In this document: positions 1 through 34,086 of the stretch, piece by piece | Numbering within the stretch: the first letter of the stretch is position 1 | Layout: every line of letters begins with the position of its first letter | From: Synechococcales cyanobacterium S06 | GTDB taxonomy: Bacteria; Cyanobacteriota; Cyanobacteriia; Cyanobacteriales; JAABRE01 | DNA: 34,086 nucleotides | NCBI GenBank assembly: GCA_011391125.1 | Contig: JAABRE010000051.1 | Location: forward strand, 1-34,086 | Direction of reading: 5' to 3' | Program-made: the position numbers and the translations under genes | The notes under the pieces: generated by a model | Told to the model about the DNA's origin: nothing | Databases searched by the model: none | Seen by the model: only the letters and a program-made list of their open reading frames with translations

Positions 1-317
1 GAAAAAAAGATTTTATTGCACCAATGATTTTTCAAGGAACTCTCAATGCTGAAACTTTTGAAAGGTGGTTAAAACTTTATTTATTACCAAGCTTAGAGAG
101 ACCCTCCATTTTAATTATGGACAATGCACCCATTCATAGAAAAAATAAGATTAAACAATTAGTAGAAACTACAGAACATGAAGTTATATTTTTACCGACT
201 TATTCCCCTGATTTGAATGATATTGAACATGATTTTAGTGCTTTAAAAAGAGCAAGAATGTATGCACCGGTCGGGACTTCTTTAGATAAAATTATTTCTG
301 ATTATTGTATTTCTTAG
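1..317 (+). CDS. IS630-family transposase, C-terminal part (cut by window edge)
   Basis: This is the C-terminal catalytic part of a DDE-type IS630 transposase, which cuts and rejoins DNA at TA dinucleotides. The frame is open from the window edge, and the residues before the ATG at 24 (KKDFIAP) continue the family pattern, so that ATG is internal. The second Asp lies in LIMDNAPIH and the final acidic residue in YSPDLNDIEH, where the family has YSPDLNPIE. The protein ends at the TAG at 315-317, only about 28 bp before the terminal repeat, so the right end of the element is complete. Activity depends on the N-terminal half, which lies outside the window. Family assignment is firm; the subgroup is not. 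Confidence 0.85.
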   Translation, partial: KKDFIAPMIFQGTLNAETFERWLKLYLLPSLERPSILIMDNAPIHRKNKIKQLVETTEHEVIFLPTYSPDLNDIEHDFSALKRARMYAPVGTSLDKIISDYCIS

Positions 318-327
318 TGTTCGGTTC

Positions 328-345
328 TTATTTGGAATTACTATA
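328..345 (+). repeat. Right terminal inverted repeat of the IS630 element
   Basis: The sequence TTATTTGGAATTACTATA ends in a TA dinucleotide, as expected for IS630-type insertion. The same 18 bases, reverse-complemented, form the left end of the MITE at 21542, which identifies them as a terminal repeat. Beyond it the toxin reading frame resumes. Confidence 0.75.
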
Positions 346-527
346 AATCTGTGGGAGATGGAGTTTTTGAATTACGATTTTTTTTTGGCAAAGGTTATCG
401 GGTTTATTATGCCAAAGAAAGCAATGTTATTGTGCTACTTTTGTGCGGAGGAGATAAATCTACTCAACAAAAGGATATAAATCAAGCAAAAGTTTATTGG
501 CAAGATTATCAGGAAAGAAACAAATGA
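342..527 (+). pseudogene. RelE/HigB-type toxin, 3' remnant interrupted by IS630
   Basis: Starting exactly at the IS630 end, one frame reads YKSVGDGVFELR, then FGKGYRVYYAKE, then LLCGGDKSTQQKDI, and ends with YWQDYQERNK before a TGA at 525-527. This is the C-terminal two-thirds of the small RelE/ParE-superfamily toxins annotated as addiction module killer proteins, which usually have about 95-110 residues. There is no start codon or ribosome binding site for the fragment, so it is read as a broken gene. The missing 5' part may lie beyond the left side of the IS, outside the window. The stop codon overlaps the antitoxin ATG (ATGA), the normal arrangement for this toxin-first operon type. Confidence 0.75.
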
Positions 528-832
528 AACCTTATACTCAATTTGAAGATTGGCATTTAGAAAAATTAGCATCACCATCAGAAGCAAGGGCCTATTTACA
601 ACTAGCTTTAGAAGATTATGAAAATGATCATGATACTGAAGCCTTTTTGTTAGCCATTCGTGATGTGGCTAAAGCAATGGGCGGTATAGGAAAATTGGCA
701 GAAGAAACTAACCTTAATCGTCAAAGTCTTTATAAAGCTCTTTCTAGTGACGGAAATCCCAGATTAGATACTTTACTAGCTATTTTACATGGGTTGGGTT
801 TTCGTTTGTCTATTACCCCTTTGGAAAACTAA
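524..832 (+). CDS. HigA-like antitoxin, putative addiction module antidote protein
   Basis: This 102-residue protein starts at the ATG at 524, which overlaps the toxin stop codon as ATGA. A TTG at 497 would add nine residues with no family support. The N-terminal part (YTQFEDWHLEKLASPSEARAY) is the usual toxin-binding segment of this antidote family. Residues about 55-95 form an HTH-XRE-like domain, with GGIGKLAEETNLNRQSLYKAL as the likely helix-turn-helix and NPRLDTLLAILHGLGFRL after it. In intact systems the protein neutralises the toxin and represses its own promoter. Here that promoter probably lay upstream of the toxin and has been separated by the IS, so expression may come from the IS or not occur at all. 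Confidence 0.85.
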   Translation: MKPYTQFEDWHLEKLASPSEARAYLQLALEDYENDHDTEAFLLAIRDVAKAMGGIGKLAEETNLNRQSLYKALSSDGNPRLDTLLAILHGLGFRLSITPLEN

Positions 833-871
833 TAATTAATCCACTTTAATAGGAAGGTGATTAATTATTAG
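829..871. terminator. AT-rich inverted repeat after the antitoxin gene
   Basis: The arms CTAATAATTAATC (829-841) and GATTAATTATTAG (859-871) are perfect complements around a 17-base loop. The repeat overlaps the stop codon of the antitoxin gene and could end its transcript, although no clear T run follows. The rest of the gap to 1151 is AT-rich and shows no open reading frame. It must contain the ctaA promoter, but I cannot pick out a convincing -35/-10 pair. Confidence 0.4.
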
Positions 872-1151
872 TTATTAGTAACAGCTCTAATTATTTTGAT
901 TTCTCATGCAACTTAAAGCTGGTAGTTTGATCTAAGGAATATTAGACTTCTTCTGCTAATCATTTTTTTAGCTTCAACTTTTATTAAATTTTTATTAAGT
1001 TTTTTCGCTACAAATATTAAGAATCTTTAAGAGACTGGAAACTTCAAGAAAAGATAATTACATTGTTATACATATTCTTTTAAATAAAAAAGCTAACCTT
1101 TAAACCATGAGTGCTTACTCATTATTTATGTACTTACAATAAGGACTTTCT

Positions 1152-2060
1152 ATGACCGAATCAGTGTTTCAAGGAAATATTAACCATACCTCACCGTTTG
1201 ACCACCAAAAATGGGTTCGCCGTCTCGTCTGGAAAATGGCGATCGCCACTCTCTTATTAATGGCGATCGGTAGCGCAACACGGGTGATGAATGCGGGTTT
1301 AGCTTGTCCCGATTGGCCCCTATGTTACGGTCAATTAGTACCCTCCCAACAAATGAATTTACAGGTATTTTTAGAGTGGTTTCACCGTTTAGATGCTGCT
1401 TTAATCGGCGTAAGTGCGATCGCCCTGACGGGTTTAACCTGGTGGTGGAGGAAGAATTTACCAAAATGGCTACCTTTGGCTGCCAGTTTTGCCCTCTTTT
1501 TAATCGTTTTTCAGGGTATTTTAGGCGGTTTAACAGTAATTCAACTCTTGCGTTTTGATATAGTCACCGCTCATTTTGGGACAGCGCTGTTATTTTTTTG
1601 TACCCTGATTACCATCGGTGTCAGTCTCAGTCCCTATCAAAGTACCGCTACAGTGGGTAACTTAAAATGGTTTGGATTAACCGCGACGGTGTTAATCTAC
1701 CTGCAATGTCTCCTTGGCGGTTTAGTCGGTTCACAATGGGCTTTACACCAATGTTTTGGTAGCAATCAATTATGCACGGTCATGAATAGCCATATAATTG
1801 GCGTTTTTCCCGCTACCATCGCCACTTTAATTCTAGTTTACTTGGCAATGCGTACCCCTGCACTGCATCCTGCTTTACGGAAATTATCCCACGCAGCGGG
1901 TATTTTGGTTATAGTACAAATAATTCTAGGTATTGCTACTTTTAAACTTCATTTGCAAGTTGAACCACTGACCGTGACTCATCACACCATGGGGGCAACT
2001 TTATGCGGTGTTTTGGTCGCTTTTACGGTTTTTGCAATTAGAGATCAAGTACAAGGTTGA
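1152..2060 (+). CDS. ctaA: Heme A synthase (COX15/CtaA family)
   Basis: CtaA oxidises the C8 methyl of heme O to the formyl of heme A, the cofactor of aa3-type cytochrome oxidase. It acts in the membrane after CtaB, whose gene follows. The 302-residue protein has about eight hydrophobic segments. Conserved histidines appear in EWFHRLDA (H78), in VTAHFGTA, in the MNSHIIG region and near the end in THHTMGA, matching the paired heme-ligand histidines of the family. Two cysteine pairs (residues 52/58, and in HQCFGSNQLC) sit in external loops, as in other COX15-type proteins. The start is supported by AAGGA 5-9 bases upstream and by the hydrophilic N-terminus preceding the first helix. The 126-bp gap to ctaB suggests, but does not prove, cotranscription. 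Confidence 0.93.
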   Translation: MTESVFQGNINHTSPFDHQKWVRRLVWKMAIATLLLMAIGSATRVMNAGLACPDWPLCYGQLVPSQQMNLQVFLEWFHRLDAALIGVSAIALTGLTWWWRKNLPKWLPLAASFALFLIVFQGILGGLTVIQLLRFDIVTAHFGTALLFFCTLITIGVSLSPYQSTATVGNLKWFGLTATVLIYLQCLLGGLVGSQWALHQCFGSNQLCTVMNSHIIGVFPATIATLILVYLAMRTPALHPALRKLSHAAGILVIVQIILGIATFKLHLQVEPLTVTHHTMGATLCGVLVAFTVFAIRDQVQG

Positions 2061-2064
2061 TATT

Positions 2065-2140
2065 CTCACGCAAAGACGCAAAGACGCAAAAGGGGTTTTC
2101 TGTTTGTGTCATGGTCTTTGGTTTTTTGCTCACGCAAAGA
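2065..2140 (+). repeat. Short direct repeats (ACGCAAAG) between ctaA and ctaB
   Basis: CTCACGCAAAG is followed by two more ACGCAAA units at 2065-2091, and a further CTCACGCAAAGA occurs at 2129-2140. These CACGCAAAGACGC-type repeats are common between genes in cyanobacteria. No function is evident. Confidence 0.6.
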
Positions 2141-2186
2141 TGAATGCTGGTTGTCTGTTTATTCGTTTATTTTTAGGTGAAACATA

Positions 2187-3155
2187 ATGACTGGGACTTC
2201 TTTTTCTGTCCAACATGAGAATTTTTTACAGGTTATCCAAAGCTATTATCAGTTGACGAAGCCGCGTATTATTCCTCTTTTATTGATTACTACTGCTGCT
2301 TCTATGTGGATGGCTTCAGCTGGGGAAGTCGATCCTTTCCTTTTGATTGTTACTCTTTTGGGTGGTACGTTGGCTGCAGCTTCTGCACAAACCCTCAATT
2401 GTATCTATGATCAGGATATTGATTATACGATGACTAGGACTCGCAAACGTCCCATTCCTTCAGGTAGGGTTAAACCCCGTCATGCTCTAATTTTTGCTAT
2501 TATTCTCGCTATTTCATCTTTTTCTCTGCTAACTTTTTTTGCTAATCTTCTGTCGGCTCTTTTGGCGATGTTGGGTATTGTCTTCTATATGTTGGTTTAT
2601 ACTCATTGGTTAAAAAGACATACCACCCAAAATATCGTCATCGGAGGAGCAGCTGGTGCGATTCCCCCCTTGGTGGGTTGGGCTGCTTGTACGGATTCCA
2701 TCGGTTGGCCGGCAATAATTTTATTTATGATCATTTTCCTCTGGACTCCCCCCCATTTTTGGGCTTTGGCATTAATGATCAAGGATGATTATGCGGAGGT
2801 TGATGTACCTATGTTGCCAGTTGTGGAAGGTGATGAATATACTGGCGATCAAATTTGGATTTATACTTTGATCGTGGTTCCTTTTAGCTTTTTATTGGTT
2901 TATCCTTTTGCTGCTAGTGGCGCAATTTATGGGGCGATCGCCTTCTTTTTAGGTGCTATTTTTATCCAAAAAGCATGGCAATTAAAACACAATTCTTCTG
3001 ACAAAGAAGTCGCTAAATCGGTGTTTAAATACTCCATTCTTTACATGATGTTATTATGTGCTGGAATTGTCTTAGATTCTCTCCCCATTAGCCATCAATT
3101 AACCACAATTATCGCTGAAAATTGTCAGCAAATTATCGCTTTAATTGTAAACTAA
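2187..3155 (+). CDS. ctaB: Protoheme IX farnesyltransferase (heme O synthase)
   Basis: CtaB joins a farnesyl group to heme B to give heme O, the substrate of CtaA. It is an intramembrane UbiA-family prenyltransferase. The 322-residue protein has about nine membrane segments. The first Asp-rich motif is clear: NCIYDQDIDYTMTRTRKRP, with the N..D...D pattern that binds Mg-diphosphate. The second conserved loop reads ALMIKDDYAEVDVPMLP, as in bacterial CtaB. The ATG at 2187 is preceded by AGGTGA. It follows ctaA on the same strand, so the two steps of heme A synthesis are encoded together. The oxidase subunit genes themselves are not in the window. Confidence 0.94.
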   Translation: MTGTSFSVQHENFLQVIQSYYQLTKPRIIPLLLITTAASMWMASAGEVDPFLLIVTLLGGTLAAASAQTLNCIYDQDIDYTMTRTRKRPIPSGRVKPRHALIFAIILAISSFSLLTFFANLLSALLAMLGIVFYMLVYTHWLKRHTTQNIVIGGAAGAIPPLVGWAACTDSIGWPAIILFMIIFLWTPPHFWALALMIKDDYAEVDVPMLPVVEGDEYTGDQIWIYTLIVVPFSFLLVYPFAASGAIYGAIAFFLGAIFIQKAWQLKHNSSDKEVAKSVFKYSILYMMLLCAGIVLDSLPISHQLTTIIAENCQQIIALIVN

Positions 3156-3181
3156 TTGTCGGCCGTTGCACTGCCCACCTT

Positions 3182-3220
3182 ATTAATAATTAATAATTAA
3201 TTATTAATTATTAATTATTA
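3182..3220. terminator. AT-rich palindrome after ctaB
   Basis: A run of ATTAATAATTAATAATTAA followed by its reverse complement forms a nearly uninterrupted palindrome just after the ctaB stop. It could fold into a long AU-only hairpin and end transcription. Similar modules follow several other genes in the window. Confidence 0.35.
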
Positions 3221-3297
3221 ATTTGTTAATTGAAAAAAGCCCTGGCTATTCCGACTTTTTGACGTAAAATGTATAATTTGGAGACTACTTTTAAGAT

Positions 3298-3364
3298 GGT
3301 GGGTTACGCTGCGAATTAAAAGTTATTAGTTTTTCCTCGCAATTAGTCTCGCTGCTAACCCACC
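3298..3364. repeat. Imperfect inverted repeat, GGTGGGTTA type
   Basis: GGTGGGTTACGCTGCGA at 3298 pairs with TCGCTGCTAACCCACC ending at 3364. The spacing and the GGGTGGGTTA...TAACCCACCCTAC ends match a class of dispersed intergenic repeats seen in many cyanobacteria. It lies about 30 bp before the MmeI-like gene, so it falls in its leader or promoter region. Confidence 0.55.
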
Positions 3365-3394
3365 CTACAAAATTGTAAATTATTAATTTTAATT

Positions 3395-6163
3395 ATGCCT
3401 TTAAGTTGGAATGAAATTAAATCGCGCGCACTTATTTTTTCCCAAGAATGGCAACAAGAAACCTCAGAAAATGCCGAAGCCAAATCTTTTTGGGATAGTT
3501 TTTTTAATGTTTTTGGTATTTTTCGCCGACGAGTGGCAACTTTTGAAAAACCAGTAAAAAAAGGAGATAACAAAACTGGTTTCATTGATTTACTTTGGAA
3601 AGGAGTAATTTTAGTCGAACATAAATCGAAGGGAAAAAATTTAGATAAAGCTTTTCAACAGGCGATCGATTATTTCCCCGGATTAAAGGAACACGAGTTA
3701 CCTAAATATATTTTAGTTTCGGATTTTGCGCGGTTTAAACTCTACGATTTAGACACCGAAGAAACCACGGAATTTGAACTGAAAAATTTAGTTAATTATG
3801 TCCATTTATTCGGTTTTATGGCGGGATATGAAAAACGCACCTACAAAGATTCTGATCCCGTCAATATTCAGGCTGCTGAACTGATGGGCAAGCTTCACGA
3901 TCGCCTCGAAGAAGTTGGCTACACCGGTCACAATTTAGAGGTTTACCTCGTCAGGTTGTTATTTTGTTTATTTGCTGACGATACTGGGATTTTTGACAAG
4001 GGCATTTTCTGGGAATACCTAGATTTACACAGCAAGCCAGATGGTAGTGATTTAGCAATGCACCTTAGCTCAATTTTTCAGGTGTTAAATACACCCAAAA
4101 ATAAGCGTTTAAGCAATTTAGATGAGAATTTAGCGCAGTTTCCCTATGTTAACGGCAAATTATTCGAGGAAACTCTCGCTATTGCCCAATTTGACAGCAA
4201 AATGCGGTCTATGTTATTACAGGCCTGCGCTTTAGATTGGGGTAAAATTTCACCAGCGATTTTTGGCTCAATGTTTCAAGCGGTGATGAATCCCAACCAA
4301 AGGCGTAATTTTGGTGCCCATTATACATCTGAAAAGAACATTCAAAAAGTAATTAAACCCCTATTTTTAGACGATTTATATGTGGAATTTGAAAAAGCAA
4401 AGGGCGATCGAAATAAACTTGAACAATTGCATCTAAAAGTAGCTAATTTACAGTTTCTTGATCCTGCTTGTGGTTGTGGTAACTTCCTAATTATCACCTA
4501 TCGGGAATTACGAGATTTAGAAATCTTGATTTTATTAGAACTAAATAAAAATGGTCAATTAGTAACAGATATTAGCTCGATTATTAAGGTTGATGTGGAT
4601 CAATTTTTCGGGATAGAATGCGATGAATTTGCGGTGAGAATTGCGGAAGTTGCTATGTGGTTAATTGACCACCAAATGAACCTTAAAGTTAGTCAGCAAT
4701 TTGGCCAATATTTTGTCAGATTACCCCTGAAAAAAGCGGCTCAAATTATCCATGGAAATGCTTTACGGATTGATTGGGTAGATGCCCTCCTAACTCCCCC
4801 TAACCCCCCCTTAGTAAGAGGGGTTGGGAGGGTTAATTTCATATTCGGAAATCCGCCTTTTGTGGGTAAACAAATGCAAAATTTACAGCAGAAAAAAGAC
4901 ATGGAATTGGTATTTTCTGGGGTGAAAAATGCGGGAGTTTTAGATTATGTAACGGCCTGGTATATTAAAGCTGCTCAATTTATCCAAAATACTAATATTC
5001 GCTGTGCTTTTGTCAGTACAAATTCCATTTCTCAAGGGGAACAAGTGGGGATTTTATGGCAGGAATTATACACAAAATATCACGTTAAAATACATTTTGC
5101 CCATCGTACATTTAGCTGGTCAAATGAAGCAAAAGGTAACGCAGCTGTCCATTGTGTAATAATTGGTTTTGGGTTACAAAATATAGAAAATAAACGTCTT
5201 TTTGATTATATTGATATTAAAGGTGAAGCCACAGAAAGGAAAGTAACTAACATTAATTCCTATGTAACAGAAGGTAATGATTTAGTAATTTTAAAACGCA
5301 ATAAACCCCTTTCTAATGTACCTAATATTATTTTCGGGAGTATGCCAAATGATGGCGGCAATTTTCTTTTTACTGAAGCAGAAAAAGACGAGTTTTTAAA
5401 ACATGAACCAGAAGCAGAAAAATTTTTCAAAAAGTTTTTAAGTGCCAAGGAATTTCTTAATAATGAAAAACGTTACTGTCTCTGGTTAATTGATATTCAA
5501 CCCCACGAATTAAAAAAATTAAAAAATATTAGTCAAAGAGTGGAAAATGTTAAAAATTTACGCCTTGAAAGTAAACGAGAATCAACTCAAAAATTAGCTA
5601 ATTTTCCTACTCTTTTCGGAGAAAATAGACAACCGAATAGCGATTACATTATTTTTCCCCTTCTAACTTCTGAAAATAGAAAGTATATACCGATAGATTT
5701 ATTAGACAAAAACCAGATTGTTGGTAATAGCTGTAGTTGTATTCCGAATGCTACCCTTTATTTATTTGGTATTTTAACTTCCCAAATGCACATGACATGG
5801 GTTAAATATGTCTGTGGAAGATTAGAAAGTCGTTTTCGTTATTCCAATACAATTGTTTATAATAATTATCCCTTTCCAGAGAATATTACTGATAAACAAA
5901 AAGAAAAGGTAGAGAATTGCGCGCAAATTGTTCTCGATACAAGGAGCAAATATCCTGATAGTAATTTAGCGGAATTATATGACCCCTTAACTATGCCACC
6001 TGATTTAGTCAAGGTACATCGAAACCTTGACAAATCAGTAGATTTATGCTATAGATCGCAACCATTTGTTAACGAATTAAATCGCATTGAATATTTGTTT
6101 AATCTGTATGAAAGCTTAAATACACCATTACTTAAATCCGAGAAAAAACAGCGTCAAAAATAA
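3395..6163 (+). CDS. MmeI-like type IIL restriction-modification enzyme, copy 1
   Basis: This is a 922-residue single-chain restriction and N6-adenine methylation enzyme, close to MmeI in length and layout. An N-terminal nuclease signature D-X9-E-X-K is present (D65, E75, K77, in FIDLLWKGVILVEHKSK). A helical spacer covers about residues 160-300. The methyltransferase follows, with motif I FLDPACGCGNF (D356) and motif IV NPPF (N486-F489). A target-recognition region spans about 600-800, and a C-terminal helical domain ends in PLLKSEKKQRQK. A 48-bp palindromic repeat (4785-4832) is read in frame just before NPPF. The protein is clearly homologous along its length to the inverted gene at 31533, with most divergence in the recognition region. 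Such enzymes methylate one strand and cut about 20 bp away. The recognition sequence cannot be read from the gene here. Confidence 0.88.
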   Translation: MPLSWNEIKSRALIFSQEWQQETSENAEAKSFWDSFFNVFGIFRRRVATFEKPVKKGDNKTGFIDLLWKGVILVEHKSKGKNLDKAFQQAIDYFPGLKEHELPKYILVSDFARFKLYDLDTEETTEFELKNLVNYVHLFGFMAGYEKRTYKDSDPVNIQAAELMGKLHDRLEEVGYTGHNLEVYLVRLLFCLFADDTGIFDKGIFWEYLDLHSKPDGSDLAMHLSSIFQVLNTPKNKRLSNLDENLAQFPYVNGKLFEETLAIAQFDSKMRSMLLQACALDWGKISPAIFGSMFQAVMNPNQRRNFGAHYTSEKNIQKVIKPLFLDDLYVEFEKAKGDRNKLEQLHLKVANLQFLDPACGCGNFLIITYRELRDLEILILLELNKNGQLVTDISSIIKVDVDQFFGIECDEFAVRIAEVAMWLIDHQMNLKVSQQFGQYFVRLPLKKAAQIIHGNALRIDWVDALLTPPNPPLVRGVGRVNFIFGNPPFVGKQMQNLQQKKDMELVFSGVKNAGVLDYVTAWYIKAAQFIQNTNIRCAFVSTNSISQGEQVGILWQELYTKYHVKIHFAHRTFSWSNEAKGNAAVHCVIIGFGLQNIENKRLFDYIDIKGEATERKVTNINSYVTEGNDLVILKRNKPLSNVPNIIFGSMPNDGGNFLFTEAEKDEFLKHEPEAEKFFKKFLSAKEFLNNEKRYCLWLIDIQPHELKKLKNISQRVENVKNLRLESKRESTQKLANFPTLFGENRQPNSDYIIFPLLTSENRKYIPIDLLDKNQIVGNSCSCIPNATLYLFGILTSQMHMTWVKYVCGRLESRFRYSNTIVYNNYPFPENITDKQKEKVENCAQIVLDTRSKYPDSNLAELYDPLTMPPDLVKVHRNLDKSVDLCYRSQPFVNELNRIEYLFNLYESLNTPLLKSEKKQRQK
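4785..4832. repeat. Palindromic repeat inside the MmeI-like gene, copy 1
   Basis: CCCTCCTAAC (4785-4794) and GTTGGGAGGG (4823-4832) are near-perfect inverted arms around TAACCCCCC and GAGGGG segments. This C-rich hairpin type is normally intergenic in cyanobacteria. Here it is 48 bp long, a multiple of three, and encodes the Pro-rich stretch LLTPPNPPLVRGVGR just before the FGNPPF catalytic motif. Confidence 0.65.
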
Positions 6164-6205
6164 GTTTTCTCTCCTTAATTCACCCTCTAAATAACTAATT
6201 ACTAA

Positions 6206-6610
6206 TTACAAATTTGTAGAAATAGCTTGTAGTGGACAAGTGGGAATACATTGTTCACAAACGACACAACGAGTTCGAGAAAAATGCAGTTTAAATGTTT
6301 CTGGATGTAAGGTTAATGCTTGTGTGGGACATACTCCTGTACATAAACCACAATCCACACAACTTTGATCATCAATTAATATTTCTCTACGATCTGAAGA
6401 TACTTTTATATTATGGGCTTTCATCCATTCTAAAGCTGCTTCTAATTCGTCTATATCTCCTGATAATTCTAATACCACTGTACCAACTTGATTCGGTGCA
6501 ATTTGCGCTCTAATTATATTAGCTGCAATGTTAAAATCTTTCGCTAATCGATAAGTTAAGGGCATTTGTACTACATTTTTGGGAAATATTAAAGTTACTC
6601 TTTTTTTCAT
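6206..6610 (-). CDS. NIL-domain protein with two [4Fe-4S] ferredoxin motifs
   Basis: This 134-residue protein starts at MKKRVTLIFPKNVVQMP; the frame extends further upstream, but that extension would overlap the txlA start region and has no family support. Residues 1-75 form an NIL domain, an ACT-like fold found at the end of methionine ABC transporter ATPases and in front of ferredoxins in cyanobacteria. Residues about 80-130 carry two cluster motifs, CVDCGLCTGVCP and CVVCEQCIPTCP, giving a bacterial 2x[4Fe-4S] ferredoxin. It is probably a soluble electron carrier; the partner is unknown. It is divergent from txlA, with 46 bp between start codons, and converges with the MmeI-like gene 42 bp away. 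Confidence 0.85.
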   Translation of the reverse strand: MKKRVTLIFPKNVVQMPLTYRLAKDFNIAANIIRAQIAPNQVGTVVLELSGDIDELEAALEWMKAHNIKVSSDRREILIDDQSCVDCGLCTGVCPTQALTLHPETFKLHFSRTRCVVCEQCIPTCPLQAISTNL

Positions 6611-6656
6611 ATAATTTAGTAAAATATAAGTTAATTTATTTACCATTTGAGGGAAA

Positions 6657-7214
6657 ATGACAGACAATCTTGCTCCTACTAACAAGTTAAAAAATGTGGT
6701 TCTTGCTTTGGTGGCCATTGCCCTTAGTTTAGCTATTTTTTTGGGATTACAAACTAAATCTGATTCGGCTACTTTAGATAATCAAGCGACCAATTCTACC
6801 CCTTTAGAAGTCGCAATAACTAACAATAAAGCCACTTTAATTGAATTTTATGCTAATTGGTGTACCAGTTGCCAAGCTATGGCTAAAGATTTAAGTGACT
6901 TAAAACAAAAATACGGCCAGAATGTCAATTTTGTCATGTTAAATGTCGATAACAATAAATGGTTACCCGAAATTTTGCGCTATCGTGTTGATGGTATCCC
7001 GCATTTTGTTTTTCTAAATCAGCTTGGGGAGGCGATCGCCGAAACTATTGGCGAACAGCCCAAGAGTGTTTTGACCGCCGATTTAGAAGCCTTAATAGCC
7101 AATCAAACTTTGCCTTACACCTATTCTACAGGTCAAGTTTCCGCTTTTACTGCTCCCGTGAGTAGTCCTAGTGATCCTCGTAGCCATGGAAGTCAAGTAA
7201 AAAGTAATCCCTAA
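6657..7214 (+). CDS. txlA: Membrane-anchored thioredoxin-like protein TxlA (HCF164-like)
   Basis: This 185-residue protein has one N-terminal membrane anchor (residues about 12-31) and then a thioredoxin fold facing the lumen or periplasm. The active site is WCTSC (C69, C72) in FYANWCTSCQAMAKDL. The cis-Pro loop reads VDGIPHFVFLN, and GEAIAETIGEQP follows. The plant homologue HCF164 takes electrons across the thylakoid membrane from CcdA and is needed for cytochrome b6f assembly. A matching role here is inferred from the family. The C-terminal tail after residue 160 is Ser/Pro-rich and probably disordered. The ATG at 6657 follows GAGGGA. Confidence 0.87.
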   Translation: MTDNLAPTNKLKNVVLALVAIALSLAIFLGLQTKSDSATLDNQATNSTPLEVAITNNKATLIEFYANWCTSCQAMAKDLSDLKQKYGQNVNFVMLNVDNNKWLPEILRYRVDGIPHFVFLNQLGEAIAETIGEQPKSVLTADLEALIANQTLPYTYSTGQVSAFTAPVSSPSDPRSHGSQVKSNP

Positions 7215-7231
7215 TAATTATCAATTGTTAC

Positions 7232-8113
7232 TTAACTTTTCATAATTTTTAACACTAAATCTGAGATTTCACTGGGGTTTTTAGCTAGGGGAATTTTGGC
7301 TTGTTTAAAAGTATCTAAAAGTAGGTGATAACGACTATCACTAGGTACAGAATAGGATAATTGATTGGCAATAATTGTCGCAGCATCTTTAAAGTTTTTT
7401 TCTAAAGGTGCTTGCAAACCAAGGAAATAAGCAATTACTGGTTTAGAAAGAGAATTAGTAATATATTCCGCCAAATTTTCTTCATAAATTACATTTAAAG
7501 GAGCTGTCATGACAATTATTTTCGTGTTTTCATCTTCTTGTAAATATTGTAGCCAATATTGCCAAGATGAACCAGTAATATCATCTTTACCCAAACTAAC
7601 AACAATTGATTCTCCTAATTCAGCTTTTTTAAGAGCTAAACTAATCTCATAACTAAGATAATCTGTCGTGCTAATGATACCCACATTTCCGGGAGCATAA
7701 AATTCTTGATCTAATATCCCTAAACATAATTTTTCTGGAATAATTATCCCACTACTTCCAGGTCCAATAATTACGGTATTTGTTGCCGCAGCTTTTTGCT
7801 TTAAACGCACCATATCTAAGGGAGGAATTTGAGGCGTAATAATTATTATTTGTTTAATTCCAGAAGCGATCGCCTCTAACCCTGCATCTAATACTTGATA
7901 AGGTGGTACAAATATTAAACTGGTGTCTATTTTTCCAATTTTTAAAACAACATCTTCAACTAAGTCGAAGATAGGAATACCTGCCACCGCCGCAATTTCC
8001 TCTCCAGGGGCAATACCAGCTACTAAATTAGTGCCAGTTTTTTTCATTTTTTCTGCATAATATAAAGCTAAGGGATTAGTAATACCTTGTATGATTACCG
8101 TGGATTCTTTCAT
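7232..8113 (-). CDS. Succinyl-CoA synthetase alpha-like protein lacking the active-site His
   Basis: The 293 residues match the alpha subunit (SucD) in length and along its two Rossmann-like domains: GIKQIIIITPQIPPLDM, IIGPGSSGIIIPE and the GNVGIIS segment. The functional residues have changed. The segment equivalent to E. coli KRMGHAGAI, which holds phosphohistidine 246, reads EKNFKDAATI here, with Asp243 at the His position. The GEIGG loop with the catalytic Glu reads TAPLN. The CoA-binding GFTGSQGTFH reads GITNPLALYY, and GPNCPG reads GPGSSG. Normal succinyl-CoA synthetase chemistry is therefore unlikely by the known mechanism. It is the second gene of a two-gene unit, 10 bp after the beta-like gene. 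Homology is certain; the function is not, and I withhold the symbol sucD. Confidence 0.8.
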   Translation of the reverse strand: MKESTVIIQGITNPLALYYAEKMKKTGTNLVAGIAPGEEIAAVAGIPIFDLVEDVVLKIGKIDTSLIFVPPYQVLDAGLEAIASGIKQIIIITPQIPPLDMVRLKQKAAATNTVIIGPGSSGIIIPEKLCLGILDQEFYAPGNVGIISTTDYLSYEISLALKKAELGESIVVSLGKDDITGSSWQYWLQYLQEDENTKIIVMTAPLNVIYEENLAEYITNSLSKPVIAYFLGLQAPLEKNFKDAATIIANQLSYSVPSDSRYHLLLDTFKQAKIPLAKNPSEISDLVLKIMKS

Positions 8114-8123
8114 TGTTTTCCTC

Positions 8124-9389
8124 TTAATTCGCTAAGGTAATAGTTTCATTAATTGCATTTTCTAACTGCTCTGTCCAATAAAAAGGTAACTGATCAAGAA
8201 GAGCTTTAGTTGCCTCAGTTTTTTCTCCGACTAAACGGAGAACAATTTGCAATTCTGTATCCTGTTTTACGGTAATAGAGCTTGATTTGCTATTGGTTTT
8301 TCGGCGATTACGAGAAGCAGCACCGGTGGGTCTTTCTACCCTATCTGTTCCTTTTTCAATCGCTATTTGTTGAGCCATTAGTTGAAAATAATTAGCCAGT
8401 TTTTCCGCCATCAGCTCAATAGTTTTGGCATCAGTTATTAAATTTATTAAAATTACTTCAATACCCGGCATTTCCTTAAGATAATTGAGCGCTAATTCTA
8501 GTTCATTTATCGAATCAGTATTAGGTAAAGCTCTTCCTTGATATTCTTGCCAAATTATTGAACAACCAGCAATTTTTCCCTTAGCTTGACTAATTAAATC
8601 CCAGTTAATTAAGGCCAAGTTTAAATTATTAGAAATTAGAGCAATATTACCCTTTTGATTGAAACTATCGAGCCAATTTATCTTTTTTCCCAGCTCATTA
8701 ATGACGGTGTCCTCTGTCGTTTTGACCTTATCCAAAGCAATTAAAGACAAAATATCACCGTGTCGAGGAAGTGCATGATTATTAATAGAAATCTTGCCAT
8801 CTAAAGCCATTAATTCTCCCTGAGAATTTACTCCTAAAGGATTAATTTCAATTAAATCTAAATCCTTTCTCAGAAAAAGATAATACATCTTTTCCACAAT
8901 TTCACTTACGGATTGAATCAGCTTACCTTTTAGCCCCATTTTTGTTACTAATCGACGAGCATAAAAAGGTGAAAATTCATCTTCTATCACCACTTTTTGT
9001 AAATTTGCTAATAGTTTTTCGACATCAATTCCACCGGTAATTGAACCTAATAATACTGGTTTTTGTAACTGATAATCTAACACAATAGCGAGAAAAAATT
9101 CCTCCACTGGGTTATAACGAGCTTCCGCTAAAATGACCTCTGGATATTGGTTTAAAATCGGCAAATTAAAAATAGTTCTCGCAGCGGCGATCGCATCAAT
9201 GGTGTTTTCGACAAATCGAATTCCTCCTGCTCTTCCCCTTCCGCCCACGCTAACTTGAGATTTTAATACAACAGGATAAGGAATTTGTAAACCTTTCAAT
9301 TCTCGCGGGTCGTGAATCGGTTGTGAAGGTAATACAGGAATACCGACTTGATTAAATAATTTTTTAGCTTGATATTCTAATAAGTCCAT
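8124..9389 (-). CDS. Succinyl-CoA synthetase beta-like protein, altered C-terminal half
   Basis: This 421-residue protein starts at MDLLEYQAKKLFNQVG, matching the family N-terminus; an upstream ATG at 9452 would add 21 unsupported residues. The ATP-grasp half is well kept: VVLKSQVSVGGRGRAGG, the ITGGIDVEKL segment, and the metal-binding pair LIEINPL and LDGK. The C-terminal half keeps the fold outline but has lost the usual motifs. The NGAGLAMGTMD segment reads SNNLNLALINWD, the FLDVGGGA glycines are gone, and NIFGGI reads INLITDA. A basic, Ser-rich insert (VERPTGAASRNRRKTNSKSS, about residues 345-375) precedes the last 45 residues. Together with the alpha-like gene, with which it is probably cotranscribed, this suggests a repurposed ATP-grasp pair. 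Confidence 0.8.
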   Translation of the reverse strand: MDLLEYQAKKLFNQVGIPVLPSQPIHDPRELKGLQIPYPVVLKSQVSVGGRGRAGGIRFVENTIDAIAAARTIFNLPILNQYPEVILAEARYNPVEEFFLAIVLDYQLQKPVLLGSITGGIDVEKLLANLQKVVIEDEFSPFYARRLVTKMGLKGKLIQSVSEIVEKMYYLFLRKDLDLIEINPLGVNSQGELMALDGKISINNHALPRHGDILSLIALDKVKTTEDTVINELGKKINWLDSFNQKGNIALISNNLNLALINWDLISQAKGKIAGCSIIWQEYQGRALPNTDSINELELALNYLKEMPGIEVILINLITDAKTIELMAEKLANYFQLMAQQIAIEKGTDRVERPTGAASRNRRKTNSKSSSITVKQDTELQIVLRLVGEKTEATKALLDQLPFYWTEQLENAINETITLAN

Positions 9390-9656
9390 CTTTTTTGTAA
9401 TTGCAAAATTTTGCTCGTAATTAATTATTTTTTTTAAAACAATAAAAGACATTATAGCTGATAGCGGTTATGTCTTTTAATTTTCTTATTTGGTTTGAAG
9501 AGAACAGACAAAAGTACAAAGATGGTAAGAAAAGCTCATTATGAGAGTAAAATAAAGTATTAGGAGGCTATTCATTTAATAATTTTTGCTACTAAAATAA
9601 CTTTTGATTGCTACAATAATTGTTAATGATCAGTTAAATTATGTTTATTATTAGAG

Positions 9657-11249
9657 ATGAAAACTACTCAAGAATCATTGAATTTAAAAGAATTGGAAGT
9701 CTTTTTAACTAAAAGATTAGCTGAGGAATATTTGGATATTACTTCCTTGATTGTTAATTGTATTAAGGAGAAAGATAAGATCACAATTCTTTTACAACAT
9801 TCACCTCCAGTTAGTTCTTTTTTTGAGCAAATATTTTCCCTAGTTAAAAAGTTATTAAAACAGAAATCCTTTGGCAAAAATCAGCAGTTTAAGCTGTGTT
9901 TAGCTATTTATGGTGAATCACCTTATGTGGTGGATAATTTTACTGTTTTATCTCGCCATAAAACCAAGCAAAAAAAATCTAAAAAAGGTAAAAAATTTAA
10001 CTCAAAAAATACTTTTTTACTCCTACTTTTTGGCAGTAGTTTGTTCACTTTAACTTTAATTTATCTGAGTATTCAACCCTGTGTCATTGGCAAGTGTGAA
10101 AATATAACCAATGCCCAAGAATTAGCGAGGGAATCCCAAGAATTAATTAAGGAAGAAGATTTATTAAAAGCTGAACTTAAATTAAAAGCATCTTTAGAAA
10201 ATTTACAATCTATTCCTTGGTTTTCTTCCTCATATTCAGAAGCAAAAAAATTAACTAATGATTATGAAAAGAAACTGCACAATTTACAAGAATTTTTAGA
10301 AGATATTAAAATCGCAAATCAAACCTTAATTGAGTTTCAACAACTTAAAACAACGGCAGAATGGGAACAATATCTACAAAAGTTAGCTCAAGTAATTAAT
10401 AATTTAAGAAAAGTCTCTAATTCCAGTGAATTTTATGCCATATCCCAAGAAACTTTAATAATATATGAGCAAAAATTAACCGAATTAACTAATCTTTATA
10501 ATCTGGAAAAAAGCGCCGAAAATAATGTTTTAACAGCAGTGGAAATGGCTCAAATTTCAGTGCTACGGCAACAGCAAGCTTACTCCCTCAAAGAATGGCA
10601 ATTAGTCAATCTAACTTGGTCATTAGTAACAAATAGATTAAAAGCGATTACACCCGAAAATATTGCCTATCAACAAACCCAACAATTATTAACAGAATAT
10701 CAACCGATAATCAAAGAAGCACAAGATAAATTAAAACAGGAAGAAACCGCCTATAAAACCTCTCAATATGCCATTAATACGGCTCTAAAAGCGAGAAAAT
10801 CAGAACAGGAACAACAATATACCTTAGCAATTGAACATTGGAAAAATGCCCTGAATATTCTCTCAAAAATAAACCCAAATACCTCTCAATTTGAACAATC
10901 ACAAACTTTAAGCAAAGATTATCAAACATTTTTAACTCAAGCAGAACAACAATTAAAATTCACTCAAATTAGACAAAAAGCGAATCAAGATTTAGATAAA
11001 ATTTGCTTAAATCAAGAAAAAATTTGTACCTATACATTAGGAAAAGATAACCTAATTAAAGTATATTTAAACCAGGAATATTTACAAAAAGTTTTAAGAA
11101 TCGCCATCTCAAATCAAGTACAAGGAGATTTAATGCAACATATCAGCAGCGTTCAAAAAGCCCTAGAAGTTGTAAGTAACAAACATCAATTGCCCCTAGA
11201 GGTATATCATAGCGATGGAGGATTACTTTTTAGCTACTCTCCTAATTGA
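9657..11249 (+). CDS. Uncharacterised single-pass membrane protein with a long helical domain
   Basis: I do not recognise a named family for this 530-residue protein. Residues 1-100 form a small cytoplasmic domain (LNLKELEVFLTKRLAEEYL, then KLCLAIYGESPYVV). A Lys-rich stretch (102-117) precedes one membrane helix at about 119-140, so by the positive-inside rule the long C-terminal part is likely lumenal or periplasmic. Residues about 150-440 are strongly helical and Gln/Glu/Lys-rich, resembling TPR or coiled-coil repeats (EQQYTLAIEHWKNALNIL is TPR-like). A short Cys-containing domain (DKICLNQEKICTYT) and a globular end follow. It is divergent from the suc-like pair, with a 268-bp gap, and is followed by the Tab2-like gene. 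A scaffold or envelope role is a guess from the layout only. Confidence 0.7.
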   Translation: MKTTQESLNLKELEVFLTKRLAEEYLDITSLIVNCIKEKDKITILLQHSPPVSSFFEQIFSLVKKLLKQKSFGKNQQFKLCLAIYGESPYVVDNFTVLSRHKTKQKKSKKGKKFNSKNTFLLLLFGSSLFTLTLIYLSIQPCVIGKCENITNAQELARESQELIKEEDLLKAELKLKASLENLQSIPWFSSSYSEAKKLTNDYEKKLHNLQEFLEDIKIANQTLIEFQQLKTTAEWEQYLQKLAQVINNLRKVSNSSEFYAISQETLIIYEQKLTELTNLYNLEKSAENNVLTAVEMAQISVLRQQQAYSLKEWQLVNLTWSLVTNRLKAITPENIAYQQTQQLLTEYQPIIKEAQDKLKQEETAYKTSQYAINTALKARKSEQEQQYTLAIEHWKNALNILSKINPNTSQFEQSQTLSKDYQTFLTQAEQQLKFTQIRQKANQDLDKICLNQEKICTYTLGKDNLIKVYLNQEYLQKVLRIAISNQVQGDLMQHISSVQKALEVVSNKHQLPLEVYHSDGGLLFSYSPN

Positions 11250-11301
11250 TGTTATAGGCATAATCAAATCGCCTCAAAAAGAGTTAATTTTTCAATTAAA
11301 A

Positions 11302-11333
11302 TAATTAGGTATATTTGCACCTAATTAGGTATA
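11302..11333 (+). promoter_or_regulatory. Direct and inverted repeat upstream of the Tab2-like gene
   Basis: TAATTAGGTATA occurs at 11302-11313 and again at 11322-11333. AATTAGGT (11303-11310) also pairs with ACCTAATT (11319-11326). The second copy contains a possible -10 (TATAAT, 11330-11335). A regulator site is possible, but repeats in AT-rich DNA can arise by chance. Confidence 0.3.
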
Positions 11334-11363
11334 ATTGAAACAAAACTTTAATCATAGTGATTT

Positions 11364-12230
11364 ATGCAAACAATTTGGGAATTAGATTTTTATTCGAGTC
11401 CAATTTTAGATGAAAATAATAAGAAATTATGGGAAGTTTTAATTTGTGAAACTCCTTTAAATGTCCAGCAAACTTCTGACAAACTTTTTAAATATGCTCA
11501 ATTTTGTCCCAATACAACTGTTAATTCAATTTTTTTAAAGGAAACAATTGAAAAAGCGATCCAAGAATCAGGACAAACCCCGCAAAAAATTCGTTTTTTT
11601 CGCCGTCAAATGAATAACATGATCACAAAAGCTTGTGAAGATGCGGGAATTCCGGCTTTTCCTTCCCGTCGCACCCACACTTTAAATCAATGGTTAGAGG
11701 AGCGAATCCAAACATTTTACCCGAATCAGCCCGGATACGACGAAAAAGCCGTTAATTCCGCTTCCATTCAATACCCAGCCTTAAACGCCATCGCTTTACC
11801 AGATGCTGTCAGAGGAGACAAGGGTGATAAATGGGCCTTTGTAACCCTAGAAACTTCTGCCTTTGCGGATATAGAAGAATGGGACATCGGATTTGGTGAA
11901 GCTTTCCCCCTGTCCCCGCTGGGTTTGACTCCTGAAACAATGATACCAGGTTTGATCATCTATTCTCCTCGTGCCTTACCTTTAGCTGGTTGGATGTCAG
12001 GTTTAGAAATGGGTTGTTTACACTTAGAAGAAAACCCACTGGCCAAGATAATTTTGGAAACGGGAGTTAGCGATAGTTGGTTTTTAGCAAACCTTACCAA
12101 TCAAAAAACCATCGCAGAAGCGAAAAGTTTTGAACAAGCAAAAATTAAGGCCAATGGCGTACATTTTTTAGCAATTCAATCTAACTCCGAATCAGAATCT
12201 TTTGCCGGTTTTTGGTTACTAAAAGAATAG
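11364..12230 (+). CDS. Tab2/Atab2-family RNA-binding protein (DUF1092)
   Basis: The 288-residue protein opens with TIWELDFYSSPILDENNKKLWEVLIC, the hallmark of the Tab2 family, and continues with IRFFRRQMNNMI and the GIPAFPSRRTHTLNQWLEER block. Near the middle are LPDAVRGDKGDKWAFVTL and, later, GLIIYSPRALPLAGWMSGLE. In algae and plants, Tab2/ATAB2 binds the psaB (and psbA-class) leader and activates its translation during photosystem I assembly. The cyanobacterial protein is assumed to act similarly on photosystem mRNAs; that is inference. Length and both conserved ends match the family. It converges with pyrE across an AT-rich palindrome. Confidence 0.85.
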   Translation: MQTIWELDFYSSPILDENNKKLWEVLICETPLNVQQTSDKLFKYAQFCPNTTVNSIFLKETIEKAIQESGQTPQKIRFFRRQMNNMITKACEDAGIPAFPSRRTHTLNQWLEERIQTFYPNQPGYDEKAVNSASIQYPALNAIALPDAVRGDKGDKWAFVTLETSAFADIEEWDIGFGEAFPLSPLGLTPETMIPGLIIYSPRALPLAGWMSGLEMGCLHLEENPLAKIILETGVSDSWFLANLTNQKTIAEAKSFEQAKIKANGVHFLAIQSNSESESFAGFWLLKE

Positions 12231-12236
12231 TTAAAA

Positions 12237-12281
12237 ATTAACAATTAATAATTAATTTTTGTTAATTGTTAATTGTTAATT
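12237..12281. terminator. AT-rich inverted repeat between convergent genes
   Basis: AATTAACAATTAA just after the Tab2-like stop is complementary to the TTAATTGTTAATT copies before the pyrE stop. A hairpin could form in either transcript, so a shared bidirectional terminator is plausible. Confidence 0.45.
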
Positions 12282-12282
12282 G

Positions 12283-12879
12283 TCACTGATTCCTTTTTGC
12301 TTCTTGAAAATCAGTAATAGAAAAAATCGCTTGAAAATTAAGGCCAGCATTACCATATAATTCTGCGCCCCCCTGTTGACGATCAACCAAGGAAATGACA
12401 TCCTTAACAGTATAACCCGCAGCTTGTAAACGTTCTACCGCCTGCAAGGCCGAATTGCCCGTCGTTACCACATCTTCTAAAACGACAACTTTCGCACCCG
12501 TTGGCAAAGTTGGTCCTTCGATGTAAGCTTGAGTACCATGGCCTTTAGCTTGTTTACGAATAATTAAAGCTGGAATCGGCCGATTTTCATAAGCAGAAAC
12601 CACACTCACCGCACTGACAATGGGGTCAGCACCCAAGGTTAAACCGGCTACTGCGGAGGTATCTTCGGGTAACATGGCCAAGATTAAACGACCGATGGCC
12701 AAAGCACCCTGAGCATTTAAAGTTACCTGTTTACCATTAATATAGTAAGTGCTTTTTTGTCCTGAAGAAAGGGTAAAATCGCCCTCTTGATAGGCTAAAT
12801 CAATAAATAACTTAAGTAAAATGGACCGTAATGAAGTTAAATCCGTTGTCGCTACTAAATTATCAGTATTCTGGTTCAT
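12283..12879 (-). CDS. pyrE: Orotate phosphoribosyltransferase
   Basis: PyrE converts orotate and PRPP to orotidine monophosphate in pyrimidine synthesis. This 198-residue protein shows the signature PRPP-binding loop VVVLEDVVTTGNSALQAVERL (about residues 130-150), the IRKQAKGHGT catalytic loop with its conserved lysines, and the N-terminal FTLSSGQKSTYYINGK segment that closes over the substrate. Length is usual for the stand-alone enzyme. The N-terminal 15 residues before LRSILLKLF are variable in the family. It is divergent from the small exported protein gene, with 70 bp between starts. Confidence 0.94.
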   Translation of the reverse strand: MNQNTDNLVATTDLTSLRSILLKLFIDLAYQEGDFTLSSGQKSTYYINGKQVTLNAQGALAIGRLILAMLPEDTSAVAGLTLGADPIVSAVSVVSAYENRPIPALIIRKQAKGHGTQAYIEGPTLPTGAKVVVLEDVVTTGNSALQAVERLQAAGYTVKDVISLVDRQQGGAELYGNAGLNFQAIFSITDFQEAKRNQ

Positions 12880-12949
12880 AATTATGGAATAGAGTTAAAA
12901 TTGTTCTTAGCAAATTCCTATCTTACTAACAATTAAGCAAGAAAAAACC

Positions 12950-13354
12950 ATGAAAAATATTAATTTAATCACTATCGGCCTCATAACGGCACTCTCCACC
13001 GTGTTAATTAGTTTACCTGGTCAAGCTGGGCCAGAAAAAGAAAACTCAACTATGCAACCAGAATTACCCTTAACGATTAATCAAGTGATTGAGAAGGCAT
13101 TTTATCAAAATTCTGATGATATTTATGGCATTTCCACCATGGGAGGAGCTTTAAACGACTTTTTTGGTTGGGCTGCTTTCCCCGAAGGCTCCTATCCAGA
13201 AAATCAAATTCTTCGCGATGCTCGATTGTTCACCACCATCCACCAAGACCTGTGGAAGCAACAAACTCAAACTACTGAGAATATTAGAAGTCAAGATTTA
13301 AAAAATCCTTACTGTACTTCAATTCAAACGGGTATCGAGCTAACCTGTAAATGA
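12950..13354 (+). CDS. Small exported protein of unknown function
   Basis: This 134-residue protein has a Sec signal peptide: a basic start, a hydrophobic core LITIGLITALSTVLISL and a likely cut after GQA (about residue 26). The mature part (PELPLTINQVIEKAFYQNSDD, then GALNDFFGWAAFPEGSYPENQILRDARLF) looks like an intact conserved domain rather than random sequence. Two Cys near the end (PYCTSIQTGIELTCK) could form a disulfide. I know no function for it. It is followed by a strong terminator hairpin, so it is a single-gene unit. Confidence 0.65.
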   Translation: MKNINLITIGLITALSTVLISLPGQAGPEKENSTMQPELPLTINQVIEKAFYQNSDDIYGISTMGGALNDFFGWAAFPEGSYPENQILRDARLFTTIHQDLWKQQTQTTENIRSQDLKNPYCTSIQTGIELTCK

Positions 13355-13360
13355 GAATAG

Positions 13361-13393
13361 AGTCAATAGATTTCGGTAAGAAGTCTATTGACT
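13361..13393 (+). terminator. Intrinsic terminator hairpin
   Basis: AGTCAATAGA (13361-13370) pairs with TCTATTGACT (13384-13393), and the stem can extend inward to about 14 pairs with one G-T pair and a GGTAA loop. It is followed by ATTTTAG, a weak T tract. It lies directly after the stop codon of the small exported protein gene. Confidence 0.65.
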
Positions 13394-13472
13394 ATTTTAG
13401 GAAACTAAAAACTGGCAACTGTTCGCAAAAGCGCTACAATAATTGATACATTTCTTAACATTTTTTGAAATT

Positions 13473-13742
13473 ATGGCAGCAAAAGTCGAAATTTATACTT
13501 GGAGTATGTGCCCTTTTTGCATTCGCGCCAAGGGTTTACTGAATAAAAAAGGGGTTAATTTTACCGAATATTGTATTGACGGGGACGAAGACGCAAGGGA
13601 CAAGATGTCAGAAAGAGCAAATGGTCGTAGCAGTGTACCCCAAATATTTATTAATGATGAACATATTGGTGGTTGCGATGATATTCATGCCCTCGAAAGA
13701 AGCGGCCAACTTGATAAGTTATTAGGCAATATTTCTGCTTAA
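13473..13742 (+). CDS. grxC: Glutaredoxin (dithiol, CPFC)
   Basis: This 89-residue class I glutaredoxin starts at MAAKVEIYTWSMCPFC; the frame extends ten residues upstream only through a TTG. The active site is CPFC (C13, C16). The cis-Pro loop is RSSVPQIFIN, and the glutathione-contacting GGCDD follows. It reduces disulfides and glutathione mixed disulfides in the cytoplasm using glutathione. The next gene on the same strand, 121 bp on, encodes glutathione synthetase, so the pair supplies and uses the same thiol. Confidence 0.92.
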   Translation: MAAKVEIYTWSMCPFCIRAKGLLNKKGVNFTEYCIDGDEDARDKMSERANGRSSVPQIFINDEHIGGCDDIHALERSGQLDKLLGNISA

Positions 13743-13768
13743 TTATAATAATTAATCCTTGAATGTAG

Positions 13769-13830
13769 GGTGGGCAAACTATTAATTATTAATGAGAATT
13801 CTTGTTATCTAATTGTTTGCTTACCTTACC
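13769..13830. repeat. Imperfect inverted repeat between grxC and gshB
   Basis: GGTGGGCAAACTATT at 13769 pairs imperfectly with AATTGTTTGCTTACC ending near 13825. Its GTAGGGTGGGC start resembles dispersed cyanobacterial intergenic repeats. It lies just upstream of gshB, so it could be a relic repeat or attenuate readthrough. Confidence 0.45.
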
Positions 13831-13863
13831 AGAATCTCGAAAAATTTTACCCATTAATTCCCC

Positions 13864-14823
13864 ATGAAATTAGCTTTTATTATTGATCCCATTAAGAGTT
13901 TAGATCCTACCCATGATAGCACAGTAGCGATGATGGAGGCAGCCCATATTTTAGGCTATGATGTGTATATTACGGAAGTTCATCAACTCAGTGTTATTCA
14001 AGGAGAAGCTCACGCTTTGTTGCAAAAAGTGGAGTTTGAACCTGTTAAATTAATTAACGGTTTATGGGTTGCTGAAGAACATTGGTTTCAGCTTATTTCT
14101 CAACCTATTTTAACTAATTTAGGAGCGATGAATGCGGTTTTTATGCGTAAAGATCCACCGGTTACTGTACCCTATCTTTATGCTACTTATATTTTAGATT
14201 TAGTACCTAAAAATACTTTGGTTGTTAATAATCCCCACGGAATTAGAAGTGCGAATGAAAAAATGTATGCCCTGCAATTTTTATCGGTAATTCCTGATAC
14301 TATTGTCACCCAAAGTAAGGATGTAATTCGTGAGTTTATTGACGATAAAAAAGCCGGAGTTATTAAACCTTTGGGTGGAAAAGCTGGGGAGGGAATTTTG
14401 TTTTTGCAAGAGGGCGATCGCAATTTCAATTCCTTAATCGAAATTAGCACTAAACAAGGTCAAGAACCAGTGATGGTACAGGAGTATTTACCTGCCGCTA
14501 AAGAGGGCGATAAACGCATTATACTGTTAAATGGTGTCGCAATTGGAGCGATCAATCGTGTTCCCACGGGTAAAGAATTTCGGGGCAATATGGCAGTTGG
14601 CGGTAGAGTCGAGAAAGTAGAAATTACGAAAAGAGAGCAGGAAATTTGTGCAGCAGTAGCACCAAAATTAGTAGAAAATGGCTTATATTTTGTAGGATTA
14701 GATGTGATTGGTGGTTATTTAACCGAAGTTAATGTTACTTCACCAACTGGTATTCGGGAAGTTGACCGTTTAAATAATGTTTCGTTAGGAAAGCAAGTAA
14801 TCGAATGGGTTTCTAACAATTAA
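13864..14823 (+). CDS. gshB: Glutathione synthetase
   Basis: GshB adds glycine to gamma-glutamylcysteine using ATP, the last step of glutathione synthesis. The 319-residue protein is the usual prokaryotic length. It opens with KLAFIIDPIKSLDPTHDSTVAMMEAA, the classic GshB N-terminus. The ATP-grasp core includes VIKPLGGKAGEGILFL, VQEYLPAAKEGDKRIILLNG, and the closing LTEVNVTSPTGIREVDRL, which holds the metal-binding Asn and the glycine-site residues. It follows grxC on the same strand. Confidence 0.95.
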   Translation: MKLAFIIDPIKSLDPTHDSTVAMMEAAHILGYDVYITEVHQLSVIQGEAHALLQKVEFEPVKLINGLWVAEEHWFQLISQPILTNLGAMNAVFMRKDPPVTVPYLYATYILDLVPKNTLVVNNPHGIRSANEKMYALQFLSVIPDTIVTQSKDVIREFIDDKKAGVIKPLGGKAGEGILFLQEGDRNFNSLIEISTKQGQEPVMVQEYLPAAKEGDKRIILLNGVAIGAINRVPTGKEFRGNMAVGGRVEKVEITKREQEICAAVAPKLVENGLYFVGLDVIGGYLTEVNVTSPTGIREVDRLNNVSLGKQVIEWVSNN

Positions 14824-14888
14824 TAATTAACAATTAGAATATATTTAGATATTAAGTATAATGCTTTTTCCGATTAAATTTTATTTAT

Positions 14889-14910
14889 CCCTCATCCCAA
14901 GGGGAGAGGG
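14889..14910. repeat. C-rich/G-rich palindromic repeat after gshB
   Basis: CCCTCATCCC is followed by AGGGGAGAGGG, a short hairpin of the same general type as the palindromes found inside the two MmeI-like genes. It lies in the 196-bp gap between gshB and the Uma2 gene. The octamer-like AATGCTTTTT occurs on both sides of it (near 14861 and 14948). Confidence 0.4.
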
Positions 14911-15019
14911 AGAAAAAGAGGTAAAATGTTAAATGAAAATGCTATAATGCTTTTTATTTAATATATTCTATCAAAAATTTACTAAAATTGAGACAATTAA
15001 ATATCAGGAGTTATGAATT

Positions 15020-15760
15020 ATGTTAAGTCAAGAAAAACCCTTAGAAAAAACTTTATTTAAGTCTTCTTTTGAAGGTAGATATTTGTTTAATATTAATCAA
15101 TATCACCAAATGATTCAACAGGCAATTTTAACCGAAAATGACAAAATTGAGTTAATTAAAGGAGAGTTAATTAGTAAGGTAAATGTCAATAATAAATATT
15201 TGTTTAATATTAATCAATATCATCAGATGATTGCACAGGGAATTTTAACCAAATATGACAAAATTGAGTTAATAAATGGAGAATTAATAACTATGTCACC
15301 AGTCGGAATTAAACATATTGCAATTGTTAATCGTTTAAATCGTATTTTGTCTAAAAAATTAGCTGATAAAGTGTTAATAAGTGTACAAAATCCTATTTTA
15401 TTACATGATCAATCTGAACCAGAACCTGATCTAGTTTTATTAAAACCTTCTGCTGATGATTATGAGAATAAAAGACCTGAAATTGAGGATATATTATTAG
15501 TTATTGAGGTGTCAGATAGTACCCTAAAATTCGATCGCACTGTCAAAATTCCCCTATATTCTGAAGCGAAAATAATGGAAACATGGTTAATTGATATTAA
15601 TAATGAATGTATAGAAATCTATCGTTATGCTAATAATGAAAGTTATGATCAAATGCAACGTTATCATTTAGGTCAAACCCTATCTATTTTAGCTTTTCCG
15701 GAGCTTAATTTAACCGTTAATGAAATTTTTGGTATTCATTCCGCCAACCCCTCTTATTAA
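15020..15760 (+). CDS. Uma2-family putative endonuclease (DUF820) with a duplicated N-terminus
   Basis: Uma2 proteins have a PD-(D/E)XK nuclease fold and are greatly expanded in cyanobacteria, with no settled function. This copy has 246 residues, about 40 more than usual. The extra length is a repeat: YLFNINQYHQMI...GILT..DKIELI.GELI occurs twice, with a 39-residue period. The second unit leads into the normal domain (TMSPVGIKHIAIVNRLNRIL). Catalytic-type residues are present in EPEPDLVLL (Asp), LLVIEVSDST (Glu) and the following FDRTVKIPLYSEA (Lys). The start is set by CAGGAG about 9 bases before the ATG. It converges with the PEP-CTERM gene. Confidence 0.8.
   Translation: MLSQEKPLEKTLFKSSFEGRYLFNINQYHQMIQQAILTENDKIELIKGELISKVNVNNKYLFNINQYHQMIAQGILTKYDKIELINGELITMSPVGIKHIAIVNRLNRILSKKLADKVLISVQNPILLHDQSEPEPDLVLLKPSADDYENKRPEIEDILLVIEVSDSTLKFDRTVKIPLYSEAKIMETWLIDINNECIEIYRYANNESYDQMQRYHLGQTLSILAFPELNLTVNEIFGIHSANPSY
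15081..15296 (+). repeat. In-frame 117-bp tandem duplication in the Uma2 gene
   Basis: The segment beginning ATTTGTTTAATATTAATC at 15081 recurs at 15198, a period of 117 bp or 39 codons. The two units of about 100 matching bases differ at scattered positions (for example ACCGAAAAT versus ACCAAATAT), so the duplication is recent but not brand new. Confidence 0.85.
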
Positions 15761-15821
15761 ACTGAGAAGGGTAGGATTTTGATCAAGTTAATTCAAGGAT
15801 TTAAGCCTAAAAATGATCATA

Positions 15822-16607
15822 TTACAAATATTTCTTTTTCTTCTGATTCAAAAAAACGGCCAATCCTACTGCTATAAATATTCCCGACATGGTTGATGGT
15901 TCAGTCGTACTTTTGGCTTCCAAGGTAATTCCCGAAAGAGAAAACTCGGAGTTGGCCTGAGTCGTGTCATCCCCAAAAAACAAAGCGTTTGGAGTGTTGT
16001 AAATTGACCGAGGATTAGGAAAAACTACAAAAGCGCCCGTGTAGTCAACCAAGCTACTATTGAGTTGTTCGCTACCATCAACCAGTAACTTAAAGTTACC
16101 GGCTTGAACATCAAGACTATAGTCACGACTTTGTGTCGTCGTCAGATTTACCCCTATCCCTTGGGTAAAGTCATTTGTGGTGTCGTAATTGTAAATCCAA
16201 ACCCGATCTTCCCAGAAAGCTAACTCGAGAGATTTTGTGGGATCATTACCGATGAAGAGTAAGGAAAATCCAGCTCGATTATTGTTGCTATGATTCTCAG
16301 CAGTAATTTGTAAGTCAAGTAAATTGAGGGTGAATCCTACATTTGTATCAAAAACCTGATCAAAGCGAAAATTGCCCGCCGAAATAGTAGAATTAGACTC
16401 AGTTGATAATGAGTAAAGTCCACTACTGACTGACTGTTGAGCATATCCACTGGGGTCAACATAAGTCCAACCTTGATTATTCGGGAGAGTCCCATTTCCA
16501 GCTTGATAGAGAACTGTGGCCGCACTTGCACTACTGGACAATCCCAAAACTACGATAAAATTGATCGCAATTTGGGAAAATGTCTGATTAAGTATAGTTA
16601 AATTCAT
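15822..16607 (-). CDS. PEP-CTERM-type exported protein
   Basis: This 261-residue protein has an N-terminal signal peptide (hydrophobic NFIVVLGLSSSASA, cut near residue 29) and a C-terminal sorting signal: TTEPSTMSG, a hydrophobic stretch IFIAVGLAVFL, and a basic NQKKKKYL end. In this pathway an exosortase (EpsH) cleaves at the PEP-like motif; the usual VPEP is TTEP here. The middle is a beta-rich, Ser/Thr/Asn-rich domain (LPNNQGWTYVDPSG, ELAFWEDRVWIYNYDTTND) similar to the choice-of-anchor surface proteins. It probably ends up at the cell surface or in the matrix. No exosortase gene is in the window. Confidence 0.75.
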   Translation of the reverse strand: MNLTILNQTFSQIAINFIVVLGLSSSASAATVLYQAGNGTLPNNQGWTYVDPSGYAQQSVSSGLYSLSTESNSTISAGNFRFDQVFDTNVGFTLNLLDLQITAENHSNNNRAGFSLLFIGNDPTKSLELAFWEDRVWIYNYDTTNDFTQGIGVNLTTTQSRDYSLDVQAGNFKLLVDGSEQLNSSLVDYTGAFVVFPNPRSIYNTPNALFFGDDTTQANSEFSLSGITLEAKSTTEPSTMSGIFIAVGLAVFLNQKKKKYL

Positions 16608-16669
16608 GGTCTTTCACCGTATTTGTTAACATTTTTAGATTAATTATAATCCATATCTTAACCATTATT

Positions 16670-16699
16670 CTAGCAATTTTTAGTTTAAAAAATTGCTAG
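16670..16699. other. Hairpin CTAGCAATTTTT / AAAAATTGCTAG
   Basis: A 12-bp inverted repeat with a short AT-rich loop lies upstream of the PEP-CTERM gene, on its 5' side. The 374-bp gap 16608-16981 contains no open frame that looks like a gene. It holds this hairpin, a small GAGTAAG/CTTACTC hairpin (16814-16832), the one at 16884-16914 and the end of the tnpB element. Confidence 0.45.
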
Positions 16700-16883
16700 T
16701 GATACAGACAAAAATAAAGCTTTTAAGTTAATTATTTGGATTGTTTTTTATTGAAATTAAAGGATTAAGCTTAGATGAATTTTAACTTGTCAAAAAAAAT
16801 AGTAAAAGTCATGGAGTAAGACCACCTTACTCGCTAATTTTCCGGCCCTATCTATTAGTTAAAATCGACAATGTTTGTATGGA

Positions 16884-16914
16884 CAATAACAATTATGATT
16901 AATAATTGTTATTG
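16884..16914. terminator. Perfect 13-bp hairpin beside the tnpB element
   Basis: CAATAACAATTAT (16884-16896) and ATAATTGTTATTG (16902-16914) are exact complements with a 5-base loop. It lies about 70 bp beyond the tnpB stop in tnpB sense and could end transcription reading out of the element. It lacks a clear T tract. Confidence 0.4.
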
Positions 16915-16957
16915 GGTAATTTTTCAATATAAATTATATATATGTATATTTGAGTTC

Positions 16958-17024
16958 TCTCCGCTTTGAAAAGCGGAGATTCTAAGCGGATGTCAAAAAG
17001 CGGGTTAAAACCGCGCTTTTTGAC
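16958..17024 (-). ncRNA. Putative omega-RNA scaffold at the tnpB 3' end
   Basis: In tnpB sense, the last coding codons contain a strong hairpin (GTCAAAAAGCG at 16992-17002 with CGCTTTTTGAC at 17014-17024, extended by a GGTT/AACC inner stem). This is followed by a second hairpin ending at 16958. TnpB proteins use an RNA that overlaps the 3' end of the gene and ends in a guide taken from DNA just outside the element. The position and folds fit; expression is not shown. Confidence 0.45.
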
Positions 17025-18335
17025 GCTTGCTTTCTGTATGACTTCTTCAAATCATCGAAAATATCATACAGATGTGGAAGACTCAAAACTTCCCTACACA
17101 CCTCGGACAAATTGAAACTTGTCTGTGTGCTTACGTTTTGATTAGCTTTTCTGATAATATTTGCTGCACCGTTTAAATCCGCATTAATCAAAAAGCCATT
17201 TTGGGTTTTATATAAACCTCTTTTAATTCTTTTCCCAGAAAATTTATACTCCCGTGCAGGTTTTTCACCGCTAAATTTAGGGAGTTCATCATTATCTAAA
17301 AAGCTAGATTTTGATGTATAAGATTCTTCGGTTTCAATAAACTCAATCCCATACTCAGTACATAACTGAGCAATTCTATCTTTTAATTTAGCAGTAGGAA
17401 TTTGGACGAATTTTTGATTATTTTTAGCACCAATATTGATCCCATTTTTCTGTCCTTTATTCCAGCCAAAAATAATTGTACCGACATCATTTTTTAAGCA
17501 CCAATTAATTAGAAACCTTGTGCATTTATTAATGTTGTCTCGCATTTGTCGATTTCTTTTTTCAGTGATAGTAGCTAATTCATCACTCCAAAAACCTTGT
17601 GGTTTTCCTGTTTTTAATTTGCCAATTTGCTTGTTATACCACTGATTTTGGGATTTAACTTTTTTACCATCAATGATAAAGGTTTTACCGATATTAGAAA
17701 CACATGACAACCAATTATCTAAACCATGATCAATTCCTAGCGCTTTAGACCTATCTAAGTTAGTTTCAACATTAGGTTTTTGATACACAAATTCAGCATA
17801 AAAACAGCCATTTCTAGGGAGTATTCTTAACTCTTTAAGATTATTAAAAGCTAAATTTGTGGGCATCGGTAGATAAAAACAATCTAGTCTAAAACCTTTA
17901 GTCCTGAGCACCGCGAAGGATCACTTTAACTTTCTTGCCTAAAGGGATTCTAATTTGATTATCTACAAGCTTTAAAGCCTGTTTAGGATAAGTTATTAAA
18001 GCTAACCCCCCACTTTTCCTATAATTAGGTAGTTTTGGTTTTTTATCTAATTTTCCTTTATAAAAAAGTTTATTTAATGCTTTAAAAGAAGCAAAACTTT
18101 CAGCTACACTTCTTAAAATTTGCTGTGCAGCTTGAGAATAAAGAAACTGAAAATGAAGGTTTTGTTTGAGATTTTTTTCTAAATCATATTTCCCTACAAT
18201 ATAATTAGCCTTGAAATCAAGTTGACGAGCTAGATAAATCCCACAATTCGTGAGACTATTAGCCTCGGTACACAGATAATCAAGAAATGGCAGTATTTCT
18301 TGATTAGAAATTAAATTTTGCTGGCAAGCGTACAT
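16982..18335 (-). pseudogene. tnpB: TnpB (IS605 OrfB) with a frameshift
   Basis: Two frames make up one TnpB. The N-terminal 145 residues (18335-17898) run from MYACQQNLISNQEILPFLDY to IPLGKKVKVIL. The C-terminal 309 (17911-16982) run from LDCFYLPMPTNL to the end. They overlap by 14 bases near 17905, so one frameshift separates them. RuvC motif I is LGIDHGLDNWL (D61 of the second frame) and motif III is INADLNGAANII (D245). The place of motif II reads IIFGWNKGQK, with no Glu, and the usual four-Cys zinc ribbon is absent after TEESYTSKSSF; this fits a known cyanobacterial subgroup. There is no slippery run at the junction, so programmed frameshifting is unlikely and the protein is probably inactive. 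Confidence 0.85.
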
Positions 18336-18434
18336 AGCTTTAAAATTAATTTAGTTATATTATTCTAGCTTTTGCTAGTTTTTTTATTTTAATTATAAAT
18401 TTAACCATTGTCAAGTTGTTAAATAAAGATACGG

Positions 18435-18483
18435 GGGACTAAAGTCCCAGTTCGCTCGACTCACCTCGCCTTAAAAGGCGAGG
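18435..18483. repeat. Left-end hairpins of the tnpB element
   Basis: GGGACTAAAGTCCC (18435-18448) and CCTCGCCTT/AAGGCGAGG (18464-18483, 2-base loop) lie upstream of tnpB and end where the transglutaminase reading frame begins. A further small hairpin CTAGC/GCTAG lies near 18364-18377. Confidence 0.5.
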
Positions 18484-19002
18484 CTTTTCTCGCTCACAGT
18501 ATTTTCTGTAACACAATTAGCTCAGGAAATTTACCATGAAACTGATGGTGAAATTAGCTCTTTTCTTTTTACTTTAAATCAGAAAATCTATCAACATTGC
18601 CAATATATTACCAGAGAATCTGGCGCTCCTTGGCCAGCTGGTCTAACATGGTTCAAAAAACAAGGCTCTTGTCGCGATTTCGTCGTTTTATTTATGGAAG
18701 TCTGTCGGGTGATGGGGTTGGCCACCCGTTTCGTCAGTGGTTATCAGGAAGGAGACCCTGATCAAACTGAACATGACCTCCATGCTTGGGTTGAAGTTTA
18801 CCTGCCGGGTGGTGGCTGGCGCAGTTATGACCCAACCCACGGCCTCGCAGTGGGCGATCGCCACGTGGCCATTGTCGCCAGCCCCAATCCAAGTTACACA
18901 ACCCCCGTTTTTGGTGCAGTTTCCCCCGTCACCCATCCTTGTCAAGGTGGTTTCCCCGTTCAATCCCAATTACAAGTTGACCTATCTTTGAAAGTAGGCT
19001 GA
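18475..19002 (+). pseudogene. Transglutaminase-family protein, 5' half missing
   Basis: A frame open from the element hairpin reads SVTQLAQEIYHETDGEISSFL, then WFKKQGSCRDFVVLFMEVCR, RFVSGYQEGDPDQ, DLHAWVEVYLP and RSYDPTHGLAVGDRHVAIV, ending LSLKVG. This is the C-terminal 160-170 residues of the roughly 280-residue bacterial transglutaminase-like (COG1305) proteins. The catalytic triad is all here: Cys in GSCRDF, His in DLHAW, Asp in SYDPTHG. The N-terminal beta domain is missing, and DNA on the other side of the tnpB element (before 16950) shows no trace of it, so the loss is more than a simple insertion. The first good ATG is at 18694, downstream of the Cys codon, so an active product from it is not possible. 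Confidence 0.8.
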
Positions 19003-19053
19003 TACACATTCTTGAGAATTTGTCAATAGTTTGTTACAAAACTTAATATACTC

Positions 19054-19086
19054 AGAAAACCGAAATCTTGAAGATTTCGGTTTTCT
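19054..19086 (+). terminator. Strong terminator-like hairpin after the transglutaminase remnant
   Basis: AGAAAACCGAAATCTT (19054-19069) and AAGATTTCGGTTTTCT (19071-19086) form a stem of about 14-16 pairs. The flanks are AT-rich and works for either strand. The rest of the 19003-19437 gap is non-coding and holds the leader of the SLH gene. Confidence 0.65.
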
Positions 19087-19339
19087 CCTATTTAATAGTT
19101 TATCAACAATAGACCTCAATATTTTTGCTTATTGAAAATAAGTACGGAAAGTGGGATTATTAACGATTTTAAAACACGGACAAATATAAAGCTTGAAATC
19201 TTTAGATTGCAAGAGTTTGATGTAAATACTTTACCTTGTTTTAGGTATCTTGGTTATTCCCATATATCTTCAAAGTAGGGAAGCTCTAACCATTATATAG
19301 CAACGGTTCTACTACCATTGTCGCCCCAAAGACAGAATT

Positions 19340-19385
19340 ATTGCTAAATATTATTAATAATAATTTAATAAGAATATTTAGCAAT
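19340..19385. promoter_or_regulatory. 13-bp inverted repeat in the SLH gene leader
   Basis: ATTGCTAAATATT (19340-19352) and AATATTTAGCAAT (19373-19385) are exact complements around a 20-base AT loop, about 52 bp before the SLH start codon. The right arm and following bases are partly kept in the decayed copy at about 20770. It may be a leader stem-loop or a protein site. Confidence 0.4.
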
Positions 19386-19437
19386 TAGAGTTAGAATAGA
19401 ACTAAGCATAAAGATAAGAAAACAAACATAAAAAATC

Positions 19438-20691
19438 ATGATAAAACTTAATATATCTAAAGCAACAACCGCTTTGTTACTAAGCTTAACGGTCGGATCA
19501 GGAGTGGGTTTACCTTTGTGTGCATCTCTACTCAATCCGACTCCAGTTGTGGCTCAATCATCTCGATTTGCTGATGTTTCAGCGAATTATTGGGCCGTAA
19601 ACTTTATTAATGAGTTAGTCTCAAGAGGGGTTATTGCTGGGTTTCCTGACGGTTCATTTAAGCCGGATGCTTCTGTAACTAGATCACAGTTTGCTGCGAT
19701 GATACAAAAAGCGTTACCAAAAGAGAACATTCGAAGTCAAATCACATTTAAAGATGTATCTGCCAATTATTGGGCATCCACTGCAATTGAGAATAGCTAT
19801 AAAATGGGTTTTTTGTCCGGTTATCCTGACCAAGTTTTTCGTCCTGAGCAAAATATTCCCCGTGAGCAAGTATTAGTAGCTTTAGCAAATGGTTTAAATT
19901 ACACGGCTAATAATAATGTGAATACAATTCTTGGTTATTACAACGATTCTGGCAGTATTTCTGACTTTGCTCGTGCTCCCATTGCAGCAGCCACAGAACA
20001 AAAAATGGTTGTTAATTATCCTACTTTAAAACAATTGAATCCGAATCGTAATGCTACTCGTGCAGAGGTGGCCGCTTTTATTTATCAAGCTTTAGTTGCT
20101 CAAGGTCAAGTACAGGCGATGAATTCTGAATATATTGTCACACAACAAGCCGTTGCGACGGATTATCGTATTACAACTGGTACGATAATTCCGGTTACTT
20201 ATAAAGCCGAAAAAATCTTATTAACTAAGGACGAAACTGTTCCTGTCACTTTAATTGTTGCTTCGGACTTAGCCAACAGTAACGGGTTTATTTTAATTCC
20301 TAAAGGTAGCGAGGTAACGGGTGAATTTCGTCCTTCGGGTAATGGCACACAATTTGTTGCTCAACAGTTAAAGTTGGTTGATGGTCGTACCTATACTTTA
20401 AAGGCGACTTCTCAAGTTGTCACGGAAACAGAAACAGTTAATAAAAGTACGAATCTGGGTACTTTTTTGAAAAATGCCGCCGTGGGTGCTGGTGCTGCTG
20501 CCGCTATTTCCGCCGTTACGGGTGATCGGGCGATCGCCACTGAAGAGTTATTAATTGGTGCAGGAGCGGGACTTATAGCTACTCTTATTCCTCAATTTTT
20601 AGGAAAAAATAAGATTGATTTATTAGTGGTTAAACCAGAAGCTAATCTTAATTTAACTTTGAATAGTGATCTCTTATTTAGAGCCTATTGA
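19438..20691 (+). CDS. SLH-domain surface protein
   Basis: This 417-residue exported protein has a signal peptide (ATTALLLSLTVGSGVGLPLCASLLNPTPVVAQ, cut near residue 40). Three S-layer-homology repeats follow: FADVSANYWAVNFINELVSRG with GFPDGSFKPDASVTRSQFA, FKDVSANYWASTAIENSYKMG with GYPDQVFRPEQNIPREQ, and a weaker YYNDSGSISDFARAPIAAATEQ with NPNRNATRAEVAAFIYQAL. SLH domains bind peptidoglycan-linked polymers. The C-terminal half (IIPVTYKAEKILLTKDETVP, LIPKGSEVTGEFRPSG) is a beta domain seen in other cyanobacterial SLH proteins. A Gly/Ala-rich hydrophobic segment (AAVGAGAAAAISAVTG, then LLIGAGAGLIATLIPQFLG) could insert in a membrane. Three adjacent sequence elements upstream are duplicated downstream of the gene. 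Confidence 0.85.
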   Translation: MIKLNISKATTALLLSLTVGSGVGLPLCASLLNPTPVVAQSSRFADVSANYWAVNFINELVSRGVIAGFPDGSFKPDASVTRSQFAAMIQKALPKENIRSQITFKDVSANYWASTAIENSYKMGFLSGYPDQVFRPEQNIPREQVLVALANGLNYTANNNVNTILGYYNDSGSISDFARAPIAAATEQKMVVNYPTLKQLNPNRNATRAEVAAFIYQALVAQGQVQAMNSEYIVTQQAVATDYRITTGTIIPVTYKAEKILLTKDETVPVTLIVASDLANSNGFILIPKGSEVTGEFRPSGNGTQFVAQQLKLVDGRTYTLKATSQVVTETETVNKSTNLGTFLKNAAVGAGAAAAISAVTGDRAIATEELLIGAGAGLIATLIPQFLGKNKIDLLVVKPEANLNLTLNSDLLFRAY

Positions 20692-20828
20692 TCAAGCGAC
20701 CCGGCAATGAGTCTGTTCTGATCAAATAATTTGTCTAGTCAAAGAATTTTTAATAAAGTTTTAATAGGAATATTTGGCGATTAGCCTTAACAATTAAGGA
20801 TAAATATTTGAAAACAAACAGAAAAATC

Positions 20829-20957
20829 ATGGCTAAATTAAAGCCATCTAAAGCAACAACCTCTTGGTTACTAAGTTTAAATCACGAATTTCAACATTAT
20901 CCGAACAAGGGCTTCCTGGCAGATATTTTCGCCATAAGTCCTGATATAAGTCAATAA
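20829..20957 (+). pseudogene. Decayed copy of the SLH gene leader and signal peptide
   Basis: The start reads MAKLKPSKATTSWLLSL, matching MIKLNISKATTALLLSL of the SLH gene, after which similarity stops and a TAA is reached at 20955. The preceding 60-80 bp also match the SLH leader (AATATTTGGCGATTAG here, AATATTTAGCAATTAG there, and AAAACAAACA before AAAATCATG in both). This is a remnant of a tandem SLH paralog whose body has been lost. The gap 20692-20985 holds nothing else that I can support. Confidence 0.7.
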
Positions 20958-20985
20958 ATTCAGTAAGGAGCGCAACTTTTAAATT

Positions 20986-21372
20986 ATGAAATTAATTCAA
21001 ACAATTTTTGTTTTAACCTCTATTCTTCTAGTCAGTCAAGCTAGGCCGATTAAGGCACAGTCAATGAACGAGTGTATGGTTCAAGCTAGACGAAACAGCA
21101 ATTCATTTTCTGAGTTGATCAAGCTAGGTCGGGCTCAAAACTTAGCCCGTCAGACAGCAGAAGTAACCAATGGGGGACTGGGAAAATATCGACCGGATTC
21201 ATCCATGTATGGTCCAATGGATGGAACGCCATGTACAGTAAATGGTGACGATATCTGGACTTTCACTTTCAAAGGTACTACTCCTAGTTCAGATGTTTCT
21301 TTTGTTGAGACAGTAGTGATGGTTAACCATCAAACTTGGGAAATAATGGTTGATAATACTCGTCTCTATTAA
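20986..21372 (+). CDS. Small secreted protein of unknown function
   Basis: This 128-residue protein has a clear Sec signal peptide (KLIQTIFVLTSILLVSQARPIKAQ, cut after about residue 25). The mature part includes MNECMVQARRNSNSFSELIKLGRAQNLARQ and ends in a beta-rich section (DDIWTFTFKGTTPSSDVSFVETVVMVNHQTWEIMVDNTRLY). Two Cys (near residues 30 and 84) could pair. AAGGAG about 15 bases before the ATG supports the start. I do not recognise the family. Confidence 0.65.
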   Translation: MKLIQTIFVLTSILLVSQARPIKAQSMNECMVQARRNSNSFSELIKLGRAQNLARQTAEVTNGGLGKYRPDSSMYGPMDGTPCTVNGDDIWTFTFKGTTPSSDVSFVETVVMVNHQTWEIMVDNTRLY

Positions 21373-21541
21373 GGGAATGTCGCTTATTGGGACAATTAGG
21401 AAACCCATTTGGCATCTTTTCACAAAGGTTGACAAGGTAACTTGAGTTTGATTTAAAATTTAGGGTGTAATCCAATTTTAATCAAGATTATACTCTTTTA
21501 ATTTTTTGATATATAATTCTAAGGCAACTTTTTTTGAGTTT

Positions 21542-21790
21542 TATAGTAATTCCAAATAAAAATTAAACAAAAGTTTTTAGTTTGTTGTTGGACTTTAGTC
21601 CTAAGAAGCGCTAAAGCGCAACTACGAACCTATTTTTCAACTGTTTTAATCTTAATTGAAATTACTATAATTCCAAATAAAAATTAAACAAAAGTTTTAA
21701 GTTTGTTGTTGGACTTTAGTCCTAAGAAGCGCTAAAGCGCAACTACGAACCTATTTTTCAACTGTTTTAATCTTAATTGGAATTACTATA
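21542..21790. mobile_element. Two tandem MITEs related to the IS630 element
   Basis: Two units of about 125 bp repeat with a period of 121 bp. The first begins TATAGTAATTCCAAATAA and ends TTGAAATTACTATA; the second ends TTGGAATTACTATA. The first 18 bases are the exact reverse complement of the IS630 right end at 328-345. Inside each unit are the palindromes GGACTTTAGTCC and GCGCTAAAGCGC and no coding frame. At the junction the second copy lacks the first bases of its left end (ACTATAATTCC), so the array probably arose by duplication rather than by two insertions. Confidence 0.8.
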
Positions 21791-22037
21791 ACTGGTAACT
21801 GAAATGACCAAATATAAAAAAAATATTAAACTTAAGGACTCGTTATTAAAAAATAGTTTTTTTTGAGAAAAAGCTTATCATAATTAGGGTTTACGGAAAA
21901 AAGCTGAAAGCTATGTAGATCAAGACTTTTAAGTTGGTGGGACTTGAATTAAGTGCAAGGATTTCAACAAATAATAGTAAAAAACCTTACATTTACTGGG
22001 ATTAATCAAGATTTTTGCTCGTCAAAAGACGCGGTCA

Positions 22038-22076
22038 AACTATCAACTATCAACTATCAACTATCAACTATCAACT
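22038..22076 (+). repeat. Heptamer tandem repeat (AACTATC)
   Basis: AACTATC is repeated about 5.5 times. Heptameric short tandem repeats (STRR) are a known feature of cyanobacterial intergenic DNA. The stretch 21791-22178 otherwise shows no gene apart from the possible fragment that directly follows. Confidence 0.8.
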
Positions 22077-22166
22077 CGCCCTCACCAGCCATTTATTCAG
22101 CAAACCCTAATTAATTTTGAGCCTCTTTCTTTCTCTCAAACTCAGGTTATTTCTGATGTCAAATAG
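22077..22166 (+). pseudogene. Possible 3' remnant of an unknown gene
   Basis: Directly after the heptamer array one frame reads RPHQPFIQQTLINFEPLSF and then SQTQVISDVK before a TAG at 22164. The composition looks protein-like, but it is short and I match it to no family. Confidence 0.15.
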
Positions 22167-22178
22167 TTTGTTTAAATA

Positions 22179-23405
22179 TTAATAATTGTTAATTGTTAAA
22201 CGCCATATTTTTAAAGGTTCTGCTTTACCTTTGACTGAAATTGACTCGCAACTTTCCACCTTGATTTCATCTTTTAAAGCTTGATAAACCGTATCAGAAA
22301 TGGTGATTTTACCACTGGGAGTCGAACTTTCAAGACGTTTTGCCGTATTCACCACATCACCAATTACTGTATAAGTGCGGACTTGGTCACTGCCGAATAA
22401 ACCTTCCACTACACTCCCCCAATGGATTCCGCAACCTGCTCCTAAGCCATATTTTGCCAATATATTTGAAGCTTCATGCTGCATACCTTGGGCAGCTTTG
22501 ACCGCCAATTCAGGAGTCGAATAAATTGCCATAATTTCATCGGCCGTTAAAGTAATTCTCAAAGGCTGATTTAATGCGGCAATTGGTTCAACAGCTTGGT
22601 AGTAAATATTAAGCAATTTAGCCACTTGTTCGGGGGTTGTTCGTTCACACCAAGCAGTAAAACCACGAATATCCATAAAAACAATGGCTCGATTTTGACG
22701 GTGAAACTCTAAATTTTGAGGATTAGTCATGGCCATATTTACAGCATGAGAACCCATTCCCCAATTCGCAAAATCCTGTAAAATTTTAGCAGTTTGTTGT
22801 AATTTTTCCCTTTGAGTTGTCACTTGTAAAGTTTGTAATCCCACACATAAAGCAACTAAAAATAAGCTAGAAATTAAAAATTTATCTTCTACTGATAAAG
22901 AAAAGAAAGACCAACTTTCCTGATCAAAATGCCAGGTTAAAGTCATATATAAAGCAATTAACATTGTCATACGAATTACACTTTCTAGGGGAATAATCCA
23001 ATTTTTAGTTTTAGTTGCCCAATGAAAACGAGTCCCTTGTAAAATAGCAATTAAGAAAGAAAATGTCCAGAGAATACCATGATTATATTCATCAAAAAAC
23101 TCTAATCCATCCAAGGGTAAATCAGTAATTGTATATAAAGAACAACCAATTAAATTGCCCCAAAAACGATTAGCTTGAGGACGCGATAAATACCAACATT
23201 GGATTAACATTGCCATTAGAATAAGGTAATGTGAGGGTTGAATTACATATTTAAACCATCCTCCTAACGCAATTTCACTGAGGGAATTTAACATTAAAAA
23301 ATGACCACTATTTGTCAGTAATTCACTTATAAATGCACTATAACGAGTTCCTTGAACTCTTGATTCTAGATCATTTTTTTGCTGAAATAATGAAAATTTA
23401 AACAT
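22179..23405 (-). CDS. Membrane class III nucleotide cyclase
   Basis: This 408-residue protein has about five or six membrane helices in residues 30-195, a coiled linker (residues 196-215, VTTQREKLQQTAKILQDFA) and a C-terminal class III cyclase domain from about 238. Metal-binding Asp are D245 (FMDIRGFT) and D289 (TADEIMAIY). The transition-state pair is N353 and R357 in VIGDVVNTAKRLES. At one substrate-selecting position Thr344 (VRTYTVIGD) replaces the common Asp, as in class IIIb cyclases. The usual Lys four residues before D289 is Thr285, so whether it makes cAMP, or is active at all, is open. It is divergent from the AEC transporter gene. Cyclic AMP controls motility and light responses in related species; any such role here is inference. 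Confidence 0.85.
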   Translation of the reverse strand: MFKFSLFQQKNDLESRVQGTRYSAFISELLTNSGHFLMLNSLSEIALGGWFKYVIQPSHYLILMAMLIQCWYLSRPQANRFWGNLIGCSLYTITDLPLDGLEFFDEYNHGILWTFSFLIAILQGTRFHWATKTKNWIIPLESVIRMTMLIALYMTLTWHFDQESWSFFSLSVEDKFLISSLFLVALCVGLQTLQVTTQREKLQQTAKILQDFANWGMGSHAVNMAMTNPQNLEFHRQNRAIVFMDIRGFTAWCERTTPEQVAKLLNIYYQAVEPIAALNQPLRITLTADEIMAIYSTPELAVKAAQGMQHEASNILAKYGLGAGCGIHWGSVVEGLFGSDQVRTYTVIGDVVNTAKRLESSTPSGKITISDTVYQALKDEIKVESCESISVKGKAEPLKIWRLTINNY

Positions 23406-23617
23406 TACTTTTTGTCTCTCTTACTTGTCAAGTTCATGTTTACAAAACTGAATATTTGTCAAAAAAACTGCTGTGAAATAGCAATGCTCGGCCTTGAATA
23501 GCCGTAATAATTTCAAATTAAAGCTAACAAGATTTAAAGTTGTTTTTGCTTCGTAAAAACCTCTATGTTTTCATTCTATCACAATCGTTAAAAACACGCA
23601 AATTCCTAGCTTAATGC

Positions 23618-23663
23618 TAATATATCTCATTCATAAACTTAAATGTGATATATTAATTATAAT
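23618..23663 (+). promoter_or_regulatory. Inverted repeat and -10 between the cyclase and AEC genes
   Basis: TAATATATCTCA (23618-23629) pairs with TGTGATATATTA (23644-23655) with one mismatch near the inner end. A TATAAT follows at 23658-23663, about 60 bp before the AEC start codon. The symmetric site just upstream of a -10 could be an operator. The rest of the 316-bp gap 23406-23721 shows no gene. Confidence 0.4.
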
Positions 23664-23721
23664 ACTAAAATCTCTCTAGTTTTTGGCTTAGTTTTACTCA
23701 TAAAATAACAAAAAAATTTCA

Positions 23722-24639
23722 ATGATTGAACAATTATTGCCCTTGTATGCAAAACTAATTAGTGGTGTCCTTTTAGGTTGGTATTTAGGCAAAAAATTGC
23801 CAGCTAAAATACCATTTCTGATCGGAAAATCGCTGTTTTGGGTGGGTATTCCGATTAGTATTATTGCCTTTTTAAGGGGTGCAGAATTAACGGGGAAAAT
23901 TTGGATTGCACCAATCATTGCTTGGGTGGCTATGTTATTAGGAATTTTGGCCTCTTTTCTATTTATAAAAAGGCAAAAAATGGAGTTAAATAAAACATCT
24001 CAGGGTAGTTTTTTGCTGACTTCAATGATTGGAAATACTGGTTATTTAGGTTATCCCATAATTCTCGCAGTTGTGGGGGAAAAATACTTTGCTTATGCCT
24101 TATTTTATGACATTTTAGGGAGTATGTTAGGAGCTTATAGTTTAGGAGTCTTTATAGCCGCTTATTTTGGCAATGAAGGAGAAGAAAGTACACTTAAATT
24201 AGTTCTAACCATGTTTCAAAATCCCACTTTGTGGGCGTTATTTTTTGGTTTATCTTTTAAAAGTTATCCCTTACCTCAACTATTAGAAACATTTTTAAAT
24301 AATTTTGCTTGGGGAATGATTGCCCTCGCTTTAATGTTAATTGGAATGCGTTTAAGTCAGATTAAATCCTGGTCAAATCTTCGCTTATCTTCTGCTAGTT
24401 TAGCTATTAAAATGTTAATCATTCCCTTAATTTTAGGCTTAATACTTGGACTGATTGGTATTACAGATAAACCACAATTAGTCATAGTTTTACAAATGGC
24501 TATGCCCCCAGCTTTTGCAACTTTAGTTATTACTGAAGCTTTTAATTTAGACAAAGAATTAACCGTAACAAGTTTAGCTCTTGGTTCACTTTTAATCCTC
24601 TTAACTTTACCTTTTTGGTTACTATTATTTGGTAATTAA
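23722..24639 (+). CDS. AEC-family transporter (auxin efflux carrier type)
   Basis: This 305-residue integral membrane protein has about ten hydrophobic segments. The N-terminus LPLYAKLISGVLLGWYLGKKLP, the central GSFLLTSMIGNTGYLGYPIILAVVG block with its conserved Asn, and LQMAMPPAFATLVITEAFNLD near the end are typical of AEC proteins, which fall in the bile/arsenite/riboflavin transporter superfamily. Bacterial members export or import small organic acids such as malate; the substrate here is unknown. The gene ends in a strong hairpin shared with the convergent Rieske gene. Confidence 0.85.
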   Translation: MIEQLLPLYAKLISGVLLGWYLGKKLPAKIPFLIGKSLFWVGIPISIIAFLRGAELTGKIWIAPIIAWVAMLLGILASFLFIKRQKMELNKTSQGSFLLTSMIGNTGYLGYPIILAVVGEKYFAYALFYDILGSMLGAYSLGVFIAAYFGNEGEESTLKLVLTMFQNPTLWALFFGLSFKSYPLPQLLETFLNNFAWGMIALALMLIGMRLSQIKSWSNLRLSSASLAIKMLIIPLILGLILGLIGITDKPQLVIVLQMAMPPAFATLVITEAFNLDKELTVTSLALGSLLILLTLPFWLLLFGN

Positions 24640-24675
24640 ATAGTAGTGGTAATTCTGGAATTACCACTACTATTT
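24638..24675. terminator. Bidirectional terminator between the AEC and Rieske genes
   Basis: AAATAGTAGTGGTAATT (24638-24654) and AATTACCACTACTATTT (24659-24675) are perfect 17-bp arms with a 4-base CTGG loop. The outer A and T runs give a T tract in both directions. It lies exactly between the two convergent genes. Confidence 0.85.
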
Positions 24676-24694
24676 CTGTTTATCTTATTAACTG

Positions 24695-25138
24695 TTAAAC
24701 TTTAACTAAAATTGAGCCATTTTCCTCTTTAACTTCATAGACTGCTAAGGCTTCCTTTGCTGGACCTTTAATAACTTTGCCATTAGTTGAAAACACTGAA
24801 CCATGACAATCACAATTAATTGAACTAGCCGTTTTATCCCAACCTACGGTACAACCGTTATGGGTACATTTTGAGTTTAAAGCAGCTAAACTTTTATCAG
24901 GTTTGACAATTACAATTACGTTATTTTTAGCGTCTAAAAGATAACCTTCTTGTGCTAATTTTGCGGCAGTTCCTATGGTCAAAAAAGGAGCATTGTTTGG
25001 AGCTATTTCGGTATTTTTTGACTCGGTTTCTTCTACTGTATCGGAATTAGGAGGAGCAGAACAAGCAGCGATTAAGACTGGCAAGTTTGTTGCTAACATT
25101 CCTACACCTACCCAACCTAAAAATTTACGACGATCCAT
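24695..25138 (-). CDS. Rieske [2Fe-2S] protein with Tat signal (PetC3-like)
   Basis: The 147-residue protein starts with a twin-arginine signal (MDRRKFLGWVGVGML) and a lipobox-like LIAAC (C26). Its Rieske domain has both boxes: CTHNGC (C91, H93, C96) and CDCHGS (C109, C111, H112). In the family C91, H93, C109 and H112 hold the cluster, and C96 and C111 form the disulfide. At this length it resembles the small PetC3-type Rieske proteins of cyanobacteria, placed in the plasma membrane, rather than the b6f subunit PetC1, which is longer and lies next to petA. The electron partner is not known. The linker at residues 28-50 is acidic and probably flexible. Confidence 0.85.
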   Translation of the reverse strand: MDRRKFLGWVGVGMLATNLPVLIAACSAPPNSDTVEETESKNTEIAPNNAPFLTIGTAAKLAQEGYLLDAKNNVIVIVKPDKSLAALNSKCTHNGCTVGWDKTASSINCDCHGSVFSTNGKVIKGPAKEALAVYEVKEENGSILVKV

Positions 25139-25332
25139 TTTTTTCCTTCACTCAAATATTATTTATTGTGTTATCCTACATAGTAACCTATTTTTGAAAA
25201 AATGCTAGTTTTGTCGATTAATTTTAGTAGAATTTAATAGTTACAATCTTTTGAATAGTAAACTTATTTTTACGATTACAATTAACCCAAAATTAATTAA
25301 AATATTATTAACATCAATTTCTCTCAGTTTTT

Positions 25333-27633
25333 ATGACCATGCAACAATTAAGAAATTTTCCAGTTTTAGATCAAATTTGGCAACGTTTGCAAAAATTGCC
25401 CAAACCTCAAACCGAAGAATCGGTTATTTTGCGTATTTTAGTACAAACTTTAGTCATAGTCGGAATTATTGCGACTGATGTGGCCGCTCAAACCACGATG
25501 AGTATTTGGGCAATTCCTTTAAGTATTGGGGGATCAACTTGGAGTTGGTATCGTCGAAAATACCGCAATATTACCACTAAATTTTTGATTGCGATGGGAA
25601 TGTTATTAACTTTACCGATATTTTTTGGTAATATTTTTGCTAACTTAAATGATACCCGTTTAGTGTTAGCAGAATTGTTAGTTCAATTGCAAGTTTTACA
25701 CAGTTTTGACTTACCTAGACGCAAAGATTTAGGCTATTCTATGGTCATAGGTTTAATTTTATTAGGTGTAGCTGGTACAGTTTCTCAAAGTTTAAATTTT
25801 GCTCCTTGGTTAATTCTATTTTTATTGATTGCTTTACCGGTTTTAATCTTAGATTATCGCTCTCGTTTAGGTTTAGAAAGTATTGATTATATCTGGTTAA
25901 ATCCTAAGTTTAATAAGTCGGGAAAAACGGCTCAAAATTTAAGAAAATATTCGCCAATTTCGCCTAAAAATTTAACTGTATTTTTCTTAATTGTGGTTCT
26001 ATTTGGTTTACTTATTTTTGCAATTATGCCCCGTTTTCCGGGTTATCAATTACAAAGTTTTCCCGTTAGTAGTCCGATGAATTTAGATAACCAAAATTTT
26101 AATGGTCAAAATCGAGGTATTGTTAACCCCGGATACGTAAAAGATGGCCTCGGAAGTGGTAATAATCAAGGAAAAGGGACGGGGGAAATTGATGGTACAT
26201 TTTATTATGGTTTTAATAATAAAATAAACCAAAATTTACGGGGAGAAATGGAACGAAAATTAGTCTTAAGGATTCGTTCACAAGCAGCGGGATTTTGGCG
26301 TGTCATGTCTTTTGATCATTATACTGGTCAAGGTTGGGAAGTTTCCCGAGAAGACCAATTACAATCTATCAAAAGAAGACCTTGGTCCTATCAATTTTAT
26401 CTCGGTATTCCGGCACTTAAATTACAGACCAAAAAAGTAATTCAAACCTATACTGCTGTTTCTGAATTACCGAATATTATTCCTAGTCTTTCTTATCCCG
26501 AAAGTGTTTATTTTCCTACTCCTGAAATCGGTCTTGATCCCGAAGACAGTTTGCGATCGCCTGCGGGATTATTGGAAGGTTTAACATATACGGTAGTTTC
26601 CCAAGTGCCTTATCGTAACAGAGAAAAAATAGGAACTGCTTCAGAAAATTATCCCGATAAAATTCGTAAACACTATTTAGAAATTCCGAAGGAAATAAAA
26701 GAAAAAGTAAAAAAACAAACCGAAGAATTACTCGCAAAATCAGCAAAACCTTTAAGCTCAACTTATGAAAAAACGTTATATTTAACCCAGGCAGTTAAAC
26801 AAACATATAGTATTCAACCTGAGCTACCTTTTCTCGCTGAAAATGATGATTTAGTTGAGAGTTTTTTGTTTAAATCTGGCGGTGGTTATCCCGATCATTT
26901 TGCCACTGTATTAACAGTAATGTTGCGATCAATTGGCATTCCTGCGCGCTTAACAGTCGGGTTTTCTTCGGGTCAATTTAACCCCTTTACCGGTTATTAT
27001 TTAGTACATAATACTGATGCTTACGCCTTAACAGAAGTCTATTTTCCTGAGTTTGGTTGGTTTACTTTTGATCCCATTCCGGGTCATGAAATTATCCCAC
27101 CGTCCATTGAAGAAGACAACACTTTTGGCGTTTTGGGGCAGTTTTGGCAGTGGATTGCTGGTTGGCTACCTTCTCCTGTAACTAGCTTTGTAGCGACTAT
27201 TTGGACTGCGATTACAGGCTTTTTATTCGCTATTATTGGTTGGTTCTGGGGCCTATTTTCAGGTAGTATTTTGGGCATTTTTGCCGGTTTAATTTTCTTA
27301 ACTGGTTTAGGATTTTTAGTTTGGTTAGGTTTCAATCAATTAAGTAGTTTAAGTTATCGTCTTCGTTTAGCAAAATTGCCTCCGATGGCCCGACTTTACG
27401 AACAAATGTTATTAGTTTTAAAGGAGAAAGGATACCCAAAAAATCCGGCTCAAACTCCCTTAGAATACGCCAAAAATTATCAAGATAAAAACGAAGCAAA
27501 GGCCGAAATTATCGCCGAAATTTGCCAAGCTTATGTTAGCTGGTTATATGGAAATAATCCCCAAAATCTGCCCTATTTACAACAACAATTAAAGGTTTTA
27601 AAACGCAGTTTAAACCGGTTAAAAACTAATTAA
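25333..27633 (+). CDS. TgpA-like DUF3488/transglutaminase-like membrane protein, catalytic site degenerate
   Basis: This 766-residue protein has an N-terminal membrane region of about six helices (residues 35-245, DUF3488/TgpA_N), a large extracytoplasmic part with the transglutaminase-like core at about 500-585, membrane helices at about 610-670, and a cytoplasmic DUF4129-like tail (LYEQMLLVLKEKGYPKNPAQTPLEYA). In active relatives the core reads GYCEHFA, DAHAW and FDPTP. Here it reads GYPDHFA (P520 for Cys), DAYAL (Y564 for His) and FDPIPG (D580 kept). Transglutaminase or protease chemistry by the known triad is thus not possible. The fold is otherwise well kept (TVMLRSIGIPARLTVGFSSG), so it may bind rather than cut. 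The start could be 25333 or the ATG at 25339. Confidence 0.85.
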   Translation: MTMQQLRNFPVLDQIWQRLQKLPKPQTEESVILRILVQTLVIVGIIATDVAAQTTMSIWAIPLSIGGSTWSWYRRKYRNITTKFLIAMGMLLTLPIFFGNIFANLNDTRLVLAELLVQLQVLHSFDLPRRKDLGYSMVIGLILLGVAGTVSQSLNFAPWLILFLLIALPVLILDYRSRLGLESIDYIWLNPKFNKSGKTAQNLRKYSPISPKNLTVFFLIVVLFGLLIFAIMPRFPGYQLQSFPVSSPMNLDNQNFNGQNRGIVNPGYVKDGLGSGNNQGKGTGEIDGTFYYGFNNKINQNLRGEMERKLVLRIRSQAAGFWRVMSFDHYTGQGWEVSREDQLQSIKRRPWSYQFYLGIPALKLQTKKVIQTYTAVSELPNIIPSLSYPESVYFPTPEIGLDPEDSLRSPAGLLEGLTYTVVSQVPYRNREKIGTASENYPDKIRKHYLEIPKEIKEKVKKQTEELLAKSAKPLSSTYEKTLYLTQAVKQTYSIQPELPFLAENDDLVESFLFKSGGGYPDHFATVLTVMLRSIGIPARLTVGFSSGQFNPFTGYYLVHNTDAYALTEVYFPEFGWFTFDPIPGHEIIPPSIEEDNTFGVLGQFWQWIAGWLPSPVTSFVATIWTAITGFLFAIIGWFWGLFSGSILGIFAGLIFLTGLGFLVWLGFNQLSSLSYRLRLAKLPPMARLYEQMLLVLKEKGYPKNPAQTPLEYAKNYQDKNEAKAEIIAEICQAYVSWLYGNNPQNLPYLQQQLKVLKRSLNRLKTN

Positions 27634-27819
27634 TCTTGTTAAATTCGGATTTTTCAGCGTTGAAAATTAACTTAAAAATAATTGGAAAAAATACGCTCAT
27701 GTCAATTAATAATTAACAATTTCTTCCTCTTGGCTTGAAAAGATGAATTATTCTTATCAAGCCATCTTATTGAGGATAGGCTTTACAACCTTTTTTTCTG
27801 GTCAATTATCATTAATTTT

Positions 27820-28431
27820 TTATCGTCGTAAATTCTCTAACCAAACTTTAAGATTACCCCACCATAAATGTGGACTATCTTCAGGTTTATATTTAATATT
27901 ATACATGGAAATAATCAAGGGAATTCCGCCCACTTTAGCCACCATTAAACCATGTATTAACACACTAATTAATAATAATAACCAGGCCAATAAATGTACA
28001 TAATAAGCCAAATGATTTAATTCTTTATTCGGCAGCCAATCTTCAGATTGAAACTTCCCAGAAATAGCGGCTAAACTAACACTAACTAAGGCTAAAGTAT
28101 TAACAAAACGGTGGACATTATACCACCATTTCGGCTGATTTATTTGCTTAGTTAAATCCTTAATTTGATTAAGTTGAATTAATCTTTTTTTACCTTTAAT
28201 TAAACAATAAGCAAGAAATAAAGGTAAAATTACAAAAAATAGGAAAAATCCGAAAGTACCATGAATATCAATTAAAGTGCGATTTTCCTTAGTTAATCCT
28301 AAACCGCCAAATCTACCGTCATAACTGTCATAGACCAAAAAACCAGTTACTAATGCGCCAATTACTAAGAAACCATTAATGCTATGTAATATTCTTAACA
28401 GTAAAGGTTGATAGGGAATTTGTCGAGACAT
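27820..28431 (-). CDS. b-type cytochrome membrane protein (cytochrome b561/b6-like)
   Basis: The 203-residue protein starts at MSRQIPYQPLLLRILHSING and has four membrane helices. Each helix has a histidine in a heme-ligand-like position: LRILHSINGF, IDIHGTFGFF, YNVHRFVNTL, and YYVHLLAW with LIHGLMVAK. This is the pattern of di-heme cytochromes of the b561/hydrogenase b-subunit group. It probably passes electrons across or within a membrane; the donor and acceptor are not shown by the context. It converges with the TgpA-like gene (187-bp gap with an AATTAATAATTAACAATT module). Confidence 0.75.
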   Translation of the reverse strand: MSRQIPYQPLLLRILHSINGFLVIGALVTGFLVYDSYDGRFGGLGLTKENRTLIDIHGTFGFFLFFVILPLFLAYCLIKGKKRLIQLNQIKDLTKQINQPKWWYNVHRFVNTLALVSVSLAAISGKFQSEDWLPNKELNHLAYYVHLLAWLLLLISVLIHGLMVAKVGGIPLIISMYNIKYKPEDSPHLWWGNLKVWLENLRR

Positions 28432-28466
28432 AAGCAATTTTTTCCGTATTTTAAATTGGTAGGATC

Positions 28467-28547
28467 AGGGCAACCACAAGAGTTGCCCCCTACAGTGGCC
28501 CCTGGGTAGGTATTGTAGGGATAGGTCTTGTACCTATCCTCCCCTAC
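28467..28547. repeat. Two dispersed-repeat hairpins upstream of the b-type cytochrome gene
   Basis: GGGCAAC/GTTGCCC (28468-28488) and GTAGGGATAGGT/ACCTATCCTCCCCTAC (28515-28547) are hairpins of the GTAGGGG...CCCCTAC type scattered through cyanobacterial genomes. They fill most of the gap 28432-28600. Confidence 0.55.
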
Positions 28548-28600
28548 GAAAGCAGGGTGTTTTCATTCTCTTTTTTTGGGTAACATCTCTACTCCACGGG

Positions 28601-28810
28601 TTAATAACTGTCGTTATCCGCAATATTAACCATGGTTAAACGGTTGTTCGCTTGATAGAGTCTATCGGCAATTTTTTGTCGCCATTCTAAACTCACTTTT
28701 TGATTTGCCAAAATTTCCTGTGCTTGTTGGCGATATAAAGCATTGGTAGTTACGTCTGCTTGTTCCAACAAACTGAGATTTTCATAAACGGTTTCGGGAG
28801 AAATCGACAT
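28601..28810 (-). CDS. Small conserved protein of unknown function
   Basis: This 69-residue, soluble, mostly helical protein (MSISPETVYENLSLLEQADV, then ALYRQQAQEILANQKVSLEWRQKIADRLYQANNRLTM) has no membrane segment or Cys. The regular helix pattern and the Ala/Gln/Leu make-up look like a real gene, with GAGGAC upstream of the ATG. It lies between gltD and the b-type cytochrome on the same strand, 139 bp after gltD. I do not recognise a function. Confidence 0.6.
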   Translation of the reverse strand: MSISPETVYENLSLLEQADVTTNALYRQQAQEILANQKVSLEWRQKIADRLYQANNRLTMVNIADNDSY

Positions 28811-28949
28811 AAATCAAATGTCCTCATTAAATAATCTTGAAAATTAATAGCAATGTAACAGTAATACTAGGTAAAAAGTAATTATTTAATGGTTTAAATC
28901 TATTACTTATTACTTATTACTTATTCTTTATTACCTTTTAGTTTTCCCC

Positions 28950-30428
28950 TTAAGGAAGTTCGGTAACACCCATCAAATGGCGATCGCACTCACGAGCCAC
29001 TCCCCTGCCTTCATTGAAAGCCCAGACAACTAAGCTTTGACCACGGCGACAATCTCCCGCCGCAAAAACTCCCGGAATACTGGTTTGATATTGGTCGTAT
29101 TCCGCTTTTACATTACCTCGGGGGTCTTTTTCCACACCCAAACTGTCCAATAAAGGTTGTTCTGGTCCGAGGAAACCCATGGCTAATAAAACTAATTGGG
29201 TGGGGACAACTTTTTCTGTACCGGGAATAGGTTTAGGAATAAAGCGGCCTTGGTCATCTTTTTGCCACTCAACTTCAACGGTATGAACAGCTTTCACGTG
29301 GCCATTGTCATCCCCTTCAAATTTGGTTGCGGTGGTGGTATAGACCCGAGGATCAGCGCCGAATTTGGCGGCCGCTTCTTCTTGGCCGTAGTCCATTTTA
29401 TAGACTTTGGGCCATTCAGGCCAAGGGTTATTCGCTGCTCTCTCCAGAGGCGGTTGAGGCATAATTTCAATTTGGGTGACGCTATGGCAACCATGACGAA
29501 TTGATGTACCTACGCAGTCGGTCCCCGTGTCACCACCACCAATGATTACTACGTCTTTACCTTGCGCCGAAATGCAGTCGTTGGTTTTGTCTAAAACGGC
29601 CTTGGTATTGGCGGTTAAAAAGTCCATCGCGAAGTAAATTCCCTTTAAATCCCGCCCCTCAATGGGTAAATCTCGCGGTTTGGTTGCCCCCGTACATAAG
29701 ATCACAGAATCAAACTCTTTGAGCAATTGTTCTGCGGGCAAGTCTTTGCCAATTTCCGTATTGCAGACAAACTTGATTCCTTCTGCTTCCAATACTTGCA
29801 ATCGACGTAACACTACTTCTTCTTTGTCCAGTTTCATGTTCGGGATTCCGTACATTAACAGGCCTCCGGGGCGATCGGCTCTTTCATAGACGGTTACTTC
29901 ATGTCCCGCTTGGTTAAGTTGAGCTGCTGCTGCTAATCCCGCCGGTCCTGAGCCGATTACAGCAACTTTTTTGCCGGTACGTTTGGCAGGAACTTGCGGA
30001 GTGATCCAACCTTCTTCCCAACCTTTATCAATGATGGAACATTCGATATTTTTGATGGTCACGGGGGGATTATTAATCCCCAAAACGCAAGAACCCTCAC
30101 AGGGAGCGGGACACACCCGTCCGGTAAATTCGGGGAAATTGTTGGTTTTGTGGAGGCGATCTAGTGCTTCGCGCCACAAACCGCGATATACTAAGTCATT
30201 AAATTCGGGGATTAAATTGTTGATGGGGCAGCCACTAGCCATCCCACTGATTACGCTCCCAGTATGACAAAACGGTGTACCGCAGTCCATACAACGAGCT
30301 GCTTGGTTTTTGAGTTTTTCTTCAGGAAAGTGGATGTGAAACTCATCCCAGTTGCGAATGCGATCGCTGGGTGCAACTTCTGAAGGTAATTCGCGAAGAT
30401 ACTCTAAAAATCCGGTCGGTTTTCCCAT
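28950..30428 (-). CDS. gltD: Glutamate synthase small (beta) subunit
   Basis: GltD supplies electrons from NAD(P)H through FAD and iron-sulfur centres to the large subunit GltB, which makes glutamate from glutamine and 2-oxoglutarate. The 492-residue protein is the usual length. N-terminal cysteines for the [4Fe-4S] clusters occur in [12 protein letters not shown] with SGCP, and in [15 protein letters not shown]. The FAD site is [17 protein letters not shown], and the NADPH site is [16 protein letters not shown]. The C-terminal [18 protein letters not shown] closes the FAD domain. gltB is not adjacent. The 254-bp upstream gap has a TGTATT/AATACA symmetric site at 30466-30486, but its spacing is not that of an NtcA box. 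Confidence 0.95.
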
Positions 30429-30682
30429 AATTATTTCCTTAAGATCAAATTTTACTGAAATTAACTGTATTTATTAGAATAATACAAAATCTCTAATTAT
30501 TAGTGAGTTAATTCCTAACAACTCTTAACATTTAGTTGCTAATTCTAACTATTGATGAGCTTTATGATCTTGAGTTTGGTTAAGAAATTGTACATTGTGA
30601 TTAACAAAAATTTTTCTAAATCTAAAAATATCCTAATTTTTTTTTGCTAGTATTATTAATAAAAATAGAGGTTAAATTTATT

Positions 30683-31486
30683 ATGAATTATCCATTTCCG
30701 GGGATGAATCCCTATTTAGAAAACCCTGATTTATGGTCTGAATTACACCATCGGTTGATTACGGCGATCGCCATTGCGATCGCCCCGTCTCTTAGTCAAC
30801 AATACCGGGTTGCTATTGAAAAACGCACCTACATGAGTCTTCCTGAAGAGTCTCTGTTAATTGGGATTCCAGACGTTTCGGTCATTGCTACCAGTGTGAA
30901 AACACCGGTCACGAAGTCAAATTCAGCCGTAATGACTTTACCTGCCAAGACAGAAACGGAGACCGAAATTCAAACAGTAACTTTACCAATACCAATAGAA
31001 ATAAAAGAAGCTTATTTAGAAATAAAAGAGATTGCAACTGGTAGAGTAATTACAGTAATTGAGGTACTTTCTCCTACTAATAAAAAGAAAGGAAAGGGAT
31101 TAAATGCTTATTTAGAAAAGCGAGAAAACGTGTTAATGAGTTACACTAATTTAATTGAGATTGACTTACTTAGAAGTGGTCAAATGATGCCAATTTTAGG
31201 TGATTTTACGGCTACAGATTATCGCATTTTAATAGCTAGGTCAAAACGTCTTCCCCGTGCGGATTTATTGGGTTTTAATCTTAGTAATAGCATTCCTTCC
31301 TTTAAAATTCCCTTACAAAGAGATGATGAAGAACCTGTAGTAAATTTACAAAATTTATTACAGGAAATCTATGAACAAGCGAGGTTTTATTTAACCTTAG
31401 ATTATAGCCAAGAACCACCCATAAAATTATCCGAGGAGGAGCAAATTTGGCTAGATAATTTATTAAAAGAAAAAGGATTAAGATAG
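30683..31486 (+). CDS. DUF4058 family protein
   Basis: The 267-residue protein starts at MNYPFPGMNPYLENPDLWSELHHRLI, the hallmark of DUF4058; an upstream alternative start has no family support. Other conserved parts are YRVAIEKRTYMSLPEESLLIGIPDVSVI, the TVIEVLSPTNKKKGKGLNAYLEKREN core, and LDYSQEPPIKLSEEEQIWLDNLLKEKGLR at the end. The IEVLSPTNK core, with a Glu and Lys, resembles a PD-(D/E)XK nuclease site, as in the Uma2 family, but no activity is known to me. The family is abundant in cyanobacteria. It is divergent from gltD and converges with the second MmeI-like gene 46 bp away. Two HIP1 sites lie near its start. Confidence 0.85.
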   Translation: MNYPFPGMNPYLENPDLWSELHHRLITAIAIAIAPSLSQQYRVAIEKRTYMSLPEESLLIGIPDVSVIATSVKTPVTKSNSAVMTLPAKTETETEIQTVTLPIPIEIKEAYLEIKEIATGRVITVIEVLSPTNKKKGKGLNAYLEKRENVLMSYTNLIEIDLLRSGQMMPILGDFTATDYRILIARSKRLPRADLLGFNLSNSIPSFKIPLQRDDEEPVVNLQNLLQEIYEQARFYLTLDYSQEPPIKLSEEEQIWLDNLLKEKGLR

Positions 31487-31532
31487 AAATTTCTGTGAGG
31501 ATCAATTCAGGAATTACCACCACAAAATGAAC

Positions 31533-34086
31533 TTAATCACTCTTTTTTTTACGCTGTTTTTTCTCAGGTTTTAATAATGGTGTATTTAAACTTTCATACA
31601 GGTTAAACAAAAACTCAATGCGGTTTAATTCGTTAACAAATGGTTGCGATCTATAGCATAAATCTACGGCTTTGTCAAGGTTTTGATGTGCTTTTATTAG
31701 GTCAGGTGGCATAGTTAAAGGGTCATATAAATCCGCTAAACTACTGTTAGGATATTTTGCCCTTATATCAAGCACATTTTGTGCGCAAGTTTCGACTTTT
31801 TGCCTTTGTTTATCACTAATATTATCGGGAAATGGGTAATTATTATAAACAATATCTTTAGAATAACGATAATCACTTTTTAACCTTCCACACACATATT
31901 TTACCCATGTTATGTGCATTTCTGAGGTTAAAATTCCGAATAAATAAAGAGTAGCATTCGGAATTAAAAAACAAAGATTACTGGTAATAATTTTTGATGA
32001 CATAAAACCGATAGGAATATATTTCCTTTTTTGAGAAGAGACACTTGGTACAAGTAAATAATCGGTTTCTGGTTGAGAAATATGACAGAATAAAGTGGGA
32101 ATATTGGCAAATTTACGCGTCGAAGCAGCTTTACTTTCTAACCTGAATTGTTTAACTTTTTCTACCCTTTTTAATACGAATGGTAAACTTTTTAATTCAC
32201 TAGGATTAATATTTACTAACCAAAGACAATAACGAGTATATCCATTAATAAATTCCTGTGCTCCTGTATAGGGTCTGATCCATTTTTCAGCTTGCGGTTC
32301 TTTCTTGATAAATTCTTCTTTTTCTACCTCGGTAAAAATAAAATTACCTCCATCAATTGGTTGATTCCCAAATTTTATTTCCGGTACATTAGAAAGAGGT
32401 TTATTGCGATTTAAAATGATTAAATCATTCCCTTCTGTTAAATAGGAATTAATGTTATTTACCTTCCTTTCTGTGGTTTCTCCTTTGATATTTTCGTAGT
32501 CAAAAAGACGCTTATTTTCTATATCTTGTAAACCAAAACCAATGATTACGCAATGCACCGCAGCGTTACCTTTCGCTTCATTTTGCCAGCTAAAAGTACG
32601 ATGGGCAAAATGGATTTTAACGTTATATTTTGTGTATAATTCCTGCCATAAAATTCCCACTTGTTCCCCCTGAGAAATGGAATTTGTACTCACAAAAGCG
32701 CATTTTATCTTAGTATTTTGGATAAATTGAGCAGCTTTAATATACCAGGCCGTTACATAATCTAAAACTCCCGCATTTTTCACCCCAGAAAATACCAATT
32801 CCATCTCTTTTTTCTGCTCTAAATTTTGCATTTGTTTCCCGACAAATGGCGGATTTCCTAATATGAAATCTACTTTCTCCCCTCTCCCCGTGGGAGAGGG
32901 GTTGGGGGTGAGGGCAAAACTCCCCTCACCCGTGGGAGATGGGTTGGGGGTGAGGGCAAAACTCCCCTCACCCGTGGGAGAGGGGTTGGGGGTGAGGGCA
33001 AAACTCCCCTCACCCGTGGGAGATGGGTTGGGGGTGAGGGCATCTACCCAATCAATCCTCAAAGCATTGCCATGAATAATTGTCGCGGATTTTTTCAGGG
33101 GTAATCTGACGAAATATTGACCAAATTCGTTACTTACTTTCAAATTCAGTTGGTGATCAATTAACCACATAGCCACTTCGGCGACTCTGACGGCAAATTC
33201 ATCATATTCAATGCCAAAAAATTGATCGACATCCACTTTAATAAACAATTTTACGTCAAGAAATTGCTCTTGTTTGTACAATTCCTGTAAAATTCTTATC
33301 TCTAATTCTCGTAATTCTCGATAGGTAATAATTAAAAAGTTACCACATCCACAAGCAGGATCAAGAAATTTTAATGAGGCAATTTTGTTATGAAATTCCT
33401 GTAATTTATTACGATTATTTTTAATCTTATTGAACTCATTATCTAAATCATCTAAAAACAGGGGTTTAATTACCTTTTGAATGTTTTTTTCCGAGGTATA
33501 ATGTGCTCCTAAATTGCGTCGTTGATTCGGATTCATTACTGCTTGAAACATTGAGCCAAATATGGCAGGTGAAATTTTACCCCAGTCTAATCCACAAGCT
33601 TTTAATAGCATTTCCCGCATTTCGGAATCAAAGGATGCAGGAGGTAAAACTTCCTCAAATAATTTACCATTTACATAGGGAAATTGTGCCAAATTTTCGT
33701 CTAAATTGGTTAATCTTTTCTCTTCTGACTGATTTAAAATATGGAAAATTAAGCTTAAATGTGCAGCTAAATCACTACCATCAGATTTAGTGTGTAAATC
33801 AAGATATTCTTGAAAAATGCCCTTGTTAAAAATACCGGTATCGTCCGCAAATAAACAGAATAATAAACGCACTAAATACACTTCTAATTCATGGCCAGTA
33901 TAACCGACTTTTTTGAGGCGATCGTGCAGTTCTCCCATTAATTCCGCTGCTTTTATATTAACAGGATCACCGTCTTGATAAATGCGCTTTTCATACCCCG
34001 CAATAAAGTCAAATAAATGGACATTGTTAATAAAATCTTTTAACTCAAATTCCGTGGTTTTATCTGTGTCTAAATCGTACAATTTA
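31533..34086 (-). CDS. MmeI-like type IIL restriction-modification enzyme, copy 2 (N-terminus outside window)
   Basis: At least 850 residues of a second MmeI-like enzyme, inverted relative to the gene at 3395, are present. The window edge removes about 110 N-terminal residues, including the D-X9-E-X-K nuclease site. Motif I is FLDPACGCGNF and motif IV is LGNPPFVG. Most of the spacer, methyltransferase and C-terminal helical parts match copy 1 closely. The recognition region (about 250 residues after FIFTEVEKEEF) differs much more: for example KSLPFVLKRVEKVKQF versus KKLKNISQRVENVKNL, and HISQPETDYLLVPSV versus ENRQPNSDYIIFPLL. This fits a different target sequence. A four-unit Pro-rich repeat (LTPNPSPTGEGSFA) is inserted just before motif IV. 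Confidence 0.87.
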   Translation of the reverse strand, partial: KLYDLDTDKTTEFELKDFINNVHLFDFIAGYEKRIYQDGDPVNIKAAELMGELHDRLKKVGYTGHELEVYLVRLLFCLFADDTGIFNKGIFQEYLDLHTKSDGSDLAAHLSLIFHILNQSEEKRLTNLDENLAQFPYVNGKLFEEVLPPASFDSEMREMLLKACGLDWGKISPAIFGSMFQAVMNPNQRRNLGAHYTSEKNIQKVIKPLFLDDLDNEFNKIKNNRNKLQEFHNKIASLKFLDPACGCGNFLIITYRELRELEIRILQELYKQEQFLDVKLFIKVDVDQFFGIEYDEFAVRVAEVAMWLIDHQLNLKVSNEFGQYFVRLPLKKSATIIHGNALRIDWVDALTPNPSPTGEGSFALTPNPSPTGEGSFALTPNPSPTGEGSFALTPNPSPTGRGEKVDFILGNPPFVGKQMQNLEQKKEMELVFSGVKNAGVLDYVTAWYIKAAQFIQNTKIKCAFVSTNSISQGEQVGILWQELYTKYNVKIHFAHRTFSWQNEAKGNAAVHCVIIGFGLQDIENKRLFDYENIKGETTERKVNNINSYLTEGNDLIILNRNKPLSNVPEIKFGNQPIDGGNFIFTEVEKEEFIKKEPQAEKWIRPYTGAQEFINGYTRYCLWLVNINPSELKSLPFVLKRVEKVKQFRLESKAASTRKFANIPTLFCHISQPETDYLLVPSVSSQKRKYIPIGFMSSKIITSNLCFLIPNATLYLFGILTSEMHITWVKYVCGRLKSDYRYSKDIVYNNYPFPDNISDKQRQKVETCAQNVLDIRAKYPNSSLADLYDPLTMPPDLIKAHQNLDKAVDLCYRSQPFVNELNRIEFLFNLYESLNTPLLKPEKKQRKKKSD
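32878..33041 (-). repeat. In-frame 42-bp tandem repeat in MmeI-like copy 2
   Basis: Four units with a 42-bp period each encode LTPNPSPTGEGSFA, with a GRGE variant ending the last. Every unit is itself a C-rich/G-rich palindrome (CCCCTCACCC against GGGTGAGGG). Units alternate between AGAGGGG and AGATGGG on the + strand, so the array is two copies of an 84-bp pair. The differing base is a third codon position (CCC/CCA, Pro), leaving the protein repeat identical. Confidence 0.9.

Follow-up and report, generated by a model that had tools for sequence, protein, structure and literature searches.

A cyanobacterial gene pair of succinyl-CoA synthetase descent that lacks the phosphohistidine and probably serves a role other than CoA ligation

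In succinyl-CoA synthetase (SCS), His246 of the alpha subunit is phosphorylated and stabilised by Glu208-alpha and Glu197-beta (PMC10342173). The same paper cites an E. coli mutant in which the phosphohistidine was replaced (Majumdar 1991, as cited there). In cyanobacteria, a review credits the activity in Synechocystis to SucC and SucD, with a "probably" (PMC7133116), and succinyl-CoA itself has been measured in Synechocystis (PMC9855186). In Synechococcus 7002, a sucCD deletion left succinate and malate at about 60% of their wild-type levels, a result that the authors read as support for SCS activity; the mutant also could not be grown with standard 2% CO2 sparging (PMC5160925). Metabolic reviews of Synechocystis and Synechococcus 7002 include SCS on the strength of these genes. 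Our search of the literature, confined to open-access papers, found no remark on a missing histidine.

We analysed a SucC/SucD-like gene pair of Synechococcales cyanobacterium S06 in a window (the whole stretch of DNA studied) of 34,086 nucleotides. The beta open reading frame spans 8124-9452, and its true start is put at 9389 (MDLLEYQAK), the start of nearly all homologues. The features at the locus are:

7232..8113, minus strand: alpha (SucD-like) gene, 293 aa; fold of SCS-alpha, with Asp243 in the position of the phosphohistidine and neither a Glu208 equivalent nor a CoA-loop signature
7382..7393, minus strand: codons of alpha residues 241-244 (FKDA), which correspond to the phosphohistidine loop G-H-A; position derived by counting from the ORF start (8113)
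8114..8123, minus strand: gap of 10 bp between the beta stop and the alpha start; the ribosome-binding site AGAGGAAA lies in the gap and just upstream
8124..9389, minus strand: beta (SucC-like) gene; the ATP-grasp domain at the N-terminus is intact, and the ligase domain at the C-terminus lacks the canonical glycine motifs
9390..9656, no strand: intergenic stretch that separates beta from the divergent neighbour; sigma-70-like promoter matches show no excess over chance
9657..11249, plus strand: divergent neighbour, encoding a protein with a putative membrane anchor, helical repeats and two pairs of conserved cysteines (C142, C147, C450 and C457)

Both frames are open and undisrupted, as an earlier note made from the letters of the window had stated. 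The ribosome-binding site before alpha is graded good, and the co-directional beta-alpha pair probably forms one operon.

Judged by profile scores, the pair is homologous to SucC and SucD beyond chance. Alpha matches TIGR01019 with an E-value of 1e-61 (208.7 bits) and beta matches TIGR01016 with an E-value of 1e-50 (172.4 bits); these profile matches cover most of the length of SucC and SucD, and matches of both subunits to PDB sequences are exclusively to SCS and its superfamily. Both scores fall below the curated cut-offs, which stand at 353 bits for alpha and 376 bits for beta. In the predicted models, the SCS fold is found in both subunits. The alpha model (pLDDT 90) shows an SCS alpha subunit with nothing missing, which Foldseek matches to 1oi7 with an E-value of 1.6e-26 and a TM of 0.85-0.92; in blocks around the former phosphohistidine loop (residues 231-260), pLDDT goes down to 56-62. 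The beta model matches 3ufx (E 4.9e-31); its ATP-grasp domain is modelled with confidence and its C-terminal half less well. The domain arrangement is uncertain (pTM 0.56), and an insert of about 20-30 aa near residues 345-378 is of low confidence.

Active-site residues were read from an alignment to the actual E. coli SucD and SucC (NC_000913; E. coli numbers include the initiator Met) and 80 cyanobacterial homologues. SucD His247 (mature His246) aligns with Asp243 of the window protein and the GEIGG of the Glu208 loop with TAPLN, which confirms two substitutions claimed in the earlier note. The loss of the CoA-binding glycine-rich loop, claimed there as well, stands for the signature (GxTGxxG, TPGKGG), since QGFTGSQG has become QGITNPLA and TPGKGG has become APGEEI, but not for Gln9-Gly10, which are retained. 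With CoA-contact residues assigned by motif position and not from coordinates, the CoA loop of the window ranks among the most altered found. A phosphohistidine shifted elsewhere was also considered and rejected: the single histidine of alpha (263) is distant from the loop, and when all columns of the 43-member window clade were scanned for a substitute, none reached 30% His. A histidine one position earlier in Picosynechococcus occurs in five of six species, with Tyr in PCC 7117, and is thus not conserved. Right behind the former phosphohistidine loop, alpha residues 250-253 form an NQLS motif that canonical SucD does not have; within the His-less clade, to which it is specific, each of its residues is conserved at about 47-84%.

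The beta subunit retains every ATP-grasp residue checked, namely K46, R54, E99, E107, E197, N199 and D213 in E. coli numbering (K43, R51, E89, E97, E181, N183 and D197 in the window protein), and aligned to E. coli SucC and the cyanobacterial homologues it is without the C-terminal glycine motifs GGGAT and IFGGI, just as first described. Among the 29 aligned betas of the window clade, the first six of these residues are invariant and D213 is present in 28. The presence of Glu197-beta together with the absence of His246-alpha and Glu208-alpha indicates that, of the two sites, the one for the nucleotide (site II) is preserved and the one for ligation (site I) is lost, and on its residues beta is likely to have retained nucleotide binding. 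Most betas of f6, a family of Nostocaceae type, have Asn for the Mg ligand D213; turnover may thus not be required there, which favours binding over turnover in that family. ATP-grasp residues are altered too at f6 loci such as L037 and L119 (D213 to Asn, GGRG to ER or DR), which suggests a second, separate sort of repurposing.

With the phosphohistidine, Glu208 and the CoA-loop signature missing and the family cut-offs unreached, the pair is an SCS by origin and not by membership, and by its residues it is very probably not a succinyl-CoA synthetase. A second, canonical sucCD, for which the earlier note had suggested looking, was ruled out by searches of the same genome (99.98% complete): no canonical sucC or sucD was found elsewhere in it, nor any other Ligase_CoA match or other SucC above the ATP-grasp_2 cut-off. 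The E1 of 2-oxoglutarate dehydrogenase was not found in this genome, nor were methylmalonyl-CoA mutase, MetA or any DapD above the cut-off, so that none of the usual suppliers and users of succinyl-CoA that we sought was found. If the pair is not an SCS, another source must exist for the succinyl-CoA present in Synechocystis.

The losses had been taken as peculiar to this genome, and they prove instead to be phylum-wide. SucD above the 353-bit cut-off occurs in 24 of 291 genomes of the phylum, all outside Cyanobacteriia; the top score inside Cyanobacteriia is 322 bits, and the window scores 208 bits. Across 82 aligned cyanobacterial alphas (one per genome), CoA-loop Gly18 is missing from 80 and Lys43 from 78. 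The phosphohistidine is present in 24 genomes (13 families) and absent from 58 (21 families), one family (f43) having both states. Alpha Glu209 is found in 22 of the 24 His-plus genomes (92%) versus 4 of the 58 His-minus genomes (7%), and beta K46, R54, E99, E107 and E197 are at 100% in both groups. Synechocystis PCC 6714 and PCC 7338 and Picosynechococcus PCC 7117 and PCC 7003 carry the same losses, all with Asp at the His position; they are near relatives of the laboratory models PCC 6803 and PCC 7002, whose own sequences lay outside the searched set. Dolichospermum DET69 has Gln at this position, the highly diverged Cyanobacterium aponinum PCC 10605 has Asn, and Euhalothece natronophila has no pair. 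Across the aligned sequences, motif loss is a graded trait of the whole phylum, since almost all Cyanobacteriia have an altered CoA loop and loss of the His has recurred. In family f9 (L069-L074, L071 being C. aponinum PCC 10605), all active-site motifs of alpha are unrecognisable and dN/dS between close species is low (0.02-0.27); no beta gene was found next to alpha in this family, and in the genomes checked it sits elsewhere.

A concatenated tree, from which the columns around the His were left out, places the His-keeping sequences at the base, with His in the outgroup and the early branches. The His was lost independently at least three times on starred (supported) branches and four times on the best tree. 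One loss is the 43-row clade that holds the window, where 30 sequences have Asp, 11 Asn, 1 Glu and 1 Pro; as far as these residues tell, Asp is specific to this clade and no single residue explains the family. Another, separate loss lies in f6 (mostly Gln), whose sister f3 retains His with 100% support, and a third lies in at least one further place on the tree. Family f9 is long-branched in a quick tree, and its placement is unsure. A statistical proof of linked loss of His and Glu208 was dropped: the raw counts (22/2/4/54) are strong but come down to only three independent pairs after correction for phylogeny, which leaves no power.

Selection was measured on His-minus relatives, the window itself being without a close relative to pair. 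Between close His-minus pairs, dN/dS is 0.03-0.16 for the N-half of alpha, 0.02-0.38 for its C-half (top values at low dS), 0.01-0.15 for the ATP-grasp half of beta and 0.10-0.47 for the C-half of beta; the corresponding ranges for His-plus pairs are 0.04-0.12, 0.06-0.17, 0.04-0.09 and 0.01-0.24. The ATP-grasp domain is the most constrained part of the pair. In the N-half of alpha and the ATP-grasp half of beta, His-minus values resemble those of His-plus pairs, and such low values show that the genes are not in decay. A function is indicated by the occurrence of intact pairs throughout the order, by the purifying selection and by the full conservation of the ATP-grasp core. The earlier note had proposed a new ATP-dependent role in place of decay; this evidence bears out the absence of decay, and the ATP-dependent role, not supported in the form given there, is a possibility that the residues of the site suggest.

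Altogether, we propose that the pair is an alpha-beta complex derived from SCS and retained with its nucleotide site, without the phosphohistidine relay and with a non-CoA job, a reading to which we assign a probability of about 0.6. The pair would be a cyanobacterial descendant of SCS from which the second half of the reaction has been removed. The sequences show that alpha keeps the whole SCS-alpha fold and that beta keeps the ATP-grasp site II with its Mg ligands and Glu197-beta, whereas what once carried phosphate to the CoA-ligase site is gone, namely His246-alpha, Glu208-alpha, the beta GGGA helix start and the CoA loop. The two subunits would still associate as a complex with Mg-nucleotide bound in beta, and with neither a phosphohistidine shuttle nor a CoA pocket no succinyl-CoA would be made. 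Its role would most likely be that of a nucleotide-responsive complex, or else ATP-grasp chemistry performed directly on a carboxylate that is captured by something other than CoA. Between these, a sensor or scaffold role, as an ATP/ADP-sensing or scaffolding pseudoenzyme, is our tentative choice, at a little under even odds and slightly likelier than a direct ATP-grasp ligase.

As a direct ATP-grasp ligase or kinase, which we hold to be rather unlikely, beta would move the gamma-phosphate to a carboxylate, either of a small acid or of alpha Asp243, and the acyl phosphate would be taken by a non-CoA nucleophile. ATP-grasp enzymes normally phosphorylate carboxylates, and the window clade keeps all the ATP-grasp catalytic residues, including E197, N199 and D213; Asp has also replaced His in 30 of the 43 rows of this one clade, which spans many families. 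However, Asn takes the place of Asp in 11 of the 43, and by conservation column 243 is no higher than 92nd of 292, which argues that it is not an essential acceptor throughout, and the Nostocaceae-type members have Gln at the Asp243 position and mostly Asn at D213. Asp243 as a strictly conserved new phospho-acceptor was rejected on the residue counts of the clade.

It is improbable that the pair is an unusual but true succinyl-CoA or other acyl-CoA synthetase working without the phosphohistidine, for example with Asp243 as the carrier and a remodelled CoA pocket. The retained fold and ATP site are consistent with such an enzyme, as is the reduced succinate and malate of the 7002 deletion (PMC5160925). 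This drop is the main evidence for the SCS view and could reflect indirect effects; the growth defect of the same deletion is hard to explain by the loss of a dead-end SCS. Against such an enzyme, the His is not the only loss: Glu208, the GGGA helix of beta and both Gly and Lys of the CoA loop have disappeared with it, and the genome is without 2-oxoglutarate dehydrogenase E1, methylmalonyl-CoA mutase, MetA and above-cut-off DapD among the genes found. The E. coli mutant with a replaced phosphohistidine reportedly lost activity.

Slow decay, by which the genes would be dying remnants of a use lost once cyanobacteria dropped 2-oxoglutarate dehydrogenase, is the least credible account, because the graded motif loss, the outright absence of the pair from Euhalothece-type genomes and a few others, and the disrupted copies in G293 and G304, both of them incomplete drafts, are outweighed by a low dN/dS among His-minus pairs (about 0.01-0.16 for the N-half of alpha and the ATP-grasp half of beta), an ATP-grasp core nearly invariant over dozens of families, the presence of beta in 137 of the 148 genomes of the order and of alpha in 39 of 40 relatives (two of them weak matches to a longer, different protein), and the growth phenotype of the 7002 deletion.

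The divergent gene at 9657-11249, whose product has weak MIT/TPR matches, also lies next to beta in 23 further genomes, which belong to 11 families besides that of the window (12 in all), and a functional link to the pair is no more than a lead. Co-occurrence of this neighbour with the pair was considered and set aside: the neighbour is also found in family f26, where no pair was found, and is weakly matched in some pair-bearing genomes. On the other side of the pair, the window encodes a restriction-modification protein of MmeI type that is complete, all five MmeI domains being present (3395-6163, plus strand), a NIL-plus-4Fe-4S ferredoxin-like gene (6206-6718, minus strand) and a thioredoxin-domain gene with an N-terminal hydrophobic segment (6657-7214, plus strand), which is divergent from the ferredoxin-like gene and overlaps its start.

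If the proposed reading of a non-CoA complex is true, the TCA cycle as drawn for Synechocystis and Synechococcus 7002 contains a SucCD step that these proteins do not catalyse. If the pair cannot do the SCS reaction, the source of succinyl-CoA in cyanobacteria is open and models need correcting, and a conserved complex with a reported high-CO2 growth defect is left without a known function. We consider it conceivable, though not quite an even chance, that cyanobacteria made SCS a phylum-wide nucleotide-responsive complex (or a CoA-free ATP-grasp ligase) important for growth at high CO2.

Compared with known systems, the pair has in common with ADP-forming succinyl-CoA synthetase (SucC/SucD, EC 6.2.1.5) the sucC-sucD order, full-length homology, both folds and a complete beta ATP-grasp site. 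It differs in that the phosphohistidine, Glu208-alpha and the beta GGGA motif are missing, the CoA loop is altered and the scores lie far under the curated cut-offs. Citryl-CoA synthetase and ATP-citrate lyase, of the same superfamily and picked up by both sequence and structure searches, are less similar to the pair than SCS is and, unlike it, retain the phosphohistidine relay. FdrA and the NDP-forming acetyl-CoA synthetases have CoA-binding and ligase domains in common with SucD, but their profiles match only weakly, at E-values of 2e-6 and 4e-13, compared with 1e-61 for SucD. The proteins filed as SucC/SucD in Synechocystis (sll1023/sll1557) and in Synechococcus 7002 (A0890/A0891) belong to the same family as the window pair; alpha and beta lie apart in most of the Synechocystis genomes that were examined, whereas in the window they lie together as a probable operon.
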